A stretch of DNA of 64,000 bases from contig QKAF01000093.1 in the NCBI GenBank assembly GCA_003246455.1, positions 1-64,000 on the forward strand. Direction: 5' to 3'. A program made the translations under genes and the position numbers. The DNA is from Bacteroidota bacterium. Its GTDB lineage: Bacteria > Bacteroidota > Ignavibacteria > SZUA-365. This document shows, one piece after another, positions 1 to 64,000 of the stretch. The first letter of the stretch is position 1. Every line of letters begins with the position of its first letter. The notes under the pieces are model-generated. The model saw only the letters and a list, made by a program, of their open reading frames with translations. It was not told the origin of the DNA and did not search any database.

Positions 1-910
1 CGGCGCGCGGTACGTCTTCGTCTTCACGTCCGTGCCGCCGCAGAAGTTCTTCAGCTGAAGCTCCACCGTCCGCATCCCGCCGTCCGCGCAGTCGCGCTCG
101 TACGTGATGATGCACTCCTGGAAGCCCTGGAAAATGATCGTCGAGATCTCCTGGTAAATCGCCGACAGCTGTCCCGCGTTCGGCGTCTGGTAGTACTTGC
201 CGCCCGTCAGAAGCGCGATCAGCTCCAGTTCCGTCGCGTTGATGCCCGTTCCCAGTCCGATCGTGAACACGCGGATGCGGTGACGGTTCGCCAGCGAAAT
301 GATCTCCGCGACCGTCCGCTGCGAGGAGTTATCCCCGCCGTCGGTCATCACGATCACCGCACGGCACTGGTTGACACCGTTGTTGATCAGCTCGATGATT
401 CCGGCATAGATGCCGTCCCATACCGCCGTTGCGCCGTTGGCCGGCAATGCGTCCACCGCCGAATGCAGCATCGGCTTGACGGTCGTCATCTGCTGGTAGA
501 CCGTCACGACCTGGGTAAACCAGATAACTGCCGCTTCGTCCACCACGCCGTCCATCAGATCCACGAACGCGTGCCCCGCCTGTTTGGCGCCCGCGTTCCC
601 GGAGCCCGACATCGAACCCGATGCGTCGAATACCAGCGAAACCGATATCGCGCAGCGGATCGTCGGATCCGGACACCACAGCGTGAAGTCCTTCACCTCG
701 ACACCGTTCTCCAATATCTTGAAATCCTGCTTCGTCATGTTGTAGGCAGGGTTCCCGTCGCAGCCCACCGAGAAATACAACTCGATTGTCGGCCAGTTCA
801 CCGTCACTCGCTTGGGCCTGGGCCATGTCGGACATCCCGAGGAATGCTGCCAGGAAGGCAAGTATCCAAAGCACGCGAAGCTTGCGTACAGCGGTAGTCA
901 TGTAGTGCAT
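1..910 (-). CDS. Secreted VWA-domain protein, 3' end off-window, apparent frameshift
   Basis: Translation from about 807 down to 1 gives a von Willebrand factor A domain with a MIDAS motif (DASGSMSGS), a hydrophobic beta strand ending in TDGGD, and IRVFTIGLGTGINATEL. The protein runs off the window edge. A good start lies upstream in a different frame: ATG at 910 (or 901) behind an AGAGGT ribosome site, encoding a signal peptide (WILAFLAAFLGMSDMAQAQ). The two frames differ by one base near 808-815. So either one base has been gained or lost in the gene or assembly, or the VWA frame starts at GTG 807 without a signal. VWA domains of this type bind protein ligands outside the cell. An envelope or secretion-related role is inferred from the neighbouring PorE-like lipoprotein and beta-barrel. 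Confidence 0.7.
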
Positions 911-959
911 ATTATACCTCTATGCGGAAATTCGAACCATTAACAGATACGTGTTCAGA

Positions 960-2573
960 TTACTCGATAACCGTCAGTTCGACGCGGCGGTTGCGCTGGC
1001 GGCCCTGCGGCGTCTCATTATCGTCGATCGGCTGCGATTCGCCGTATCCCTTCGAGATGATGATGTCCTCAGGGACGCCATGCTCGATGAGATACTTCCG
1101 CACGGCCGCGGCGCGGCGTTCGGAAAGATCGAGGTTGTACTCTTCCGTCCCCAGAGCGTCGGTATGCGCCGCGATTTCGAAGCGGCGGCCCGGGTTCTGG
1201 AGAATGAACCGGATGGCGCGCTCGAGTTCGGGCTTCGATTCGGGACGCAGGGTCGCCTTGTCGAAGTCGAAGAGCACGGTCAGGTTCGTTTTTGGCGGAA
1301 CGGTGATGATTGGCGGTATTGGTTCGAGAGCAATGTTCTTTTCGAGACGGCGGTATGTCGTCAGTTCCGGAACTTCGAATACTTCAGACTTGAAGATGTA
1401 CCCTTTCTGTTCGGCGCTGATGCGGTATTCGCGTCCGGCCGGAACGATGAACTGGTACTGCCCGCTTTCGAGGCTCTGAAACTTGTTGATGATTTCGCCC
1501 GTACCGTAGTCCTCGATCGTGATCGGCGTCGATGCCAGCGGCTGATTGGTCTCGATATCGGTGACCACGCCGTAGATATTGACGACCGCATCCGGGGGGA
1601 ACGGGGGATCGAGGAGCATGAACAGATCGAATTCTCCGTAGCCGCCCGGACGGTTGGACGCGAAATACAGCGTATCGCCGGAGAGCGTGGAGGAGATGAA
1701 CACGTCATCGTTCTTGGAATTGATGGGATATCCGAGGTTCATCGGACGCGACCAGCGGCTTCCCTGGTTGCGGGTGACATAGAGGTCCATGCCGCCGGCG
1801 GCCTTTGAATTTTCACCGTCGGGATAGCCGTCGGAGGCGTAGTACAGCGTGCGGCCGTCAAACGCGATGGAGGGTGTGCGCTCCTCGCCTTTGGTGTTGA
1901 CATCGGGACCCAGGTTCACCGGGCGTCCCCATGTGCCGTCGAGCTGCTTCCGAGACAGCCAGATATCCGTTCCGCCATAACCGCCCGGACGATCCGACGC
2001 GAAATACAGCGTGCGGCCGTCGGGAGAAATGGAAGGCTGCGATTCCCAGTACGTAGTGTTGATATGATCGAAATTATCGACGATCGAGGTCAGACGGAGG
2101 TCCGTGCCTTCGGGATTGTCGAGATTGCGGGCTTTCGACCATTCGGTGCCCTTGTCATTCCATTCGGCGACATAGATGTCGCACTTGCCGTAACCGTCAG
2201 GCTGCTGGCAAAGCGCCATGAACAGCGTGCGGCCGTCGGGAGAAATGGAGATGGCACCCTGTGATTCCGGAGTGTTGATCACTTCGGAGAGATAGACTGG
2301 TTTTTCCCAGTTCGTCTCGATGTGGTCGACGCGATAAACGTCGTCCCAGTAATCCTGACGCTTGGGGTTGGGGCGGCGCGACGTGAAGAACAGCGTGCCG
2401 TTGGCGGTCACTGCCGGGGCATAATCGTCCCAGGGCGAGTTGACGTTTTCGCCAAGGTTCTCCACCACACCTCCCGTGACCAGCGCGATGTCTGCAGGGT
2501 CCGAACCGGAACAACCCGCGATCAGCACGCTGCAAAAGATTAGGCTTGTGATATAAGTGGCGTACCGTTGCAT
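960..2573 (-). CDS. PD40 - carboxypeptidase-regulatory-like - OmpA lipoprotein (PorE-like)
   Basis: A 537-residue lipoprotein. The signal ends in a lipobox (LIAGC). It is followed by at least four PD40/WD40-like propeller blades (SPDGRTLYFASDRPGGYGG type), a carboxypeptidase-regulatory-like beta sandwich (VNIYGVVTDIETNQPLAST), and a C-terminal OmpA domain (DFDKATLRPES, AAHTDALGTEEYN, QRNRRVEL) that should bind peptidoglycan. Propeller, sandwich and OmpA in this order match the T9SS component PorE, except that the N-terminal TPR segment of PorE is absent. A role anchoring a secretion or gliding complex to the cell wall is therefore inference. ATG at 2573 is preferred over TTG at 2582 because it starts the signal peptide. 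The gene follows the beta-barrel gene by 44 bases, probably as one transcript. Confidence 0.88.
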   Translation of the reverse strand: MQRYATYITSLIFCSVLIAGCSGSDPADIALVTGGVVENLGENVNSPWDDYAPAVTANGTLFFTSRRPNPKRQDYWDDVYRVDHIETNWEKPVYLSEVINTPESQGAISISPDGRTLFMALCQQPDGYGKCDIYVAEWNDKGTEWSKARNLDNPEGTDLRLTSIVDNFDHINTTYWESQPSISPDGRTLYFASDRPGGYGGTDIWLSRKQLDGTWGRPVNLGPDVNTKGEERTPSIAFDGRTLYYASDGYPDGENSKAAGGMDLYVTRNQGSRWSRPMNLGYPINSKNDDVFISSTLSGDTLYFASNRPGGYGEFDLFMLLDPPFPPDAVVNIYGVVTDIETNQPLASTPITIEDYGTGEIINKFQSLESGQYQFIVPAGREYRISAEQKGYIFKSEVFEVPELTTYRRLEKNIALEPIPPIITVPPKTNLTVLFDFDKATLRPESKPELERAIRFILQNPGRRFEIAAHTDALGTEEYNLDLSERRAAAVRKYLIEHGVPEDIIISKGYGESQPIDDNETPQGRQRNRRVELTVIE

Positions 2574-2617
2574 GTATACCAAATCCGCGTTGTGTTGAAA
2601 AATCGTGAGTTGAAGGA

Positions 2618-3406
2618 TCAGAAGGCTTCGTACTTGAGACCGATGGAGAACTGGACAGACATGACTTTCCAGTCATCGATCGGAATTTCCTTCCCGCGAT
2701 CATTGATGGCGTCCGTGATCTTCGTCAGCGGATACCCGACGCGAATTTCAGGATTGATGTACCAGCGGGGTTGGACGATGTAATCGTAGCCGAAACCCAC
2801 CATACCTTCAAGACGCAGCGAACCGGTGAAATCTCCGGTGGACACTTCACGTTTCGTGTCCAGGAGTTCGCGATACGAGAGTTCCGCGTCCACGATTTCC
2901 TGATTGTGGCGGACCTGGGATGCCACGGCGAGTCCGACGGCGGGACCGGCGAACACGTACCAGCGCGAAAGGCGCGGCTGCCAGCGGGCGAACAGGCCGA
3001 AGGTCACGTACGAGAGACTGACGTCGCCGATCTCGTTGTACGTGACGTCGTTGATGACGACGCTCTCGCCGGTGGCGATGGGCGTGGCGATGTCGCGTTC
3101 GTACTGCGTGTTCGTATGCTTGTTGTCGTAGTACACCTTCGCCATCACCGCCCATGAAGGCGACCAGGCGTAGGTGACGTCGGCACCGAGCTGCGCACCG
3201 ATGTTGGCCAGATTAAAACCGCCTTCAAACAGACAGTCGCAATCCGTTTTGAAGTCCCCCATGTTGGTGTTCTGGTTTAACCCCAGAAACCCGCTGACGA
3301 ATACACGCGATACATCAGGACTGTAGACGGTCTGTGCCATTCCGACGGAAGACACGAACAGCAGGCTTGCGATCGCAAAGCATGATCGCAGGAAAGGTAA
3401 TCTCAT
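2618..3406 (-). CDS. Outer-membrane beta-barrel protein
   Basis: A 262-residue protein with a cleavable signal peptide (FAIASLLFVSSVGMAQ). The mature part is made of alternating aromatic and hydrophobic strands (VTYAWSPSWAVMAKVYYD, YVTFGLFARWQPRLSRWYVF) and ends in a strand terminating in Phe (FSIGLKYEAF), typical of 8- to 10-strand PorT/OmpX-like barrels. ATG 3406 was chosen because an AGGTG ribosome site precedes it and the signal starts there; an in-frame ATG lies at 3424. It is the first gene of a short operon with the PorE-like lipoprotein, under the promoter at 3582-3609. The specific function cannot be read from the sequence. Confidence 0.8.
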   Translation of the reverse strand: MRLPFLRSCFAIASLLFVSSVGMAQTVYSPDVSRVFVSGFLGLNQNTNMGDFKTDCDCLFEGGFNLANIGAQLGADVTYAWSPSWAVMAKVYYDNKHTNTQYERDIATPIATGESVVINDVTYNEIGDVSLSYVTFGLFARWQPRLSRWYVFAGPAVGLAVASQVRHNQEIVDAELSYRELLDTKREVSTGDFTGSLRLEGMVGFGYDYIVQPRWYINPEIRVGYPLTKITDAINDRGKEIPIDDWKVMSVQFSIGLKYEAF

Positions 3407-3560
3407 AAGCACACCTGATATCAATGACCAAGAATAAGACCTTTTACGTTTTTTATTCGCTGAATAAGAAAAAAACCATCCTCACACCGTGGCGGTGACG
3501 CCCAATATCGCGCTGCAAAGGATGGAAAGAGACCGTAAGTACTTAAAAACAGACAATTTA

Positions 3561-3577
3561 TGTGAATAATATTCACA
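3561..3577. promoter_or_regulatory. Operator-like inverted repeat at the beta-barrel transcription start
   Basis: Perfect 7-base arms TGTGAAT/ATTCACA separated by three bases. The repeat sits just downstream of the -10 element at 3582-3587 (minus strand), covering the expected start of transcription. A bound protein there would repress. It resembles CRP/FNR- or Rex-type half sites, but the spacing matches neither exactly. Confidence 0.45.
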
Positions 3578-3581
3578 CCAG

Positions 3582-3609
3582 AATATACGAAAAAGGGACC
3601 GAATGTCAA
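3582..3609 (-). promoter_or_regulatory. Promoter for the beta-barrel / PorE-like operon
   Basis: On the minus strand TTGACA (3609-3604) and TATATT (3587-3582) are separated by 16 bases. The region is AT-rich and lies between the HisA-like stop and the beta-barrel start. The same TTGACATTCG -35 block occurs before the BNR gene at 30454. Confidence 0.6.
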
Positions 3610-3686
3610 TGTTTCGTGCCAGGAACATCAACGAAATTATTGGCCCTTGGAATCGCATGTTGTCTGCAGGTCTCGAACATCAAAAC

Positions 3687-4445
3687 TCACAGCAATTTGT
3701 GTTGAGCGAATAGCTTTTGTTCAGCCAGTCTCCAGATACGCTGACACGGAAAAACATTTGCGTACAAGACCTCGTCGAGAACGACGGAATCGATTTTCCG
3801 TGGATGCAGATTCTGGAGAAGCTTGAGATCCCGGTAGTGGCGGACGGAACCATTCAGCGTGACTGACAAATTAGTCGATTCTACAAGGCAAAGCAAGAAG
3901 TTGACGGGCGGACCGGCAATGTTTTCTTGCGTCTCCTTTTCCGTGACGAGAACGCGCTGAACGCCCGCATTCGCAAGCCGAAACGCGAATGCCGTCGCAT
4001 CGACACGGATCGGGGAACCACCTTCCTTTGAAATTATCTCGCCGTCGACGACGTCGAGGGCAACCACGATCTTGCGCGGACCGTATTCGGCAAGAAGCGC
4101 ATCAAGTTCGCCGTCCAGGGCGAAAACGGCCGGATCGATCACCACGCGGTAGACACCGATTTCATCGAGCGCGCGCCGCACATCATCCATGGAAGTGAAA
4201 ACGCCGCCGAGCTGAACGGCGATGTCCACGGCCTGCACCACTTCACGCAGCTGCGCCACCTGCCCTCCCGGCCCCTGCAGGGCGAGGTCCAGACAGACCA
4301 CATGCAGGGCCTTGGCGTTTTCACCGCGCCAGAGCCGGGCGACCTGCACCGGGGAGTACGGGTACAGTCCTTCCGTCCCGGGCTCTCCGACCGCGGTTCG
4401 CGTGCAGCTGCCGCTGCTGATATGCATGGCGGGAATGACGAGCAT
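3687..4445 (-). CDS. Degenerate HisA-like TIM-barrel protein
   Basis: A 252-residue protein that aligns by eye along its length with HisA (ProFAR isomerase, histidine biosynthesis). Matches are the start (MLVIPAMHISSGSC against IPAIDLKDGKC), SPVQVARLWRGENAKALHVV, VQLGGVFTSMDDVRRAL, VALDVVDGEI and AGPPVNFL. The first catalytic Asp of HisA (IPA-I-D) is His here, while the second (VALD) is kept. The phosphate-binding segments are altered (LGGVF for LGGGI; NGSVRHYRDL for SGGVSSLEDI). It is therefore probably not a working ProFAR isomerase and may have another ligand. No other his gene is nearby. It starts 5 bases after the preceding lipoprotein gene and is the last gene of the ndk-NUDIX-namZ operon. 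Confidence 0.75.
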   Translation of the reverse strand: MLVIPAMHISSGSCTRTAVGEPGTEGLYPYSPVQVARLWRGENAKALHVVCLDLALQGPGGQVAQLREVVQAVDIAVQLGGVFTSMDDVRRALDEIGVYRVVIDPAVFALDGELDALLAEYGPRKIVVALDVVDGEIISKEGGSPIRVDATAFAFRLANAGVQRVLVTEKETQENIAGPPVNFLLCLVESTNLSVTLNGSVRHYRDLKLLQNLHPRKIDSVVLDEVLYANVFPCQRIWRLAEQKLFAQHKLL

Positions 4446-4450
4446 GCAGA

Positions 4451-5536
4451 TCAGGGTTTCTGATAGGGTTCGATGACATTGACGACATGGGCATTCTGGG
4501 TGTACCAGAAATCATGTGCCTGATCAGGAGCGAGTTCCTTGAGTTCCGCGGGCGGTTCGACCCACATCTTGACCTTCACGTCGGTACGAAGGCGCCTGCG
4601 CTGCACGCGCCCGAAATCCAGGTTGAACACGGTGCTGCCGAGACCCTTCACGTCGAATTCATTCATGGTCGCCATGCCCTGGCCGGTGTCCATCACCTTT
4701 TTCCCGACGTAATCCGACTTGATCGCCGCATCGATATGCGCTACCTGTCCGTTCGGGGACTTCACGATATCGCGGACGGTGTAGGTCGCCGCGTTCCGCA
4801 CGGCCAGGTATCCGATACGGTCGGGACGGATGATGCTCCAGCTCGAGTCCTTCCCCACGGGCGTTTCCGCCAGCTTCTGGAAGGCCAGCTGCAGAACGGC
4901 CTTGATTCCCGTCTCCGCGTAGTCCCGCGCGATCCCTTCCATCTGGTTCGATTTCGTCGTACGGAAATCGTCCTTCAGGTAGTTCTTGATCACCTCGGTC
5001 AGACCGGTCACATCGGCGATGCGACCGTCCTTGTCGATGACGATGACGAACGGCGTATTCACCGGCGCATTGTACTGGGCGAAACGCTTCTCGATGTCGT
5101 AGCTGTTTTTCTCCTTCGAATCATAGGTGGCGGTCTGTTTCCCGCCGGGGCCCTCGTAGCTTCCGCTGAAGCTCACGCGATCGCACATGGCGCGCAGCCG
5201 TGCGCCGCCCTCGGCTCTCGCCTCGAGCACCTCGAAACGATACCAGTAGCTGAGTTCCTGGTGGTTGATGTTTTGGATGGTGTCCTGCGTCACGGTGACG
5301 TCCTCGGTATTCCGGATCATGTACCCGAAGGTGTCGCCCGGTTTCATGCGGTAGAAGAGCATCACGGGGGCTTCCAGCGTCACCGACGGACCGCGGTCGT
5401 CCGTGGTGTAGGTCTCGGTGTCCATTGCGAGTCTTGCCGAATCGGCTTCGGTGCCGGCTGCGGCCTCCTGCTGTTCTCCGCTTCTGCACGCGGTAAGGGA
5501 CAGGAATGAAATGAGGAACACGAACAGATATTTCAT
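4451..5536 (-). CDS. Lipoprotein of unknown function (DUF6263-like)
   Basis: A 361-residue protein with a lipoprotein signal (FLISFLSLTAC) and a low-complexity Glu/Ala linker. The rest is predominantly beta (MLFYRMKPGDTFGYMIRNTEDV, VIVIDKDGRIADVTGL). The layout recalls lipoproteins annotated as DUF6263, but I cannot confirm this without a search. It lies 20 bases downstream of namZ and 5 bases upstream of the HisA-like gene, so it is co-transcribed with a peptidoglycan-recycling enzyme. A periplasmic or outer-membrane role is inferred from the lipobox only. Confidence 0.72.
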   Translation of the reverse strand: MKYLFVFLISFLSLTACRSGEQQEAAAGTEADSARLAMDTETYTTDDRGPSVTLEAPVMLFYRMKPGDTFGYMIRNTEDVTVTQDTIQNINHQELSYWYRFEVLEARAEGGARLRAMCDRVSFSGSYEGPGGKQTATYDSKEKNSYDIEKRFAQYNAPVNTPFVIVIDKDGRIADVTGLTEVIKNYLKDDFRTTKSNQMEGIARDYAETGIKAVLQLAFQKLAETPVGKDSSWSIIRPDRIGYLAVRNAATYTVRDIVKSPNGQVAHIDAAIKSDYVGKKVMDTGQGMATMNEFDVKGLGSTVFNLDFGRVQRRRLRTDVKVKMWVEPPAELKELAPDQAHDFWYTQNAHVVNVIEPYQKP

Positions 5537-5556
5537 GTGCGCTCCAGGTGGAGTAA

Positions 5557-6771
5557 TCAGGGATATAACAGATAGGGAATTCGTCTGGCCGAGAAGCGGC
5601 GGATGTCCTCGGCGCTGCGCCGGATCGCGTCCTCGATCGGAAGTTTGATAAACCCCGAAACACCGGCCAACAAATCAAGATACGATGTGAAGGATAGAAA
5701 TGCACCATACTGCGCGCGGACTTCATCGAGAATATTCACGCCGGTGCGGAAGGCATTGAAGGTCGCGCGATCGGTGATTTCGATACGCACTCCGGCGCAG
5801 CGCTCGCCGGTGAACCGCGGATGCGGCGCCCCCCGTCGCGGGTCGGGTGTGAAGTGCGCGGTGTGGAATCGCACACCCGGCAGCTGGCGGGCTTCGAGTC
5901 CCGCGCACAGCGCTTCCGCATCGACGAACGGCGCGCCGAAAACAAGGAACGGCGTGTCGGTGCCGCGGCCTTCACTGAGATTGCTTCCTTCCAGCAGACA
6001 GGTGCCAGGATAGGCGAATGCCGCATCGACGGAGGGAATGTTCGGCGAGGGTGATACCCACGGCAGACCGGTCGCATCGAAGTCCATCCCCCGCCGCCAG
6101 CCGTCGCAGGGGATCACGGTCAGCTGCGGTGCGGCGCCGTCTCGCAGCCAGCCTTCGCCGACGGCCATGCGCAGCGCCTCCCCTGCGGTGAGTCCGTGCC
6201 GCACCGGCAGCGGCAGGTACCCGACGAACGAGCGCTGACTCTCGTCGCGTACCGGGCCTTCCATCTTCACTCCGCCGAGGGGATTCGGCCGGTCACAGAC
6301 GATGACGCGGACGCCGGTTTCCGCCGCGGTTTCGCAGCACATCGCCATCGTGCTGATATACGTGTAGAAGCGCGCGCCGATGTCCTGAAGGTCCATGACC
6401 AGCACATCGATGCCGTCGAACATTGCCGGCGTCGGACGGCGCGTGATCCCGTACAGCGAGTGCAGCGGCACATCTCCCGCCATGCCGGAGGCGACCGCCT
6501 CCCCGTCGGCGGCGGAACCGCTGAATCCGTGTTCCGGCGAGAATACCGCCGTGACCGTCAGTTCCGGATGCGCACGCAGGACATCGAACAGCATCTCCCC
6601 GCTCGCCAGACGCGAGGTGTGATTGGCCAGGAGACCGACACGCTTTCCCTTGAGCAGATGCAGGGAATCCGCAATGAGGACGTCGGCCCCCGTGCGCACC
6701 TGTCCGCGGAGCGACGGCGTGAGGCCGCCCAGCAGGAGCAGAAGGCAGACAAGCAGCCGCGTCCGGACCAA
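5557..6771 (-). CDS. namZ: Exo-beta-N-acetylmuramidase NamZ (DUF1343, GH171)
   Basis: A 404-residue protein with a signal peptide (LLVCLLLLLGGLTPSLRGQ) and the hallmark blocks of DUF1343: KGKRVGLLANHTS, FSPEHGF, DVLVMDLQDIGARFYTYISTM, VCDRPNPLGG, LPWVSPSPNIPS and EGSNLSEGRGTDTPF. Members of this family remove terminal N-acetylmuramic acid from peptidoglycan fragments, so the protein should act outside the cytoplasmic membrane in cell-wall recycling. Translation appears to start at TTG 6771, directly after the NUDIX stop, with a strong GGAGAGGAG ribosome site inside the end of the NUDIX gene. Coupled translation is likely. Confidence 0.9.
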   Translation of the reverse strand: MVRTRLLVCLLLLLGGLTPSLRGQVRTGADVLIADSLHLLKGKRVGLLANHTSRLASGEMLFDVLRAHPELTVTAVFSPEHGFSGSAADGEAVASGMAGDVPLHSLYGITRRPTPAMFDGIDVLVMDLQDIGARFYTYISTMAMCCETAAETGVRVIVCDRPNPLGGVKMEGPVRDESQRSFVGYLPLPVRHGLTAGEALRMAVGEGWLRDGAAPQLTVIPCDGWRRGMDFDATGLPWVSPSPNIPSVDAAFAYPGTCLLEGSNLSEGRGTDTPFLVFGAPFVDAEALCAGLEARQLPGVRFHTAHFTPDPRRGAPHPRFTGERCAGVRIEITDRATFNAFRTGVNILDEVRAQYGAFLSFTSYLDLLAGVSGFIKLPIEDAIRRSAEDIRRFSARRIPYLLYP

Positions 6772-7341
6772 TCACTCCTCTCCTTTCGCGGGCGGCGCTG
6801 CCGGTCGCGGTTTCAGGGACTGATAGAGCGACCAGGCGGCGAGCGTCATGCCGTCCCAGATACTGCCTTCCGCAATGGCGCGCCGGATCCGGTCCTCGCT
6901 CCATTGCACGATTTCGAATTCTTCCGTGGTGTCCGGCGCCGCGCCGACCTCATGGAGTCCGGTCGCGAGCGAAACGCGGCAGAGCTCGTCCGTCACGCCG
7001 TTAAACGGATTGAATTGTCCGATTTCTTCAAGGCGGTCCGCTTCAAGTCCCGCTTCCTCGCGCAGTTCCGCCCGCGCCGCTTCTTCCGGCGACTGCCCGG
7101 CTTTTATTCCGCCCGCGGGAAACTCGATGCTCTCGCGGCGGTTCAGGTAGCGGTACTGTCGGACCAGGACAAGAAGGCCGTCAGCGCGGACCGGCACAAG
7201 CATCACCGACCCCGGCGTCTGCACATAGTGGTACACGCCCTCGCCGCCGGACGGCAGCGTGACGGCGTCCCGCTTGTACGTCCACCACGGATTGCGGAAG
7301 AGCGTCTCCTCGGCGCGTTTTTTCCAGACACCGAGCGCCAT
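6772..7341 (-). CDS. NUDIX hydrolase (ADP-ribose pyrophosphatase type)
   Basis: A 189-residue protein with a complete Nudix box (GGIKAGQSPEEAARAELREEAGLE) preceded by an upstream strand typical of ADP-ribose or nucleotide-sugar pyrophosphatases (VLVRQYRYLNRRESIEFPAGG). It should hydrolyse a nucleoside diphosphate linked to another moiety, with Mg2+ bound by the REEAGLE helix. The start is one base after the ndk stop, and the stop abuts the namZ start, so the three genes form one transcript. The exact substrate is not readable from sequence. Confidence 0.88.
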   Translation of the reverse strand: MALGVWKKRAEETLFRNPWWTYKRDAVTLPSGGEGVYHYVQTPGSVMLVPVRADGLLVLVRQYRYLNRRESIEFPAGGIKAGQSPEEAARAELREEAGLEADRLEEIGQFNPFNGVTDELCRVSLATGLHEVGAAPDTTEEFEIVQWSEDRIRRAIAEGSIWDGMTLAAWSLYQSLKPRPAAPPAKGEE

Positions 7342-7342
7342 G

Positions 7343-7765
7343 TCAGACCGGGTTGATGAGGTCGCGCCCGGCGAAGAAATAGGCGATTTCCGTCAGCGCG
7401 TTCTCGACGCTGTCGGAGCCATGAACGATATTTTCCCCCTTGCTGTCGGCGAAGCGTTTGCGCACCGTTCCTTCCTCCGCCTCGCGCGGATCGGTGGCGC
7501 CGATGAGCGTACGGAAATCCGCGACGGCATTCTCTTTCTCCAGCACCATCGGAACGCAGGTCCCCGACGACATGAACATCACGAGATCGTTGAAGAAGGG
7601 CCGGTCGCGATGGACCTCGTAGAATCCGCCGGCAGTGTCGGGCGTCAGGCGTACCATGCGCATGCCGCGGATGGTGAATCCGGCTTCGGTGATCATTTTG
7701 ACGACATCGCCGATGAGGTTTTTTCTCACGCAGTCAGGCTTGAGTATCGCGAGTGTTTTTTCCAC
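7343..7765 (-). CDS. ndk: Nucleoside diphosphate kinase
   Basis: 140 residues, the standard length. It begins [21 protein letters not shown] and carries the catalytic histidine in ENIVHGSDS, plus the conserved [22 protein letters not shown] and [15 protein letters not shown] blocks. It transfers the gamma phosphate between NTPs and NDPs through phosphohistidine. GTG 7765 is the start by family length; an upstream in-frame extension exists but is not Ndk-like. A GAGGAG ribosome site precedes it. First gene of the operon ndk-NUDIX-namZ-lipoprotein-HisA-like. Confidence 0.96.
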
Positions 7766-7800
7766 GGAGGACTCCTCGTTTGTGTTCAGATGAAAGGTTA

Positions 7801-7810
7801 CGAAAAATAC
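7801..7810 (-). promoter_or_regulatory. Probable -10 element of the ndk operon
   Basis: The minus strand reads TTCGTATTTTTCG about 40 bases before the ndk start, the same 13-base block found before glyA (49433-49445). No clear -35 element is visible. Confidence 0.35.
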
Positions 7811-7842
7811 GAATTCTGCGGAATGCGGGATGACGAACCGCC

Positions 7843-8793
7843 TCAGCGCCGAAGAAGCCCGCGCGCCCACTCACAGCATCCGCTGTCATCGGAAGTGGTG
7901 ACGATCAGCATGACCCGTGTCGGATCGGCGGCCACCACCCGCTGCACGCCGGCCCGGACAAACGACGGGAGCGCGCAGGTCTGTCTCCGCGCACCCATGT
8001 AGGCCTCCAGCTGCTGCACCAGTTCCGCCGCGAAGGCCGCCGCCGCCGTGGCCTGCCGGAAGGGGAAAAGCATCACCGTTCGACGTCCCCCCGCATGGCG
8101 TTTTTCGAATTCCGCGACATAGGCGGCGTGGGAGTTCAGTACGGGCAGGAGTCCTTCCGGCAGATGCGTGTGCATCGCCCTCCACGCCACGGCATCCGGG
8201 GGAAGGTAGCGCTCCGAGCCCAGCACGCGTTCGTCCGTCGGCAACGGGAAATCGCTTCCGTAGCAGTCCGCATGCGCGAAGAGGACGCGGCGGGTCCGGA
8301 CAACCAGCGCCTCATCGGGCGGCACAGCCGTGCGGGTATCCGCGGTGGCGACGCGGAAGTAAAACGGCCCGAAATTGACATGTGCCGCGCTTCGCTCGTA
8401 GGCGAACGCGTCGCCGATGATGCCCTGCGGTGCGCTCACGTATGCGGAATTCCCTGCCGCGGATATGCCGTCCGCCATCGCGTGAAAAAGGCCGAAGGCG
8501 CGCTCGCGGCTCGGAAGCTGCGCGACCTCGATGCGCAGGGATTTCCCCTGCTGCGCGTATGTCACGACACGGAATTCCGAAACGCCATACGCGTTCCAGG
8601 TATCCGTGCGCTCTCCCAGCGACGCCTTCCAGTCCTCCTGCGGTACGAGCGTTTCCCCGGTTTTCCGCCACGCGTACACGGTATCGGGGAAGATCTGCGC
8701 CGCGGCATCCGGGGAAATCGCGGGGAGGCAGAGCAGAAAAAAGAGAAAGACGAGACGGCGCCTGCGCAGCGCAGCGCGGACGAGGCGGTTCAT
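7843..8793 (-). CDS. Secreted DUF6599-like protein
   Basis: A 316-residue protein with a signal peptide ([20 protein letters not shown]). A central block ([14 protein letters not shown], then [15 protein letters not shown]) matches the second such protein at 40117-41010 (YGFRQVTGQRC, then EMVNPEAAFGMFSVL). I therefore place both in the family usually called DUF6599, whose function is unknown. ATG 8793 overlaps the stop of the methyltransferase gene (ATGA), indicating translational coupling. The context is an operon with a radical SAM protein and a methyltransferase. A pair of adjacent cysteines near the end (SGCCEW) is noticeable. Confidence 0.75.
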
Positions 8794-9545
8794 ATGGCCC
8801 GCAGCAGCATGACGTTCCACTCCACCCAGTGCCGCTGGTACCGGAGATACACTTCCTGCTCGTCGCGCACCCAGTCAAGAAATTCGTGCGCCTGCTCGTC
8901 GCCGGGATGCGCGCGCGCATGATCGCTGATGGCCTTCCACTGCATTCCCATATAGCGGTCCCATTCATCCCGCGTGCTGCGCAGATTCCACAGCATTTCG
9001 AATCCGCTGTCGTCGATCAGCCGCATCAGCTGCCGTTCCCCGTGCACGTCCCACTGCAGCATGGCGAGATATTCCGCATAGCGCTTCGGCAGGGGGAGGC
9101 GCGCGCTCGGTTCGCCGATGATCACATAGCCGTCGGGTCGGACACACCGCGAGAAAACAGACAGCGCCTCTTCGAATCCGCCGTACACCGGTGCCGTGCC
9201 GAGGCAGAGCACCAGGTCGTACGCCGCTTCTTCATAATGGAAGTCCGCCGCCTCCATGCAGTGGATTTCCGTCCGATGCGAGAGGCCGTTCGCTTCGAAG
9301 AGGATCCGCGCCTGCTCGGTCCACTGCGCGGAAACGTCGACCTGCGTACAGAAGCAGTTCCATTCCTTCGCGAGGAGCAGGGCGCTCCAGCCGTTGCCGC
9401 TCCCCACGTCGAGCACCCGGGCGTGCGGGCCGAGTTCGCACTCCCTCGCCATGAGAAGGAAACGCTCGTCCTCGAGCGGATTCATGATGCTGTGCCGTGC
9501 GTAGGCGATATGGTAGTAGGCGGCGCTGTCGAGCTGTTCACTCAT
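8790..9545 (-). CDS. SAM-dependent methyltransferase, class I
   Basis: A 251-residue cytoplasmic protein with the Rossmann SAM-binding motif I (VLDVGSGNGWSALLLA), the acidic ribose-binding residue after strand 2 (CTQVDVSAQW), motif II (AYDLVLCLGTAPVYGG) and the post-motif PDGYVIIGEPSAR. The substrate is not evident. ATG 9545 is chosen over an upstream in-frame start because a GAGG ribosome site precedes it and the fold begins there. It lies 65 bases after the radical SAM gene and overlaps the DUF6599-like gene by four bases, so these three probably act in one pathway. Confidence 0.85.
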   Translation of the reverse strand: MSEQLDSAAYYHIAYARHSIMNPLEDERFLLMARECELGPHARVLDVGSGNGWSALLLAKEWNCFCTQVDVSAQWTEQARILFEANGLSHRTEIHCMEAADFHYEEAAYDLVLCLGTAPVYGGFEEALSVFSRCVRPDGYVIIGEPSARLPLPKRYAEYLAMLQWDVHGERQLMRLIDDSGFEMLWNLRSTRDEWDRYMGMQWKAISDHARAHPGDEQAHEFLDWVRDEQEVYLRYQRHWVEWNVMLLRAI

Positions 9546-9610
9546 CCGGAATCCTCGAAAGAAGGTGCGACGATGAGGCAAAGTACAACCGCATGCCCCT
9601 CCGGATCAAA

Positions 9611-10840
9611 TCACACTTCCTGCTTCCTCGGCACCATGCGCATGTTCTGTCCCCAGCGCACCTGTTCCTCCATGCGGCAGCTCCATACCAGCTGATCGTT
9701 CCAGACGGTGATGTCCGGACAGCCGTCGCACATGTCGATGCTGCCGTTTTCGTGCACGTCCGCGGGCTGAATGATCATGACGGACTGAAAATGCACGCGC
9801 GAGAAAAACGCGGCCGGCGCGATGAGCAGGGCTTTGAAATACGAGGCGGCGATGCGGCGGATACCCCGGTCGAGGGGGGCGAGAAGAAAGTACAGGCGTC
9901 CGCGGCGCTGCAGCGCCGGGGCGGCATAGGCGAGGTATTTCCCGGTGACGAGATGGTTCCAGGTCTGGGTCAGCTCCATGAATTTCGGTCCGATGTAGCC
10001 GAATATGCGATGCCTGTTGCCCATTCTCCCGGTCATCAGCCATTTGAACGAATCGCTCCGTTCCGTTCCGCCAAGGTAGGCGCAGGGCATGAAATCCGGG
10101 TACTTCGTGCGGATCATGTCGACGACCTCGGGAGAACTGATGTCGGTACGCCGCTGATCGTCTTTCTTCGAGTACATCATGTCGTCGAAATGCACCCGCG
10201 TGTCTCCGACGTAGAAGTCGAAATCCTTGCCGAGAATCGCCATGCGGTAGTTGATGAACACCATCACGTGCACCCTGTCGATGTTGCGCTGGCCCCATTC
10301 GAGCAGCGCGGGGACCTGCGACAGCGTTTCGGGATACACCGTGGCATTGAACGAGCAGGTGAGCCCGCCGGCTTCATGGAGCATATCGGCGAACTCCTGC
10401 CGGAGCGCATTGAGCTCCCCTTCATCCTTTCCGTTCCAGCCGGGACGGTTCTGTCCGCTGTCGACATGGAACGTGAATCCGGTCACTCCCGCCCGTTTGA
10501 GTTCCCGCAGCAGGTCGCGGGTGAGCAGGGCCCCGTTGGTGTTGATCACGGGCTTCCAGCCCTTGCGCCGCACCATGGCGACGATTTCCACGATCTCGGG
10601 ATGCGACAGGGGCTCCCCCCCTGCGATGGAAACGCTGTCGCAGTTCCGCAGGCGCTCGAACACGTCGAGTTCGTGCTGCACTTCGCGCAGCGTTTTATGA
10701 GATCCGCTCCGGTTTTCCCTGTAACAGCCGTCGCAGTAGAGGTTGCACATCGAAGTGGGTTCAAGCCAGGATATTGCGTTGTCCGAGAAATTCCACGGCA
10801 GACGATACAGCGACCGCGGACTGAGGGTGAGATTCATCAT
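9611..10840 (-). CDS. Radical SAM protein
   Basis: A 409-residue protein with the radical SAM cluster motif CNLYCDGC (CX3CX2C) near residue 32, the GGEPLSHPEI glycine motif, a TNGALLT strand and an HVDSGQNRPGW segment. The C-terminal part has extra cysteines (DMCDGCPD and VWSC) that could bind a further metal site, as in SPASM-like proteins, though the spacing is not canonical. Between them lies a basic segment with a possible amphipathic or membrane helix (ASYFKALLIAPAAFFSRV). Two adjacent ATG codons (10840, 10837) follow a GGGAG site. The partners are a methyltransferase and a secreted DUF6599-like protein. The substrate is unknown. Confidence 0.88.
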   Translation of the reverse strand: MMNLTLSPRSLYRLPWNFSDNAISWLEPTSMCNLYCDGCYRENRSGSHKTLREVQHELDVFERLRNCDSVSIAGGEPLSHPEIVEIVAMVRRKGWKPVINTNGALLTRDLLRELKRAGVTGFTFHVDSGQNRPGWNGKDEGELNALRQEFADMLHEAGGLTCSFNATVYPETLSQVPALLEWGQRNIDRVHVMVFINYRMAILGKDFDFYVGDTRVHFDDMMYSKKDDQRRTDISSPEVVDMIRTKYPDFMPCAYLGGTERSDSFKWLMTGRMGNRHRIFGYIGPKFMELTQTWNHLVTGKYLAYAAPALQRRGRLYFLLAPLDRGIRRIAASYFKALLIAPAAFFSRVHFQSVMIIQPADVHENGSIDMCDGCPDITVWNDQLVWSCRMEEQVRWGQNMRMVPRKQEV

Positions 10841-11011
10841 TCGCTCCCGAAATGATCGTTGAGGGCGGGGATCAGGAATCCGGACGAGCCTGAAGGCTCA
10901 TCCTCCTAATACAGCTTCCCGCATAACAAAGTCCGTATTATTGGAAATTACCAAAGTTCCGTTGATCCGACAAGGCACTCCCCGCTCCCCTGCGCCATCA
11001 GCCATCAGCTA

Positions 11012-11917
11012 TCAGCCATTCGGTCTCAATATGTCCGGCGGGGGAGCCACGACGATCATCTCCTTGCCGGATTCCGGATCAGTGAAACGGATCTGCCAGG
11101 AATGCAGGAAATACCCGCAGTCGCCCGGTACGGCATCGGAGTCGACAGGGAGGCCTCCTGCACGGTATAGCGGGTCGCCGACGAGCGGATGTCCGGCGGC
11201 TGCGCAGTGGATGCGGATCTGATGGGGCCGTCCGGTCGGGATGTCCACCTCCAGCAGGGATTGTCCCCGTGCGGCATCCCGTCGGAGCACGCGGCAATGG
11301 CTAACCGAGGGCTTCCCGGCAGCGGAGGCGGCATGCAGCATGCCGAGCGGCGCATACGGAACGGGCCCGATGGGCGTGTCGACCGTGAAGCGATCCTCGG
11401 CTGGAATTCCCTGAACGAGGGCGAGGTAGGTCTTCCGGATCCCGCCTTCGCGCATGCCGCGGGCGAGGGCCCGTGCGGCGTCGGCATTGCGAGAAAAGAG
11501 AATGGCGCCGCTGGTGCCGCGTCCCAGGCGATGCACTGGCGCGACAAGCGCCCCGTGCCGCGTGCGGACGATCCAGAGCATCGTATTGCGCAGGAAACCG
11601 CCGCCGGGCAGGACCGGGATGCCCGAAGGTTTGTGCAGCACCATCCAGTCGTCGGATTCCGCCAGCACCGGGATTTCGGTCGGCACCTCCTCTTCCTCCC
11701 AGGGCGGCCTCTGCCATTCCAGCAGGTCGCCACTGCGCAGCGGGATTCCGGGTTCGGTTTCCACCGAACCATTCCGGCACACTCGGCCCGCTGCGATGTG
11801 TTCCCGCCATTCTTCCGCGGAGGAATGGGTGTAACGGCGGGCGTAGAAATCCTGCAGCGTCTCCCCCGCCTCGGCGGAGGTAATTCGGTCGCGATAGGTA
11901 TAGCCGTCGTTTTTCAT
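11012..11917 (-). CDS. RluA-family pseudouridine synthase-like protein with altered catalytic motif
   Basis: 301 residues from ATG 11917. An N-terminal S4-like region (AGETLQDFYARRY, RVCRNGSVETEPG) is followed by the RluA catalytic domain: LHKPSGIPVLPGG, VHRLGRGTSGAILFSRN, KTYLALVQG, and GRPHQIRIHCAAAGHPLVGDPLY. In working RluA enzymes the motif reads HRLD, with Asp as the nucleophile. Here codon GGA gives HRLG. I recall the same HRLGRGTSG form in some plant homologues, so this may be a real subfamily rather than a decayed gene. RNA target unknown. The reading frame is open upstream of 11917, but that part is not family-like. Confidence 0.82.
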   Translation of the reverse strand: MKNDGYTYRDRITSAEAGETLQDFYARRYTHSSAEEWREHIAAGRVCRNGSVETEPGIPLRSGDLLEWQRPPWEEEEVPTEIPVLAESDDWMVLHKPSGIPVLPGGGFLRNTMLWIVRTRHGALVAPVHRLGRGTSGAILFSRNADAARALARGMREGGIRKTYLALVQGIPAEDRFTVDTPIGPVPYAPLGMLHAASAAGKPSVSHCRVLRRDAARGQSLLEVDIPTGRPHQIRIHCAAAGHPLVGDPLYRAGGLPVDSDAVPGDCGYFLHSWQIRFTDPESGKEMIVVAPPPDILRPNG

Positions 11918-12129
11918 GCGGAAACGTGGAATGGGGAGAAAGCCCCGGGCCTCGCAGATGCGGGGCGCTGCGCGGGTGCATCGAAAATAATGTTGCACCG
12001 CGTTCGGATGTTTTTCTAATTTACGCTTCTTATGTGATTTTCGCGTTGAATACGGCATGTCCCCTTCGCACGCCATGTCCGTACGGACCGAAAGATCGGA
12101 CACACACACTCATACAGGAGTTACAATCA

Positions 12130-12822
12130 ATGCGTTTTCTCTCAATCCTCACGCTCGCCATGCTGCTGATCTCGTGCCAGAACAACGCACAGGAGAATGT
12201 TGACCTGAAAACCCGCAAGGACAGCGTCAGCTACGCCATCGGCCTCAACATCGGCCAGAGTTTCAAGATGCAGAAAATCGACGCCGATCCTGCCATCATC
12301 GCGGCCGCCATGCGCGATGCGCTCGACAGCAACGAAGCCAAGCTGACCGAAGAGCAGGCACAGCAGGTATGGATGTCGTACCAGCAGGACATGGCCGCGG
12401 CAGCCGAGAAGGAGCGTCAGGTCGCCGGTGTCAAGAACAAGGAAGCGGGTGAGAAATTCCTCGCGGAGAACAAATCGAAGGACGGCGTGATCACCACCGC
12501 CAGCGGTCTTCAGTACAAGGTCATCAAGATGGGCGACGGTCCCAAGCCGACCAGCACCGACAAGGTGAAAGTGCATTACCGCGGCACGCTGATCGACGGC
12601 AAGCAGTTCGATTCCTCCTACGACCGCGGCGAGCCCGCAGTGTTCCCCGTGACCGGCGTCATCCCCGGCTGGACCGAAGCACTCCAGCTCATGCCCGTCG
12701 GTTCGAAGTGGGAAGTCTATCTGCCCGCCAGCATCGCCTACGGCGAGCGCGGCGCAGGCCAGGACATCGGTCCGAACTCGACCCTGATCTTCACGGTGGA
12801 ACTGCTGGGTATCGAGAAGTAA
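12130..12822 (+). CDS. FKBP-type peptidyl-prolyl isomerase lipoprotein
   Basis: 230 residues: a lipobox signal (LAMLLISC), an N-terminal helical dimerisation domain as in FkpA/Mip (SYAIGLNIGQSFKMQ, then a Glu/Lys-rich helix), and a C-terminal FKBP domain (ASGLQYKVI, VKVHYRGTLIDGKQFDSSYDRGEP, VIPGWTEALQLMPVGSKW, IAYGERGAG, STLIFTVELL). It should speed folding of exported proteins in the periplasm while anchored by lipid. ATG 12130 has an AGGAG site 9 bases upstream. It is divergent from the pseudouridine synthase gene and ends at a strong terminator, so it is monocistronic. Confidence 0.94.
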   Translation: MRFLSILTLAMLLISCQNNAQENVDLKTRKDSVSYAIGLNIGQSFKMQKIDADPAIIAAAMRDALDSNEAKLTEEQAQQVWMSYQQDMAAAAEKERQVAGVKNKEAGEKFLAENKSKDGVITTASGLQYKVIKMGDGPKPTSTDKVKVHYRGTLIDGKQFDSSYDRGEPAVFPVTGVIPGWTEALQLMPVGSKWEVYLPASIAYGERGAGQDIGPNSTLIFTVELLGIEK

Positions 12823-12906
12823 CACACCCCCATGGCCGCTCCCATGAGCGGCTGCGGTCAGCAGACCCGATCTGCCGCATCTCGCATGTCGAGACTGCGG
12901 AGCAAG

Positions 12907-12941
12907 ACCCCCTCCCTTTCGTGGGAGGGGGTTTCTTTTTT
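12907..12941 (+). terminator. Rho-independent terminator after the FKBP gene
   Basis: Perfect 10-base stem ACCCCCTCCC/GGGAGGGGGT with a 6-base loop, followed by TTCTTTTTT. Confidence 0.9.
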
Positions 12942-12956
12942 CCCGCGGTCACCGGG

Positions 12957-12995
12957 CGAAAAAGAAAACGGTCCCGCCGCAAGAGACGGGACCGT
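12957..12995 (-). terminator. Rho-independent terminator after the receiver gene (minus strand)
   Basis: Arms ACGGTCCCG and CGGGACCGT (12968-12995). On the minus strand they are followed by TTTTCTTTTT, about 50 bases past the receiver-protein stop. Confidence 0.8.
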
Positions 12996-13045
12996 GTGTT
13001 CACTCAGCATTGTATCCGGCACGCCGGTGATGGCGCCGCGGCGGG

Positions 13046-13447
13046 TCAGGCCTCGGCGCTTTTCAGCACGCGGTCGTGGAGGAACTGGAGAAGATCCTGG
13101 GGCGCGACCGGCTTATCGAGGAAATGATCGGCCTTGATCCACTGCTTCTCCTCCTCGCTCTGGGTGGAGAAACGGTAGCCGGTGTCGTGTCCGGCGGAAG
13201 TGAGAATGATGACCGGGGTTTCGCGGCCTTCCGGTGTATCCTTGATGCGCTTGCACAGCGTGAATCCGGAATCGAAATGTTCCATGGCCAGGTCGACCAC
13301 GGCCACGTCGGGATGAAATTCCTGGAACAGCGCGAAGCCGCTCGCACCGTCATGGGCGAATCGCACTTCGTAGCCGGCATGCTCGAGCACGGCGCGGTAG
13401 GTTTCGATGATATCCACGTCGTCATCGACGAGCAATATCTTCTGCAT
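13046..13447 (-). CDS. Stand-alone response-regulator receiver protein
   Basis: 133 residues, a single CheY-like receiver domain: ILLVDDDVDI (acidic pocket), phosphoacceptor Asp in VAVVDLAME, the Thr/Ser strand VIILTSAG and the conserved KP loop DKPVAPQDLL. There is no output domain, so it would work through protein contacts. ATG 13447 follows an AGAGGT site. It lies downstream of hydA on the same strand, separated by a 15-bp tandem repeat, and no histidine kinase is visible nearby. Whether it belongs functionally with the hydrogenase is open. Confidence 0.92.
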   Translation of the reverse strand: MQKILLVDDDVDIIETYRAVLEHAGYEVRFAHDGASGFALFQEFHPDVAVVDLAMEHFDSGFTLCKRIKDTPEGRETPVIILTSAGHDTGYRFSTQSEEEKQWIKADHFLDKPVAPQDLLQFLHDRVLKSAEA

Positions 13448-13486
13448 GGTGTGTACCTCTATCAAATATGAACCATGATGTACGGT

Positions 13487-13600
13487 GCCTTCGGCGGTTG
13501 AGCCTTCGGCGGTTGAGCCTTCGGCGGTTGAGCCTTCGGCGGTTGAGCCTTCGGCGGTTGAGCCTTCGGCGGTTGAGCCTTCGGCGGTTGAGCCTTCGGC
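13487..13600. repeat. Tandem repeat, 15-bp unit GCCTTCGGCGGTTGA, seven full copies plus part of an eighth
   Basis: Seven identical, in-register copies start at 13487, 13502, 13517, 13532, 13547, 13562 and 13577, with a partial copy from 13592. They lie between the hydA stop and the receiver gene start. Although 15 is a multiple of three, no plausible gene runs through the array. The identical copies suggest recent slippage or a variable-number locus. Confidence 0.97.
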
Positions 13601-13638
13601 CCTACGGACGTTTATTCGATATCCTGACGCCGCGGCGA

Positions 13639-15351
13639 TTAGAAATCGTCCCGCTCGACGTAATGCGTATGCAGCAGCTCGTGCGCGAGATGCCCGGCGG
13701 GTTCACCAAGGAATTCGGCATAGAGCTTCTGCACCGATTCGTTGCGGTGGCTGTTGCGGCGCGGCGATTCACGGTCGATCTGGTAGATGCTCTCCGTGCG
13801 CTTGCGAAGCTTTTCGGGGGTCGCCGGCAGGGGCTGGCCGCCGCCGTTGACGCAGCCGCCCGGGCATGCCATGACTTCAATGAAGTGGAAGGACGATCTT
13901 CCGGCCTGAATATCGTCGAGCAGCGGTTTGATATTCTTCAGCCCGCTGACCGCGGCGACCTTCAGCGTCACATCGCCCACGCGAACGTCGGCCTGCTTGA
14001 CGCCTTCGAGCCCGCGGATCGGAGCGAACGTCAGGGACTTCATGTCGCTGCCGGTCAGGTAATAGTGCGCCGTGCGCAGCGCCGCTTCCATGACACCGCC
14101 CGCCGCGCCGAAAATGGCGCCGGCGCCGGTGGATTCTCCCATCGGATCGTCAAAGCCTTCGTTCGGCAGCTTGTGAAAATCGATGCCGGAGACGCGGATC
14201 ATGCGCGCGAGTTCGCGCGTGGTCAGCACGGCGTCGACGTCGGGATATTCGCCGCCGAGTTCCGGCCGCTGCGCCTCGTACTTCTTTGCCGTGCACGGCA
14301 TGATGGAAACGACGAAGATACGCGACGGGTCGACTCCGATTTTTTTCGCGTAGTAGGTTTTCAACAGAGCCCCTTGCATCTCGTGCGGAGACTTGCACGA
14401 TGAGAGGTTCCCGAGCAGATCAGGGTAGTAATGTTCGATGAACTTTACCCATCCCGGGCTGCAGGAGGTGAGCATCGGAGTCGACCCGCCGTTGTTCAGG
14501 CGGTGCAGAAGCTCGGTGGCTTCTTCTATGATGGTGAGATCGGCGCTGAAGTTGGTGTCGAAAACGCGGTCAAAGCCGATGCGCCGCAGCGCCGCGACGG
14601 TTTTCCCGGTCGCGACGGTTCCGGCGTCTGCCCCGAATTCCTCGGCAAGCGCCACGCGCACGGCGGGCGCGACCTGCACCACGACCATGAGGTCGGGGTT
14701 GTTGATCGCTTCCCATACGGGTTTCTGGCTGCTTTTCTCGGTCAGCGCGCCGACGGGACAGTTGACGACGCACTGCCCGCAGTCGACGCAGGGCACGGTG
14801 TTGAGGCTGCGCTCGAGCGCGGGAGCCACGCCGCTCTTGAACCCGCGGTGCACGAAGTCGATGGCGCCGACGTGCTGGGTTTCATGGCAGATGCGCACGC
14901 AGCGGCCGCAGAGAATGCACTTCTCCGGGTCGCGCTCGATGGCGGGACTCGCGATATCGATACGCGCACGGCGGCGTTCGCCCTGGAAGCGATGGGTGCG
15001 TACGCCGTATTCCTGCGTGAGCTTCTGCAGTTCGCAGTTTCCGGAGCGGACGCAGAACAGGCAGTCCTGCGGGTGATTCGCCACAAGCAGTTCGATGATG
15101 GTCTTGCGCGCGCGGCGCACGCGCGGGGAGTTCGTCCGGATGGCCATTCCCTCATATACCGGGAAGGCGCAGGCGGGGACGAGATTATTGGCGTTCTCCA
15201 CTTCCACCGTGCAGATGCGGCACGAGCCGGTCGGGGAGAATTCCGACAGATGACAGAGGGTCGGGATGTTCACGCCCTCCCGCCGGGCGACGTCAAGCAC
15301 GGTCTCTCCCGGCTTGGCCCAGCATGTATGTCCGTTCAATGTGATATTCAT
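13639..15351 (-). CDS. hydA: [FeFe]-hydrogenase catalytic subunit HydA (NAD-linked, trimeric type)
   Basis: 570 residues. The N-terminal [2Fe-2S] domain (FSPTGSCRICTVEVE), the His/Cys [4Fe-4S] segment (NHPQDCLFCVRSGNCEL) and a two-cluster ferredoxin domain (CILCGRCVRIC, CVDCGQCVVNCP) are those of NuoG-like HydA. The H-cluster motifs follow: L1 TSCSPGW (about residue 298), L2 MPCTAKKYEA (about 354) and L3 EVMACPGGCVNGGGQ (about 497). The second residue of the usual CC pair in L1, the proton-relay Cys, is Ser here. A C-terminal helical extension contains LAHELLHTHY. With HydB and HydC it should form the soluble complex coupling H2 to NADH and ferredoxin by electron bifurcation. Maturases HydEFG are not in the window. 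Confidence 0.95.
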   Translation of the reverse strand: MNITLNGHTCWAKPGETVLDVARREGVNIPTLCHLSEFSPTGSCRICTVEVENANNLVPACAFPVYEGMAIRTNSPRVRRARKTIIELLVANHPQDCLFCVRSGNCELQKLTQEYGVRTHRFQGERRRARIDIASPAIERDPEKCILCGRCVRICHETQHVGAIDFVHRGFKSGVAPALERSLNTVPCVDCGQCVVNCPVGALTEKSSQKPVWEAINNPDLMVVVQVAPAVRVALAEEFGADAGTVATGKTVAALRRIGFDRVFDTNFSADLTIIEEATELLHRLNNGGSTPMLTSCSPGWVKFIEHYYPDLLGNLSSCKSPHEMQGALLKTYYAKKIGVDPSRIFVVSIMPCTAKKYEAQRPELGGEYPDVDAVLTTRELARMIRVSGIDFHKLPNEGFDDPMGESTGAGAIFGAAGGVMEAALRTAHYYLTGSDMKSLTFAPIRGLEGVKQADVRVGDVTLKVAAVSGLKNIKPLLDDIQAGRSSFHFIEVMACPGGCVNGGGQPLPATPEKLRKRTESIYQIDRESPRRNSHRNESVQKLYAEFLGEPAGHLAHELLHTHYVERDDF

Positions 15352-15366
15352 GATGTTCCTCGATGC

Positions 15367-17364
15367 CTAGTTCACGTAAATCGCTTCGAAATTGCAGTTC
15401 ACGCGGCACTGATCGCAGCGGATGCATTTATCGTCGATGATGTAATGCGCCTTCTTCTTCTCGCCGACGATGGCCTGCTCCGGACACTTGCGTGCGCACA
15501 CGCCGCAGCCGTTGCACCGGTCGGTGTCGATGTGGAAGGTGAGCAGCTCGCGGCACGCGCCGGCGGGGCAGACACGCTCGTACAGATGCGCCTCATACTC
15601 GTCGCGGAAATAGTGCAGCGTGCTCAGGACCGGGTTCGCCGCGGTCTGACCGAGACCGCAGAGCGACGTGTCCTGAATCACCGAAGCCAGGCGTTCGAGA
15701 TAGACCATGCCCTGGAAGCGCAGCAGCGCGTCTTCCTGTGTGTTCTCGTCGCGATGGCTGCGCGTCAGGCGTTCGAGGATTTCAAGCAGTCGAAGCGTCC
15801 CCTCGCGGCAGGGAATGCACTTGCCGCAGGACTCCGACTGGATGAAGGTCATGAAATACTTGGCGAGATCGACCATGCAGGTGTCCTGGTCCATGACCAC
15901 CAGTCCGCCGGAACCCATCATGGCCCCGACTTCCTTGAGACTTTCATAGTCGACCGGCGTATCGATCACCTGTTCCGGCAGCGCGCCGCCGGAGGGACCG
16001 CCGATCTGCACCGCCTTGAACGTTTTGCCGTCGGGGATGCCGCCGCCGATATCGAAAATGATCTCGCGCAGCGTGGTGCCCATCGGCACCTCGACAAGTC
16101 CGACATTGCAGACGTTGCCCGAAAGCGCGAATATCTTCGTGCCTTTGGAGGTCTGCGTTCCGATCGCGGCGTACCACTCCGGCGAGTTCTTGAATATCGT
16201 CGAGACGTTCGCATACGTCTCGACATTATTGATCACGGTCGGTTTGCCGAAAAGGCCCGAGACCGCGGGGAACGGCGGACGCGGGCGCGGCATGCCCCGC
16301 CTGCCTTCGATCGAATGAATCAGCGCGGTTTCCTCACCGCAGACAAAGGCGCCGGCGCCTTTCTTGATGCGCATGTCAAAGGAGAAACCGCTGCCGAGAA
16401 TATTCCGTCCGAGCAAACCGTATGCCCGGGCCTCCTGCAGCGTCTTTTCGAGCCGGCGGATCGCAAGCGGATATTCCGCCCTGCAGTAGATATACCCGTA
16501 TGTGGCCCCGATCGCGTAGGCGGCAATGATCATGCCTTCGACCACGCGATGCGGATCGCCTTCGAGAAGCGCGCGGTCCATGAACGCCCCGGGATCGCCT
16601 TCATCGGCGTTGCAGATGAGGTATTTTTTGTCCGCTTTCTGATCGTGCGCGAACTGCCACTTCTTGCCTGTCGGGAATCCGCCGCCGCCGCGTCCGCGCA
16701 GTCCGGCGGTAAGAACATCGTCAATGACGTTCTGGGATGACCGTGACAGCAGCACCCGCGACAGACCGGCATACCCGCCGCGCGCGAGGTACTGATCGAT
16801 GCTCTCCGGATCGATCACACCGCAGTTTTCGAGATTGATCTTCTTCTGCTTGCGGAAAAAGCTGTCCTCGGCGAGCAGCGGCATGCCGCTCCAATCGGGG
16901 GCACCGTCGAGGCTGTAGAGCCCGAGCAGTTTGTCCTCGATCACCTCGCCGCCGATAAGCGTCCGCTCCACGAGAGCGGGGACGTCGCGCAGCGTCACCT
17001 GCGCATAGCTGATGCGCGGACGACCCGGCAGCTTGATGTCAACGATCACTTCACGGGCGCAATACCCGACACAGCCGACTGGGATAACGGAAACGTACAG
17101 ATCCCGCGCCTGGGCTTCCGCCAGGATTGCGTCGTGGATCTGCTGGGCGCCGTTGGCGAGGCCGCAGGTCCCCATGCCCACCAGGACGACCGGCACGTCG
17201 TGCTCGATCATCAGCAGGGCGCGTTTGTAGTGCTCGAGCCTGTGCGCGCTCTCGTCCGAACACGCGCACTGCTGGCCGAGCTGCACGCAGTCGACGAAAC
17301 GAGGACACGGTTTCTCCGCGCAGTGCCAGCACTGCTCGAAGCAGTTTTGACTAAATGCATTCAT
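15367..17364 (-). CDS. hydB: NADH-binding diaphorase subunit HydB (NuoF-like)
   Basis: 665 residues. Domains in order: a cysteine-rich N-terminal segment (Cys 8, 12, 15, 20, 26, 33, 35); a thioredoxin-like [2Fe-2S]-type region (VVLVGMGTCGLANGAQQ, VGCVGYCAREVIVD); the NuoF core with the FMN/NADH glycine loop GLRGRGGGGFPTGKKW (about 231) and NADEGDPGAFMDRALLEGDP; the N3-type cluster SCGKCIPCREGTLR (about 511); and a C-terminal two-cluster ferredoxin (CNGCGVCARKCP, CIRCDQCRVNC). It oxidises or reduces NAD(H) through FMN and passes electrons to HydA. It overlaps hydC by 14 bases and ends 15 bases before hydA, so one transcript is expected. Confidence 0.95.
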   Translation of the reverse strand: MNAFSQNCFEQCWHCAEKPCPRFVDCVQLGQQCACSDESAHRLEHYKRALLMIEHDVPVVLVGMGTCGLANGAQQIHDAILAEAQARDLYVSVIPVGCVGYCAREVIVDIKLPGRPRISYAQVTLRDVPALVERTLIGGEVIEDKLLGLYSLDGAPDWSGMPLLAEDSFFRKQKKINLENCGVIDPESIDQYLARGGYAGLSRVLLSRSSQNVIDDVLTAGLRGRGGGGFPTGKKWQFAHDQKADKKYLICNADEGDPGAFMDRALLEGDPHRVVEGMIIAAYAIGATYGYIYCRAEYPLAIRRLEKTLQEARAYGLLGRNILGSGFSFDMRIKKGAGAFVCGEETALIHSIEGRRGMPRPRPPFPAVSGLFGKPTVINNVETYANVSTIFKNSPEWYAAIGTQTSKGTKIFALSGNVCNVGLVEVPMGTTLREIIFDIGGGIPDGKTFKAVQIGGPSGGALPEQVIDTPVDYESLKEVGAMMGSGGLVVMDQDTCMVDLAKYFMTFIQSESCGKCIPCREGTLRLLEILERLTRSHRDENTQEDALLRFQGMVYLERLASVIQDTSLCGLGQTAANPVLSTLHYFRDEYEAHLYERVCPAGACRELLTFHIDTDRCNGCGVCARKCPEQAIVGEKKKAHYIIDDKCIRCDQCRVNCNFEAIYVN

Positions 17365-17848
17365 CGGCCACCTCGCTTTCTTTTCCCTGGCGCTGGTACG
17401 ATTTCAGCACTTTCTGCAGCGACTTGGTGGTCAGTCCTCCGTGGAATTCGTCGTTGACCGCGATCACCGGGGCGATGCTGCATGCACCGATACAGGCGAC
17501 GGTCTCGATGGTGAACAGAAGATCCTTGCTGGTCTGTCCGGCTTTGATGCCGAGCTCGTTTTCGAGCGTGGTGAGAATGTTAAGGGAGCCCTTGACATGG
17601 CAGGCCGTGCCGCGGCATACCTTGATCACGTACTTGCCGAGGGGCTGGAATCGGAACTGGTTGTAAAACGTCGCGACGCCATACACACGCGAGACCGGAA
17701 TGTCCACGTGCCGTGCGACTTTCTGCATTTCGAAATCCGGAAGGTATCCGAAATGCTCCTGAACTTCCTGCAGCATGTCGATCAGACAGGAAGCATCCCC
17801 AAGGGGGAATTTCCCGTAGATCTGCTGCGTGCTGTCCTGAATCTGCAT
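17351..17848 (-). CDS. hydC: [2Fe-2S] thioredoxin-like subunit HydC (NuoE-like)
   Basis: 165 residues. An N-terminal helical part (LIDMLQEVQEHFGYLPDFEMQKVARHV, then YGVATFYNQFRF) and a C-terminal thioredoxin-like [2Fe-2S] domain with the four ligands in CRGTACH and CIGACSIAP, as in NuoE. It is the third subunit of the trimeric NAD-dependent [FeFe]-hydrogenase, contacting HydB. First gene of the hydCBA operon, with a promoter and a palindrome immediately upstream. Confidence 0.95.
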   Translation of the reverse strand: MQIQDSTQQIYGKFPLGDASCLIDMLQEVQEHFGYLPDFEMQKVARHVDIPVSRVYGVATFYNQFRFQPLGKYVIKVCRGTACHVKGSLNILTTLENELGIKAGQTSKDLLFTIETVACIGACSIAPVIAVNDEFHGGLTTKSLQKVLKSYQRQGKESEVADECI

Positions 17849-17877
17849 GATACTTCTCTTGTTGAACCTACATCGTA

Positions 17878-17895
17878 TCGAGAATTATTTCTCGA
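17878..17895. promoter_or_regulatory. Palindromic operator in the hydCBA leader (Rex-like layout)
   Basis: Arms TCGAGAA and TTCTCGA separated by TTAT: a perfect 7-4-7 inverted repeat, starting about 30 bases upstream of hydC. It lies just downstream of the -10 element at 17909-17914, where a repressor would block transcription. The redox repressor Rex binds the same 7-4-7 layout (GAA-N4-TTC core), but the outer bases here differ from the usual TTGTGAA. Confidence 0.5.
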
Positions 17896-17908
17896 ATACT
17901 CAGTCACA

Positions 17909-17938
17909 AATATATCATGCCCGAAAGACGCGGATCAA
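17909..17938 (-). promoter_or_regulatory. Promoter of the hydCBA operon
   Basis: Minus strand: TTGATC (17938-17933), 18-base spacer, TATATT (17914-17909), extended to TATATTTG. The predicted start near 17902 gives a leader of about 55 bases containing the palindrome. Confidence 0.5.
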
Positions 17939-18189
17939 GGATAATCGGTAAATTTTTCACGATTTTTCGCTTGCTTTTCTCCCAATCCCTCTATGTTGCT
18001 GGTTTTTCAATCAGCAAGCGATGCGGTATTTCAGGGCTGCAAGCGGCGAAATCTCCCTGAAAAAAAAGCTCCCTCCCACCCGTTCGACAAATCCCTCCGA
18101 AAATCGTCCTCCCCCGCCCCCGGGGTCCCTCACACCCTGCAAAGACCTCCCTCCTCCGCCCCCAGCGACACCCTTGCACTATCCGGGTA
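17939..18189. other. Non-coding stretch between hydC promoter and small membrane protein gene
   Basis: No gene seen. From about 18070 to 18180 the plus strand is almost pure pyrimidine with C-runs. The minus strand of 18111-18137 has four runs of at least three G within 27 bases, a G-quadruplex-type pattern. Smaller inverted repeats occur at 17996-18017 (TTGCTG/CAGCAA) and about 18034-18067 (TTTCAGGG/CCCTGAAA), neither with a terminator T-run. Confidence 0.6.
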
Positions 18190-18399
18190 TCAGGCGATCG
18201 GCAGTCCGAGAAAGCTGCCCCAGAGGGATGACACCTCGGAAGGAGCGGCTTTCACGGAAATATCACTGGCGTAGCCGATGAACGAGATCATCCAGCCAAC
18301 GAGAAAGACGCCCAGGAGAATGAGGAGTCCGACAAACACCTTGAGGAGGAACGAAAGCTTCTCCTCTCTTCGATTCAGGTCTTCAATTGATGTCATCAT
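18190..18399 (-). CDS. Small single-span membrane protein
   Basis: 69 residues: a charged N-terminus (SIEDLNRREEKLS), one long hydrophobic segment of about 25 residues (VFVGLLILLGVFLVGWMISF), then a short exported or cytoplasmic tail. An AGAGAG sequence precedes the ATG pair. I do not recognise a family. The charge pattern and clear membrane helix favour a real gene over a chance frame, but length makes this uncertain. Confidence 0.5.
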   Translation of the reverse strand: MMTSIEDLNRREEKLSFLLKVFVGLLILLGVFLVGWMISFIGYASDISVKAAPSEVSSLWGSFLGLPIA

Positions 18400-18550
18400 C
18401 GCTCTCTTTTCAAAGTGCCGGGGTGCGGTAGTTCCAGGTCGACTTACCGTAGGAACCGCACCCCGGTCCCCCAGTGGACATTCATACCTATTAATAGAGC
18501 CACTTCACTGCCTGTGGCCAAAATGTTTTTCATTTTTTCCTGGAATTCAT

Positions 18551-18587
18551 AAAAAAAATGGCGCGAACCGCAATTCGCGCCATTTTG
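18551..18587 (-). terminator. Rho-independent terminator after the S8 protease gene (minus strand)
   Basis: 13-base perfect arms AAAATGGCGCGAA/TTCGCGCCATTTT with a 6-base loop. On the minus strand it ends in a run of eight T, about 30 bases past the protease stop. Confidence 0.92.
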
Positions 18588-18616
18588 GCAGTCTTTCTGC
18601 CAGAAATCGGGATTAT

Positions 18617-21600
18617 TTACCGGATGATACGGATCGGAATCACGAGCGGAGAGGCGGATTGACCGGACATCCTGATGAAATATGCGCCCGGCGCCATTGC
18701 CGGAAGGAAAAACGACTGCTGCTGCCTTCCGGCGGGAAGATCCGTGCTGCCGAGCCGCATGACAAAGCGGCCGCGGAGGTCGTAGAGGTCGAAGCGCGTT
18801 TCTCCTGGCGCGGAAAGCGAAAAATCGACGGTCAGAGCCTGTCCCGTGCGCAGGGGCTGCGGGGCGACGGCATGCAGCCTCACATCGCCGGCGACGGGGG
18901 CCGGTCCGTGCGCCGCGGTGATGTCGATCGGGCGGATAAGGGATGTCCAGCGGTCCCGGGCATGCGGAACGGCATCGGTCACCTCGCGGATGCTCTCCCC
19001 GGCAATGAGCGCGAATCCGGCCACCAGGGTGTCTCCCGGCTGCAGATCGACCGGACCGGAGGAAATCACCTGCGATACGTCCGTCACATCCGTCACGGGC
19101 ATGACGGTGCCGAGGGCGAGCGCTTTCCATTTTTCCGCCTTGGTGAACCCGTTGTAAATCCCGATCCTGAGCGTGTCGTCCATGTCTCGATTGTTGATAC
19201 CCCAGTAATTCACGCCGAACTCGGAGGAAAGAGGCAGCACCCCGACAACGACCGGGGTGCGGGGCGAGCCGGTCGTATCGAGTGCAATGGCCATTTTCAG
19301 TGAATCGTTGTACAGCGCGATATCCGTCTGGGAATTCGTGCCGATGTCCCAGTCGAAAAAGAGTCCGGCGTGCATCTGCTCCTGGACGTTCGTCGAAACG
19401 TTGGCGATGTCGTAGCGGAGGAACACGATGTTGCGGGTTTCGTCATCGGTGAATGCATAACTGTGCTGCGTCACGTCGGTCTGCACGCGGTAGGACAGCG
19501 GCGCGTTCGCATCCTCGAAATGGCCGAATCCCTGCTGATCCGCCACGGGTCCCGGTGTCACGATGGAATACAGCTGCTCTCCCGCGAAGTCGTCGCTCTG
19601 CTGGCCGCCGTCGGTACGCGCGACGTCGACAACGAACGGCATCTGGTTGATCACGGCGCCGAGAAGGAACGCTCCTTCGAAGAGAATATTCTCGCTTCCC
19701 CTGTAGCGGAAGCCGGACCCGAGCACGCCGTCCATGTCGTCGAAACCGACATTCCCGTCATTGGTGAGGGTCACGCGGATGTCGTTGATGTCGTGATCCC
19801 GGTAGCTGGGCTGCTGCACGAAGAATACGCCGCCCTGATCATGATACTCCCCGTCCTCGATCGTGAAAATCAGGTCCACCACGTCGTTTGGGGCATACTC
19901 GTCGGAGAGTTCGATGATGAAGGGATCGGCATCATTGGCGACTTCTCCGAAGGTAGGGATGCTGCCGGCGTGAAAACTCCCCTGGATGACATTCAGACGC
20001 GGATTCGATGACGAAAGCGTGATCATGGCGTCGGTGGTCGGCTCCAGCGTGTTGCGCCAGCGCATGGTGACGACCAGCTGTTCATGCTGATCCGGGAAGC
20101 CGTCTCCATTCCCGTAGAGGGAATCCGAAAGCGACCAGTCGACGAGGCTGACGGCGGGGGAACGCTCAGTGAGCGCGCGGTAGGCGTTGATGCGCCCCCT
20201 GCCGATTTTCGTCCGCAGACGGGATGCCTGCAGGCTGTCGATCGGATCGCAGGTCACGCGGATCTGCTCGAAAATCTGTTCGGGCCCATATTCCGGGTGG
20301 ATGCTTTTCACCAGCGCGGCCAGTCCCGCGACCAGCGGCGAGGCCATGGAGGTTCCCGTCGCCTTCACGTAGGTCGACGGTGTGGTAATGGAGCAGCTGA
20401 GAATGTCGGTGCCGGGCGCGGAAACATCCACCCAGGGACCGTACGTCGAACTGGGATTCACCTTGTCGGCACTGTTGGTATTGGCCACGCAGAGCACGTT
20501 CGGGTACGCACCGGGCGTGTGCACGCTTTCCGATCCGCTGTTCCCCGCCGCCACGACGACGATCGCGCCTTTCGATATCGCATAGTCGATGCGTTCCTTC
20601 TGACTCTCGAGATAGCCGGGACCGCCCCAGCTGCAGTTGATCACGTCGGCGCCGTTGTCAGCGGCATACACGATGCCGTCATAACCGCGGATGATGGACG
20701 GAGCGTAAACGTCGGAGCCGCACTTGACCGCCATGATGCGGCAGTGCATGGCGAGCCCCGCCACGCCCTTGCCGTTGTCACCGCGCGCGGCCGCGATCCC
20801 TGCGACATGGGTCCCGTGAAAATGTCCCTTGGTCGTCGGCGTCGGATCCCCGTCGTAATAGGTGCCCCCGTTGAGCAGACTGTTCCCGACGAAGTCGATG
20901 CCGATAACATCATCGATATAGCCGTTGCCGTCGTTGTCGATGCTGTCGATATCCGCCGGAGTAAACACGCCGTCGTGGTCGATATCCTCGAGCGGATTGA
21001 CCCAGATGTTTTCCCGCAGGTCTTCATGGTTCCACAGAACGCCGCTGTCGACGATGCCGATGACGACCGTGCTGTCACCCGTCGTGATATCCCAGGCCCG
21101 CTCCGCCTCTATGAGCGCGTGCTGATACTGCTCATCGAAGCGCGGGTCATCCGGCGTGAAATCGAGGTACTGCACGATTTCCGGTTCGGCGTATTCGACG
21201 TCGGGGAGCGCGGCGAATGCCCGGGCGACCTCGAGCGGATTGACCGCCGCGTCGAATTCGATGCGATACATGCGCTGCAGTGCGATCTCCGACCCGTCGG
21301 CACGGAAGCGCGTCGCATGCGATGGATACATCTGCGTCATCGTTCGCACACCGTACTGCGCCAGCAGCGGCTGCACCGCGCTGACACCCACTGCGTGCTT
21401 CTGGAGCTGCTGCTCTCTCTCCCGCACGAACTTGACGATGACCGATCCGGGAACGAACTCGGCATCGGAGGGAATCTGATCGAGAAGACTGCGCGCAGAC
21501 GTCGCGGCGGGCATCTTCGATGGCCCTGATTTTCCGTCACCGCCGATATGCTGCGGGGCGGCGGCGGTAAGCAGGGCAGCGGGGACGAGCAGAAATACGC

Positions 21601-21625
21601 AGATAAGGATAGCGAATTGCTTCAT
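18617..21625 (-). CDS. Secreted subtilisin-like serine protease (S8) with T9SS-type C-terminal domain
   Basis: 1002 residues from ATG 21625 (GGAG site; signal LICVFLLVPAALLTAAA). A propeptide-like region (VPGSVIVKF...VEYAEPE) precedes the S8 catalytic domain with Asp in IGIVDSGVLWNHEDL, His in GHFHGTHVAGIAA, oxyanion Asn in VVVAAGNSGS and Ser in ATGTSMASPLVAG. Between Asp and His is a calcium-binding type insertion (DIDHDGVFTPADIDSIDNDG) common in this family. Beta-rich domains follow. The last 80 residues look like a type A sorting domain (FDLYDLRGRFVMRL ... PGAYFIRMSG ... IPIRIIR). It is likely exported through the outer membrane and released or attached at the surface as a peptidase. Confidence 0.93.
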   Translation of the reverse strand: MKQFAILICVFLLVPAALLTAAAPQHIGGDGKSGPSKMPAATSARSLLDQIPSDAEFVPGSVIVKFVREREQQLQKHAVGVSAVQPLLAQYGVRTMTQMYPSHATRFRADGSEIALQRMYRIEFDAAVNPLEVARAFAALPDVEYAEPEIVQYLDFTPDDPRFDEQYQHALIEAERAWDITTGDSTVVIGIVDSGVLWNHEDLRENIWVNPLEDIDHDGVFTPADIDSIDNDGNGYIDDVIGIDFVGNSLLNGGTYYDGDPTPTTKGHFHGTHVAGIAAARGDNGKGVAGLAMHCRIMAVKCGSDVYAPSIIRGYDGIVYAADNGADVINCSWGGPGYLESQKERIDYAISKGAIVVVAAGNSGSESVHTPGAYPNVLCVANTNSADKVNPSSTYGPWVDVSAPGTDILSCSITTPSTYVKATGTSMASPLVAGLAALVKSIHPEYGPEQIFEQIRVTCDPIDSLQASRLRTKIGRGRINAYRALTERSPAVSLVDWSLSDSLYGNGDGFPDQHEQLVVTMRWRNTLEPTTDAMITLSSSNPRLNVIQGSFHAGSIPTFGEVANDADPFIIELSDEYAPNDVVDLIFTIEDGEYHDQGGVFFVQQPSYRDHDINDIRVTLTNDGNVGFDDMDGVLGSGFRYRGSENILFEGAFLLGAVINQMPFVVDVARTDGGQQSDDFAGEQLYSIVTPGPVADQQGFGHFEDANAPLSYRVQTDVTQHSYAFTDDETRNIVFLRYDIANVSTNVQEQMHAGLFFDWDIGTNSQTDIALYNDSLKMAIALDTTGSPRTPVVVGVLPLSSEFGVNYWGINNRDMDDTLRIGIYNGFTKAEKWKALALGTVMPVTDVTDVSQVISSGPVDLQPGDTLVAGFALIAGESIREVTDAVPHARDRWTSLIRPIDITAAHGPAPVAGDVRLHAVAPQPLRTGQALTVDFSLSAPGETRFDLYDLRGRFVMRLGSTDLPAGRQQQSFFLPAMAPGAYFIRMSGQSASPLVIPIRIIR

Positions 21626-21732
21626 GGGAGCTCCATGCGATGTTGGCCGGGGAGGAAAGACAGGCGAGATTCTGTCAGGTGCGGAATACCGGAGCAATCG
21701 GTATAATATTGAAACCGTCATCGGGAATATAC

Positions 21733-21760
21733 AAAAACCCCGGCAATCTGCCGGGGTTTT
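21733..21760 (-). terminator. Rho-independent terminator after the Ig-like lipoprotein gene
   Basis: Arms CCCCGGCA/TGCCGGGG flanked by A and T runs, so it can act in both directions. A TATATT -10-like hexamer for the S8 gene lies immediately past it (21726-21731, minus strand). Confidence 0.85.
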
Positions 21761-21824
21761 CCATTGAAATGAACGCCGCTACGCGCCAGCCGCATGTCGC
21801 AGCGTCACGCGTTCCGGCCTCAGG

Positions 21825-22913
21825 TCAGTTCCACGACAGAAGCTCCTGCTGATCGCCGGGGACAGGGAACGAACCGATGATGGGAACGGTGATCGCACCC
21901 GATTCCTGCTGCAGCATGATCTGCCCCGACGGATCGTCGGAGAACCAGATATGCACGGGAACGGTGCTCTCGTTGCCGAGCATCTCGACCGTGACGCTGA
22001 TCAGCATCTCCCAGGTATAGATGTCCTTCCCGGCAACCGTGATGATATCACCTCTCTTGACGTATTTCCCCTTCATCGTGATGGTCGCGTTGATAAGACC
22101 GAACGGAATCAGGATGCCGCCCGCGGGCGTGATATCCCACTCGCCGCCGGGTTCGAGCGGATTTCCGTTCTGGTCGTTTACGCGGATCATATCGGTCCAG
22201 AACGGCTCAGGCAGCTCCGGGGCGTTGGGAAGGAAGCCCTGGTCGACGAGCGGTCGGGTAAAGCGCCGCACCATTTCGTTCGCGAGTCCGTACACCTGGA
22301 CGTTGTACTGCGCGTCGACGCGGGCAAGCATCGTATCGACGCGATTGATCAGCGCGTCGGTCGATATCATCCGGTACCAGCCCGTTTCGCCGCCGAGGCT
22401 TCCGCTTCCCGCTTCATAGCGTGAAACGTAATTCCGGCGCGTGCTCTCGTCCTTGATGTTCCCGTCGGTGAGATCCCAGCGATCGAAGGTGAACTGTGCG
22501 CCGTTCACGAACTGGAAGCGGAATGCGCCGGGGACCTTACGCTCGAAGCTGACCGTCGCGCGGTTGCTGGCATTGCCTGCGCTGTCATACGCTTTTGCGG
22601 TTATGGAATTGATCCCGCCGGGCAGCGCGGAAATATCGATGGTCGTCGTCCAGGGCTCCTGCGTCAGTGTCGCCACCGGCGAAAGATCCATATTCAGCGT
22701 CAATTCGATCTTCACGACTTTCTCATTGTCGGTCGCGGTCAGGCGCACCGCCAGCATATCGCCGGTAACCTGCTGATCGTTCACCGGCTCGATGAAAGCG
22801 ACATAGGGTTTCTCGGTGTCGCCGACGGGCGGCGTCACGCCGTCGTCATCGCTGTCGCAGGCAGCCAGTATCAGAATGGGCACGAGGAACAGCAGGAAAC
22901 GGAACTTCTTCAT
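21825..22913 (-). CDS. Lipoprotein with N-terminal bacterial Ig-like domain
   Basis: 362 residues. The lipobox (ILILAAC) is followed by an acidic tether (DSDDDG), then an Ig-like domain typical of surface proteins (PYVAFIEPVNDQQVTGDMLAVRLTATD, IDISALPGGINSITAKAYDSAGNAS), then about 240 residues of unrecognised sequence with hydrophobic strands (GGILIPFGLINATITMKG). A very good GAGGAGG site precedes ATG 22913. It lies 69 bases after the BNR gene on the same strand and may be co-transcribed with the two giant BNR proteins. Function unknown; outer-membrane surface location is inferred. Confidence 0.78.
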   Translation of the reverse strand: MKKFRFLLFLVPILILAACDSDDDGVTPPVGDTEKPYVAFIEPVNDQQVTGDMLAVRLTATDNEKVVKIELTLNMDLSPVATLTQEPWTTTIDISALPGGINSITAKAYDSAGNASNRATVSFERKVPGAFRFQFVNGAQFTFDRWDLTDGNIKDESTRRNYVSRYEAGSGSLGGETGWYRMISTDALINRVDTMLARVDAQYNVQVYGLANEMVRRFTRPLVDQGFLPNAPELPEPFWTDMIRVNDQNGNPLEPGGEWDITPAGGILIPFGLINATITMKGKYVKRGDIITVAGKDIYTWEMLISVTVEMLGNESTVPVHIWFSDDPSGQIMLQQESGAITVPIIGSFPVPGDQQELLSWN

Positions 22914-22982
22914 GTATACCTCCTCAGGAGTGAATGATCAGGTGATTACCAGATTCTTCCGTATGATGGGTGAGTCTTCAAT

Positions 22983-25900
22983 TTAACGCATTCTGATGAA
23001 ACGTCTGCTGAGGGTTTCGGTTCCCGACTGCAGGGTATAGAAGTACACCCCTCCGGGAAGCTGCGACGTATCGAATGCGACCGCGTGCTCGCCGGCGCTC
23101 ACGGTGCCGTGCAGCGGCACGGCAATTTCGATCCCGGCGCTGTTGTACACGCGGAGCATGACCGTCTCGCGACGGGAGAGCGTGAACGGCAGCATGACGA
23201 TCGAAGCGGCCGGGTTCGGCCAGGCGGCCTGCAGAAGCATGCTCTGCGGCAGACTCCCCGGTACGGACACGGCAAGCAGCGGATTCCCGCGGAGCGCCTG
23301 GACAATGCCGGATTTCGAGACGACCCAGCCGGTGAGAGTGTCGGCGAACACTGCGTCCTGCACGGAACCCGACGGCGCAAGCACGGTCTTCTTCCATGAG
23401 GTGCCGAGGTCGCCGCTGACCCAGGCGCTCTCGTCGTTCACGATCCAGACGACATCCGACCCGTCGAAACTCTGCACGTCCGCGTTCCGGCTCCCGCTCA
23501 TGGGATAGAAAGCGGCGCGCCAGCTCTCCCCGCCATTGATCGATCGGCGCACGAACCCGGTGACATCGTCGACACAGAAGCCCCGCTCCTGCGTACCGAA
23601 GGAAATCGCGGCGACATTCTGCGCAGAGACCTTCGCTTCGACCCAGCTCCTGCCTCCGTCCGTCGTGCGGAAAATCGACGCGTCGGCAGGATCCGAGCCC
23701 GCGGTATTCGACGAGGCGAACCAGCCGTGCGACTCGTCGATGAAGGTGAGGGTATTGTCGATGGGGAAACGCGCGGGCACCTGTGCTGCCTGTTTTTCCC
23801 AGGTCATGCCGCCGTCGGCCGTGAGATACACATCCGCCACGGACAGTTTGGCCGGATCCGGCGTGATCGCGATGCCGTGCTGCTCATCGTGGAAATAGAG
23901 GTTCCCGTAGCGCTCGTTGACGGTGGAAAGCAGGATTTCCCAGTTCTGTCCGCCGTCGACGGTTTTCATGATATGCCCGCTGCGTGTCCCGACCACGGCC
24001 CGGTCGCTGTCGAACGCGTGAATATCGAGCACCTGGGCATTGATCCCGGGGAGCGCCTGGTGCGTCCATGTCAGACCGCCGTCGGTGGACCGCGAGACGA
24101 GAGCGCTGTCGCGGCCCAGCCACAGCGTCGCGGGCGGGCCATAGGCCATCACGTTGACCGCAGTCGACATCGGCTGGGGCTGGACGATCTGCCAGTCGGC
24201 GGAGGAGCCGCCGCGTACGGTCAGGGAAAACTGCTGCGTCACGCTGCCATGCGCGTTCCAGGCCTCCAGGGTGAAGTCCGCGGAAAGTCCGGCGGCCGGC
24301 CAGCGGACGAAACCCAGCACCGTATCGACGTCGGCACCCGCAGGGGCGGCGATCAGCCGGAAGCGCGCTTCGGGTGACGCATCAACCACCGGGGCATAGA
24401 AAAACAGCTGCCCGGCATCAAGGGTATCCGGGGGCGGGACGGTGGCAAATACGGGCGGGTGCGCCGCGGGAGAGGCCCACTGCAGATCATAGATCCCGCG
24501 GCCGTGCGTGAATGCGCGCAGCGTTCCGGTACGCGCGCTGAATGCGAACCGCTGCACGGAAATGGCGGGCATGCCCGTACCGAGCCGCTGCCAGCTGAGG
24601 CCTTCGTCCGCGGAGATGAACGCTCCGAGATCCGTCCCGAGGATAATTTTCCCGTCCAGTTCGATCAGGTCGTTCACCGGGATGTCGGGCAGGTCGGCGT
24701 TGATGCTCGCCCAGGTCACGCCCGTGTCGAGACTCCGCCACACCTTGTCGATACCGTAGCGACTGAACGTGGCATAGAAGATTCCCGCCCGGAAGCTGTG
24801 AACGGAACTGCAGTATCCCTGCGGAAGCGCGCCCGTTTCCACCACGGTCCAGCTTTCCCCGGCGTCGCGGGAGATCGCGACACCGCCGCCGGCACCGCCG
24901 CCCATGACGATGCTGCCGTCATACGGAGCTACCGCAAGCGATGAGATGTAGTAGCAGCCGCCGGAGGTCGGCACGAGGCAGCTGTTCTTCATCACCCAGT
25001 CCTGCCCGCCATTCGTGGATTTGTACAGCCGCGACGTGCCGAGATACATCAGCTCGGGATTGTTCTGGTCCATTGCGAAATCGATGTAGAAAAGGGAGCG
25101 GTCGAGCCCGAGCCCCCGCTGGGCTTTCGTCCAGGTGGCGCCGAAATCATCCGAACGATAGAACTTCAGCGTCTCCTTCGTGGTGTACATGGTCTGCGGC
25201 CGTACGGGATTGATGGCACCATTCCCTCCGTCGCCGTACAGCGCCAGGTCGAAATCCGGACCGTCGCCCGACAGCAGCGTCCCGTTGTCCTGCGTGCCGC
25301 CGAACAGGACGGCGTCGCTCGACGGATGCATCGCGCCCCCGATGAACTGCGTGATCGACAGCCCGTATCCGCGCTTTTCCCAGGACGCCCCGTCGCCGCC
25401 GCCGACGAAAAATCCGCCGTCGTTTCCGAGATACACCACCGAAGGATCCTGGAGGTTGAATGCGATCGCGTGCTGATCGACGTGAACGATGCCGCCGTAG
25501 CCCTGGTCAGGGACGCGCGTCCAGCTCGTCCCCCCGTCGGTGGTGACGATGATTTTCACTCCGCCGGCGTACACGATGTCGGGATTCGTCGGATGGACGC
25601 CCATGATATTGTCGTACCAGCCCTGTGACGCCATGTAGTCGAACGGAACCTCCAGCTTCTGCCATCGCGCGCCGCCGTCGGTGGTCTTGAACACCCCCAG
25701 CAGCGGGGTGAGGTCATTGCCCGTGATGTCGGAGACGCCGATATAGAGCACGTCCGGCTCCGCGTCGCAGATGCCGATGCTCGTGCGGCCCATCAGCGAA
25801 TCCGTGATCCCCACATCGAGCTTGAACCAGCTGTCTCCACCATCGGTTGTCTTGTGCATGCCGTAGCGCGGCGCGGTTCCCCCGCCGAAGACGGCGCTCG

Positions 25901-26708
25901 AGTGCGTATAGAGCACGGAGGGATTCTGCGGATTGATGACGATGTCGGACATGCGCCCGGTGAGGACGAGCGACCAGGTCGCGCCCGCGTCCCGGCTGCG
26001 GTAGATGCCGATGCTGTCAGCGCTGCGTACCCCGTCGGGGATCGCTGCGTACAGTGTCGCCGGATTGGCGGGATCGATGACCAGATCGCTCGCGCGAGCG
26101 AAGGGCGGCAGCGTCCCCTGCCCGATCTCGAACCAGGTGGAGCCGCCATCCGTGCTTTTGAACATCCCGCCGCCGTCAAAGGTCCGCTGCGCGTAGCTTG
26201 CCTCGCCCGTTCCCGCGTACACGACGTTCGTGTCCACCGGGTCTATGGCGATGGCGCCCAGAGCCTGCGTGGGCAGGTCGTCCGATACCGCTTCCCAGTG
26301 GTATCCGGCGTCATAACTGCGCCAGATGCCGCCGCCCGCGGCGCCGATGAAAATGGTTTCGGCATTCAGCGGATTGACCGCCACGGTGATGATGCGGCCA
26401 CCGATATTCACCGGCCCTCTGTTGACCCAGGTCATGGCAGTCTGCATCCCGCCCTTCCCGGAAGGCGCGAAAAGCGGAAGCGATTCCTGCGCTTCGCGCC
26501 ATGCACGGACACGGGCCCCTTCGGGAATGCTTCCACCCGGATACGTCACCCTGTCGTAGAAATACCGCGCGCGCATGTCGGGATTCGACAGCGGCGGAGC
26601 ATTCTGCGGTTGGTCGTTCGGACGCGCGATCATCGGGTCCTGCTGCGCAACGGCATCCTGAATTGCCAGCACAGCGATACAGAGGAACAGAATGGGATAT
26701 CGACGCAT
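22983..26708 (-). CDS. Giant secreted BNR/ASP-box (sortilin-like) protein with T9SS-type C-terminal domain, copy 1
   Basis: 1241 residues with a signal peptide (FLCIAVLAIQDAVAQ). Many ASP-box/BNR repeats (SxDGGxTW forms: STDGGSTWFEIG, TTDGGARWQKL, SADEGLSWQRL, STDGGLTWTH) predict one or two beta-propellers of the sortilin/exo-sialidase-like type. Near residue 750 lies a putative Ig-like (He_PIG-like) domain that splits the two propeller regions. The C-terminus is a type A sorting domain (WPNP ... LRVYNSAGIEIAV ... GGVYFYTLQSGTETLSRRFIRMR). No catalytic residues can be assigned, so binding rather than hydrolysis is the safer guess. Adjacent to its paralogue with an 8-base gap. Confidence 0.85.
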   Translation of the reverse strand: MRRYPILFLCIAVLAIQDAVAQQDPMIARPNDQPQNAPPLSNPDMRARYFYDRVTYPGGSIPEGARVRAWREAQESLPLFAPSGKGGMQTAMTWVNRGPVNIGGRIITVAVNPLNAETIFIGAAGGGIWRSYDAGYHWEAVSDDLPTQALGAIAIDPVDTNVVYAGTGEASYAQRTFDGGGMFKSTDGGSTWFEIGQGTLPPFARASDLVIDPANPATLYAAIPDGVRSADSIGIYRSRDAGATWSLVLTGRMSDIVINPQNPSVLYTHSSAVFGGGTAPRYGMHKTTDGGDSWFKLDVGITDSLMGRTSIGICDAEPDVLYIGVSDITGNDLTPLLGVFKTTDGGARWQKLEVPFDYMASQGWYDNIMGVHPTNPDIVYAGGVKIIVTTDGGTSWTRVPDQGYGGIVHVDQHAIAFNLQDPSVVYLGNDGGFFVGGGDGASWEKRGYGLSITQFIGGAMHPSSDAVLFGGTQDNGTLLSGDGPDFDLALYGDGGNGAINPVRPQTMYTTKETLKFYRSDDFGATWTKAQRGLGLDRSLFYIDFAMDQNNPELMYLGTSRLYKSTNGGQDWVMKNSCLVPTSGGCYYISSLAVAPYDGSIVMGGGAGGGVAISRDAGESWTVVETGALPQGYCSSVHSFRAGIFYATFSRYGIDKVWRSLDTGVTWASINADLPDIPVNDLIELDGKIILGTDLGAFISADEGLSWQRLGTGMPAISVQRFAFSARTGTLRAFTHGRGIYDLQWASPAAHPPVFATVPPPDTLDAGQLFFYAPVVDASPEARFRLIAAPAGADVDTVLGFVRWPAAGLSADFTLEAWNAHGSVTQQFSLTVRGGSSADWQIVQPQPMSTAVNVMAYGPPATLWLGRDSALVSRSTDGGLTWTHQALPGINAQVLDIHAFDSDRAVVGTRSGHIMKTVDGGQNWEILLSTVNERYGNLYFHDEQHGIAITPDPAKLSVADVYLTADGGMTWEKQAAQVPARFPIDNTLTFIDESHGWFASSNTAGSDPADASIFRTTDGGRSWVEAKVSAQNVAAISFGTQERGFCVDDVTGFVRRSINGGESWRAAFYPMSGSRNADVQSFDGSDVVWIVNDESAWVSGDLGTSWKKTVLAPSGSVQDAVFADTLTGWVVSKSGIVQALRGNPLLAVSVPGSLPQSMLLQAAWPNPAASIVMLPFTLSRRETVMLRVYNSAGIEIAVPLHGTVSAGEHAVAFDTSQLPGGVYFYTLQSGTETLSRRFIRMR

Positions 26709-26716
26709 GCGTTCTC

Positions 26717-29700
26717 CTATCGGGCGATGACAATGCGCCGGGTCACCGCCTGGAGACCGCTGCGCAGGGTGATGAAATACACGCCATTGCTGAAGGCGCG
26801 CGGATCCCAGCTGGTGAAATGATCACCCGCTTCCGTGTGGCCGTCCACCAGGGTCGCCAGCTCCTGTCCGGCGGCATTATGAACGGTCAGCTTCACCGTC
26901 GCGGGACGGGCGGTGGTGAACGGGATCATCACGCCCTCGGTTCCGTCATGGACCGGATTCGGCCAGGAAGCCCCCAGCGTCAGTTCCTGCGCCGCCGCCG
27001 GCGCTTTCACGCCGGTCACGAACGGATTCCCGATCTGCTTCTCGACGATACCGTTTTTCGTCACGGCCCAGCCGGTCAGTGAATCGGCGAACACCATTCC
27101 CAGCATTCTTCCGGCCGGAACCAGCGTCGTCTTCGTCCAGTTTGCACCGTCGTCCCGGCTCACCCAGGCGTATTCATCGCTGAGCACCCAGACCGCGCGG
27201 CTGACCGGATCGGCATAGAGGCCGACCAGGCGCTCTCCGTTCATGGGGTAGAAGGCCGACAGCCATCGCGCCCCCCCGCTGACGGTGCGTCGGATGTGCT
27301 GCGAAACGTCGTCCACGAACCATCCCTTCATCGGATCGACGAAGGCGATATCGGACACGAAGTCGATATCCGTTCCGGCGCCTTTCTCTTCCCAGGTCAC
27401 GCCGCCGTCCACGGTGCGGAAAATGCTTGCGTCGCCCTGGTCGTAATAGTTGGACGACGCGAACCAGCCGTTCTGGCCGTCGATGAACTGCATCGTGTTG
27501 TAGAGGGGAATCCTGGCGTTGAGACGCTGCGGAGCGTGCGTCCAGGTTTCGCCGCCGTCGCTCGTCAGGAAGACGTCCGCGCTGTCATTGGCACCCTGGC
27601 TCACGGTGATGCCGCGGCTCTGGTCCCAGAAGTGAATATTGCCGAAGCGCGAATCGATCCCGTACAGCTTGTCGCTCCAGGTTGCACCGCCGTCGACGGT
27701 CTTCCAGACATGTCCGCTTCCCGTGTTCATCAGGCTCTGCGGACCGCCCGTGCCGACGAAGGCATGGTCGCGGTCGAAAGCGAACACGGAGATGACGGAA
27801 ACATCGGTGTTCGGGAGCTGCATGTGCGTCCAGGTGCGGCCGTCATCGACTGAACGCGAAATCCGCGCCGTATCCCGGGCGAGCCAGAGCGAACGGTCGG
27901 CCGCCACGAAAATATGGTTGACGTGCGCATCCATGCGATCGCGCTGAACGATTTCCCATTCCGTGGAAACGACGTCCGCCGTCTGCAGCGTGAAGGTCTG
28001 CATTCCGCTTCCGGCCGCGTTCGTCGCCTCGATGGTGAAGCGCGCCAGCAGGTCGCCGCCTGACCACCGCACGGTGCCCAGCACCGGATCGACGGTCGCG
28101 CCCTGCGGACCTTCCACCAGCTGGAATGTCGGGCGCGGCCAGGCTTTCACGACCGGCGCGTAGACGTACGGCTGGAACATGTGCAGGGTGGCCGTGTCGG
28201 GACGGGAAACGAACACCGGCTGCTGCTGGACGGGCTCCCGCCATTGCAGATCGTAATTTCCGCGTCCGTGGGTGATGGCCCGCAGCACGCCGGTTTCCTC
28301 CTGGAACAGCAGCCGCTGCACGGAAATCGCCGGCATGCCCGTACCGAGGCGCTGCCAGTTCATACCGTCGTTTTCGCTCACGAAGGCGCCGAGATCGGTG
28401 CCGACAACCAGCTTCCCGTCGATCACGGCGATGTCGTTGACCGGGATGTCGGGCAGATCCCCGGTGATATCCGTCCAGTTCCGCGCGTAATCGGTGGATT
28501 TCCAGACTTTCGGAGACCCGTACGCGCTGAAGGTGGCATACATCACACCGGGTTCCCAGGTCCGGAACGCGGTGCAGGTCGCGCGCGGGAGCTGGCCGTT
28601 CGTCAGCTGCCAGGTGCTGCCCGCGTCGTAGGAAACGCTCGTCTGTTCCGGCGCCGCGGCCAGGATGATCCGGTTGTCATACGGCGCGATACTCACGGCC
28701 GTCACGTAATAGCAGGATCCTCCCCCCGTGGGAAACGCGCAGGTATTGAGCTGAAGCCAGGAATTTCCGCCGTTGGTGCTCTTGTACATCCGGTACGTGC
28801 CGAGGTAGAGAACGTTCGGATCATCCTTGTCCAGGGCGTAAGCGATGTAGAAGAGCGACCCCTCGTTCGGCAGTGTCCCCTGCGCCCAGGTCCAGGTCTC
28901 ACCGAAATCTTCCGAACGCCATAATTTCAGCCGCTCCTGCGTGGTGTACATGACGTTCGGCGTGGTGGGATGGATGTAGCCGTGGCCGCCGTCGCCGTAG
29001 AGAGAGAGGTTGAATTTCGGCCCTTCGTCCGAGACCAGGGTGCCGTTGTCCTGCGTTCCGCCGAAAATGAACGCGTCGTTTCCGGGGTACATGTCGCCGC
29101 CGATGAACTGGGTTATCGAGAGTCCGATATCGCGTTTATCGAGCGTCTTTCCCTGGTCGGTCAGCAGGAAGAGCCCGCCGTCGTTCCCGACGTACACGCG
29201 GTCGGGATTCAGCGGATCGAATTCGATTTCATGCTGATCGACATGCAGAATGCCGCCGGCCAGCTGATCGGCGATGCGCTCCCAAGTCTGTCCGCCGTCA
29301 CCCGAACGGATGAGCTTCACGCCCCCGGCGTACACGATGTCGGGATTGGACGGATCCACGCCGACGATGTTGTCGAACCAGCCCTGTGCCACCATGTAGT
29401 CGAAGGGAATCGGCAGCTGCTTCCAGCTCGCGCCGGCATCCGTCGTCTTGAACACGCCCTTCAGGGGGGTGCGCCCGGCGCCGGTCACTTCCGAAACGCC
29501 CAGATACAGCACGTCCGGCTGCGAGGCGCAGATGCCGATGCCGGTGCGCCCGATCAGCGAATCGGTCACGCCGATGTCGAGCTTCGTCCAGTTGTCACCG
29601 CCGTCGGTGGTCTTGAACACGCCGTAGCGGGGGGCGGTATACGCGCCGATAACCTTGCTCGACACCGTGTAGAGGATGTCGGGATTCTGCGGATTGATCA

Positions 29701-30454
29701 CGATGTCGGTGGTGCGTGCGGGAAGCACCAGTTCCCAGTTCGCCCCGCCGTCTTTCGAACGCCAGATGCCGTTGATGGTTTCATCGGCGAGGCCGTAGGG
29801 AACCGCGACATAGAGAATGTCCGGCTGCCGAGGATTGATCGCCATGTCGGAGATGCGCGCATACGGCAGCGTGCTTTCCCCGACCTGAGCCCAGCTTTCG
29901 CCCGAGTCGGTGCTCTTGAACATCCCCGCCCCGGCGAAGGAGTATCCCCCGAAGCTCGCGTCTCCCGTGCCCGCATACACGATGCTGGTGTCGACCGGAT
30001 TGATGACGATCGATCCCATCGACTGCGTCGGGAAGTCATCCGACACCGAACGCCAGCTCAGCCCGCCGTCCCAGCTGCGCCAGACACCGCCGTCCGCGGC
30101 GCCGACAAACATGGTCATGGGATTCAGGGGATTGATCGCCAGCGCGAAGATGCGGCCGCCGATGTTGTCGGGGCCGACATTCCGCCACTCCGTGGCAGTG
30201 GTGCCTTTCCCGAACGGGGCAAACAGCGGCAGTTTCCGCGCCTGATCGAACGCACGCGCCTGCGCTCCGGCGGGCACGTGTTCATTCGGCCACGTCACGC
30301 GGTCATGAAAATACTCGTAACGCGCTTCCGCATTGCTTTTCGACCGCTGCGTCACCTCGTCCCCCGGGCGGTAGATCAGCGGATCCTGGGCTGCTGCCTG
30401 AAACAGACCTGCGAAAAAAACGGCGAGAATGAAAAAAGAAGTGCCAATGCGCAT
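26717..30454 (-). CDS. Giant secreted BNR/ASP-box (sortilin-like) protein with T9SS-type C-terminal domain, copy 2
   Basis: 1245 residues with the same layout as the next gene: signal (FILAVFFAGLFQAAAQ), a conserved start region (RYEYFHDRVTWPNEHVPAGA), ASP-box repeats (STDSGESWAQVG, TTDGGDNWTKLD, SENDGMNWQRLG), a central He_PIG-like domain, a second propeller region and a type A sorting tail (WPNP ... TVHNAAGQELATL ... NGVYFITLRSGLQAVTRRIVIAR). Long blocks are nearly identical with copy 1 (DLPDIPVNDLIELDGK against DLPDIPVNDIAVIDGK), so the pair arose by tandem duplication. ATG 30454 has a GAGG site and lies behind the promoter at 30527-30555. Confidence 0.86.
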   Translation of the reverse strand: MRIGTSFFILAVFFAGLFQAAAQDPLIYRPGDEVTQRSKSNAEARYEYFHDRVTWPNEHVPAGAQARAFDQARKLPLFAPFGKGTTATEWRNVGPDNIGGRIFALAINPLNPMTMFVGAADGGVWRSWDGGLSWRSVSDDFPTQSMGSIVINPVDTSIVYAGTGDASFGGYSFAGAGMFKSTDSGESWAQVGESTLPYARISDMAINPRQPDILYVAVPYGLADETINGIWRSKDGGANWELVLPARTTDIVINPQNPDILYTVSSKVIGAYTAPRYGVFKTTDGGDNWTKLDIGVTDSLIGRTGIGICASQPDVLYLGVSEVTGAGRTPLKGVFKTTDAGASWKQLPIPFDYMVAQGWFDNIVGVDPSNPDIVYAGGVKLIRSGDGGQTWERIADQLAGGILHVDQHEIEFDPLNPDRVYVGNDGGLFLLTDQGKTLDKRDIGLSITQFIGGDMYPGNDAFIFGGTQDNGTLVSDEGPKFNLSLYGDGGHGYIHPTTPNVMYTTQERLKLWRSEDFGETWTWAQGTLPNEGSLFYIAYALDKDDPNVLYLGTYRMYKSTNGGNSWLQLNTCAFPTGGGSCYYVTAVSIAPYDNRIILAAAPEQTSVSYDAGSTWQLTNGQLPRATCTAFRTWEPGVMYATFSAYGSPKVWKSTDYARNWTDITGDLPDIPVNDIAVIDGKLVVGTDLGAFVSENDGMNWQRLGTGMPAISVQRLLFQEETGVLRAITHGRGNYDLQWREPVQQQPVFVSRPDTATLHMFQPYVYAPVVKAWPRPTFQLVEGPQGATVDPVLGTVRWSGGDLLARFTIEATNAAGSGMQTFTLQTADVVSTEWEIVQRDRMDAHVNHIFVAADRSLWLARDTARISRSVDDGRTWTHMQLPNTDVSVISVFAFDRDHAFVGTGGPQSLMNTGSGHVWKTVDGGATWSDKLYGIDSRFGNIHFWDQSRGITVSQGANDSADVFLTSDGGETWTHAPQRLNARIPLYNTMQFIDGQNGWFASSNYYDQGDASIFRTVDGGVTWEEKGAGTDIDFVSDIAFVDPMKGWFVDDVSQHIRRTVSGGARWLSAFYPMNGERLVGLYADPVSRAVWVLSDEYAWVSRDDGANWTKTTLVPAGRMLGMVFADSLTGWAVTKNGIVEKQIGNPFVTGVKAPAAAQELTLGASWPNPVHDGTEGVMIPFTTARPATVKLTVHNAAGQELATLVDGHTEAGDHFTSWDPRAFSNGVYFITLRSGLQAVTRRIVIAR

Positions 30455-30526
30455 AACGACCTCATGCTCTGTCTGCGTGCTGGGGAATTCGGAAATGATA
30501 CAGCGTGAAACGTGCCTATCAAAGAA

Positions 30527-30555
30527 AAACTACGATGACGGGGGGCGAATGTCAA
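30527..30555 (-). promoter_or_regulatory. Promoter of the giant BNR operon
   Basis: Minus strand: TTGACA (30555-30550), 17-base spacer, TAGTTT (30532-30527). The -35 block TTGACATTCG is identical to that before the beta-barrel gene. Confidence 0.65.
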
Positions 30556-30586
30556 TGAAGATCGAAACGGGTGCTATATTGAAAGC

Positions 30587-30982
30587 ATGAACGAGCAGCT
30601 TTTCGCCCTCCTGCGCAGCACGCACCGCATCGCGGTGGTGGGACTCTCCGATCAGCCCTGGCGCACCAGTTACCAGATCGCGCTCACCCTGCAGACCTAC
30701 GGCTACACCATTCTGCCGGTAAACCCGAACATCGAGGCGTGGAACGGCGTCACGGCATGGCCTGATCTGAGGAGCGTTCCCGGACCGATCGATCTCGTGA
30801 ACGTCTTCCGGCGCTCGGAATTCGTTTCCGAAATCGTCGATCAGGCGATCGCGGCCGGCGCGCGGGCGATCTGGACGCAGTCAGGGATCTGGGACTGGAA
30901 AGCGGGAGAGCGGGCGGAAAAAGCGGGACTGCACGTCGTGATGGACCGCTGCATCGCGGTCGAACTCGCGTGCATGCGGTAA
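30587..30982 (+). CDS. CoA-binding domain protein (YccU-like)
   Basis: 131 residues forming one Rossmann CoA-binding domain: IAVVGLSDQPWRTSYQIALTL, GYTILPVNPN, DLVNVFRRSEFVSEIVDQAI, GARAIWTQSGI and VVMDRCIAVE (the conserved late Asp-Arg-Cys). It probably binds CoA or a related nucleotide; no reaction is established for the family. A TATATT hexamer ends 7 bases before the ATG with no clear ribosome site, so the mRNA may be leaderless. It is convergent with the small CPXCG gene. Confidence 0.92.
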   Translation: MNEQLFALLRSTHRIAVVGLSDQPWRTSYQIALTLQTYGYTILPVNPNIEAWNGVTAWPDLRSVPGPIDLVNVFRRSEFVSEIVDQAIAAGARAIWTQSGIWDWKAGERAEKAGLHVVMDRCIAVELACMR

Positions 30983-31014
30983 TCCTCCCCGCTGTTCCCT
31001 CTCTTCCCGGCGAT

Positions 31015-31197
31015 CTAACCTTCGGCTTCGTTTTCGACAGCTACCTGCCGTGTATCGATGTCGATCTGCACATGGATGGTGTTGGGGCGGCAGCAGACCT
31101 GGCAGTCTTCAACGTACACCTGATCCTCGCCTGCGGAAATATCCACATCGATCTCGTTGATTTCGAAGCACCAGGCACAGCGAAAAGTCTTTCGCAT
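31015..31197 (-). CDS. CPXCG-motif small cysteine-rich protein
   Basis: 60 residues: CAWCFEINEIDVDISAGEDQ, VYVEDCQVCCRPN and IHVQIDID match the small zinc-ribbon-like family annotated as CPXCG cysteine-rich proteins. The first pair reads CAWC instead of CPxC; the second keeps CQVCCRPN. Four or five cysteines suggest one metal site. TAGGAGGAG precedes the ATG and a near-consensus promoter lies upstream. Function unknown. Confidence 0.88.
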   Translation of the reverse strand: MRKTFRCAWCFEINEIDVDISAGEDQVYVEDCQVCCRPNTIHVQIDIDTRQVAVENEAEG

Positions 31198-31228
31198 GGC
31201 ACTCCTCCTATGTCAGCGGTGTGCGTAT

Positions 31229-31257
31229 AAACTACTCCCGGGGAAACGCATTGTCAA
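31229..31257 (-). promoter_or_regulatory. Promoter of the CPXCG gene
   Basis: Minus strand: TTGACA (31257-31252), 17-base spacer, TAGTTT (31234-31229); predicted start about 25 bases before the ATG. Confidence 0.68.
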
Positions 31258-31276
31258 GCCGAAACGGACGGCGTCG

Positions 31277-32965
31277 CTATTCCTTCAGACTCTTTTCGTA
31301 TTCCCCGGCATAGGTCTCGATCGCATCGAAGAACAGCTGCGCAAGATGCTCCTGCCCGTCGTTCGACGCGAGATATTTCTCTTCGCGGCTGTTGCTGAGA
31401 AAACCGCTCTCGATCAGCACACCGGGCATGGACGCCCCGACCAGCACGTAGAACCCCGCCTGCTTGACCCCTTTGCTCCCGATTTTCTTGCTGGCTTTCA
31501 CGCCGTCATGCAGCAGCTCGGCAAAGCGCTCGCTGTATTTCGCATACGCGCTGTGCGCCATGTTGATGAGGATGAAACTCTCGTTGTCCAGTTTCGCGTA
31601 GCGCGATTCGTAGTCCTTCTCGAGCTTGATGACCGAGTTCTCGAATTCCGCGATGCGTATCGCCTCCGCCGTGCGGCCCGGACGCAGGATGTACACTTCG
31701 AATCCCCTGGCGTTCGAGGGTTTCGCCTCGGTGGAATTGCAGTGAATGGAGATGAAGAGCTTGCCTTCGGCCGCGTTGGCGATCTGTCCGCGCTTGTCCA
31801 GCGGAATGAACGTGTCGTCTTTGCGTGTATAGATGACCTTCACCCCGGGCATGTTGCGCTCGATCAGCTTGCCGAGCTTGAGGGAAACGCCGAGCGTGAC
31901 GTTTTTCTCCTTGATGCCGCTCACGCCGATTGCACCGGGATCCTTGCCGCCGTGCCCGGCGTCGATGACGATACAGTCGAGCTTCCACTTCGACCGGTCG
32001 CCGTCCTGCCGCGCGGATTTGTCGGCGTTGAGCACCTTGCTGACATCCACTTTCCGGAACAGCGACACGAGCAGGTCGCCGGTGTTGACATCGCGGCTGA
32101 TCTTGTCGGAGGTGAAGCTGCTGTTGAGTTTGAAGGAAATGCGCGCGCTGCCCCCCAGCTGCTCGGCTTCCACCCCGGTGATCCCTTCCCCGTCGGTGGG
32201 TGTCTGCCGCAGTTCGTTCACATCGACCGTCGCCCCGGTGAGGGTCACGACCAGGCTGCCGTTCTTCAGTTCGCTGTCGAAGGTCTTGATCTGCTTGCGG
32301 GAGTGAATCCGTATCAGGGTGCCGTTTTTCCGCGTATCGACGCTGATGCGGCCGACATCGTAAGTCGAGACTTTCTCCACCGCGATTTCCCGCGGAGCGA
32401 GGTCGGCCGACCCCGCCGAGGTCACCGTATCCGTCCCGGAGTCCTCACGGGTCTCCGTCACGGAGGCGGCCGTTTCCGATCCCGTCGGGACGCCGGTCAC
32501 ACGCGCCGTGGGACTGCTGGTGACGGTGATGACCATCTCGCCTTTTCCCTGGTCGAGAAGCAGGCTCTTTCCCCAGGTTCTGCTGAGCAGCGGCAGAACC
32601 GACGCCAGCGGGAGATAATAGGCGGACTGCGTTCGCGTCACTTCGACCGGCAGCTGGTATACCTCGCTGATCGTGTTTTCCCTGTGGGCGAGCACGACGA
32701 CGAAGGGGTTCTTCGCCGAGAACTTCAGCCGATGGTCTCCGACGCGCACCTCGATTTTCTCGGACTCGGCGTTCTCGTACAGCGGAAGTCCCACGTTGCT
32801 GCTGAATTCATTGAGCGACGCGAAGAGCACGCCGTCGTGGACGAACGCGGGAATGGTGAACTTCCGGTTTCCGAACACGACGTGCAGGGACTGCGTATCC
32901 GCGTGTACCGGGGAGGACAGTGCCTGGAGAAGGAAAACCGCGAGAAGAATGCCAGCGAATCGCAT
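31277..32965 (-). CDS. N-acetylmuramoyl-L-alanine amidase (Amidase_3) with AMIN-type domain
   Basis: 562 residues from ATG 32965 (signal GILLAVFLLQALSSPVHA). The N-terminal region resembles copper-amine-oxidase-N-like domains (HVVFGNRKFTIPAF, YYLPLASVLPLLSRTWG). A Ser/Thr-rich linker and an AMIN-like beta domain (DVGRISVDTRKNGTLIRIHS) follow. The C-terminal zinc amidase has IVIDAGHGGKDPGA, SIHCNSTEAK and GVLIESGFLSN, giving the His-Glu-His zinc set and catalytic Glu. It cuts the amide bond between muramic acid and the stem peptide in the periplasm, probably during cell separation. Same strand as the phosphatase gene, 54 bases after it. Confidence 0.93.
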   Translation of the reverse strand: MRFAGILLAVFLLQALSSPVHADTQSLHVVFGNRKFTIPAFVHDGVLFASLNEFSSNVGLPLYENAESEKIEVRVGDHRLKFSAKNPFVVVLAHRENTISEVYQLPVEVTRTQSAYYLPLASVLPLLSRTWGKSLLLDQGKGEMVITVTSSPTARVTGVPTGSETAASVTETREDSGTDTVTSAGSADLAPREIAVEKVSTYDVGRISVDTRKNGTLIRIHSRKQIKTFDSELKNGSLVVTLTGATVDVNELRQTPTDGEGITGVEAEQLGGSARISFKLNSSFTSDKISRDVNTGDLLVSLFRKVDVSKVLNADKSARQDGDRSKWKLDCIVIDAGHGGKDPGAIGVSGIKEKNVTLGVSLKLGKLIERNMPGVKVIYTRKDDTFIPLDKRGQIANAAEGKLFISIHCNSTEAKPSNARGFEVYILRPGRTAEAIRIAEFENSVIKLEKDYESRYAKLDNESFILINMAHSAYAKYSERFAELLHDGVKASKKIGSKGVKQAGFYVLVGASMPGVLIESGFLSNSREEKYLASNDGQEHLAQLFFDAIETYAGEYEKSLKE

Positions 32966-33019
32966 AGGACCTGTGAGTCTGTTTGACACGATGTTCACCG
33001 AACGACTGCGCCCGGCGGA

Positions 33020-34249
33020 CTAGTTTTTCCGTTTGATGACCACAACCGTCTTGTCATCCGAATATACGCCTTCGGCGCTGAAGGTCTGCACATCCTGCAG
33101 AATCTCGAGGCAGATTTCCTTCGCGCTCATGCCCGCACTGCGCAGAATGACGTCCATGATGCGGCCTTCCTGATATTCGTCGACACCGTTGTTCGCCTCG
33201 CTGATGCCGTCGGTATAGAGCACGAGCACGTCGCCCGGCACGATGTTGGCGTTGGTGACGCTGAAATGCGCGTCGGGAATCAGCCCGATCACCGGGCCCG
33301 TCACGCTCAGTTCCGAGCATGCCTGCGTCTGCGCATGAAAATGGATCGGTTTGCAGTGTCCCGCGTTGGAATACAGCATCAGCCCCTCGTCGCCGGCGAA
33401 AAGCTCGCAGTAGAACAGTGTCAGAAAGCGCTCGTGGGGGAAAATCCGGCGGTTGATGGTGTTGATGCGGCGCAGCATCGACGAGATGCGGCTTTCGGCT
33501 TCGACGCTCATCATCAGCGCCCCGGAGACGAACAGCGCCTGTACGGCGGCGGAGAAGCCCTTGCTCGCCGCGTCGCCGATCGAGACCGCCATGCGGTCGG
33601 GATCGTCGTCGAGCGGGTAGTAATTGAAGAAGTCCCCGCCCACCGTCTTCTCCGGCAGCGAGACACCGTAGAGGTCGTAGCTTCCGAAGGAGAATTCGTG
33701 TTCCGGAAGGATGCGGCGCTGGAGGTCGCGCGCCATTTCCATTTCCGACAACAGGCTCCTCTTCTCCTCTTCGGAACGTCGGCTCGCGAGCAGCTGCGTC
33801 ACCGCCTGCCCGGCGATACTGAGGATGTACTTGAACTCGAGATCGTTCTGGGCGGTGTTGAACGCCATGAGGTATTCGTAGAACGCGATGCCGCCGATGG
33901 ACACGCGCACGCCGATCCCTGTCGCCGAGTACTTGATGATGCCCTTCTTGCGAAGGGTGCGGTTCGTCTCATCGGCGAGCACCGTGCGCTTGCGCGCGAC
34001 CTGCTCGAACACCGCGTATCCCTTGAGGCGGATCTCGAAACCGATGCCCACCGACTCGATATTCCCGTGTTCGTAGATCAGCCGGTATTTGCGCTCGCCG
34101 GGGAGCAGTTTCCATACGCGTCCGCCGGTGACATCCGTCCGTTCGTTCTGCACGATTTCATCGAGGATGGCGGTCAGCATGGCTTCTTCCGTTTCGAACT
34201 GGCGGGCGCCGATGTTTTCGATCAGGCGGTATAAGGTGCGTTGCGTCAT
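33020..34249 (-). CDS. SpoIIE/RsbU-type PP2C serine phosphatase with N-terminal GAF-like sensor
   Basis: 409 residues. The N-terminal 160 residues look like a GAF-type sensor. A short coiled linker (RSEEEKRSLLSEMEMARDLQ) leads into the SpoIIE phosphatase domain: LQRRILPEHE, VSLPEKTVGGDFFNYYPL (metal Asp), VSIGDAASKGFSAAV, LFYCELFAGDEGLMLYSNAGHCKP, LVLYTDGISEANN and SDDKTVVVIKR. Such proteins dephosphorylate anti-anti-sigma or similar STAS partners in stress signalling; the partner is not in the window. ATG 34249 has no clear ribosome site. Confidence 0.92.
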   Translation of the reverse strand: MTQRTLYRLIENIGARQFETEEAMLTAILDEIVQNERTDVTGGRVWKLLPGERKYRLIYEHGNIESVGIGFEIRLKGYAVFEQVARKRTVLADETNRTLRKKGIIKYSATGIGVRVSIGGIAFYEYLMAFNTAQNDLEFKYILSIAGQAVTQLLASRRSEEEKRSLLSEMEMARDLQRRILPEHEFSFGSYDLYGVSLPEKTVGGDFFNYYPLDDDPDRMAVSIGDAASKGFSAAVQALFVSGALMMSVEAESRISSMLRRINTINRRIFPHERFLTLFYCELFAGDEGLMLYSNAGHCKPIHFHAQTQACSELSVTGPVIGLIPDAHFSVTNANIVPGDVLVLYTDGISEANNGVDEYQEGRIMDVILRSAGMSAKEICLEILQDVQTFSAEGVYSDDKTVVVIKRKN

Positions 34250-34291
34250 GGGGAATTACTGCATCAGTGAAATGGACATGGGTGACGGCGG

Positions 34292-35449
34292 TCAGTCCCA
34301 GAGCGTCATGCGCACGAGAAAGACCACGCCGAGGAGGACAAAGCCCCCGGTCAGGAACGGCCAGGAGGTGCCGAACACCTGGAAGACAAAGGCGCCCCAG
34401 ATCGGGCCGAGCACGCGGGCGAGTGCGCCGAGTGACTGGTTGATTCCGAGGATGCCGCCCTGCTGCCGTTCATCGGCATGCCGGGAAATAAGACTCAGCG
34501 AGCTGGGCGTCATGATGCCGGTCCCGAACGACAGCACCGCCAGCACCGCGAGCAGGCTCCACGTCCCGGGTGCGTAGGGAATGGCCGCGAGTCCGGCCGA
34601 TGTGAACGCCGCGCCGACCAGGAACAGCAGGCGCTCGCCATAGCGATGCGTGAGCGTACGGATCAGTCCGCCCTGCGTCACGGCGCCGATAATGCCGATG
34701 AACCCGAACAGGTAGCCCACCTCCCGTTCGCTGAACCCGAATTCCCGCGTCGATATCAGCGGGAAGGTCGCATAGATATTCGCGTAGCCGAAAGTGATCA
34801 GAAAAAAAAGCACGAGCAGCATGCCGATTTTCGGACGCTTGAGCGCGGCGATCAGCAGCGAGAAATCGAACGCCGCGGTGGGCGCGTGCTGTTCCTCTTT
34901 TTTCAGCGATTCCGGCAGCGCGATGATCGCCGTAACCAGCGCGACGGAAGAAAGCAGCGCCGCGGCATACCCCGGCACCGAATAGCCGTACCCGACGAGG
35001 GCGCCGCCGATGAACGGCCCGAAGACGAAGCCGAGTCCGAACGCCGCCCCGATCAGTCCCATTCCGCGCGCCCGTTCTTCCGGTCGCGTTACGTCGGAAA
35101 TATAGGCCTGCGCGGCGGAGATGTTCGCACCGCCCACGCCTCCGAGCAGCCGCGAAAGAAACAGCATTTCAAGGGAATGCGCCATCCCGAACATGACGTA
35201 GCTGATCGCGGTCAGAATCAGTCCGAGTATGAGGATGGGGCGCCGCCCGAGACGGTCTGACAGCCGGCCCCACACGGGCGTGAATACCAGCTGCATGAAG
35301 GAAAACGAAGCGACGAGAAAACCGACGGTCACATCGCTGGCGCCGAAGCCCGCTTCCGCGTACGACGGAAGAATGGGGATGACGATGCCGAAACCCAGAA
35401 GGTCGATGAAAGTGATCAGGAAGATGATCGCGAGAGGAGTTTTTTTCAT
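34292..35449 (-). CDS. MFS drug/metabolite transporter (TetA-like, 12 segments)
   Basis: 385 residues from ATG 35449 (MKKTPLAIIFLITFIDLLGF, first segment). The signature between segments 2 and 3 is GRLSDRLGRRPILILG, and motif C-like glycines occur in segment 5 (GAAFGLGFVFGPFIGGALVG). About twelve hydrophobic segments are visible. It most resembles the proton-antiport TCR/Tet branch; the substrate is unknown. It begins 23 bases after the dehydrogenase stop. The frame stays open far upstream, but that part is not membrane-protein-like and overlaps the dehydrogenase gene. Confidence 0.9.
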   Translation of the reverse strand: MKKTPLAIIFLITFIDLLGFGIVIPILPSYAEAGFGASDVTVGFLVASFSFMQLVFTPVWGRLSDRLGRRPILILGLILTAISYVMFGMAHSLEMLFLSRLLGGVGGANISAAQAYISDVTRPEERARGMGLIGAAFGLGFVFGPFIGGALVGYGYSVPGYAAALLSSVALVTAIIALPESLKKEEQHAPTAAFDFSLLIAALKRPKIGMLLVLFFLITFGYANIYATFPLISTREFGFSEREVGYLFGFIGIIGAVTQGGLIRTLTHRYGERLLFLVGAAFTSAGLAAIPYAPGTWSLLAVLAVLSFGTGIMTPSSLSLISRHADERQQGGILGINQSLGALARVLGPIWGAFVFQVFGTSWPFLTGGFVLLGVVFLVRMTLWD

Positions 35450-35472
35450 GCGTGCGCTGGCGGCTGGCCGCG

Positions 35473-36495
35473 TCAGGAAAGCCGTGCCATCTCCTCGACG
35501 ATGTGGGAAGCCATCTCGTCGGTGCCGACGAAGTTGACCGGATTGAGATCGCGCGTTACCGCGCTGCCCTGTTGAATGACGTTGGCGACGGCGCGTTCCA
35601 CCTTGCGCGCGGCTTCCATTTCCCCGAGATGGTCGAGCATCAGGGCCGCCGCGAGGATGAGCGCCGTGGGATTGGCGATGTTCATGCCCGCAATGTCCGG
35701 GGCCGAACCGTGCACGGCTTCGAAGATCGCGTGCTCGTTGCCGATATTCGCCCCGGGGGCGAGCCCGAGACCGCCGACGAGTCCCGATGCGAGATCGGAC
35801 AGGATGTCGCCGAAGAGGTTGGTGGTGACGATCACGTCGAACTGGTGGGGATTCATCACCATCTGCATGCACATGTTGTCGATGATCTTGTCTTCGAAGG
35901 TGATGTCGGGATACTCTCTTGCCACGCGGTGGGAAATGTCGAGAAACATCCCGCTGGTGAACTTCAGGATGTTGGCCTTGTGCACCGCGGTGATTTTCTT
36001 CCGTCCCTGTTTCGCGGTCCACTCGAACGCCGCACGGATGATGCGCTCGCAGCCCGCGCGGGTTACGATGCCGATCATCTCCGCTGCACTGCGTCGGCTG
36101 TCGATGTAATGCTCGAGCCCGCTGTACAGCCCTTCGGTGTTTTCCCGGAAAATGACCATGTCGAGGTTATGGTAGAGGCTCCGGACGCCCTCGAAGGATT
36201 TCGCGGGACGGATATTCTGATAGAGATCGAATTCCCGCCGCAGGGCAACGTTGATGCTTTTGAACCCGGTTCCTACCGGCGTGGTGAGGGGACCCTTCAG
36301 CGCAACGCGATGCTCCCGGATGGCATCGACGACGCGGTCGGGCAGCGGCGTGCCCTCCGTCTTCAGCGTGCTGACACCTGCCTCGAACTCGAGCCATTCG
36401 ATGTCACAGCCGGTGGCGTCGACGACCGTACGCGCGGCGGACGTGATATCCGGCCCGATTCCGTCCCCGGGAATAACGACAACTGTATGTTTCAT
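35473..36495 (-). CDS. NAD-dependent isocitrate/isopropylmalate-type dehydrogenase
   Basis: 340 residues of a beta-decarboxylating dehydrogenase: VVVIPGDGIGPDI; substrate-binding NVALRREFDLYQNIRP and VIFRENTEGLYSGLEH; KITAVHKANILKFT (catalytic Lys); and the metal Asp residues in NPHQFDVIVTTNLFGDILSDLASG. The late EAVHGSAPDIAGMNIANPTA segment is also present. The pattern (short form, STLK/FKSINVALR) favours NAD-dependent isocitrate dehydrogenase over LeuB, but homoisocitrate cannot be excluded. ATG 36495 starts at the family position; a long open frame extends upstream and is a GC-rich artefact. No leu or TCA neighbour helps. Confidence 0.9.
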   Translation of the reverse strand: MKHTVVVIPGDGIGPDITSAARTVVDATGCDIEWLEFEAGVSTLKTEGTPLPDRVVDAIREHRVALKGPLTTPVGTGFKSINVALRREFDLYQNIRPAKSFEGVRSLYHNLDMVIFRENTEGLYSGLEHYIDSRRSAAEMIGIVTRAGCERIIRAAFEWTAKQGRKKITAVHKANILKFTSGMFLDISHRVAREYPDITFEDKIIDNMCMQMVMNPHQFDVIVTTNLFGDILSDLASGLVGGLGLAPGANIGNEHAIFEAVHGSAPDIAGMNIANPTALILAAALMLDHLGEMEAARKVERAVANVIQQGSAVTRDLNPVNFVGTDEMASHIVEEMARLS

Positions 36496-36624
36496 GTGTT
36501 TTTCGGAATAATCCTGTGGATGGAGACTGCTATAAAAGTATTGAGAGACGCCGCGAAATTCAAGGCGGGAGGTGCAGGTTCTTTCTATATTACAGCACCA
36601 ACATACGAATAATCTGGTAAACGG

Positions 36625-37584
36625 ATGTCCCGGTTCCCCCGACTCGTCGCCCCCGCGGTCACAGCATTCTCGATCCTCGCCCTTCTCGTCGGCCTCAGTT
36701 CCCTCGAGGCGTGTTCGAACGAGGATCCCCCGACGACGGCGGGGCCTCCGGAGGACAGTCTCCACGGCATGGCATACGCCGCTCCGGCGACCCTGTGTAC
36801 GATCGCGGATGTCCGGCTCACCGAGATTTCCGGCATCGCGCCGTCGCGCCTGCGCGACGGACTGTACTGGTTCCATAACGACAGCGGCGGCGATGCCGCG
36901 CTCTTCGCGATCGACACCACGGGCGTCACGCGGGCGGTGTGCACGCTCACCGGCACGACCAATCGCGACTGGGAAGACCTGGCGTCGGTCGTTCTCGAGG
37001 GAAAGGCCTGGCTGTACGTCGGCGATATCGGCGACAACGACAAAAAATACTCCTCCGTGACGGTCTCCCGCATCCCCGAACCGCCGGTGGGAACGGAATG
37101 GCGCGACAGCGCGCTGGTCGCCGCCGCCGAAAGCGCGGTTTTCCGCTACCCGGACGGCGCCAGGGATTGCGAAGCGCTCATGGTGGACCCGCGAGACGGA
37201 AGGATTTTTCTCCTCGACAAAAGCGGGACCTCCTGCGGCGTGTATGCGGCCTCCTGGCCCGGGAACGGGAACGAGGCGGAACTTCAGCGCGTCGCGACCT
37301 TCCGTCCGCCGTTCGAATTCTCCCTCTGGCGCCTCGTGACCGGGGCGGACATCAATCCCGACACCCGGCGTGTCGCCGTGCGCACGTACAGCACGGTGCT
37401 CGAATACGTCGCGCCGGCGGGCACCGCTCCCGCCGCGCTTTTCGACAGCACCGCCGCGTTCAGCATCAGCACTCCCGGGCTGACCCAGGCGGAAGCCGTC
37501 TGCTACAGCCGGGATGGCCGGGACATTCTCACCACGTCCGAGGGCGTCAATCCCCCGCTGCTTATCATCCGCCGCACCGAATAG
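36625..37584 (+). CDS. Lipoprotein with HNDSGG - DWEDLA - GDIGDN signature
   Basis: 319 residues with a lipobox signal (ALLVGLSSLEAC). The body shows evenly spaced conserved blocks: ISGIAPSRLRDGLYWFHNDSGG, TNRDWEDLASVVLEGK, LYVGDIGDNDKKYSSVTVSRIPEPP, CEALMVDPRDGRIFLLDK and ADINPDTRRVAVRTY. This looks like a beta-propeller. I recognise the combination from secreted proteins of unknown function. Acidic DxDN/DWED loops suggest calcium binding. It is divergent from the dehydrogenase gene and has a TATATT hexamer at 36586-36591. Confidence 0.75.
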   Translation: MSRFPRLVAPAVTAFSILALLVGLSSLEACSNEDPPTTAGPPEDSLHGMAYAAPATLCTIADVRLTEISGIAPSRLRDGLYWFHNDSGGDAALFAIDTTGVTRAVCTLTGTTNRDWEDLASVVLEGKAWLYVGDIGDNDKKYSSVTVSRIPEPPVGTEWRDSALVAAAESAVFRYPDGARDCEALMVDPRDGRIFLLDKSGTSCGVYAASWPGNGNEAELQRVATFRPPFEFSLWRLVTGADINPDTRRVAVRTYSTVLEYVAPAGTAPAALFDSTAAFSISTPGLTQAEAVCYSRDGRDILTTSEGVNPPLLIIRRTE

Positions 37585-37696
37585 GGTAAAATTCCGGTAC
37601 CTGCGCCGACGCACCGTGTGAGACGAAACCTCGCAAACGCCGGCTCGTACTTTCATGCACGTGGTCACCCCCACAACATCATGCATGGAGGCAGGT

Positions 37697-38185
37697 ATGT
37701 CATCGCTCATCATCGTCCTGTCGCTGTTCCTGTTGATGCCTGCGCAGCTCTTTTCACAGAAAGGGCCCGACCGACTCGACGGACGGCAGATACAACTGCT
37801 CACGGAAAACATCACGCACAACCTCTCGCTCGATTCCGACGAGATCAAGGCGAACACGCTGCAGCTGCTGATCGACCTTGACGCCACGCATCCGGAAGTA
37901 CCGCTCGATTTCGCGGTCATTCCCGTCATGCGCATCCTGAAGCGGCATGCGGATGAAGGAATGCGCATTCTCTCCGCGGTCACCCTGCAGCACATCGGCG
38001 GCGAGCGCGCGCGCTTCGCCGTGCGGCGTCGGGCCGCGTACGATGCCTCCGATCGTGTCGCGCGGCATTGCGCCCGGCTCGCCCGCTTCTGGGATATGGA
38101 CGTCATGGCCCTGGATGCCCTGGCACAGACCGCGGTCCGCCCGGCGGCGGACTCTCCGGTCCCCGGTTCCCCTGACCTCGAGTGA
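37697..38185 (+). CDS. Small secreted helical-repeat protein, paralogue A
   Basis: 162 residues with a signal peptide (LIIVLSLFLLMPAQLFSQ). The mature part is helical and HEAT-like (IKANTLQLLIDLDATHP, VIPVMRILKRHADEGMRILSAVTLQHIG, RARFAVRRRAAYDASDRVARHCARLARFW). The next gene encodes a clear paralogue. ATG 37697 follows GGAGG. Function unknown; a periplasmic or surface location is inferred from the signal. Confidence 0.72.
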   Translation: MSSLIIVLSLFLLMPAQLFSQKGPDRLDGRQIQLLTENITHNLSLDSDEIKANTLQLLIDLDATHPEVPLDFAVIPVMRILKRHADEGMRILSAVTLQHIGGERARFAVRRRAAYDASDRVARHCARLARFWDMDVMALDALAQTAVRPAADSPVPGSPDLE

Positions 38186-38321
38186 ATCGGGCGAATCCGT
38201 TCGCGGGGACGAATAAAATATTATTTCGATTTTTTTCGTCCCCGGCGAAACTTCACGAAATGCCCCCCGTACACAGACCCAGTTGCTGTTACTACACGAT
38301 AGAATCACTGGAGATACCACG

Positions 38322-38780
38322 ATGAAAAAGTCCCTGTCCGTATACGCCCTGATGCTCGCGCTCGTCGCGCTTCCGCTCACCGCCGCCGTCGCCCAGGATG
38401 CGCGCCCCCTCACCGAGAATCAGAAGAGCCTGATCGAAACCAACGTGCTCGCGAATCTCGAAAGCCCTTCGATGGAAGTGCGTGCCGGGACCATGCAGCT
38501 GCTGATCGATCTGAAGAAAACGTATCCGAAATTCGACATCGGCTTCGCGGTACTCCCCATGATGGAAACCCTCAAGAGCGATGAAAAAGCGGAATTTCGC
38601 ATCCTGGCCGCCCTCGCACTCTACCATCTCGACTCGGAACTCGGACGCTTCGCCGTCGAGCGCCGCGCGGAATATGACAGCAACGATCGCGTTGCACGCC
38701 ACTGCGCCATGCTCGTCCGCAACTGGGGCAAGGCCACCGTCTCGACGGACCTGATCGCCGAAGCCCGCCGCACCTTCTGA
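38322..38780 (+). CDS. Small secreted helical-repeat protein, paralogue B
   Basis: 152 residues: signal peptide (LMLALVALPLTAAVAQ), then the same helical pattern as the preceding gene (VRAGTMQLLIDLKKTYP, FAVLPMMETLKSDEKAEFRILAALALYHL, GRFAVERRAEYDSNDRVARHCAMLVRNW). The shared string NDRVARHCAMLVR/SDRVARHCARLAR shows tandem duplication. ATG 38322 has a GGAG site. It ends at a strong terminator. Function unknown. Confidence 0.8.
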   Translation: MKKSLSVYALMLALVALPLTAAVAQDARPLTENQKSLIETNVLANLESPSMEVRAGTMQLLIDLKKTYPKFDIGFAVLPMMETLKSDEKAEFRILAALALYHLDSELGRFAVERRAEYDSNDRVARHCAMLVRNWGKATVSTDLIAEARRTF

Positions 38781-38845
38781 GACTGCGCGCCCCGGGCGAA
38801 CCCGCCTGCGAAATCTGAAGGACAACTACTTCGATGACATAGATT

Positions 38846-38873
38846 GACCCGCCATCCGGCGGGTCTTTTTTTT
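38846..38873 (+). terminator. Rho-independent terminator after the helical-repeat gene pair
   Basis: Arms GACCCGCC/GGCGGGTC with a short loop, followed by eight T. Confidence 0.92.
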
Positions 38874-38909
38874 CTCCCCTGCGCGTGCAGGCGCCGGCGG
38901 CAGCCGTCC

Positions 38910-38938
38910 TTGCAAATTCGCGGGGATCTGCGTACATA
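38910..38938 (+). promoter_or_regulatory. Promoter of the DUF362-DUF6599 operon
   Basis: TTGCAA (38910-38915), 17-base spacer, TACATA (38933-38938); predicted start about 15 bases before ATG 38960, with an AAAGGAG ribosome site between. Confidence 0.55.
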
Positions 38939-38959
38939 GGGGAAAAAGGAGCTGCACGT

Positions 38960-40120
38960 ATGAGATCTCATGATTCAGGACGCCGACGTTTTCTCACGAC
39001 GCTCGCTACGGGGACGGCCGCCGCGGCCCTCCTCCCCGCGATATCCCTTCCCGCCCGTGCGGGAGACGACAAGCCGGCCACGAACATCGACGAGGCGCTG
39101 AAACACCCCCGGACGCCGCAGTCGATGCCCGGCAGATACCCGGGACGTGTCGTGGAAACCTACGATCCGGCCTCGGTGCACGACGGCGCGCCGGTCGGCG
39201 AACGTGCGAATCTCATGCTCGAGCGCGCCATGCTCGAACTCACGGGCGCTGCCACCCTTCGCGAGGCATGGCTGCAGTTCGTGACGCCCGACGACATCAT
39301 CGGCCTGAAAGTCAATCCGGTCGCGGGGAAACTGCTCTCGACATCGCTCGAGGTGACGGAGGCCGTCATCAGCCAGCTTGAAGCCGCGGGCATTCCGCGA
39401 AAAAACATCGTGATCTGGGACCGCCGCGAATTCGAACTGCATGATGCCGGGTTCACCGCGGAACGCTTTCCGGGTATCCGCATCCGCGGCACCGAGTGCA
39501 AGGACGAAAACGACTCCTTCTATGATGCGGAGGGAAAGCTGTACGGCGAAAAGCGCATCGACAAGGACTGGTACTACTGGGCGGACTGCGAAGAATCGTA
39601 CGACGAGGAGACGCTCCCCTACATGATCAATGAAGGGAAACACTCCTATTTCTCGCGCATCGTCACCGAGGAACTGACGAAAATCATCAACATCCCGGTG
39701 CTCAAGAACGCCGGACCGACCGTCACGCTCTGCCTGAAAAACCTTGCATACGGTGCGATTTCCAACACGGCGCGCCTCCACAAGCCGCTCTGGGCCGAAA
39801 CCTGCGCGCAGGTGCCCTGCTTCCCGCCGCTGCGGGACAAGGTCGTTCTGAACGTCGTCGACGGATTGATCGGGTGCTATCACGGCGGACCGGGAGCCAA
39901 CCCGCAGTTCATCATCCCCTACCATCGCCTGCTCGTGGGCAGCGATCCCGTCGCGGTCGATCGTGTTGGATACGAGATCGTCCTCGCGAAACGCCTCGAG
40001 ATGGCCGTGCAGAAGGAACCCTCACCGAAGGGAACCGGATTCCTTGAAATGGCGGCAGGATACAAGCTCGGCATCGCCGATCCTGCGAAGATCACCCATA
40101 CCCGACTGGACCTTTCATGA
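38960..40120 (+). CDS. Tat-exported DUF362-domain protein
   Basis: 386 residues. The twin-arginine signal (RRRFLTTLATGTAAAALLP) is followed by a DUF362 domain (VTPDDIIGLKVNPVAGKLLSTSLEVTEAVISQL, KIINIPVLKNAGPTVTLCLKNLAYGAISNT, VLNVVDGLIGCYHGGPGANP, GSDPVAVDRVGYEIV). DUF362 proteins often carry or serve iron-sulfur or metal centres, and folded export by Tat fits that. No CX2CX2C cluster is visible here, so cofactor content is uncertain. An acidic insertion (ECKDENDSF, ADCEESYDEE) is notable. It overlaps the DUF6599 gene by four bases. Confidence 0.9.
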   Translation: MRSHDSGRRRFLTTLATGTAAAALLPAISLPARAGDDKPATNIDEALKHPRTPQSMPGRYPGRVVETYDPASVHDGAPVGERANLMLERAMLELTGAATLREAWLQFVTPDDIIGLKVNPVAGKLLSTSLEVTEAVISQLEAAGIPRKNIVIWDRREFELHDAGFTAERFPGIRIRGTECKDENDSFYDAEGKLYGEKRIDKDWYYWADCEESYDEETLPYMINEGKHSYFSRIVTEELTKIINIPVLKNAGPTVTLCLKNLAYGAISNTARLHKPLWAETCAQVPCFPPLRDKVVLNVVDGLIGCYHGGPGANPQFIIPYHRLLVGSDPVAVDRVGYEIVLAKRLEMAVQKEPSPKGTGFLEMAAGYKLGIADPAKITHTRLDLS

Positions 40121-41010
40121 GCAGACACGTTCTTTTCCTCATTCTCCTCTGCGCCGCGTTCGGCAATCCCCTGCACGGAGGCACGCGTGCTCACCTCCGT
40201 CAGCATGCCGCGCCCGCGCCTCCCGCTCCGCTGCAGCTCGTCGCGAAGGACGTTCCGGGCTGGGAGATCGGCACACCGGAGCGCTACAGTGCGAAGGAGC
40301 TGTACGGATACATCAACGGCGGAGCGGAAATCTATCTCGAATACGGGTTCCGCCAGGTGACCGGGCAGCGCTGCACGCAGAAGTCGCACGAACTGCAGGT
40401 GGATATCTATGAAATGGTGAATCCCGAAGCGGCGTTCGGCATGTTCTCGGTCCTGCGCGGCCGCTGCGGGGCCACCCTGCCCGGGACGGAGTGGCACTGC
40501 GTCACGCCCCAGCAGATCCTGTTCGCCAAGGGGGCGTACCTGGTGTCGATCGTCCCGTACGACAGGGCAGCGGAAACGCGTACCGCGGCGATGCAGGCGG
40601 CCAAATCTCTCGTATCGCGCATCCGCGGCGCGCAGTTCCGTATCCCGCCGGCATACAAAGGCGCGCCGTTGTCGACATCGCAGAAAAGCCTGCGCTACAT
40701 CCATGGTCCCCTGGCGCTGCAGAGCGTGCTCGATGAATGGACGCCCTGGCTCGACGGCATCGATCGATTCGAGATGTATCACGCCGTTGCCGGCGACGGC
40801 GCACGAAGCACCGAAGCGGTGACGCTGAAATTTCGTTCGCGGCATGACGTGGAGCGCTTTCTGAAACAATGCGGCGCTCCGGCGGAAGCTGACAAATCCG
40901 GGTGGCGCGTCGACGGGAAACGGGATTTCGCAGTGCGCGAGAAAGGCGGACAGACGATCTTTATCCTGCGCGGGACGCAGATGGAAACGCTGCGGAAAAC
41001 CTGGCGCTGA
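40117..41010 (+). CDS. Secreted DUF6599-like protein, coupled to DUF362
   Basis: 297 residues with a signal peptide (VLFLILLCAAFGNPLHGG). The conserved region reads VPGWEIGTPERYSAKELYGYINGGAEIYLEYGF, then DIYEMVNPEAAFGMFSVLRG, with parallels to the protein at 7843-8793. The INGGAE-YLEYGF part is the family signature as I remember it. ATG 40117 overlaps the DUF362 stop (ATGA). The pairing with a Tat-exported DUF362 protein suggests both work outside the membrane on the same substrate. Function unknown. Confidence 0.82.
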   Translation: MSRHVLFLILLCAAFGNPLHGGTRAHLRQHAAPAPPAPLQLVAKDVPGWEIGTPERYSAKELYGYINGGAEIYLEYGFRQVTGQRCTQKSHELQVDIYEMVNPEAAFGMFSVLRGRCGATLPGTEWHCVTPQQILFAKGAYLVSIVPYDRAAETRTAAMQAAKSLVSRIRGAQFRIPPAYKGAPLSTSQKSLRYIHGPLALQSVLDEWTPWLDGIDRFEMYHAVAGDGARSTEAVTLKFRSRHDVERFLKQCGAPAEADKSGWRVDGKRDFAVREKGGQTIFILRGTQMETLRKTWR

Positions 41011-41027
41011 CCGCCCCGGCCGTAAAT

Positions 41028-41062
41028 AAAAACGCTCCTGCAATTCCAGCAGGAGCGTTTTT
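41028..41062. terminator. Bidirectional terminator between convergent genes
   Basis: 14-base arms AAAAACGCTCCTGC/GCAGGAGCGTTTTT with a 7-base loop. The A and T runs on both sides let it end both the DUF6599 gene (plus) and the rhodanese operon (minus). Confidence 0.93.
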
Positions 41063-41103
41063 CATTTACGGGATGATCGAGCCGCGGCGACACGCCGCAC
41101 AGT

Positions 41104-41520
41104 TCATCGGTTTTTCGCGCCGAACGCCGCGCGCCAGGCACGCATGCCGCCGGAGACGTTGAATGCATCGAAGCCCTTGTCGCGAAGGATGCGTGTCGCG
41201 ACCCCGGAACGGTTGCCGCTCCGGCAGATGACATACACCTGCGACTTATCGTATTTTTTCAGTTCGCCGAGCCGCTGCTCGAGTTCCTGAACGGGGATGT
41301 TGATGACGCCGTCGATTTTCCCGAGCTCGCCGACGAGTTCGGGTCCTGTCCGCACGTCGAGAACGACCAGGTTTTTATCCTTCGCGAGCTTTTTCTGCAA
41401 TTCCTTGACAGACACCTCACCTCCGGATTCTCCGGTTGAACAGGCGCAGATCATCGGGACAAACGCGAGAATCAGGAGCAGTGCGGCAATCCATGATTTC
41501 GTTGTGCTGAAGTTTTTCAT
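41104..41520 (-). CDS. Rhodanese-domain lipoprotein
   Basis: 138 residues with a lipobox signal (LAFVPMICAC) and one rhodanese domain: LVVLDVRTGPELV, DGVINIPVQELEQRL, active-site loop VICRSGNRSG (Cys, persulfide carrier), and GFDAFNVSGGMRAW. Likely a periplasmic sulfurtransferase or persulfide binder. It starts two bases after the FmdB stop. Neighbours with zinc-ribbon and DUF6132 proteins fit a small sulfur-related unit. Confidence 0.92.
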   Translation of the reverse strand: MKNFSTTKSWIAALLLILAFVPMICACSTGESGGEVSVKELQKKLAKDKNLVVLDVRTGPELVGELGKIDGVINIPVQELEQRLGELKKYDKSQVYVICRSGNRSGVATRILRDKGFDAFNVSGGMRAWRAAFGAKNR

Positions 41521-41522
41521 GG

Positions 41523-41765
41523 TCACCCCAGCCCGCACATTCCGCTGGCACAGCCACCGTAGGACGGCACGCCGCAATTCCCGCTTTCACACGAGGAAGC
41601 GGCCGCGACACCGCTTCCGGTCGATGCGGCGAACGATGAAAATTTCTTGACGTAGGAACGCGAGTCGCAGGACGGACACTGGACGATGTCGGGATTCTCC
41701 GCTCCCTTGTGGAGCACATCGTACACGGTGTCGCAGTCCGCGCATCTGTATTCGAAAATGGGCAT
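41523..41765 (-). CDS. FmdB-family zinc ribbon protein with Cys/Gly-rich tail
   Basis: 80 residues: MPIFEYRCADCDTVYDVLH and VQCPSCDSRSYVKKF give the four-Cys zinc ribbon of the FmdB regulatory family. The tail is Gly/Ser-rich with four further cysteines (SSCESGNCGVPSYGGCASG, MCGLG), which could bind a second metal or be disordered. Translation starts at ATG 41765. It lies between the DUF6132 and rhodanese genes. Precise function unknown. Confidence 0.93.
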   Translation of the reverse strand: MPIFEYRCADCDTVYDVLHKGAENPDIVQCPSCDSRSYVKKFSSFAASTGSGVAAASSCESGNCGVPSYGGCASGMCGLG

Positions 41766-41779
41766 GGTGGATTTCCTCT

Positions 41780-42001
41780 CTACGATTCGGTGGAACTCTG
41801 ATCCGGCGTTTCCGGTGCAGGAGCGGCCTTTTTCCGCGCCGGCAGCAGCCAGGTCGCCCCGACCACGCCGCCGTACAGTACGCTGGTATACCAGTTGCTG
41901 GTGATCGGACAGGTGCCGTTCAGACAGCCGATGAAATACCAGTACGCGAAACCGGCCGAAACACCGATAAAAACCGGAAGCATTTTTTTCAGTATACGCA
42001 T
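41780..42001 (-). CDS. DUF6132-like small membrane protein
   Basis: 73 residues, two hydrophobic segments (VFIGVSAGFAYWYFIGC and SVLYGGVVGATWLL) around GTCPITSNW, the pattern I associate with DUF6132. Two cysteines flank the loop (IGCLNGTCPIT). It is commonly beside rhodanese genes, as here. Function unknown; possibly membrane handling of sulfur species (inference from context). Confidence 0.85.
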   Translation of the reverse strand: MRILKKMLPVFIGVSAGFAYWYFIGCLNGTCPITSNWYTSVLYGGVVGATWLLPARKKAAPAPETPDQSSTES

Positions 42002-42097
42002 GTTCTGCTCTTCCTTGCTCTGTCAAAGTAGGATGCGGGAAGGCGCAAATGGTCGCATTCCGCTGACGATTTCGTTCGCTGGGAGACGAAATTCGCC

Positions 42098-43282
42098 CTA
42101 CACGAGCGTCAGCGTGCGCTGCGGCTTCGAGAGGAACTTCGCGCCTTCTTCGGTGACCCAGACGATTTCCTCGATCGTGGCGACGCCGTATCCCTCGATC
42201 GGGAGGCGCGGCTCGATCGTGAACACCTGGCCTGCCTCGATTTTTCCGTACGGCAGCCGTCCGTAGCGCTCCCATCGCGGGAGCAGGCCGACGCCGCCGT
42301 CATGCGCCGCGCGGCCGACCTGGTGTCCGAGCGCATGGGGATATTCCGGGTACCCGTTCCGGACGATATAGTCGCGCGCGACGGCGTCGACTTTCCAGGA
42401 TATCACTCCCGGGCGGAGTGCGCCCGCCGCAAGACTGATCGAATCGCGGATGACGTCGAAGCCATGCTGCACTTCCTTCGGCGCATGGGTTTCCGACTTC
42501 CGCCGGATGTACCACGTGCGCTGCAGATCGGAACAGTAGCCATTGAATTTCACACCGAAATCGATATTGAGCACGTGGCCGTAAGCTATTTTCCGCCGGG
42601 TCGGACCGTAATGCGCACCGGCATGATCGGGACCGGTGAACACCGCCGGACAGTGGTCGCGGTCCCACGCGAGGTCCACGCCGTACTGCTTCACCTGCCG
42701 CAGGATGAAATTTGCGACGTCCTGTTCACTCTTGCCCGGGGCCAGGAATCCCGTGACGTTTTTATAGATGGCCAGGGTGATCTGGATGGCCTTTTTCATA
42801 TTCTTGATTTCCGCTTCGGTTTTGCGTCCGCGGAGCGCCGAAAGGATGTCCTGCGAAGAGACGAGCCGGTGGGCGAATTTCGTCCCTTCGAGCATTTCGG
42901 TGAGAAGCAGGAACATGCCGTGGGTGAGACCGTCGGCCATCACGCTGTCGGTCGAATAGTTGATGGCGATGCGGCGGGGATTCTTCCGCTGCAGCACGGC
43001 AAGCAGTTCGTCACGGATTCCCTGCACATACGGCACGACCGTTGCATATCGGCCGCTGTCCTGGATGCTGGCCACGTCAAGGCTGCCGGCGATGGCGATC
43101 GTTTCGCCGTCGCGCGTGATGATCCACGCCGTCTGCCAGGTCGCATGCTGCCCGACGACCATGTCGATCGCCGGATCGGGCATCGTGCCGCTTTCCCGTA
43201 CGAAGGTGATCCACATATCGATGTTCTTTTCCTGCAGGATGTCGATCGCCTGCGCGATTTTCTGCTTGATCATAACTGCCAT
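42098..43282 (-). CDS. M24-family Xaa-Pro peptidase-like protein
   Basis: 394 residues. The N-terminal creatinase-like domain (DILQEKNIDMWITFVRESG, AGSLDVASIQDSGRY) is followed by the pita-bread M24 domain, with metal ligands Asp in LNIDFGVKFNG and GYCSDLQRT, His in HALGHQVG, Glu in FTIEPRLP and Glu in TIEEIVWVTEEG. It probably removes residues before proline, in the cytoplasm. ATG 43282 (MAVMIKQ) chosen; ATG 43273 is possible. An open frame upstream runs through the 20-bp repeat and is not family-like. Divergent from trkA. Confidence 0.9.
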   Translation of the reverse strand: MAVMIKQKIAQAIDILQEKNIDMWITFVRESGTMPDPAIDMVVGQHATWQTAWIITRDGETIAIAGSLDVASIQDSGRYATVVPYVQGIRDELLAVLQRKNPRRIAINYSTDSVMADGLTHGMFLLLTEMLEGTKFAHRLVSSQDILSALRGRKTEAEIKNMKKAIQITLAIYKNVTGFLAPGKSEQDVANFILRQVKQYGVDLAWDRDHCPAVFTGPDHAGAHYGPTRRKIAYGHVLNIDFGVKFNGYCSDLQRTWYIRRKSETHAPKEVQHGFDVIRDSISLAAGALRPGVISWKVDAVARDYIVRNGYPEYPHALGHQVGRAAHDGGVGLLPRWERYGRLPYGKIEAGQVFTIEPRLPIEGYGVATIEEIVWVTEEGAKFLSKPQRTLTLV

Positions 43283-43342
43283 CCGTCGTTCATATGGACA
43301 CGGTGAAGGGAACAAGATACGGTTTGCCCGGCAATCATGCAC

Positions 43343-43422
43343 GGGTGCGCCTGGCGGCGCGGGGGTGCGCCTGGCGGCGCGGGGGTGCGCCTGGCGGCGC
43401 GGGGGTGCGCCTGGCGGCGCGG
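43343..43422. repeat. Tandem repeat, 20-bp unit GGTGCGCCTGGCGGCGCGGG, four copies
   Basis: Four in-register copies (the T at 43346, 43366, 43386 and 43406 marks the phase); the last diverges at its end. Each unit contains a GCGCC/GGCGC inverted repeat. The array is 88% G+C and lies between the divergent peptidase and trkA starts, about 75-150 bases upstream of trkA. Confidence 0.95.
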
Positions 43423-43448
43423 AAGTCGCATGTTGTGGGCTCGGACCG

Positions 43449-43454
43449 TATATT
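43449..43454 (+). promoter_or_regulatory. -10-like TATATT of trkAH
   Basis: TATATT about 41 bases before the trkA ATG, directly after the GC-rich repeat array. No good -35 element is visible. Confidence 0.3.
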
Positions 43455-43494
43455 ATCCTCCAGTGCATTCCAGACGCGCGGAGCCTTTTCTTCC

Positions 43495-44877
43495 ATGAAC
43501 ATCATCGTGATCGGTGCAGGACTGGTCGGAACCAGCCTCGCCGAGCAGCTGCAGAATCAGGGACATAATATCACGGTGATCGAATCGGAGCCCATGCGCT
43601 GCGAGACGGTCAGCGACAAGCTCGACGTGCGCGTGGTCCAGGGCTCGGGCAGCAATCCGCAGGACCTCGAGGAAGCCGGGCTGGAGCATGCCGACATGCT
43701 CATCGCCGCGACTCCGGTCGACGAGGTGAACCTGATCGCCTGCACCATCGCGCAGCGGTATGACGTGCAGCACCGCATCGCGCGTATCCGCAATGCGAAT
43801 TTCATCGAGGGAAGCACGCATCTGCTGCCGGAGCACTTCGGCATCACCAAGGTGATCTATCCGGAGGAGAACACCCTCAGTGCGGTGATGAACTTCATCG
43901 AGACACCCTTCGCCATCGACGCGCAGGATTTCGCGAAGCGGACGGTCTTTCTCCGCAGCTACCGCATCACCGAGAAAATGCCGGTGGCGCATCGCAACCT
44001 CGCCGAGCTGCGCAACGATCCGCGCGGCAACCGGCTGCTCGTCGTCGCCATCATCCGCGACGAAAACGTCATTATTCCCCGCGGAGATACCATGATTCTT
44101 CCGGGGGACAAACCGCTGTTCATCTTTCCGCGCGAAGCGCTCGACAGCTTTCTCACGCTCGTCTCCGTCGATCCGGGCGCCAAGCGCAAGGCCATCGTCT
44201 TCGGGAATACGCTGACGGCCGTGAATATCGCGCGCGCGCTGCACAGGGAACTCGAGACGGTGATTTTCATCGACCCGGACCTCGAGCACGGCAACATCGC
44301 CGCTGCAAAGCTGCACGGGATCGACGTGCTTCACGGGAGCGGCGACGATGCCGATGTTCTGCGCGAGGCGAACGTGCGATTCGCGGATTTCTTCATCAGC
44401 GCTTCGGAACACAACGACGAGAACGTTCTTTCCTGCCTGCTCGCGAAATCGGAAGGGGCCAAGGAAGTGATCGCCATTGTCAGCGACGACCAGCACTCCG
44501 ATCTCTTTCTCTCCATCGGCATCGACCACATCATCAATCCCCGTCAGCTTACCGCCGGCGGGATTCTGAATGCGATTCTGCCGGGGTATGTCAGCACGGC
44601 GCTCCATATCGAGAAAAGCGATATCGACGTCCTGCGTCTCCGCGTCGCGAGCGATGCGTATGTCGCCCACAAGGCGCTCAAGGACAGCTGGAAGCGCGTC
44701 CTCGGGGTTTCCATCGTCGGGGCGGTGCTGCGCAACAACGAGATGCTGGTCCCCACCGGCAACACCATCCTGCTGCCGGATGACATCGTGATCGTCTTCA
44801 CGCGCGCGATCGGCATCAAGAAGGTGCGCAAGCTTTTCGGCTCCGTCGAACAATCCTTCGCGCCGGGCCATGCATAA
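43495..44877 (+). CDS. trkA: Trk potassium-uptake regulatory protein TrkA (two RCK domains)
   Basis: 460 residues from ATG 43495, with two RCK repeats. RCK-N 1 has the NAD loop IIVIGAGLVGTSLAEQL and the ribose-binding acidic residue in VIESEP; TrkA-C 1 has VIIPRGDTMILPGDKPLFI. RCK-N 2 is KAIVFGNTLTAVNIARAL (loop less canonical) with TrkA-C 2 MLVPTGNTILLPDDIVIVF. It gates the TrkH channel in response to nucleotide binding, on the cytoplasmic face. It overlaps trkH by 8 bases. Confidence 0.96.
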   Translation: MNIIVIGAGLVGTSLAEQLQNQGHNITVIESEPMRCETVSDKLDVRVVQGSGSNPQDLEEAGLEHADMLIAATPVDEVNLIACTIAQRYDVQHRIARIRNANFIEGSTHLLPEHFGITKVIYPEENTLSAVMNFIETPFAIDAQDFAKRTVFLRSYRITEKMPVAHRNLAELRNDPRGNRLLVVAIIRDENVIIPRGDTMILPGDKPLFIFPREALDSFLTLVSVDPGAKRKAIVFGNTLTAVNIARALHRELETVIFIDPDLEHGNIAAAKLHGIDVLHGSGDDADVLREANVRFADFFISASEHNDENVLSCLLAKSEGAKEVIAIVSDDQHSDLFLSIGIDHIINPRQLTAGGILNAILPGYVSTALHIEKSDIDVLRLRVASDAYVAHKALKDSWKRVLGVSIVGAVLRNNEMLVPTGNTILLPDDIVIVFTRAIGIKKVRKLFGSVEQSFAPGHA

Positions 44878-46468
44878 ACGCACCGTCCTCTACGGTGTGG
44901 CCCGTCTGCTGCAGGTGATGGGTCTGGCGCTGCTGCCCCCGGCGGTCATCGCGTGGTTCGACACGCCCGATCTCCCCCTGCTCGAGCGCATCTGGACCCC
45001 CGAATTCTCCGGGTTCTGGATCGCCATTCTCGCCTCCCTCTTCTTCGGAACGGCGACGGCGGCGGTGCTGAAAAAAAGCAGCCTGAACCAGACCGTGCGC
45101 GAGGGATTCGCCATCGTCACGCTCGGGTGGATCGTGCTTGCCGTCTTCGGCGCGATCCCGTTCTTCATCTGGTTTCTCGAAACCGGAGGGGATTACAGTT
45201 TCAGCGGGGCGATGCTGGCGATGACCGACAGCGTGTTCGAAATCATGTCGGGCTTCACGACCACCGGATCCACCATCCTCACCGACATCGAGGCCGTTCC
45301 GCGCGGGCTGCTGTTCTGGCGCAGTCTCACGCACTGGCTGGGAGGCATGGGCATCGTGACGCTGGCGCTCGTGATTTTCCCGGCGCTCGGCGTCTCCGGC
45401 TACCACATGTTCAAGGGGGAAGTGCCCGGCCCGACCACCGAGCGTCTGCAGCCCCGGCTCGCGGAAACCGCGACGATTCTGTGGGGGGTGTACGCGCTGC
45501 TGTCGCTGGCGGAAACCGTGCTGCTGATGTTCGGGGGGATGGACTGGTTCGACGCGCTCTGCCACACATTCGGCACCATGGCTACCGGGGGATTCTCCAC
45601 GAAGAACCTCTCGGTCGGCCATTTCGACAGCGACTTCATCCACTGGGTGATCGTGGTATTCATGTTCCTCGCCGGCGTCAACTTCCTGCTGCATTACAAC
45701 GTGCTCAAGGGGAACACGCGCATCGTCAGATCGGACCGGGAGTTCCGGTTTTACACCGTGATCATTGTCGGCGCGACGCTGCTGGGGACGTTCTTCCTCT
45801 ATCTCGACGGCCTCCCTTCCGCGGAGTACTCGCGCACGCATTTCCGCAGCGAGCCGGTCCCCTACGAGGATTTCGTCTCGCACGTGCACGAGGAATCGTC
45901 GAAGGTCGAAACACTCTACGGCAGTTTTCGCGAATCGGCGTTCCAGGTCGTGTCCATCACGACCACGACGGGATTCGGCACCGCGGACTTCGACGTCTGG
46001 CCCACGACGCTGCGTCTGCTGCTGGTCGTGCTGATGTTTTTCGGCGGATGCGCGGGTTCGACCGGGGGCGGAATGAAGATGATTCGGGTGCTGATCAACA
46101 TGAAAGCGGCGGCGCGTGAAATCATCAAGATGGCACGACCCCGCATCATCCGTCCCATCAAGGTCGGCGGCGTTCCCGTCGAGGAAGTGCGCGTCGGAAA
46201 CATCGTATCGTTTTTCATCCTCTTTCTCTCGCTGAGCGTCATTTCCGCCATTGCGATGACGTTCTTCGTACCGGATCTCGTGACGGCGTTCACCGCGGTC
46301 GTCGCCTGCCTTGCGAACATCGGTCCGGGACTCGCGGGTGTGGGCTCGATCGAGAACTTCGGATGGATCCCCATCCCGGGCAAGTGGATTCTGATTTTCA
46401 ACATGCTTCTCGGCAGGCTGGAAATCTTTACCGTACTCGTCCTGTTCCGCGCCTCTATCTGGCGCTGA
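44870..46468 (+). CDS. trkH: Trk potassium-uptake channel TrkH
   Basis: 532 residues with about ten hydrophobic segments and four filter-like repeats: [39 protein letters not shown] and [12 protein letters not shown], each holding the glycine of the K+ selectivity filter. A regulatory loop [17 protein letters not shown] follows segment D3. A K+ importer working with TrkA. Confidence 0.96.
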
Positions 46469-46495
46469 TTGACGGGGTTGAAGGGAGCAGCGTTC

Positions 46496-47725
46496 TCAGG
46501 AAGTGTGCTTGAAGAGGGTATCCAGCCAATCGAAGATCTGCTGGTTGAGAAGGGGGAGATTGCTGAAGTAATTATACCCGTCCGCCTCGTGCAGATTCGG
46601 CAGTTCGATGATATCCTTCACCTCCGACCGCACGCCGCTGCAGAACACTTCCGCCTGCCGCGACATTTCATCATGCGCTTTCTCCCCGCGCAGGCAGAGG
46701 GTCGGACAGTGGATACGGTAGAGGAGATCTTCGACGGAGTATGATTCGGTCGCTTTGACGAGCGCCTGCAGGCGGCTCGCGCCGAAACGACGGCACATGT
46801 TGAGCACGAGGAGCTTTATCACCCCGCGCATCAGGCTGGGAGGAAGTTCGTTCAGCGCATGGTAATCCACGTCGAACATCATTGCGCGCTGTCCGATCGC
46901 CTCGATGAAGCTGCGGTGGAGATTGAGGTACGGGGGATTCACGACCAGCGCGCGCACCCGCGGATCGAAGACCGTCACACGCGTCGCGAAATAGCTCCCG
47001 AATCCATTGCCGATCAGGGCGATCCGGTCGTTGTCGACATCTTCCCGGTCGGTGAGAAAATCCAGCGCCACCTGCAGCGGGATCTCATAATCATGCTGCA
47101 GACGCGAGTCGGGATCCCTGCGCAGCGCACCCGCCTGGCCTGGTCCCTGAAAGAGAAGCACATTGTAGCCCCGGTTCAGCGCGCTGATGCCGTGGTAGAA
47201 ATACAGTTCCTCGCCGCTGCTCTCGATACCGGGGACGACGAGGACGGTCGGACGCACGGCGCCGCTGTCGTCGGGCTGCAGGAAATACGACGGATACACC
47301 TTCCCGTTCGCGGTGAGTTCGACCAGGCCGCCCTTCCACGGAAGGCCTTCGAGGGCCTTGAGAAAACACGCCTGGCTTTTCAAGCCAAAATCGACGTGCG
47401 CGCCTTCGGCAACGATCGCGTAGTACTCGGCCATGTGGTAGTAATTGGCGGCGCGGAGGTAGTGCTCCGTCGCGCTCGTCACATGTCCCTGTTCTTCCGC
47501 AGCGCGTGCCTGCTGCTCCACACGTGCGGCAAGGCCGCTCCACTCACGCACCCAGCCCGCGAGATCCCATACCCCCATTCCTTTCGCAACCATGAAGCAC
47601 TCGCCCAGCGTGGACGCGCCGTAGGAGGCCAGCCCCAGCTCACGAAAGAGTTTGAATTCAAATTCAGGATGTTCGAGAATGTCAGTGAATACTGTATTTG
47701 ACGCAGAGGAGCTATCAAGTTCCAT
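46496..47725 (-). CDS. FrsA-like alpha/beta-hydrolase-fold protein lacking the nucleophile serine
   Basis: 409 residues. The N-terminal helical part (YGASTLGECFMVAKGM, SATEHYLRAANYYHMAEYY) and the hydrolase core (PTVLVVPGIESSGEELYFYHG, NVLLFQGPGQAGA, DNDRIALIGNGFGSYFATRV) resemble FrsA and 2,6-dihydropseudooxynicotine-hydrolase-like proteins. The nucleophile elbow is G-N-G-F-G where G-x-S-x-G is expected, so Ser is Gly. A late His (LPNLHEADGYN) is near the place of the catalytic His. It is probably a binding or regulatory protein, as E. coli FrsA also lacks a normal elbow. Start ATG 47725 has no clear ribosome site. Confidence 0.78.
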   Translation of the reverse strand: MELDSSSASNTVFTDILEHPEFEFKLFRELGLASYGASTLGECFMVAKGMGVWDLAGWVREWSGLAARVEQQARAAEEQGHVTSATEHYLRAANYYHMAEYYAIVAEGAHVDFGLKSQACFLKALEGLPWKGGLVELTANGKVYPSYFLQPDDSGAVRPTVLVVPGIESSGEELYFYHGISALNRGYNVLLFQGPGQAGALRRDPDSRLQHDYEIPLQVALDFLTDREDVDNDRIALIGNGFGSYFATRVTVFDPRVRALVVNPPYLNLHRSFIEAIGQRAMMFDVDYHALNELPPSLMRGVIKLLVLNMCRRFGASRLQALVKATESYSVEDLLYRIHCPTLCLRGEKAHDEMSRQAEVFCSGVRSEVKDIIELPNLHEADGYNYFSNLPLLNQQIFDWLDTLFKHTS

Positions 47726-48020
47726 ACAGTGCCCGGGCTGAAGTTGAAAAATGTCCTGAGGCTCAGTTTGGCGCCATAAGAAGGAAAAGCAGCGGGAGGG
47801 GGCGCATGTGTGCCTAAGAACAAAAATCACGCCGAGTTTTTTTCGTTGCAGATGGAACACATTTTCAAGGACTTAGGTCCATTTCATGTGAAGATTGTGA
47901 ACACATCGTGAATAATAGGCACGCATTTTTACCCTTTTTGGCCGCATGATCCGATGCAATCCGGCAGATAAATGCAGCAAACCGTGGGACTTGCGGTGCA
48001 CGCGCAGGAAGGAAAAATCC
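47726..48020. other. Divergent intergenic region between hydrolase-like gene and T9SS cargo
   Basis: No gene seen. The region is AT-richer than its surroundings, especially 47870-48060. It contains small stem-loops only (CTGAGGCTCAG near 47757, GGACTTAGGTCC near 47868) and two TGTGAA words (47890-47906). Confidence 0.5.
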
Positions 48021-48051
48021 TTGTGCAACTATGCGAAAAATGTGATATAAT
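48021..48051 (+). promoter_or_regulatory. Promoter of the T9SS cargo gene
   Basis: TTGTGC (48021-48026), 19-base spacer, TATAAT (48046-48051). The spacer is longer than sigma-70 optimum but common in the Bacteroidota pattern. A GGAGG ribosome site lies just before ATG 48087. Confidence 0.45.
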
Positions 48052-48086
48052 GGCCATAGATCATTTCTGTTAACTGGAGGTCTTCT

Positions 48087-49310
48087 ATGCGCAAATCTGC
48101 TACACTGTTGGCTGTGGCCATTGCTGTTCTGTGTACCACATCGATGAACGCGCAGATCGTATCTGCGGATAATGTGATCATGCGCATTCGAACTGTCTGC
48201 AATCAGGGACAGGGTGGATCGCTCGTAGCCGCATTTGAGATAAAGCCGCTGACGAACATGTGGGCGCCGAATTTCGGACGCATCGGAGGCTTTTGTTCGG
48301 TCTTCACGTACACCTCGTCGAAACTCGTGCTGCAGGGCGTCGGGCAGCGCTACGAAACCGGGTACTGGCAGAATCCCTACCGCAGCCAGGCATTCGGCTC
48401 GTCCGCGTGGTTCAACCAGCATGCGCAGTACGGGAATCCGGGGGCGGCACTGCCGGTTTCGGACCAGTACTTTACGCCGTCGCTCGACTGCCAGGGCAAT
48501 CCTCTCGGTGACGGATATTTCGAGATCATGTACTATTCCATGAACATCATGCCGACGGCAAACGGCACGGTGAACCTCGGACTTTACGACGTGCGCCCGT
48601 ACAACACCATCATGTATCTGCAGAATATCCAGATGTCCGCCATCTTCAACGCGGATCTCACGCTCAATACGAACGATTCTCTCGAAGTCGTGAACGGGCT
48701 CATCATCCCGGTCGAACTCTCCGCCTTCAACGTCACGCCGCGTGCCGACGGCACGATGCTCCTGAGCTGGCACACCGAAACGGAGACCTCGAATCTCGGC
48801 TTTGAAATCGAGCGCGGCGACGGCGAGCATTTCGAGCGCATCGGCTTCGTGAGCGGCCGCGGTACGACGACCGAGCCGCACACCTACACATGGGTCGACG
48901 AGCAGCCGGTCGGATCGCGCAGCGACAATCTCGTGTACTATCGTCTGAAGCAGATCGATACCGACGGTACGTTCTCCTACAGCGAAGCGCATCCCGCCGA
49001 GATGCTGCCTTCCTTCATCGGTCTCGAGCAGAATTACCCGAATCCGCTGCTCGTCGGCAGCACCACCAGCATTCCCTTCACGCTCGCGGTTCCCGCCTCG
49101 GTCGAGCTGGCTGTCTACAACGCCATGGGACAGAAAGTCGCAACCCTGGTCGACGGAATGGAGCGGCAGGCAGGCCGTCACGTCGCGAAATGGGACGCAC
49201 GCTCGGTCCGCGGTGAAGTGCTCCCCGTCGGCGTCTACTTCGTACGCTTCTCGGCCGAAGTCGGCGGCGAACGCATCAACGACATGCAGCAGATCTCGGT
49301 CATCCGCTGA
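48087..49310 (+). CDS. Secreted protein with T9SS type A sorting domain
   Basis: 407 residues: signal peptide ([16 protein letters not shown]), an N-terminal domain of about 190 residues of unknown fold with cysteines ([19 protein letters not shown]), then the common linker domain of this group ([35 protein letters not shown] ... [15 protein letters not shown]). The C-terminal sorting domain follows ([35 protein letters not shown]). It is expected to be carried across the outer membrane by T9SS. Function of the N-terminal domain unknown. Confidence 0.86.
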
Positions 49311-49350
49311 GGCAGCCGGCGCCCGGAGCGCCCGCACCACTCTGACTTCA

Positions 49351-49381
49351 GGGGCTGTTCCAACGAACAGCCCCTTTTGTT
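49351..49381 (+). terminator. Rho-independent terminator after the T9SS cargo gene
   Basis: 10-base arms GGGGCTGTTC/GAACAGCCCC with a CAAC loop, followed by TTTTGTT. Confidence 0.9.
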
Positions 49382-49432
49382 ATGCACCCGGGAGAAACGC
49401 CGCACCGCTCCGTTTTTTTCCGCAGGGGAACA

Positions 49433-49445
49433 TTTCGTATTTTTC
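49433..49445 (+). promoter_or_regulatory. Probable -10 element of glyA
   Basis: TTTCGTATTTTTC about 45 bases upstream of ATG 49489, sharing TTCGTATTTTTC with the ndk leader. Confidence 0.35.
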
Positions 49446-49488
49446 GGATTCCGGACTCGGAGTTCTTTCACCTTCGAAGAGATACATT

Positions 49489-50787
49489 ATGTCCTACCTT
49501 GCTGAAACCGATCCCCGCATTCACGACATTATCCACGATGAAACCAACCGTCAGATCAACAAGCTGCAGCTGATCGCCTCCGAGAATTACGCTTCACCGA
49601 GCGTGCTCGAAGCGACCGGAAGCGTGCTGACGAACAAGTATGCCGAAGGATATCCCGGCAAGCGTTATTACGGCGGCTGCGAGTACGTCGACCAGGCCGA
49701 GGAACTGGCCCGCGAGCGCCTCATGCAGCTGTTCGGCGCCGAATACGCGAACGTCCAGCCGCATTCCGGCGCCACGGCCAACCAGGCTGTCTATTTCACC
49801 TTCGTGCAGCCGGGCGACAAGGTGCTGGGCATGGATCTCGCGCATGGCGGCCATCTCACGCACGGGTCGCCGGTGAATTTCTCCGGAAAGCTCTATGACA
49901 TCGTTTCGTATGGCGTGAACAAGGAGACCGGGATGATCGATCTCAACGAGATCGAAAGCCTGGCCCAGCGTGAAAAGCCGAAAATGATCATCGTCGGCGC
50001 CAGCTCCTATCCCCGCAACATCGATTACAAGGCGTTTCGCGAAATCGCCGACAAGGTCGGTGCCTTCCTGTGGGCGGATATTGCGCATCCGGCGGGACTC
50101 ATCGCGGCGAAACTTCTCAACGATCCGATCCCGCACTGTCACGTCGTGACGTCGACCACGCACAAAACCCTTCGCGGGCCGCGCGGCGGCATCATCATGA
50201 TGGGAAAAGACGTGGAAAATCCGTTCGGCATCGTCGCCCCGAAATCCGGCCGCACCAAGCTGATGTCGGAGATCGTTGACAGCGTGGTCATGCCGGGCAT
50301 CCAGGGCGGTCCGCTCATGCACGTGATCGCGGCGAAAGCGGTGGCGTTCGGCGAAGCGCTGCAGCCGACCTTCCTCACCTATCAGAAGCAGGTCATCGCG
50401 AACGCGGCGCGCCTCGCGGAGCTGATGGTCGAGCGCGGCTTCAACCTCATTTCCGGCGGTACCGACAACCACCTGATGCTCATCGATCTGCACAACAAGA
50501 ACGTGACCGGCAAGGAGGCCGAGAACGCGATGGAACGCGCCGGCATCACGCTGAACAAGAACATGGTCCCCTTCGACGACCGTTCCCCCTTCGTCACCAG
50601 CGGTATCCGCATCGGAGCCGCGGCGATCACCACGCGCGGTTTCCGCGAAAACGACATGTCCTTCGTGGCGGAGATGATCGACACGGTCATCAACAACGTC
50701 AGCGACGAGGCGGTGCTCGACGGCGTGCGAAGCAAGATCCAGGATTACTGTTCGAAGTTCCCCCTCTACACGGAACTCACGGACTGA
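49489..50787 (+). CDS. glyA: Serine hydroxymethyltransferase
   Basis: 432 residues, of usual length. [82 protein letters not shown] (cofactor Asp), [16 protein letters not shown] (Schiff-base Lys in [10 protein letters not shown]) and [19 protein letters not shown] are all present. A PLP enzyme that interconverts serine and glycine and loads tetrahydrofolate with a one-carbon unit. ATG 49489 fits the family start; no strong ribosome site is visible (GAAGAG). It ends at a bidirectional terminator. Confidence 0.98.
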
Positions 50788-50810
50788 TCGGCCGTTCATC
50801 CTTGAAACGA

Positions 50811-50836
50811 AAACGCCCCGCATCCGCGGGGCGTTT
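50811..50836. terminator. Bidirectional terminator between glyA and the glycosyltransferase
   Basis: 11-base arms AAACGCCCCGC/GCGGGGCGTTT with a 4-base loop. It ends glyA on the plus strand and lies at the 3' end of the glycosyltransferase gene on the minus strand. Confidence 0.85.
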
Positions 50837-52071
50837 CATGTATACACCCGGCCCGAAATCTCCTGCACTTCGCCGTCGAGCGATGCCAGCAGCGCGGCGT
50901 ACGCGCCGGCATGCGCCTGCCAGGAAAAATGCTCCCGGATACGTCCGCGCGCTTCGAGCGCCTGGCGCTGCATTTCGCGGAGCCGTTCGAACACCTCGAG
51001 GATCGCGGCGGCGATTTCCTCCGGCGCGCTGCTCATCAGCGGCCGTACCGCGGCCCCGAGAGCCAGGAGATCCGGCACGACACCCGCATGAGCGCCGGCA
51101 ATCAGCGGCAGACCCGCCGCCGCCGCTTCCAGCGTCACCAGCCCGAAGGATTCGTGCTGTGAAGGCTGGACGGCGACATGTATGTCGCGCAGCATCGCCT
51201 GCAGCGCGGGAGGGGATATCCAGCCGATGAATTCAATGGCGTCATCGACGCCGAGAGTTTTCGTGAGCCGGCGGAACTCCTTCAGAAGATAGCCGTCGCC
51301 CGCCACGGTCAGCCGAAGTTCCGGACCGCCTCCGTCGCGGACGAGCGGAACGGCGCGCAGCAGCGCTTCGACATGCTTGCTGTACTGATCGAGACGCGAG
51401 ACGCAGATGCAGTGCAGCGGCGGCGGCACGGGAGGATCGGCCGCGGGACGAGCATCCTCGACCGCGAGGGGAACCAGGCGGACCTCCTTTTCCGGAAGGA
51501 GATGTTCCAGCTCCACCGTCTGCATTCTGCACTGACTGATGACGGTGTCGGCGGTTCCGAGCTGCTCGAGCAGCCATGTGCGCAGTGCTGCCAGCCCGTC
51601 CATCCTCATCGACCCCAGCGTTTCATTCTCGTCTATCCACAGCGGCACTCCCAGTTCCCTGGCAGCGAAGCGCGCGAGCGGCGTCGCCGCATGCATGTAG
51701 TGCACGAGAACGGCATCGAAGCCGTGGATCCGCAGCTGCGTCCGAAGCCAGCGTCTCTGCTGCCAGAGGTAGAGTCGCGGATTGATCCGCCAGCCGAGGA
51801 CGTCAGGCAGCGTCAGGCAACGCCGATGAAGAACGGTGACGTGCGGGAAGGGCTGCTCCTGACGCCTGAGCCTGTAAAGGATACGGAACCAGCGCCGGTC
51901 ATAGCCGCCGAACAGCAGATTTTTCAGCCGCGGCAGCGTCCGGAGCAGGGAGACCACTGTCACATCGGCGACGCCGTCGAGCGACTGCAGGTGGGCGAGC
52001 ATCCAGGCCGCCGGACTCCTCTCGGCGTCAACGGGGTACCTGTCGGTAATTATCAGGAGACGTTTTCCCAT
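50836..52071 (-). CDS. GT4-type glycosyltransferase
   Basis: 411 residues of a GT-B retaining glycosyltransferase: KRLLIITDRYPVDAERSPAAWM; acceptor half FDAVLVHYMHAATPLARFAA; donor half CICVSRLDQYSKHVEALLRAV and LTVAGDGYLLKEFRRL; EFIGWISPPALQAML; and the EX7E motif in HESFGLVTLEAAAAGLPLIAG. It transfers a sugar from a nucleotide-sugar, probably for envelope polysaccharide. ATG 52071 overlaps the AroB-AroA stop (ATGA), so the two are translated together. That is unexpected for a shikimate enzyme. Confidence 0.92.
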   Translation of the reverse strand: MGKRLLIITDRYPVDAERSPAAWMLAHLQSLDGVADVTVVSLLRTLPRLKNLLFGGYDRRWFRILYRLRRQEQPFPHVTVLHRRCLTLPDVLGWRINPRLYLWQQRRWLRTQLRIHGFDAVLVHYMHAATPLARFAARELGVPLWIDENETLGSMRMDGLAALRTWLLEQLGTADTVISQCRMQTVELEHLLPEKEVRLVPLAVEDARPAADPPVPPPLHCICVSRLDQYSKHVEALLRAVPLVRDGGGPELRLTVAGDGYLLKEFRRLTKTLGVDDAIEFIGWISPPALQAMLRDIHVAVQPSQHESFGLVTLEAAAAGLPLIAGAHAGVVPDLLALGAAVRPLMSSAPEEIAAAILEVFERLREMQRQALEARGRIREHFSWQAHAGAYAALLASLDGEVQEISGRVYT

Positions 52072-54371
52072 CAGCGGTCCTGCGGCTGCGGGCGAAGCGA
52101 CCAGCCGGCGCGTCGTGCGTCGTCCCAAAACCGCGGATACGACTTGGTTACCGTCCATGGATGATCGAGGACAACGGGACCCTGGGTCACCAGGGTCAGC
52201 AGGGTTCCCGCCATGACGAGGCGATGATCGCCCCAGGTCGAAAACAGGACGTCCTGCAGAATCATCTCCGTTCCCGGTTCGAGCGTCAGTCCGTCGCTTC
52301 GTGCTTCGACCTTCACGCCCACCGACCGCAGCGACTCGACGAACGCATCGATGCGGTTCGACTCCTTGTTGCGCAGATGCGCGGCACCGGTGAATGTCAC
52401 GGGATAGGTTTCGGAGAGGGCTGCGATCGTCAGCACCGGGAGGAGGTCCGGAACAAGAGAAAGGTCGATGGTCTGCGGCGCGCGCCGGGCTTCGCGTACC
52501 GCGGCAAGATACTGTTCGACGGTGCCGTCGGGCTGCCGCGGGATGCGCGCCTTCTGCCCGGCTTCCACCGGGTGTCCGAGATAGTGCGCGACGCGCCACA
52601 CGGCACTGGAGCTTTCATCGGTGCCGACGTCGATGGTGCGTTTCTCGTTGAGCCGCTCGGTCTGGTTCAGCGCGATCAGATCCCCGTGCGCGATCGTCTC
52701 CACTCCCGCTTCCTCGAGCATGGCGATGGTCATATCGAGGTACGAGCGGCTGACCGGTTCGGCGAGGAGACGGATGGTGATGGGCGATTCCGCTCCGACC
52801 GAAAGCAGTGCGAGCGCGGAAGCGAACTGCGAGGAGGCGGAAGGATCCACCGAAAAAACCTGCGGCATCTCCCGCCAGCCGCGCACGACATAGCCCTGTC
52901 CCGAGAGGTCGCTGAACGGTTCGATCGTCGCACCGCCGCTGCGAAGCGCACGGAGCAGCGGCTCATGCGGCCGCTGCATCAGTGCGGGCGAAAGCAGGAA
53001 TTTCGTGGGTTTCACATTGGTGCAGCAGAGCGCGAGCAGAAACCGGAACGTCGTTCCACCTTCGCAGACGAACACGGTCCGATCGCTCTCGTCGGTTTCG
53101 ACGCGGAGTTCCCTGTTGAGATTGTCGACCACATAACCCCGGTCCGTTTCGGCGATCGGATACCCCAGGCCACGCAGCGCGCGGAGCATGCATCGCACGT
53201 CATCGGCATCGCTCCTGCCGTTGATGACCGTACGGCCCATCCGCTGTGCCGCGATGATGAGCGCGCGGTTCAGCTCGGATTTGCTCGCCTCGATGGTGAG
53301 CGGCACGACCCGCGGCGTCGCGAGACGAACGCGTACCGGGGTGTTCGCGAATGCATCCATGCTGCGCCGCAGCGCGTCGATCCACTCCGCCGCGGAGACA
53401 TCCGCAAGGACCACCGGATCGCCGATATCGCGCAGCAGCACCGAGCGAAGTTTTTCGTCGCTGCGTTTCTTGTCCCGGAGGATGGCCCCTTCGAGCACAC
53501 CGTCGCGAGGGAGCGCGGGGAGAGGAAGCAGCAGCGGAAAGAGCGTCTCGCGGCAGTGCGCTGCCGCATCGGCAGGCAGTCCATGCGACTGCGAGAGTTC
53601 GAGTCCGGCCGCCATGCCCCAGGCGACCGCGGCCCCGTGGCTGACGCCTGTGGTCAGTTCCAGGGCGTGCGCCAGCGTGTGGCCGAGATTGAGCACCGTG
53701 CGTATCCCCTGTTCCTCCCGCGGATCCTGCGCCACGATACGCTGCTTTATTCCCACCGCATGTTCGATGATTCGTCCGAGACGATCCTGCACCTGCGCGA
53801 ACGGCGCGAACGTCAGCGTTTCCATCTCCTCGCCCGTCAGCGCCACGACGCTCGCCCTGTCCCCGAGCCACAGCGCCTTGAGCAGTTCGACCATGCCGTC
53901 GCGCCGGAGCGGAATCGGAAGGGTCGCCAGGAATTCCTCCACCAGCAGCACGCGTTCGGCGGGATAGAAGGTGCCGAGCTGGTTCTTGGCGCTGCCGAGA
54001 TTCACCGCCGTCTTCCCGCCATGCGCGGAATCGACCATCGCGACCATCGTCGTCGGGATGTGCCACAAACCGACACCCCGCCAGAGTATGCTCGCGAGGA
54101 ACCCGACCGCATCGCCGATGCTCCCGCCACCCACGGCGACAAGCGTCAGCGGCTTGCTCGAACGGCGATGGAGCACATGGCCCGCGAGATCCTCGACACC
54201 GGCGAGAGTCTTGAGTTTTTCTCCCGCGTCGACCAGCACCGGGTGGTCGAATCGCGCAAGCACCTCCCGCGGAAGGCGGCGGTCGGCGACGACAACGGCA
54301 TGCGCCGGCAGGGAAAGCTCGTTCAGTGTGGCGATGCGCTCAAGCAAGCTGCTGCTGTCCTGTTCCTGCAT
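52071..54371 (-). CDS. aroBA: Fused 3-dehydroquinate synthase / EPSP synthase (AroB-AroA)
   Basis: 766 residues in one frame. Residues 1 to about 345 are AroB: TLVAVGGGSIGDAVGFLAS, LWHIPTTMVAMVDSAHGGKTAVNLGSAKNQLGTFYP, GMVELLKALW (metal Glu, Lys), LNLGHTLAHALE and VSHGAAVAWGM (metal His). From about 350 is AroA: IEASKSELNRALIIA, EGGTTFRFLLAL, RPHEPLLRAL, VDPSASSQFASALAL, DESSSAVWRVAH, VPDLLPVLTI (catalytic Asp), HLRNKESNRI, TWGDHRLVMAG and KSYPRFWDD. Both halves keep their key residues though the sequences are divergent. They catalyse steps 2 and 6 of the shikimate pathway. ATG 54371 has AGGA upstream and a TATATT at 54406; an in-frame ATG at 54437 is less likely. Confidence 0.92.
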   Translation of the reverse strand: MQEQDSSSLLERIATLNELSLPAHAVVVADRRLPREVLARFDHPVLVDAGEKLKTLAGVEDLAGHVLHRRSSKPLTLVAVGGGSIGDAVGFLASILWRGVGLWHIPTTMVAMVDSAHGGKTAVNLGSAKNQLGTFYPAERVLLVEEFLATLPIPLRRDGMVELLKALWLGDRASVVALTGEEMETLTFAPFAQVQDRLGRIIEHAVGIKQRIVAQDPREEQGIRTVLNLGHTLAHALELTTGVSHGAAVAWGMAAGLELSQSHGLPADAAAHCRETLFPLLLPLPALPRDGVLEGAILRDKKRSDEKLRSVLLRDIGDPVVLADVSAAEWIDALRRSMDAFANTPVRVRLATPRVVPLTIEASKSELNRALIIAAQRMGRTVINGRSDADDVRCMLRALRGLGYPIAETDRGYVVDNLNRELRVETDESDRTVFVCEGGTTFRFLLALCCTNVKPTKFLLSPALMQRPHEPLLRALRSGGATIEPFSDLSGQGYVVRGWREMPQVFSVDPSASSQFASALALLSVGAESPITIRLLAEPVSRSYLDMTIAMLEEAGVETIAHGDLIALNQTERLNEKRTIDVGTDESSSAVWRVAHYLGHPVEAGQKARIPRQPDGTVEQYLAAVREARRAPQTIDLSLVPDLLPVLTIAALSETYPVTFTGAAHLRNKESNRIDAFVESLRSVGVKVEARSDGLTLEPGTEMILQDVLFSTWGDHRLVMAGTLLTLVTQGPVVLDHPWTVTKSYPRFWDDARRAGWSLRPQPQDR

Positions 54372-54405
54372 GATGACGATCCTGTGATTTCGGGAGGCTC
54401 GGTGG

Positions 54406-54411
54406 AATATA
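54406..54411 (-). promoter_or_regulatory. -10-like TATATT of aroBA
   Basis: Minus strand CTTTTCGTATATTCC, about 35 bases upstream of ATG 54371. It supports the shorter start, because the longer one would begin before this element. Confidence 0.35.
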
Positions 54412-54453
54412 CGAAAAGGTTTCGTGACGCCGCTCATGCGGCCATGAATGACA

Positions 54454-54479
54454 CAGGGCGGATTTGTGAATCCGCCCTG
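54454..54479. terminator. Perfect stem-loop between M16 gene and aroBA
   Basis: 11-base arms CAGGGCGGATT/AATCCGCCCTG with a TGTG loop, 30 bases past the M16 stop. There is no T-run, so it may be a weak terminator or an RNA 3'-end stabiliser. Confidence 0.5.
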
Positions 54480-54508
54480 CGATGTGACTGCGACCGATGA
54501 AGCCGGGA

Positions 54509-56014
54509 TTACCGGAACATCTCTTCCACCGGCACGATGCGGATTTTCGCATCCGTGAACGGCAGCGGGTAAACCTCGATGGCCTTGTCTTCCTCGAGCA
54601 CCTCGTCGGGCTTGGGCGTCTCGTAGGTGACCGGGCTGGGACTGTTCGCAACCAGCTCCGCCTTGAAGGCTTCAGCATCCGCGGTGACGACGCCGAACTT
54701 GATGTTCTTCACCTGGAGGTGCTTGCGAATCGCGGCGTTGACCTTTTCCAGCGTGAGTTCGCCGATCTTGCGGCGGAACAGTTCGATATAGTCTCCGTGA
54801 ATTCCGTAGAACTTGCTGTCGACCGCGTAGCCCAGGCGCTCCGACGTCGTCGTGGCATACTGCAGGGCATACTTGTCGAGGAATTTCTGCGTGAGCTCAA
54901 ACTGCTCCCTGGTCATGCCGCTGTCTATCACGTGCTGCAGTTCCCGGATCGCGGCACGGAGCGCGAAATGGCGATGCACGTGCTGAACCGGACGAATCCA
55001 CACTTCGAAGAGCTGCTGACGGCGCGCGTTGTTCGTCTCCGGCATCTGCCGCCGTCCGCCGTTCGGGAAGATCTCGATGTAGGAGTAATCCCCGTAGTTC
55101 ATCCCGCGGGCTTCGCGAATCACCTGGTAGAGATGCGACGCGGAATTCCGGTGTTCGCCGAACCAGGAGTTGAACAGCGCGAGCGCGTAGAAATCCTCAT
55201 CGCCCCGGAGGACGGAAATAGGGAAGCCGAAGCTGATCGCGGTGGCGTCGCACTCTTTTTCCACCATCAGCATTTCGAAACCGTCGATGGGCGCGACCGC
55301 CGGCGGATCGGGCTGCTGGGGCATTCCCTCGGGAAGCGCCTTCAGGTCTTTCTCCAGACGTGCTACGAGCGTCTGGTCGTAGCCGCCGCCGAGTCCGATC
55401 ACGAAGTTGTCGCGCGTGTACCACTTCGCGTAAAACGCGCGCACATCGTCGATCGTGATCGCGTCGAGGCTGCTGAGCGTTCCCTCGTTGAGATGCCCGT
55501 AATGGGTGCCGGCGTACACGAAGTCATGGAACACCGCCTTGCCGAGTTCCTCGTCGTTGGCGTACCGGAGGGATTTCTCGATCCCGTTGCGCAGGTCGGT
55601 CTTGATGCGCTGGAAATCCTCGTCCCTGAAACCGGGATGAAGGATCGCGTCGGTCAGGAGTTCGTAGTATTCGTCGATGTTGTCCCGGTGCACCCGTCCG
55701 CGGATGACGGTCATTTCCTTGTCCACGTTCGCCCCGTAGCCGGCGGCCATCGGATAGAGCGCTTCCATGATGTCTTCATATCCGCGCTTCTCGCTGCCGC
55801 CTTCGGTCATGAGCATGGCCGTGAGGTTGGCGAGCCCTTCTTTTCCCGCGGGGTCACACTGCGCGCCGACCTTGAACCAGATATTGAAAGAAATGGTGGG
55901 ATCGTCTTTCACCGGAAGCAGAACCACGTTTTCGGAAGAAGGTACACTGCATGCGCTCATGAGCAGAACAACCGCAAAAATGATGAATGAGGAATGGGTG
56001 ATGCGCGTTTTCAT
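54509..56014 (-). CDS. M16 peptidase-like lipoprotein, catalytically silent partner
   Basis: 501 residues with a lipobox signal (FAVVLLMSAC). It has the M16 fold (PTISFNIWFKVGAQCDPAGKEGLANLTAMLMTEGG, RDNFVIGLGGGYD, SFGFPISVLRGDEDFYALALFNSW, YGDYSYIE), but where active members have HXXEH it reads GLANLTAML, so the zinc site is missing. In two-component M16B proteases one chain supplies zinc and the other substrate binding. This looks like the binding partner of the next gene, which begins upstream and ends two bases before this start. Confidence 0.88.
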   Translation of the reverse strand: MKTRITHSSFIIFAVVLLMSACSVPSSENVVLLPVKDDPTISFNIWFKVGAQCDPAGKEGLANLTAMLMTEGGSEKRGYEDIMEALYPMAAGYGANVDKEMTVIRGRVHRDNIDEYYELLTDAILHPGFRDEDFQRIKTDLRNGIEKSLRYANDEELGKAVFHDFVYAGTHYGHLNEGTLSSLDAITIDDVRAFYAKWYTRDNFVIGLGGGYDQTLVARLEKDLKALPEGMPQQPDPPAVAPIDGFEMLMVEKECDATAISFGFPISVLRGDEDFYALALFNSWFGEHRNSASHLYQVIREARGMNYGDYSYIEIFPNGGRRQMPETNNARRQQLFEVWIRPVQHVHRHFALRAAIRELQHVIDSGMTREQFELTQKFLDKYALQYATTTSERLGYAVDSKFYGIHGDYIELFRRKIGELTLEKVNAAIRKHLQVKNIKFGVVTADAEAFKAELVANSPSPVTYETPKPDEVLEEDKAIEVYPLPFTDAKIRIVPVEEMFR

Positions 56015-56016
56015 GG

Positions 56017-57354
56017 TCAGTCCCTCCCCTGCAGCGTGGCAATGGTGCGATGCGCCGGCGTGAGATACGTCGCCACCGCTTTCTGGATGTCCTCCGCGGT
56101 CACGGCGTCGTACGCCGCGTACAGGACGTTCACCACCTCGATACCGCCGGTGATGGCCACGAGGCGCGCGAGACGGCCGGCGACCTTGTCCGGAGTGTCA
56201 AGATTCATGAGAAAAGAGTATTTAAGTCTTTTCTTTACATTCTCGAGCTTCCGCGCGGGAACGGGCGCGTCGCGAAACGTCGCGACGGTACGGTCGATCT
56301 CGGCGAGCACGTACGGGAGGTCTTTCGCGTCCTTCACCATCGCGTAGATCGACCAGAGGCCCGGGTCCCGGTTCAGATCGAAGTCCGCGCTGATGAACTG
56401 CACCTTCTGCTCCTGCAGCACGAGTTTCTTGTAGATCTCGCTGGTCTCGCCGAACAGCAGGTCGTCGAGCATCGAACCGGCGACCATCAGGCGGTTCGTC
56501 GGGTCGAGCGCGGCGGCCTTGTACGAGACGATCATCAGCGGCAGCGTCTTTCCCTCATAGCGGACCGCCACCTTCCGTTCTGCCGTCTGCGCGGGTTCCG
56601 CGGGAATCGCGGGGGCAACGTAGCCTTTCTTCCAGCCGCCGTAGTAGTTCCGGATCATCTCGAGCGCTTTTTTCGCGTCGAAATCCCCCGCCAGCAGCAG
56701 GACGACGTTCTCCGGACGATAGTAGCGCTGGAAAAACTCCTTGCTGTAGGCGTACATCGTCGGCATGGCCTTGATGTCGGCTTCGTAGCCCATCGTGGTA
56801 TGTCCGTAGGTGTGCCTGGTGAACGCCGTCTCCTGCAGCGCTTCGATCAGCACCTCCCAGGGACTTGTCCGGTTCTTCCGGTACTCTCCGTACACGGCGC
56901 CCGCCTCGGTCTGGAACGGCGCCTCCGCGTAGTCGAGATACTGGAAGCGATCGCTTTCAAGCTTGATCACCGTTTCGAGATCCTGCGACGCGAAGGAAAG
57001 ATGATAGGCCGTGAGATCGTCGGTCGTGTACGCGTTGGCGTCCGCGCCCATGGCCGTCACCATCCGGTCGTACACCGAGGACGGATAATTCTTCGTACCG
57101 CGGAACATCATATGTTCGAAAAAATGCGCGAAACCGGTTTTCCCCGTCTCGAATTCGTCACGGGATCCGGTGCGCACGATGCTGTAGTAGGACATGAGTC
57201 CGCCGCTGGACATCGGGATCATCACGACCTTCAGTCCGTTTTCAAGCGTGTGCGTTTCCCATGCGTAGGGGAACACACCATTACCGCCCGGTGCCGCGTT
57301 CATGACACCTCCCGTCAATGCGTAGGCAAGCATGACATACACTAGTAGTTTCAC
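56017..57354 (-). CDS. M16 zinc metallopeptidase, active subunit
   Basis: 445 residues from GTG 57354 (AAGGAG site 5 bases upstream; signal VYVMLAYALTGGVMNA). It contains the inverted zinc motif HFFEH (His77, Glu80, His81), the downstream zinc Glu region (ETVIKLESDRF, AGAVYGEYRKNR) and the partner-half motif VVLLLAGDFDAKKALEMI. Likely a periplasmic peptidase of the M16B type, forming a heterodimer with the adjacent zinc-less chain. Longer starts up to 57474 are open but lack a signal peptide. Confidence 0.92.
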   Translation of the reverse strand: MKLLVYVMLAYALTGGVMNAAPGGNGVFPYAWETHTLENGLKVVMIPMSSGGLMSYYSIVRTGSRDEFETGKTGFAHFFEHMMFRGTKNYPSSVYDRMVTAMGADANAYTTDDLTAYHLSFASQDLETVIKLESDRFQYLDYAEAPFQTEAGAVYGEYRKNRTSPWEVLIEALQETAFTRHTYGHTTMGYEADIKAMPTMYAYSKEFFQRYYRPENVVLLLAGDFDAKKALEMIRNYYGGWKKGYVAPAIPAEPAQTAERKVAVRYEGKTLPLMIVSYKAAALDPTNRLMVAGSMLDDLLFGETSEIYKKLVLQEQKVQFISADFDLNRDPGLWSIYAMVKDAKDLPYVLAEIDRTVATFRDAPVPARKLENVKKRLKYSFLMNLDTPDKVAGRLARLVAITGGIEVVNVLYAAYDAVTAEDIQKAVATYLTPAHRTIATLQGRD

Positions 57355-57409
57355 AAAGACTCCTTCTTTCATTCGGAAACGACAGAAGCGCTCGATGGAG
57401 CGTTCTCGT

Positions 57410-57438
57410 AATCTATTGAAAGCGCATCGATCCGACAA
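57410..57438 (-). promoter_or_regulatory. Promoter of the M16 operon
   Basis: Minus strand: TTGTCG (57438-57433), 17-base spacer, TAGATT (57415-57410); start expected near 57403. The -35 element lies inside the first copy of the 29-bp repeat. Confidence 0.5.
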
Positions 57439-57510
57439 AGGGTAATATCTGTCCGGATATCCCCCGGCGACCATGATCCCATCCGATAATCGGTAACATC
57501 TGTCCGGATA
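57431..57510. repeat. Two imperfect 29-bp direct repeats, 51 bases apart
   Basis: 57431-57459 and 57482-57510 share 25 of 29 bases, ending in the identical ATCTGTCCGGATA. They lie in the divergent region between the M16 operon and the HTH-CHAD gene. They could be regulator-binding sites or a dispersed genomic repeat. Confidence 0.8.
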
Positions 57511-57667
57511 GCTCCATCCCTCGGCCGCGGTGCGCGGATTGCGGCGTGTGCTTCGTCGCGGATGGAATCGCGGGCGGCGAAAGCGAAGCGAATCCGCCGC
57601 TTGATTTCGTCAGCGGAATTCGGTAATCATAGCTGATACATCGACCACAGTTCGACAGCGGGAATCC
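57511..57667. other. Remainder of the divergent region before the HTH-CHAD gene
   Basis: No gene or clear promoter for the plus-strand gene is seen. The stretch 57530-57620 is GC-rich. An open frame crosses it on the minus strand but has no coding character. Confidence 0.4.
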
Positions 57668-59152
57668 ATGGCTCTCTCCCTCGACGAAACGCAGCGCACG
57701 CAGCTCCTTTCCCTCACCGGCGATTCCGTCACCGACGACGAGCGGCGGCGCAACGCGAAGATCGTCCTCGCCTACGCCGACGGCCTCGACACGCATGCCA
57801 TCGCGGCGGACTCCGGTCTGTCCGAAAGCCGCACCCGCTACTGGCGGGGCGTGTTCGAGAAGTACGGCATGGAAATGTTTGCCCCGGGCTTCGCTCCGAA
57901 GGTCGTCCGGCGGCAGAGTCCGGAAGCGGAGCGCCGGCACGGGCTGCAGCTGGAGGATGCGCAGCGCAGTGCGCTCACCGCGCTGCTGGCGAATGCGCAT
58001 GATGAAGATCTTCGGCGCCGCGCCGCCATCATCCTCGCCTACGCCGAAGGGAAAGAGACCGGGGCGATCGCGGAAATTGCGGGCCTGTCGCCCAGCCGCA
58101 CCCGCTACTGGCGAAAAGCCTTCGAGCGGGAGGGCATGGCGATGTTCGCTGCCGACTCCATGCAAAAGGAAGACGCGCCAGCCGGAAAGGAGCGGAAGAA
58201 ATCGAGTCCCGGTCTCCGACCGGACGACTCTTTCGCGGAGGCGGGCCGGAAGGTGCTGCGCATGTATTTCGAAGACATGCTCGAGCAGGAAGCCCACCCG
58301 GCGATGGACAGTGATCCCGAGGTCGTCCACAGGATGCGTGTCGCCACCCGGCGTCTTCGTTCGGCGTTCGGCATTTTCGACGGCGCGTTCACCGAGAAAT
58401 CGAAGCGGAAGTTCCGCCGCCCGCTGCGCAGCACCGGTCGGGCGCTCGGCCGCGTGAGGGATCTCGACGTGCTGCTGGAGAACATGCGCGGCTACGCCGC
58501 CTCGCTCGCGGCGGAGGACGCGGCATCGTTCGCGCCGCTGCTGCGCGCGTGGGAGGAAGAACGCATGGTGCATTACACCGCGCTGCGCACGTATCTCGAA
58601 AGCCCGATGTACAGGGATTTCCGCAGCGCGTTCCGCACGTTCGTCGACACGCAGGGCAGCGGAGCGGTCGAGGCCGGTGAGGTTGTCCCCGGAGTGCGCC
58701 GCCGCATCGCGCATATCGCGCCGGTGCTCATCCTCGAGCGGTATACGGATGTGCTGGCATTCGAGAACGGCCTGAGCCTGGCTTCGATCGACCTTCTGCA
58801 CCGTCTCCGCATTCAGAGCAAACGCCTGCGCTACACGATGGAATGTTTCTCCGAACTGCTTGGCGCGGGAGGACGGAAGGCCGTCCGCCAGGTCATCGAA
58901 CTGCAGGATTATCTCGGGGAGTTGCAGGATGGACAGGCCGCCAGCGACATGATCACCGATTTCGTCAGCGGGCTCGATGCACGGCAGTCTTCGCGTCCCA
59001 TGCAGGAACGCCTCAATCCCGCCCCGCTTCTCACCTACCTCGCCACGCGCGAATCACGCAAGCATGAGCTGATGCTCGGCTTCGCAGAGGCCTGGGCCGA
59101 TTTCAACTCGCCCGACATGCGCAAGCGGATGCTGCGCGCACTGCTGCGCTAA
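57668..59152 (+). CDS. Two tandem HTH units fused to a CHAD domain
   Basis: 494 residues. Residues about 4-71 and 93-157 are two copies of one unit: an N-terminal helix, then RRRNAKIVLAYADGLDTHAI/RRRAAIILAYAEGKETGAI, and a recognition helix LSESRTRYWRGVFEKYGMEMF/LSPSRTRYWRKAFEREGMAMF. This is the homeodomain-like HTH known from IS630-type transposases. After a charged linker, residues about 190-480 are a CHAD domain: histidine-and-arginine helices EVVHRMRVATRRLRSAFGIF and LHRLRIQSKRLRYTMECF, and basic patches (KSKRKFRRPLRSTGRALGRVRDLD). CHAD domains bind polyphosphate; the HTH units suggest DNA binding. It could link polyphosphate to DNA or transcription. No polyphosphate kinase is nearby. 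Confidence 0.88.
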   Translation: MALSLDETQRTQLLSLTGDSVTDDERRRNAKIVLAYADGLDTHAIAADSGLSESRTRYWRGVFEKYGMEMFAPGFAPKVVRRQSPEAERRHGLQLEDAQRSALTALLANAHDEDLRRRAAIILAYAEGKETGAIAEIAGLSPSRTRYWRKAFEREGMAMFAADSMQKEDAPAGKERKKSSPGLRPDDSFAEAGRKVLRMYFEDMLEQEAHPAMDSDPEVVHRMRVATRRLRSAFGIFDGAFTEKSKRKFRRPLRSTGRALGRVRDLDVLLENMRGYAASLAAEDAASFAPLLRAWEEERMVHYTALRTYLESPMYRDFRSAFRTFVDTQGSGAVEAGEVVPGVRRRIAHIAPVLILERYTDVLAFENGLSLASIDLLHRLRIQSKRLRYTMECFSELLGAGGRKAVRQVIELQDYLGELQDGQAASDMITDFVSGLDARQSSRPMQERLNPAPLLTYLATRESRKHELMLGFAEAWADFNSPDMRKRMLRALLR

Positions 59153-59185
59153 CCTGAGCGTTCGGACACGGACGTCGGGACATTT

Positions 59186-59213
59186 GTGCACCGGACGTGC
59201 ACCGGGTGTGCAC
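59186..59213. repeat. Three GTGCAC words at 11-bp spacing
   Basis: GTGCAC at 59186, 59197 and 59208, each a palindrome and part of an 11-bp unit (GTGCACCGGAC, GTGCACCGGGT, GTGCACACGAA). It lies between convergent genes. No T-run follows, so it is not a typical terminator. Confidence 0.7.
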
Positions 59214-59256
59214 ACGAAGACACGAGCCGCCCGCCCCCCCAACACAACGATTCGCG

Positions 59257-60555
59257 TCAGAGCAGCAGCCAGCCGATCAGCGCCAATCCGGTGATGAGCA
59301 CCAGGCCGAAACCCGGCAGGGTATAGCGCCGCAGCGCGGCGGCACCGAGGGAAAACGCGATGCTGCCCTTCACGATGGTATTCATCACGACGGCGATCAG
59401 GATCGCGACGGACGCGGTGCTTTCGCTCAGCGTCGTTTTCGACAGGTTCGCCATCGAAAGCGTGATGGCGTCGACGTCCGTCAGTCCGGCCAGACCCGCG
59501 GCCAGGTACACGCCCCCGTCGCCCAGATAGATCTGCGCCGCCTTCGAGGCGAAGATGATGACGGCGAAAATCAGACCGAACTTGATCGCCGACATGAGTT
59601 CGAACGGATTCTTCAGGTCCACGTCGGTCGTGCTGTCCTTTTTCTTACCGAAGAGCAGAAGCATGCTCGCGCCCACCCCGCTGACGGTGAGGATGGCAAT
59701 GAACGGCCAGATGAACGCCAGGAGGGAGCGGTTCACCACCGCGATTTCCACCAGGATGCGGGGAAACATGATCGAGCAGGCCAACACGATCGCCGAGGCA
59801 AAGGTCTTTCCCAGTTCCGGCGCCTCGCGGCTTTTCTGCGAGAACGACAGGGTGACGGCCGTACTGGATACCAGGCCGCCCATCATGCCCGTCAGCGCCA
59901 GTCCCTTTTTCGATCCGAAGACTTTGACCAGAACGTAGCCCGCGAAGCTGATGCCCGCGATCAGCACCACCATGTACCACACCTGCCGCGGATTGAGGAC
60001 GTCGAGCGGACCGAGCGTGGTATTGGGCAGAATCGGCAGGATGATGGCCGTGATGATCGCGAATTTCAGCGTGGCGTAAATATCCTCCGCCTGCACGTGG
60101 GAAACGAGCTGCCGCAGCGGGGCTTTGAGTGAAAGGAAGAGCGTGAGCACCACGCTGGTGGCGACGGCCACGATGTAGAATTCGTGGTGGATGAGAACGC
60201 CGAGAATGAACACGACGATCGCCGCGACCTCGCTGGTCGCCCCGTGAAAGCCCGTGCGCGCTTCCAGAAAGTATGAGACGATGACCATCGCCATGAAGCC
60301 CGCGGCGAACACCCCGAGCACCCACGGCGCGATCGCCGTCCCGAGAAGTCCGGAGAGGAATCCCAGCAGCGCGATCAGCGGAAACGTGCGGATGCCGGCG
60401 AACAGTTTCTGATGATCCTCCGACGATCGTTCGCGCTCGATGCCGACCAGCGCGCCGACGAGCAGGCTGATGGCGCCTTTCTGGAAGAGCACGGCGAGGG
60501 AGACGTCGAGCGCCGCGGGGAGCGCTGATTGAAGCAGGGCTGGGATGGGAGTCAT
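59257..60555 (-). CDS. MgtC/SapB - DUF4010 family membrane protein
   Basis: 432 residues with about 12 hydrophobic segments. The first third is MgtC/SapB-like (FQKGAISLLVGALVGIERERSSE, FAGIRTFPLIALLGFLSGLLG), the rest is the DUF4010 region (GGLVSSTAVTLSFSQKSREAP, AGLAGLTDVDAITLSMANLS). The family is found in Mg2+-related and transport contexts but has no settled activity. ATG 60555 precedes the first membrane segment and lies about 30 bases behind TATATT (60586-60591, minus). Longer starts overlap the divergent gene region. Confidence 0.9.
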   Translation of the reverse strand: MTPIPALLQSALPAALDVSLAVLFQKGAISLLVGALVGIERERSSEDHQKLFAGIRTFPLIALLGFLSGLLGTAIAPWVLGVFAAGFMAMVIVSYFLEARTGFHGATSEVAAIVVFILGVLIHHEFYIVAVATSVVLTLFLSLKAPLRQLVSHVQAEDIYATLKFAIITAIILPILPNTTLGPLDVLNPRQVWYMVVLIAGISFAGYVLVKVFGSKKGLALTGMMGGLVSSTAVTLSFSQKSREAPELGKTFASAIVLACSIMFPRILVEIAVVNRSLLAFIWPFIAILTVSGVGASMLLLFGKKKDSTTDVDLKNPFELMSAIKFGLIFAVIIFASKAAQIYLGDGGVYLAAGLAGLTDVDAITLSMANLSKTTLSESTASVAILIAVVMNTIVKGSIAFSLGAAALRRYTLPGFGLVLITGLALIGWLLL

Positions 60556-60697
60556 GGGCACGCTGTCCGATGTGAGGGGCGTTGAAATATAGACGATGAC
60601 GAAGAGAGAAAAAAAATCCGCCGCGGGCGGAATCACGGAATTTTTCCGCGCGCGATGTGTCAAGACCATGTGCCCGTCTCGGAAGGAAGGAGTCATC

Positions 60698-62788
60698 ATG
60701 CATCGTCCGCCCATTTTTCTGCTCTTCATCATTCTCGTGCTCGCCGCCGTCCCCGATGCGGAGGCCGGCAGGCTCTATGCACGACGACCCGGCACCGCCT
60801 CTCCGGTGTATAATCTCACGCAGACCGAAGTGCATACGCGCACGACGATACGCAACATTCTCGCCGTCACGCACGTGGACGAAACGTTCCACAACGACCA
60901 GGCCGCCGAGCTGGAGGGCTTCTACGTCTTTTCCCTCCCGGAAGGCGCAACGGTGGACGGCCTGTGGATGTGGCTCGACGGCAAGCGGTATACCTTCATG
61001 GTCAAGCGGAAGGAAGAGGCGCAGCAGATTTACGATTCGCTCCAGGAAAACCACATCGGCGACCCGGTCATACTCGAATCGATGGGCGCCAACCGTTTTC
61101 AGATCCGCATCACCCCGATCCATCCCAACGACGACCGCCGGATCGAGCTGCAGTATTTCCAGGTGCTGCCGGTGGATGCGGACGGCTTCGTCCGCTACGA
61201 TTATCCGATGAACATGTCCGGTTACCAGGGCACGGGGGTGGGAAAACTCGATATCGAGGTCGCCCTCGACATGGACGCCCCCATCGACCGGATAGAAACG
61301 AATTTCGACGATCGTCCGATGATGCAGGCGCTGACGCCGTTCAGCGACCGGCATGTCAACGTGAATCTCAACGCGGAGAATGTCGTGCTGGCCGAGGATT
61401 TCACCGTCGAGTACCGGCTGGAAGGATGGGCAGATTCGCTGTTCGCGCTGCGTCACAGCGATCCCGTCGCCGCGGACAGCAGCACCTTTCTCCTGTGGTT
61501 CCCCGACACGATCGACGTCTCTGCGTACGCGAAAGTCGATTTCGTTTTCGCGATCGACGCCTCCGGAAGCATGACCGGTCTGCGGCGGGGAATGGTCATG
61601 TACACGCTGCAGCGCATCCTCGTCCGTCTGATGCGCTATGATCGGTTCGCAATCATTCTGTTCAACGACGGGATGCAGCGCTTCCCCGCCGATACCGCCA
61701 TGGCGTTCGCCAGTCCCGAGTCGATCCAGGAAGCGCTCGCGTTTCTGCAGGAGCGCTACCGCCCTTCCGGAACCACCAATTACCAGGCGGCGCTCGAGCA
61801 GGTGGCTCCCAGCGCATTGCGTCCGGAAGCCCACCATCGCTGCGTGTTCGTGACGGACGGGCTGCCGAACGTCGGCGCGACATCCGTCAACGGCCTGCTT
61901 CCGTATTTCATGATCAAGAACCGGCTCACGTCATTCTACCCGCTGACGATCTATACCGAAAGCATCGACGTTCTCAGCGAGCTGGCGCGGCTGACCGGAG
62001 GAAAGATCACGGCGCTGGAGCAGGGAATGGATATCGACGATGCGCTCGAACGCCTCAGTTTCGATTTCACGTCGTCCACGGTCATGCAGGCGATGCTGAC
62101 CTACCCCGAGGGGGTCGTCGACGCCTTTCCGCTTCGTCCGCTCCTTGAAGTCATGCCGGCCCGGATGACCGGCGCGGGACGCTTCCCGGCGCCCGTGCAG
62201 GGGCCGTGCACCTTCACCTACACCCTCCCGGGCATCGAAATACAGACGCAGGACACCCGCACGCTGACCCTCGACAACAATCCCGACGAACTCGTGCAGG
62301 TGTCGCGCTACTGGGCAGCGCTGCGGATCCAGCAGCTTCTCGATCAGCTGCGCGACGTGACCGACTCGACGGAAATCAAGGAAGCCGTGATCCGCCTGAG
62401 CGAGAAGTACATGATCCTGACGCCCTTCACCGCCTTCATCATCTACCGCGAGCCCGACGATCCGGGCGGAGGTCTCGCAGCCGGAGAACTGGCTGCTGCG
62501 GAAGAACTCCAGCTGGTGCAGAACTATCCCAATCCGTTCAATCCGTCGACATCGATCCGGTTTTTTCTTCCGTACCGCGGCAGCAGCGCGCGCGCCAGCG
62601 TCCGTGTCTACGACGTCCTCGGCAGGCTCGTGCGGATTCTCGCCGACGACCTCGACGCGCCCGGGTGGCAGACCGTGACCTGGGACGGCCGAGACGACGC
62701 GCAGCGTGCCGTCGCGTCCGGGACCTACCTCTGCGTCCTGTCCTTCGGCGGCGAACAGCGTGTGATCACCATGACATTGTTGAAATAA
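60698..62788 (+). CDS. VIT-VWA domain secreted protein with T9SS sorting domain
   Basis: 696 residues from ATG 60698 (AAGGAAGGAG site; signal FLLFIILVLAAVPDAEA). A VIT domain (VHTRTTIRNILAVTHVDETFHN, EGFYVFSLPEGATVDGLWMW, QQIYDSL) is followed by a VWA domain with MIDAS DASGSMTGL near residue 287 and VFVTDGLPNVGA. After a beta-rich region comes EKYMILTPFTAFIIYREP, the typical VIT-VWA ending. The C-terminus is a sorting domain (LVQNYPNPFNPSTSIRFF, VYDVLGRLVRIL, ASGTYLCVLSFG). It probably binds a protein ligand at the cell surface. The BNR gene follows after 10 bases. Confidence 0.93.
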   Translation: MHRPPIFLLFIILVLAAVPDAEAGRLYARRPGTASPVYNLTQTEVHTRTTIRNILAVTHVDETFHNDQAAELEGFYVFSLPEGATVDGLWMWLDGKRYTFMVKRKEEAQQIYDSLQENHIGDPVILESMGANRFQIRITPIHPNDDRRIELQYFQVLPVDADGFVRYDYPMNMSGYQGTGVGKLDIEVALDMDAPIDRIETNFDDRPMMQALTPFSDRHVNVNLNAENVVLAEDFTVEYRLEGWADSLFALRHSDPVAADSSTFLLWFPDTIDVSAYAKVDFVFAIDASGSMTGLRRGMVMYTLQRILVRLMRYDRFAIILFNDGMQRFPADTAMAFASPESIQEALAFLQERYRPSGTTNYQAALEQVAPSALRPEAHHRCVFVTDGLPNVGATSVNGLLPYFMIKNRLTSFYPLTIYTESIDVLSELARLTGGKITALEQGMDIDDALERLSFDFTSSTVMQAMLTYPEGVVDAFPLRPLLEVMPARMTGAGRFPAPVQGPCTFTYTLPGIEIQTQDTRTLTLDNNPDELVQVSRYWAALRIQQLLDQLRDVTDSTEIKEAVIRLSEKYMILTPFTAFIIYREPDDPGGGLAAGELAAAEELQLVQNYPNPFNPSTSIRFFLPYRGSSARASVRVYDVLGRLVRILADDLDAPGWQTVTWDGRDDAQRAVASGTYLCVLSFGGEQRVITMTLLK

Positions 62789-62798
62789 GGAGGGATAC

Positions 62799-63851
62799 AT
62801 GCGAACGCTCGCCATCATCATCGCGCTGCTCGTGTCCGGTGCCGCCGCCACGGCGCAGACCTCCGCTTGGGAGCCGATGAACCGCGGTCTCGGACACTCA
62901 TACATTTACTCCCTCGCGATCGATCCCGTCGATTCCCTCCGCATGTTCTGCGGCACGGACGCGGGACAGGTCTACGAAAGCGTCGACGGCGGCTTCAACT
63001 GGGAGCTGCGCAGCAGCGGACTTCCGCCGACGACTTCCGGCTGGCGCGTGGGCGGACTGTATCTCGATCCCACCGACCGGTACCTGCTGTACGCCGGATT
63101 CAGCGACGGACCCGTCGGCCAGCGGCTTTTTGAAAGCCGCAACGGCGGTGCGAGCTGGATGAACATTCCGACACCGAATAACTGGAGCGTCTTTCACATC
63201 CTTCCCGTCCAGCTCACGCAGCCGCGTCTCGTGGTCGCCCTGGGTTCGCAGCAGGGACTTTTCTGGACGGCGGACCGGGGGGAGCACTGGAGCAGCGGCA
63301 TCGGGGCGACCGGCGTGCAGTGCGTGGCCATGCATCCCGAGCGGCCGGCGGTGCTGCTCGCGGGCACCGTCGGCGGAACCAAACCCGCTCTTCGACGTTC
63401 GAATGACGGCGGCGTAACCTGGCTTCCGCATTCCATGGATTTCGTCAAATCGTCGGTCGGCGTCCGTGCAATCACCTTTTCTCCCAGCGATCCCAATACC
63501 GTGTACATGGGGGTGACGCAGGGCGCCACCGGGATCGAGGCCGGCCTGTACAGGTCGAACGATGCCGGACTGACCTGGGAGCGTATCTACCGTATCGCGG
63601 AGATCTCCGATATCGCCGTGCATCCGCGCAACGAGAATCTCATCTATATCTCCGCGATCCACAGCGGCGTGCTGCGAAGCAAGGACGGCGGGCGCAGCTG
63701 GACCACCGTCACGACGGGACTTCCGACCACCGACGTCATGCGCGTGCGGATTGCACCCGGCTACCCGGTCTGCGTCTTCGCCGTCACCCTGAGGCATGGC
63801 GCATTCCGCATGGTGGACGAGGAACTGCGGGAGGACATGTTCACCCGATGA
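62799..63851 (+). CDS. Secreted BNR/ASP-box propeller protein
   Basis: 350 residues: signal peptide (IIIALLVSGAAATAQ), then repeated ASP-box/BNR blades (SVDGGFNWELR, SRNGGASWMNI, SNDGGVTWLPH, SNDAGLTWERI, SKDGGRSWTTV), enough for one six- or seven-bladed propeller. Unlike the giant paralogues it has no sorting domain. An AGGAGG site precedes the ATG. It is co-transcribed with the VIT-VWA gene. A binding function is likely; there is no catalytic signature. Confidence 0.85.
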   Translation: MRTLAIIIALLVSGAAATAQTSAWEPMNRGLGHSYIYSLAIDPVDSLRMFCGTDAGQVYESVDGGFNWELRSSGLPPTTSGWRVGGLYLDPTDRYLLYAGFSDGPVGQRLFESRNGGASWMNIPTPNNWSVFHILPVQLTQPRLVVALGSQQGLFWTADRGEHWSSGIGATGVQCVAMHPERPAVLLAGTVGGTKPALRRSNDGGVTWLPHSMDFVKSSVGVRAITFSPSDPNTVYMGVTQGATGIEAGLYRSNDAGLTWERIYRIAEISDIAVHPRNENLIYISAIHSGVLRSKDGGRSWTTVTTGLPTTDVMRVRIAPGYPVCVFAVTLRHGAFRMVDEELREDMFTR

Positions 63852-63913
63852 ACACAGTCGCGACGGAGCACTGCCTCCCAGGGACCTTTTCTTCCCGCGG
63901 GGAAAATTCCCGC

Positions 63914-63942
63914 TTGCATGAAGGAAAAAAACTCCGTAGCTT
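63914..63942 (+). promoter_or_regulatory. Promoter of the Rrf2-like gene
   Basis: TTGCAT (63914-63919), 17-base spacer, TAGCTT (63937-63942). The -10 overlaps the left arm of the inverted repeat. Confidence 0.5.
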
Positions 63943-63970
63943 AACATCGATAATAAACTCGATGTTAAGC
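63939..63970. promoter_or_regulatory. Inverted repeat, likely autoregulatory operator
   Basis: Perfect 12-base arms GCTTAACATCGA/TCGATGTTAAGC with an 8-base spacer. It covers the -10 element and transcription start just before the Rrf2-like ATG, where an Rrf2 dimer would repress its own gene. Confidence 0.65.
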
Positions 63971-63974
63971 GCTC

Positions 63975-64000
63975 ATGTCCATTATTTTCTCCAAAGCTTG
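63975..64000 (+). CDS. Start of probable Rrf2-family regulator (truncated by window end)
   Basis: Only eight complete codons are visible: MSIIFSKA. Many Rrf2 proteins start M-x-x-x-FSKACEY/FS-R-A-CEYG, and the next bases (TG) allow Cys. The palindrome and promoter upstream fit a self-regulated iron-sulfur or redox regulator. Identification rests on a very short match plus context. Confidence 0.45.

Follow-up and report, generated by a model that had tools for sequence, protein, structure and literature searches.

The last gene of a minus-strand operon in the window (the whole stretch of 64,000 nucleotides that was analysed) encodes a HisA-derived stand-alone protein of 252 amino acids (bp 3687 to bp 4445, minus strand, from the ATG at 4445 to the stop at 3687), which is neither an enzyme of the histidine pathway nor the product of a decaying pseudogene. 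The loss of HisA function and a change in the role of the protein are well supported, because the genome has no histidine pathway, the full trio of catalytic aspartates is found in none of 64 stand-alone proteins of this kind, and purifying selection acts on the gene. Most genomes of the class that have lost the pathway have retained a HisA homologue in which a different region has stayed unchanged, and this suggests that it now does a different job. Judging from sequence comparisons, we propose with moderate confidence that it is a HisA-derived pseudoenzyme retained for a non-catalytic job, most simply the binding of a partner, carried out by the face of the barrel opposite the active site.

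Identity and active site of the HisA-like protein

The Pfam family His_biosynth (PF00977) covered residues 3-232 of the window protein with an E-value of 2.2e-31 (109.5 bits, against a gathering score of 23.6). This places the protein in the HisA/HisF superfamily of barrels along its full length, in line with the match to HisA described in an earlier note on this DNA, and its best relatives of solved structure were PriA/HisA chains (4wd0, E 8e-24). On the HisA model TIGR00007 it scored 115.4 bits, far below the cut-off of 228.95, and it is thus not assigned to HisA by that model. A scan over the contigs of its own genome revealed a single HisA-like locus. Elsewhere in the class, the intact HisA of G053 scored 280.7 bits on TIGR00007, and a catalytically incomplete copy (L059) from G025, a genome without HisB and HisD, scored 231.6 bits, above the cut-off. 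Annotation of L059 as HisA would likely be a misannotation, and copies of this type call for caution, as the name would credit G025 with a pathway step that is not present.

Active-site positions were assigned by alignment to PriA chains, and the codons were confirmed in the window sequence. The catalytic residues are given as Asp9 and Asp169, with Asp128, for PriA in one paper (PMC5404923) and as Asp11, Asp130 and Asp175 in another (PMC13055916); for these papers, as for PMC8305728 and PMC9052757 below, our statements refer to the parts of the text that were available. In the window protein, His8 (codon CAT, bp 4422-4424, minus strand) corresponds to the first catalytic Asp in HisA/PriA (position 11 of 1vzw), and Gln173 (codon CAA, bp 3927-3929, minus strand) takes the position of the catalytic Asp of loop 6 (PriA Asp169/Asp175). 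The beta-5 aspartate (PriA Asp128/130) is retained as Asp131 (codon GAC, bp 4053-4055, minus strand). The catalytic trio therefore reads HDQ, two of the three aspartates, those of beta-1 and loop 6 by which a HisA would be recognised, having been replaced. The phosphate loops are changed as well, from GGG to GGV at 80-82, from G to D at 104, from GG to GS at 199-200 and from G to D at 224, and three of nine active-site positions (8, 80, 81, 82, 104, 131, 173, 200 and 224) are intact. The earlier note had described both the replacement of the first catalytic Asp by His and the changed phosphate loops, and the alignment to PriA chains bears it out on each; the second Asp, which it reported as kept, is indeed present, but the acid of loop 6, which it did not mention, has also been replaced.

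For comparison, 64 stand-alone proteins were assembled, leaving out two proteins of G024 and one fragment of G013, and 20 further stand-alone loci were drawn from the class matches listed, not from every match. Stand-alone and pathway copies were sorted by hand from the match positions, and pathway copies were checked by their his-gene neighbourhood. His8 is not a sequencing error, since it is common to nine genomes of one family (f1). It was found in nine of the 64 stand-alone proteins, every one of them in that family, and across 15 proteins of the window's order position 8 was H in nine, P in two, and T, V, R and A in one each. The conservation of this His among homologues, which had been put forward for survey, does not hold outside family f1, and His8 was rejected as a defining feature of the stand-alone lineage. 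Because it is restricted to one family, it is attributed to drift and not regarded as a key feature.

One rival reading is a new enzyme that converts another substrate and in which His8 and Asp131, or other residues, perform catalysis. The fold has been kept, His48 is present in 63 of the 64 stand-alone proteins and Tyr228 in 62 of the 63 that are readable, and new pathways have taken up relatives of HisA, AdeK (PMC13055916) being one example. However, besides the six residues seen at position 8, the order has D, E, S or R at position 131 (Asp131 being present in only 39 of the 64 stand-alone proteins), no residue of loop 6 is common to the proteins of the order, and the pocket holds no other conserved set of catalytic residues, so that we consider a new enzyme unlikely. 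The new ligand that the earlier note had thought likely is unsupported for the window's order, where pocket positions have been lost and vary between genomes.

Loss of the active site differs between groups of the stand-alone lineage. The trio DDD was found in 0/64 stand-alone proteins (one of them truncated), in 28 of 29 pathway HisAs of the same subfamily (28/28 of those fully readable, as the remaining one lacks its N-terminus) and in 11 of 12 ordinary HisAs. The commonest stand-alone trio was DDN (Asp8, Asp131 and Asn173), which occurs in 23 of the 64 proteins with the rest of the pocket largely intact, and 17 of the 64 deviate at one of the nine active-site positions only. These proteins favour ligand binding in the pocket, and exchange of the acid from Asp to Asn could preserve binding while stopping catalysis, as in a regulator that binds a phosphoribosyl-type metabolite without turnover and signals through the opposite face. 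Such a ligand sensor cannot apply to all members, given the three intact positions and altered phosphate loops of the window protein, and we judge it improbable.

Histidine and tryptophan pathway genes

The genome from which the window derives is 98.4% complete. It contains no other full-length PF00977 protein, and hence neither a HisF nor a second HisA, and HisD, HisB, HisH, TrpF and TrpC were found in none of the 16 genomes of the window's order that were searched (G000-G015). The sole HisF exception in the order was a HisF-like fragment (L084) on a 4-kb contig (C127) of G013, which is probably contamination. Among 61 genomes of the class, mostly MAGs, HisD was present in 15, HisB/IGPD in 17, HisH, as judged by TIGR01855 matches above the family cut-off, in 17, TrpF in 19 and TrpC in 17. 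The window genome is predicted to be a histidine auxotroph. According to the earlier note, the absence of any other HisA from a histidine-prototrophic genome would speak against a new role; no canonical HisA was found elsewhere in this genome, and the argument does not apply to it, as it is a predicted auxotroph rather than a prototroph.

These results also bear on whether the protein could still be an enzyme of the HisA, TrpF or PriA type, for which its homology to HisA/PriA over the full length would speak. A HisA function was rejected because both the rest of the histidine pathway (HisF, HisH, HisB and HisD) and the catalytic residues are missing. A TrpF/PriA function would be expected where the tryptophan pathway lacks TrpF only, but TrpC (PF00218) was also absent when G000 and the order were searched, and with neither TrpC nor TrpF this function was rejected too. 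With two of the three catalytic aspartates replaced and HisD, HisB, HisF, HisH, TrpC and TrpF all lacking, we regard a remaining activity of this type as extremely improbable.

Stand-alone HisA homologues were carried by 37 of the 44 class genomes that lack both HisD and HisB. The gene is not essential everywhere, since seven of these 44 pathway-less genomes are without it. Seven of the 17 class genomes with HisD or HisB also carry a stand-alone copy, and in these the his cluster has an ordinary HisA too. Weak TrpF homologues (59-110 bits), either extra or lone, were observed in G016, G023, G026, G029, G031, G032, G035, G041, G044, G050, G053 and G059, three of which (G023, G029 and G035) are without TrpC. 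They may be a further case of a barrel retained in a new role.

Conserved residues and the WRxEN subfamily

The stand-alone copies have the motifs R-x-E-N, D-S and F-x-C-Q-x-x-W-x-x-x-E, which ordinary HisAs are without, and the subfamily was named WRxEN here from the motif W-R-x-E/Q-N. In the window protein, all on the minus strand, these are R40-G-E42-N43 at the end of alpha-1 (bp 4317-4328; invariant in 64/64 stand-alone proteins), Asp219-Ser220 at the start of beta-8 (bp 3786-3791) and the alpha-8 motif F232..C234-Q235..W238...E242 (bp 3720-3752), the last two being invariant in all 63 readable stand-alone proteins. Also invariant are Arg100 (bp 4146-4148), which is aligned with HisF Lys99, and Arg164 (bp 3954-3956), in a column that has Glu in 12 of 12 HisF rows. 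Nine residues (R40, N43, R100, R164, D219, S220, F232, C234 and W238) were all present in 63 of the 64 stand-alone proteins, the exception being truncated at a contig end, and were complete in 28 of 29 WRxEN pathway HisAs as against none of 12 ordinary HisAs; as they were picked after the conservation table had been seen, these counts are a description and not a blind test.

These motifs also occur, with looser conservation of E42, Q235 and E242, in pathway HisAs of the class genomes G021, G031, G040, G053, G164 and G283, which adjoin hisH and hisF. The same applies to HisAs at 22 loci from the phylum's other classes, with 54-59% identity, and hisH was adjacent in 19 of the 22. A rooted tree, built without G022 and G241 (both truncated), 11 of the 22 outside HisAs and the ordinary HisAs of G024, G033 and G054, gave the WRxEN clade support of 100/99 and placed the intact class HisAs among the stand-alone copies. 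The window protein belongs to this clade and has all nine residues. A single stand-alone clade was not rejected by the AU test (p-AU 0.08), and catalysis may therefore have been lost once or several times.

Within the family, dN/dS was 0.11-0.39 among the pairs listed, and in every pair listed dN was lower for residues 185-252 than for residues 1-184. The window gene is under purifying selection. Loss of catalytic residues together with purifying selection elsewhere in the protein is the pattern of a putative pseudoenzyme. A decaying relic without a strong function, whose invariant residues serve folding only, would agree with the seven pathway-less genomes that are without the gene and with neighbours that vary between lineages. 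On the other hand, the reading frame is intact in all but one contig-edge truncation, dN/dS is well below 1, the gene has been retained in 37 of 44 pathway-less genomes, and seven genomes retain a copy beside his genes that include an ordinary HisA, all of which makes a relic very unlikely.

Among known systems, the pathway HisA of the Chlorobi/Rhodothermota type belongs to the same subfamily and tree clade and has the motifs R.[EQ]N, DS and F.C..W, but it has kept all catalytic residues and has hisH beside it in 19 of 22 loci from other classes, whereas the stand-alone copies have lost these residues and are located elsewhere. An extra C-terminal region has been described in the HisA of Chlorobi and Rhodothermota (PMC8305728), and we infer that this long-C-terminus HisA is the WRxEN subfamily. 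The same survey describes a his operon of the ordinary type, probably acquired by transfer, in Ignavibacterium and Melioribacter, which fits the pattern observed here, and its available part makes no mention of a second, stand-alone HisA copy. PriA, SubHisA2 and SubTrpF of Actinomycetaceae (PMC5404923) are similar in that a HisA-family gene has been kept after loss of his and/or trp genes with changes to active-site residues; however, in the accessible text they are described as still being enzymes, less efficient and under relaxed selection in reduced genomes, whereas the window protein has lost catalytic aspartates themselves and its genome is without any his or trp gene tested. AdeK and SubTrpF2 are likewise HisA/PriA relatives recruited elsewhere beside a normal HisA or PriA, but they are reported to have retained measured HisA or TrpF activity, and AdeK lies in an antibiotic gene cluster (PMC13055916). 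In the parts available, the closest published parallels are thus PriA derivatives that continue to act as enzymes (PMC5404923, PMC13055916). The open-access literature, as far as it was available, yielded no account of a HisA lineage without catalytic function, subscription journals being mostly outside the search.

The non-catalytic face and the operon

A regulatory or partner role is possible for the window protein and is the reading that we prefer. In the layout of the barrel, the loop that follows alpha-1 lies, with the beginnings of beta-2, -4, -6 and -8, at the face remote from the active site, and it is by this face that HisF binds HisH. The invariant residues of the stand-alone proteins would accordingly be placed on this N-terminal, non-catalytic face and on helices alpha-1 and alpha-8. 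R100, R164 and K45 of the window protein share alignment columns with HisF Lys99, Glu167 and Asp45, respectively, Glu167 being given in Thermotoga numbering. A partner-binding face is suggested because these three residues occupy such columns, and Lys99 and Asp98 are named among the HisF:HisH interface residues in the available part of PMC9052757. Part of the invariant set would in this way occupy the columns of HisH-contact residues, several invariant columns coinciding with interface columns of HisF. The likeness to HisF-HisH does not extend to the charges (R164 versus Glu, K45 versus Asp), to the genome, which is without HisH, or to the sequence, which groups the window protein with HisA. 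HisH itself was rejected as the partner, as TIGR01855 was above its cut-off in 17 of the 61 genomes and in none of G000-G015. The simplest alternative to a binding surface is that the invariant residues may hold the fold of this subfamily together as an internal network. A structure prediction from two sequences (the window protein and L039) was poor, with a mean pLDDT of 57.8 and with residues 1-80 and 225-252 below 50.

The ancestor of the window protein would have been a member of the HisA subfamily that serves as a pathway enzyme in sister classes of the phylum, and the second role was probably already present in this ancestral HisA and would have outlived the histidine pathway. More tentatively, and with some doubt on our part, the HisA of the Chlorobi/Rhodothermota lineage might moonlight through its conserved non-catalytic face, the stand-alone copies being separation-of-function variants that keep this function after loss of the pathway. 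If this is true, a textbook metabolic enzyme has an unrecognised second job across a bacterial lineage, exposed by pathway loss, and the stand-alone copies point to the residues that are worth mutating in experiments.

In the window's order, the protein would be co-expressed with an envelope operon (NamZ and the DUF6263 lipoprotein). The minus-strand run consists of ndk, for nucleoside diphosphate kinase (bp 7343-7870, true start probably nearer 7765), a NUDIX hydrolase gene (bp 6772-7341), a gene for the exo-beta-N-acetylmuramidase NamZ (bp 5557-6771), the DUF6263 lipoprotein gene directly upstream (bp 4451-5536) and the HisA-like gene, with gaps of 1, 0, 20 and 5 bases, respectively. Across 15 loci of the order with the HisA-like gene, several of them on cut contigs, homologues were found of NamZ in 14, of the DUF6263 lipoprotein beside the HisA-like gene in 12 and of the NUDIX hydrolase in eight. 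On the 3' side, a gap of 262 bases precedes an outer-membrane beta-barrel gene (bp 2618-3424, minus strand), which is probably its own transcription unit, and downstream is a PD40/OmpA outer-membrane protein gene (bp 960-2582, minus strand); homologues of each were found in 12 of the 15 loci. A promoter-like TTGACA-16-TATATT lies in this gap (bp 3609-3582, minus strand), the scan having found three such sites against 3.0 expected by chance.

The operon had earlier been described as containing ndk, a NUDIX hydrolase and a muramidase, with no his genes nearby; these neighbours were confirmed, the muramidase being NamZ. Its conservation, also raised for survey, holds within the order but not across the class, as the neighbours of the HisA-like gene outside the order, several of which were named by eye from sequence, change from lineage to lineage. 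This variation is a point against the partner role, and the conserved operon was rejected as a general clue to function beyond the order. In family f15 (L062, L067, L073 and L078), genes for an apparent urocanate hydratase (histidine breakdown) and IspH, both recognised by eye, come after the stand-alone HisA-like gene. In families f11 and f13 (L059, L064, L069, L070, L076, L077, L081 and L082), the HisA-like gene is followed by an apparent cyclic-nucleotide-binding protein and then a UspA-like protein, again by eye.

Two other genes of the window were noted. At bp 13639-17364 is the large subunit of an iron-only hydrogenase, which carries NuoG-like domains and has a NuoF-like protein next to it, an arrangement known from electron-bifurcating hydrogenases, and at bp 22983-26708 is a sortilin/BNR-repeat protein of 1241 amino acids with a type IX secretion sorting tail.

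Follow-up and report, generated by a model that had tools for sequence, protein, structure and literature searches.

Two shikimate-pathway gene fusions in one order of Bacteroidota, a probable two-piece analogue of AROM of independent origin

The AROM protein is the textbook case of a pathway fused into a single polypeptide. It is known from fungi and apicomplexans, and separate enzymes are typical of bacteria (PMC9074039). The window analyzed here, a stretch of 64,000 nucleotides from contig QKAF01000093.1 of an Ignavibacteria draft genome (GCA_003246455.1), contains a gene, aroBA, in which 3-dehydroquinate synthase (AroB) and EPSP synthase (AroA) are joined in one frame, raising the question of whether this fusion is real, whether both of its halves are enzymes, and how it relates to AROM. 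We conclude that aroBA very probably encodes a bifunctional enzyme acting beside a second fusion, AroKDE, and a separate AroC, and that the two fusions together represent a bacterial counterpart of AROM in two pieces, most likely of independent origin.

An earlier note, made on inspection of the DNA, had proposed that one frame of 766 residues holds a complete AroB followed by a complete AroA, and this is borne out by the uninterrupted frame of 766 codons (coding part 54371-52074, stop codon 52073-52071, minus strand) and by its Pfam domains (Table 1). The open frame reaches further upstream to an ATG at 54437; the start at the ATG at 54371 is backed by the relatives of the protein. Residues 46-302 match DHQ_synthase and DHQS_C (PF01761 and PF24621; E-values 4e-30 and 4e-24) with 104 and 86 bits, above the cut-offs of 24.2 and 27.6, and residues 358-750 match EPSP_synthase (PF00275; E-value 1e-48) with 166 bits, above the cut-off of 22.8. 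Against the equivalog model TIGR01357 the AroB half scores 234.9 bits, which is the top score among the alternatives and below the curated cut-off of 305; judged by its sequence, it is a diverged member of the 3-dehydroquinate synthases. The AroA half similarly scores 218.3 bits against TIGR01356, below the curated cut-off of 287.25.

Table 1. Location of aroBA, its neighbors in the window, and the associated genes elsewhere in the same genome.
Feature	Position	Strand	Remarks
aroBA, bifunctional 3-dehydroquinate synthase / EPSP synthase	52071..54371	minus	766 aa plus stop
AroB half	53337..54371	minus	about residues 1-345; PF01761, PF24621, TIGR01357; conservation
AroA half	52074..53336	minus	about residues 346-766; PF00275, TIGR01356; conservation
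Glycosyltransferase-like gene	50836..52071	minus	411 aa; downstream of aroBA; named from sequence appearance
M16-peptidase-like gene	54509-56014	minus	upstream of aroBA; named from sequence appearance
M16-peptidase-like gene	56017-57474	minus	upstream of aroBA; named from sequence appearance
aroKDE, AroK-AroD-AroE fusion	G000:C111:31045-32868 (L054:91-1917)	minus	608 aa; found via the sole shikimate kinase match
aroC	L055:6000-7022	minus	next gene directly after aroKDE

The AroB catalytic set (E162, K165, K209, R224, N228, H231, H235, and H245), which includes the metal Glu/His/His (E162, H231, and H245) and the substrate residues K165, K209, R224, and N228, is conserved in an alignment of 13 members, with R224, N228, H231, H235, and H245 invariant and E162 and K165 nearly invariant rather than invariant because one row of the alignment is truncated. 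The AroA half has invariant K364, S365, R369, R467, S513-S514-Q515, D642, E670, R673, D715-H716-R717, and K743 in the same alignment. All of the motifs that the earlier note had named are present. The halves are joined almost without a linker, the last helix of AroB passing straight into the first strand of AroA in the alignment, where helix and strand are judged by the pattern of the residues and by a structure model of modest confidence (the AlphaFold model of AroBA used 10 sequences only and its AroB half is of low confidence).

The genome containing aroBA (G000) is a draft of 165 contigs, estimated as 98% complete, and a fused gene in such a draft could in principle be an artefact of assembly or sequencing. 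We regard this as vanishingly improbable and have discarded it, because the search for relatives that the earlier note had suggested returned the same fusion in 12 other genomes of the order, so that it is independently present and unbroken in 13 of the 16 genomes. These span six genera of two families, and one of them, G307, is a one-contig assembly. The identity of the relatives to the protein ranges from 83% down to about 50%. No stop or frameshift between the halves, which the earlier note had named as a counter-explanation, occurs in any of the 13 genomes carrying the fusion, in one of which (G310) a contig end removes the first 209 residues. Each has a single AroBA match, which is its sole aroA/aroB match. 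The fusion was also found, at 83% identity, in a Bacteroidetes MAG (L034), suggesting that this entry is perhaps G309 itself.

The other counter-explanation, intact stand-alone aroA and aroB genes making the fused copy redundant, likewise found no support in G000. A search of the genome for 3-dehydroquinate synthase gave one match and no second aroB, and the EPSP-synthase-family search gave two, the AroA half and murA. With the only other EPSP-like gene being MurA, no source of steps 2 and 6 other than aroBA was detected.

The only shikimate kinase match of G000 lies on another contig, at the N-terminus of a protein whose C-terminus is a shikimate dehydrogenase. This second fusion, AroKDE, forms an unbroken frame in each of the 13 genomes that carry AroBA (in G297 a contig end removes its kinase part) and is missing from the same three, G298-G300, which belong to family f53 of the order and matched neither fusion. 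Among 391 sampled genomes of the class, full-length AroKDE matches were restricted to these 13, and in the 13-member alignment the catalytic residues of its kinase, its dehydrogenase, and its putative dehydroquinase are retained.

The approximately 200 residues between the AroK and AroE parts have no Pfam match, and a PDB search with a profile of this domain gave chance-level matches only. This segment occupies the place of AroD in AROM, and no type II dehydroquinase or other recognizable type I dehydroquinase was found elsewhere in G000. In a profile-profile comparison, the 13-member profile of the middle domain scored 34.3 against the type I dehydroquinase profile (P about 2e-4), whereas none of 200 column-shuffled controls exceeded 29.3 and the reversed profile reached 11.7. 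A longer alignment placed a Glu (VEIRSD), His (SSHP), Lys (LKYAP), and Arg (WMR) in or very near register with type I dehydroquinase; these four landmarks are invariant among the AroKDE members, and a glutamine loop near the end of the domain is apparently changed. The middle domain is probably a very diverged type I dehydroquinase (AroD), the case being good and not conclusive.

From these assignments, AroBA would catalyze shikimate steps 2 and 6 as the only detected copy of both in the cell, AroKDE would supply steps 5, 3, and 4, and the separate AroC step 7, such that the route from step 2 to chorismate would run on three polypeptides. Of the six domains concerned, four (B, A, K, and E) score below the NCBIfam equivalog cut-offs, D is without a match, and only AroC passes; these bacteria could therefore be miscalled as aromatic auxotrophs.

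The same low scores leave room for a reading in which AroBA is a real protein of which one or both halves no longer catalyze their reaction, for example because the pathway has become dispensable or because one of them has taken on a related reaction (e.g., the AroB half having turned into a sugar phosphate cyclase). The long stem of the AroB half in its tree and the three genomes of the order without both fusions would agree with such a loss. However, both halves keep invariant active-site residues across about 50% sequence divergence, the remaining steps are covered by aroC and the co-occurring AroKDE fusion, and no substitute aroA or aroB genes were found in the genome, and we consequently consider a loss of activity improbable.

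The bifunctional reading also has a genomic context. In three genomes (G308, G306, and G297) aroKDE, aroC, and aroBA are contiguous and cover steps 2-7. These three are early branches in the AroB and AroA trees of the fusion, with G297 being from a separate family, and the scattered layout of the source genome therefore looks derived. In the remaining genomes, aroKDE and aroC stand together, beside an aminotransferase gene, wherever a contig shows both, and aroBA is elsewhere, near glyA and two M16-like genes in the regions examined. The two M16-like genes that adjoin aroBA in the window do so also in G303, G305, and G307. Between the nearer of them and aroBA (54372-54508) there is a strong inverted repeat, GGGCGGATT CACA AATCCGCCC, with no T-run, possibly a terminator-like hairpin.

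On the downstream side, translational coupling to the glycosyltransferase had been proposed through an ATGA overlap. The start of that gene does overlap the aroBA stop by one common base (at 52071), the junction reading TGATG and not ATGA, but the neighbor is strongly conserved solely in the closest relative examined and is not a general feature of the locus. We consequently dropped the coupling as a functional clue.

Jointly, and with the putative AroD counted, AroBA and AroKDE contain all five AROM domains in the internal order of AROM (B-A and K-D-E). The correspondence of the AroB-AroA order with the first two AROM domains, pointed out in the earlier note, is real and conserved in 13 genomes, in all of which the five domains are split over the two fusions, none having them in a single polypeptide. 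As in eukaryotic AROM (Aro1; PDB 6hqv, 7u5s, and 7tbv), the joins are nearly linker-free; unlike AROM, which is one chain, the system here consists of two polypeptides, and while the domain order agrees inside each fusion, the operon order is KDE-C-BA, placing KDE before BA with aroC between.

Such a likeness might reflect ancestry shared by both fusions and eukaryotic AROM, whether pieces of AROM were acquired from a eukaryote or AROM had a bacterial forerunner, and a link of this type had been hinted at in the earlier note. Besides the identical internal order, it is consistent with this possibility that the best PDB chain for both family profiles is AROM, and that the AroBA profile runs through the B-A junction in one unbroken stretch. 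AROM tops these matches, however, because it adds up several domains. When the domains are compared one by one in the PDB searches with family profiles, bacterial single enzymes outscore AROM for every domain that is detectable: 190 versus 158 bits for AroB, 183 versus 132 for AroA, 63.5 versus 49.7 for AroK, and 63.2 versus 29.4 for AroE. The general aroE model also gives the AroE half 75 bits, versus 33 from the AROM-type model, and no AROM chain was among the matches of this half in a single-sequence PDB search.

Trees of the two AroBA halves, in which the AROM rows are aligned stretches of two PDB chains and sampling outside Bacteroidota is thin, bear on the same question. In the AroA tree the fusion groups with Bacteroidota AroA (support 90) and AROM groups with a gammaproteobacterial sequence, and a clade of fusion plus AROM is weakly to moderately rejected (p 0.049; p 0.013 without long and near-duplicate rows). 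The AroB tree lets such a clade stand (p 0.23) and leaves the fusion unplaced, and because of its very long stem it speaks neither for nor against. Given the grouping of the domains into these fusions, AROM's order inside them has a 1-in-12 chance of arising, and convergence therefore requires no special explanation, with selection on the order still possible. Common ancestry with eukaryotic AROM is thus not supported, the domain comparisons and the AroA tree speaking against the link that had been hinted at, and we believe it to be highly improbable.

The fusions, most likely formed independently, are a lineage-fixed two-piece bacterial AROM analogue that is new and lies largely under standard annotation cut-offs. 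An order of bacteria in which AROM's internal domain order has become fixed in two fusions offers a natural replicate for testing why enzymes fuse (channeling, dosage, or assembly) and whether selection acts on the order of the domains. It is conceivable, although we think it unlikely, that AroBA, AroKDE, and AroC assemble into an AROM-like complex and so constitute a naturally split AROM, which would be convergent or, less likely, derived from a prokaryotic forerunner.

Several fusions of shikimate-pathway enzymes are already known from prokaryotes. A dehydroquinase / shikimate dehydrogenase, AroDE, occurs in plants, Planctomycetes, Acidobacteria, and some archaea (PMC11237513) and, as seen here, in another family of the class, f4; like AroKDE, it has a type I dehydroquinase ahead of shikimate dehydrogenase in one chain, but AroKDE differs in having a shikimate kinase added in front and an AroD domain too diverged for Pfam. 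AroK/AroL-AroB fusions have been described in prokaryotes (PMC7311316) and an AroK-AroE fusion in Methanomicrobiales (PMC11237513), and the NCBIfam models list AroA-cytidylate kinase and TyrA-AroA fusions. These four types resemble the present case as prokaryotic fusions of shikimate steps, yet they involve other partners, and none combines AroB with AroA, joins AroK-AroD-AroE, or places five steps in two proteins. Our literature search, the coverage of which was incomplete and which does not prove absence, found no report of bacterial AroB-AroA or AroK-AroD-AroE fusions.

In several other families of Bacteroidota (L005, L006, L007, L020, L035, and L036), aroB and aroA are unfused neighbors that either adjoin or overlap. 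They have the gene order of AroBA and differ from it in that a stop divides them into two frames, which suggests a local origin of the fusion. The fusions would most likely have formed within Bacteroidota, without any link to eukaryotic AROM, by the joining of adjacent genes in an aro operon.

AroBA was unmatched in sampled genomes of f53 of the order and of families f5, f6, and f8 of the class, some of them 96-100% complete, and loss of the aromatic pathway in these several lineages is probable. Family f4 has the gene arrangement aroB-aroDE-aroA-aroC. Its AroC is 453 residues long and, in L148 (9719-11077), bears a C-terminal chorismate mutase domain at residues 359-447; the AroC encoded at L149:8558-9916 in the same family looks like that of L148.

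Follow-up and report, generated by a model that had tools for sequence, protein, structure and literature searches.

Locus and domain architecture

The window, the whole stretch of 64,000 nucleotides analysed here, encodes at positions 57668–59152 a protein of 494 amino acids beginning with ATG (all features lie on the plus strand unless marked −). Pfam HTH_23 matches two stretches of this protein (E 1.6e-12; HTH_28 and HTH_29 are also above cut-off), CHAD (PF05235) matches residues 197–429 (E 1.1e-49; 169.9 bits against a cut-off of 25.6), and orthologues occur in 10 of the 12 genomes of family f1. An earlier note, made from the letters of this DNA, had described the gene as a CHAD domain preceded by two tandem HTH units, and both the architecture and the open reading frame prove to be real. 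HTH unit 1 (residues 6–73; 57683–57886) and HTH unit 2 (residues 96–160; 57953–58147) are each modelled by AlphaFold2, on an alignment of 10 sequences, as four helices including an HTH (residues 7–18, 24–37, 42–49 and 53–71 in unit 1, with pLDDT about 90; residues 97–109, 113–126, 131–138 and 142–160 in unit 2). The mean pLDDT is 84.8 for the whole protein, in which the linkers are of low confidence, and rises to 89.3 when the HTH pair is modelled by itself, so that the structure prediction proposed in the earlier note as a check returns HTH folds for the N-terminal repeats.

Over 69 residues the two units share 52% identity. Recognition helix 1 (residues 53–71; 57824–57880) starts with SESRTRYWR, one of the most strongly conserved 9-mers in its unit, and recognition helix 2 (residues 142–160; 58091–58147) contains SRTRYWRKA. 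The shared motif SRTRYWR (residues 54–60 and 143–149) lies in coding DNA that has an identical stretch of 20 nt in both places, which agrees with the description of units of about 70 residues with nearly identical recognition helices. A variable and probably disordered linker (residues 161–182; 58148–58213; pLDDT below 50 for residues 163–179), which has the highest column entropy, leads to the CHAD domain (residues 183–494; 58214–59149), whose Pfam core spans 58256–58954 and whose model is matched by solved CHADs in Foldseek.

Two genes identified by Pfam as M16 peptidases (56017–57378, −, and 54509–56014, −) lie divergently upstream as a pair in all 8 f1 genomes with flanks examined, and an MgtC/DUF4010 membrane protein gene (59257–60732, −; Pfam) lies downstream in 7 of these 8, with none in the eighth stretch. 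These neighbours say nothing about polyphosphate, and no polyphosphate gene adjoins the HTH-HTH-CHAD gene in the window or in the f1 flanks examined. Elsewhere in its own genome, where this gene is the sole CHAD match found, the search for ppk suggested by the earlier note yielded two ppk1 genes. All 12 f1 genomes contain ppk1; ppk2 is found in 10 of the 12 and is absent from the genome of the window. Further downstream, an ORF of 730 amino acids (window 60596–62788) has by eye a von Willebrand-like middle and has near its end a motif like NYPNPFNPSTSIRF, of the kind found in C-terminal sorting domains of the window's phylum.

In the intergenic region that separates the HTH-HTH-CHAD gene from the divergent M16 gene lie two direct repeat copies of 35 nt (57430–57464 and 57481–57515), 83% identical, the second lying 51 nt further on (about five helical turns) and both species-specific as far as seen; no such match is expected from shuffles of the window. 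The repeats pointed out upstream of the gene thus exist. As conserved targets (57431–57510 had been put forward) they do not hold up, as their core is absent from the relatives' loci scanned and no shared k-mer rises above shuffles. The repeats at 57430–57515 were therefore rejected as a conserved operator, because the core is near-unique in its own genome (the two copies here and one two-mismatch match elsewhere) and was not found in those loci; they may have arisen by local duplication or be a site peculiar to this species, and as operator candidates they are weak. The k-mer comparison covered 9 f1 upstream regions and is a weak test. A promoter-like block (TTGATT ... TAATCAT; 57601–57630) is present in most f1 upstream regions (alignment A5), and a stringent consensus scan found no promoter upstream of the HTH-HTH-CHAD gene. 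These observations bear on whether the protein may be a polyphosphate-responsive transcription factor, in which the HTHs would bind operators and polyphosphate held by the CHAD would shift their affinity, tuning ppk, pst and other phosphate genes. The repeat with its spacing of 51 nt would suit such a factor, but the lack of an enriched k-mer in f1 and of the repeat core in relatives speaks against it, and we regard it as rather unlikely.

Conservation and kinship of the HTH and CHAD parts

The full HTH-HTH-CHAD protein occurs in 10 of 61 surrounding genomes, all of them among the 12 of family f1, and the HTH alone was matched in 10 of 245 genomes of the window's class. The search for the same architecture that the earlier note had recommended therefore gives a positive result, and its presence in 10 of 12 f1 genomes shows that the combination is not due to chance. 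Among the 10 orthologues, the 9-mers of lowest entropy in both HTHs fall at the recognition helix, with 0.34 and 0.20 bits. The units as a whole average 1.19 and 1.17 bits, and variability peaks in the linkers (1.86 and 2.14 bits). The dN/dS ratio is 0.05–0.33 in the HTHs where defined and 0.10–0.18 in the CHAD, dS being saturated or undefined in several cells. Judging from these sequence comparisons, both HTHs are kept under purifying selection in the 10 genomes. This argues against a chance fusion in which the HTHs have no role and the CHAD alone matters, as does the repeated return of HTH-only searches to polyphosphate genes in several lineages (see below); such a fusion is very improbable, even though the two f1 genomes without the protein carry CHADs without this HTH.

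Overall, the net charge of the HTH units is close to neutral (−5 to +4) and not strongly basic; their recognition helices are positive (+1 to +4). The HTH pair has no match at E ≤ 0.001 in Foldseek, and its fold neighbours in VIA-align are middling (Z 5–6.5, best 6.5), comprising sigma region 4, paired domains, transposases and others. Another reading is that the HTHs no longer bind DNA and instead bind protein partners, such as polyphosphate kinases, or polyphosphate itself. The near-neutral charge would agree with this reading, as would the adjoining ppk genes in Chloroflexota, which put a partner at hand, and the view, given in passages of PMC6537752, that CHAD helps polyphosphate enzymes to recruit their substrate. 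On the other hand, the arginine-bearing recognition helix shows the strongest conservation in both units, its core is largely kept across two phyla, and the top fold neighbours, for all their middling Z, are mainly DNA-binding HTHs (sigma region 4 and paired domains). A loss of DNA binding is thus considered improbable.

In NCBIfam, each HTH unit is matched best by the N-terminal part of IS630 transposases (NF033545, positions 1–47; E 4.7e-11; 42.7 bits, below the whole-protein cut-off of 100), which supports the proposed IS630-transposase type, albeit below that cut-off. IS630-like proteins are also the next relatives in HTH-only searches. In a tree of 38 HTHs (72 columns), the IS630-like ones and a protein with six HTHs lie behind a starred branch (98/98), across which the HTHs of polyphosphate proteins sit apart from them; few forks of this tree are resolved, and the order of unit duplication is unreadable from it. 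The NCBIfam match, the next relatives and the tree together make an IS630-type ancestry of these HTHs likely. Neither Pfam nor NCBIfam finds a DDE catalytic domain in the window protein, whose residues 183–494 are CHAD. Domestication of an IS630 element, as the earlier note had suggested, fits these results and is a possible direction of descent.

The CHAD part adopts in the model the fold of two four-helix bundles of solved CHADs, and Foldseek aligns it with the CHAD of Chlorobium tepidum (CtCHAD; 3e0s_B, TM 0.90 by target, E 9.1e-10) and with the polyphosphate complex 6qva (E 3.9e-10). As aligned with 6qv7, residues H221, R224 and R228 (58328–58351) correspond to H253, R256 and R260 of CtCHAD, R264 (58457–58459) to R296, and R388 and Y389 (58829–58834) to R418 and Y419, with an offset of 204 in CtCHAD numbering derived by hand from this alignment. 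Mutation of H253, R256, R260, R296 and R418/Y419 weakened polyphosphate binding in CtCHAD, according to the mutants described in passages of PMC6537752. All six positions are invariant in 10 of 10 orthologues, whereas K441 of CtCHAD is not kept and is aligned with I410. The description of the CHAD as a polyphosphate-type domain is thereby reinforced, all six contact residues being intact, and the domain probably binds polyphosphate chains, as its fold and these residues indicate. The same passages report that two studied CHADs bound neither single-stranded DNA nor RNA. Separately, at two loci of genus g20, in the same class as the window, the CHAD is seemingly split into two adjacent half-length ORFs (L013 and L014; 162 and 178 amino acids in L014, each perhaps one four-helix bundle), and L012 and L015 contain single half-length CHAD ORFs.

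Polyphosphate gene contexts of related HTH proteins

The genome scan gives the best 80 of 347 relatives, and the counts of HTH-CHAD proteins are therefore lower bounds. At least 13 Chloroflexota loci encode an HTH within a CHAD protein, arranged as HTH-PpxIII-CHAD (L031, L032, L033, L036 and L046), CYTH-HTH-PpxIII-CHAD (L037, L038, L039, L041, L042 and L043), CYTH-HTH-CHAD (L048) or HTH-CHAD (L034), where domain III alone of Ppx/GppA is matched. By models built from one or a few seeds, ppk1 or ppk2 lies within the stretch examined in 11 of 13 loci, mostly directly adjoining, and no ppk was found within the stretch examined in L034 and L038. The order ppk2-ppk2-ppk1-(HTH-PpxIII-CHAD) is present in L031 (4027–9992), L032, L033 (4030–9926) and L036, while in L037, L039, L041 and others the CHAD protein, of the CYTH-HTH-PpxIII-CHAD form, comes first with the ppk2 genes behind it. 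The HTH form is rare in Chloroflexota, since a search of 400 evenly drawn genomes gave a strong match in the seed genome only; a whole-protein profile run on 301 Chloroflexota genomes found CHADs in at least 162, with the HTH stretch only in the seed (G431) among the matches listed.

In a tree of 112 CHADs, from which matches below 60 bits or 240 residues, identical sequences and second ORFs of one locus were left out, family f1 forms one side of a branch (100) and has as its neighbours the HTH-PpxIII-CHAD and HTH-CHAD proteins of Chloroflexota (support 82, drawn open); two of the 12 rows labelled HTH-HTH-CHAD are further copies of the gene of the window's own genome. This placement, read from sequence, suggests transfer of HTH-CHAD between phyla.

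A query made of the HTH units of family f1 only (A3) was also run against one other class, that of G084. At E ≤ 1e-9, 9 of the 244 genomes searched were matched, 8 of the 9 being polyphosphate- or phosphate-linked. Five of the nine, from family f56, encode CYTH-HTH proteins, some with a detectable or degenerate CHAD. G084 itself encodes an HTH-coiled-coil protein in the neighbourhood of pstSCAB-phoU and of a CYTH gene, the latter about 1.7 kb away. In G221, genes for a Na/Pi cotransporter, an HTH-basic-coil protein and a CHAD follow one another. G921 (L203:6092–7805) encodes an HTH-KPKAA-coiled-coil protein 70 bp before ppk2. A Na/Pi cotransporter gene comes after ppk2, and pst/phoU genes flank the HTH-KPKAA gene on its opposite side. 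This HTH protein of L203 looks like an IS630-type HTH combined with a tail of the AlgP/PhaF kind. G255 (L232:14124–15890) encodes a protein with six HTH units of this type in tandem, beside a gene that by eye encodes a HerA-like ATPase, and no polyphosphate gene was found near this six-HTH gene or near the HTH-basic-coil gene of G924.

At E ≤ 1e-4, 22 of the 234 genomes searched were matched, with 13 linked, 7 IS630-like and 2 (G255 and G924) neither, where a genome counts as linked if its HTH forms part of a CYTH(-CHAD) protein or adjoins genes for ppk2, CHAD, CYTH, a Na/Pi transporter or pst-phoU. The 13 linked genomes are non-independent, as they fall in four families (nine f56, two f40 and one f51, plus G920), and the IS630-like labels were assigned by eye, with short fragments in three cases out of seven (G914, G309 and G428). 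With identical models and flanks of ±1.5 kb, CHAD, CYTH, ppk2 or a Na/Pi transporter was found in 12 of 13 linked genomes against 0 of 7 IS630-like ones; the thirteenth is G084, whose CYTH gene lies beyond the flank. Among the nine f56 CYTH-HTH proteins, one of which (G942) is cut by a contig end, CHAD is detected at the cut-off in three and a fourth reaches 12.9 bits. In G920 (L230:6549–11949), ppk2, a protein with seven tandem HTHs and a CHAD protein with a start that is CYTH-like by eye stand in a row. The contexts of related HTHs, both in this class and in Chloroflexota, strengthen the putative role in DNA and polyphosphate binding that the earlier note had suggested for the protein.

The same contexts also count for the transcription factor described above, as related HTH proteins stand beside ppk1/ppk2, pst-phoU and Na/Pi transporter genes, and the invariant recognition helix suggests sequence-specific reading. 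Against it, no shared repeats or alignment were found upstream of three Chloroflexota ppk operons, and the HTH fusions to CYTH and Ppx domains and the seven-HTH form would be unusual for a regulator.

A putative DNA–polyphosphate bridge and its known counterparts

On balance it is probable that the HTH-HTH-CHAD protein bridges DNA and polyphosphate with HTHs from an IS630-type source, most likely holding granules on the nucleoid. The CHAD would grip polyphosphate chains and the two flexibly linked IS630-type HTHs would bind DNA, probably at two copies of one site or on two separate duplexes, since both have the same recognition helix. This would most likely serve to anchor polyphosphate granules at the nucleoid, a task also proposed, by different means, for AlgP in Pseudomonas. 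An IS630-type source would have supplied the HTH for polyphosphate proteins of several lineages; family f1 would now have two HTH units in a gene no longer beside kinase genes, with single-HTH relatives in Chloroflexota still beside ppk1/ppk2. A tether is preferred because the HTHs are multiplied (two here and seven in L230) and fused to polyphosphate-handling domains, and because one relative has an HTH with AlgP/PhaF-like KPKAA repeats before ppk2; a polyphosphate-sensing regulator is less likely than a tether. In favour of the bridge are the architecture kept in 10 of 12 f1 genomes, the sole CHAD match in a genome with two ppk1 genes, the six invariant contact residues, the strongly conserved recognition helices and the recurrent polyphosphate contexts of related HTHs. 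The multi-HTH forms and the HTH plus KPKAA form before ppk2 suit multivalent tethering. The near-neutral HTHs, the lack of a conserved candidate site and of an adjoining polyphosphate gene in f1, the middling structure matches of the HTHs and the 2 of 12 genomes without the protein count against the bridge.

CHAD, HTH and IS630 are each known, CHAD reportedly having been defined in a paper of 2002, and in CC0, CC BY and CC BY-SA literature no publication was recognised that describes a fusion of HTH and CHAD or places an HTH in polyphosphate operons; there is a realistic chance of a new functional family. It is possible, though we put this forward tentatively, that one IS630-type HTH lineage, combined in several bacterial lineages with CHAD, CYTH-CHAD, Ppx domain III, KPKAA tails and ppk2 operons, forms a new family of polyphosphate–chromosome linkers, which would give polyphosphate operons their own means of attaching polyphosphate to DNA or of reading it at promoters. 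As this HTH module recurs beside polyphosphate genes of other bacteria, it could serve as a dedicated connection from the chromosome to the phosphate store of the cell. Passages of PMC9239181 and PMC6537752 place the formation of polyphosphate granules in the nucleoid region and call it unclear how and why the granules are associated with DNA. With one protein carrying a polyphosphate domain and HTHs, and with relatives inside ppk operons, the polyphosphate–chromosome link would become directly testable.

The window protein shares with the IS630 family transposases (NF033545) the N-terminal HTH type of both its units, but has no DDE catalytic domain. Its CHAD fold and all six polyphosphate residues are those of CtCHAD (3e0s, 6qv7 and 6qva) and other CHAD 'phosins', for which no HTH fusion is described in the passages of PMC6537752 used here, whereas the window protein carries two HTHs. 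CYTH-CHAD proteins of the YgiF type have the CHAD partner domain in common with it; the window protein is without CYTH, and several relatives do have CYTH and place the HTH between CYTH and CHAD. The proposed role is like that of AlgP of Pseudomonas aeruginosa, a proposed granule–chromosome tether (as is PhaF for PHA granules), which according to passages of PMC9239181 has a KPAA-repeat tail and for which no HTH or CHAD is mentioned there. In contrast, the window protein has no KPAA-repeat tail, its DNA module being the HTH and its polyphosphate module the CHAD, while AlgP-like KPKAA repeats are found in the related HTH protein of L203.
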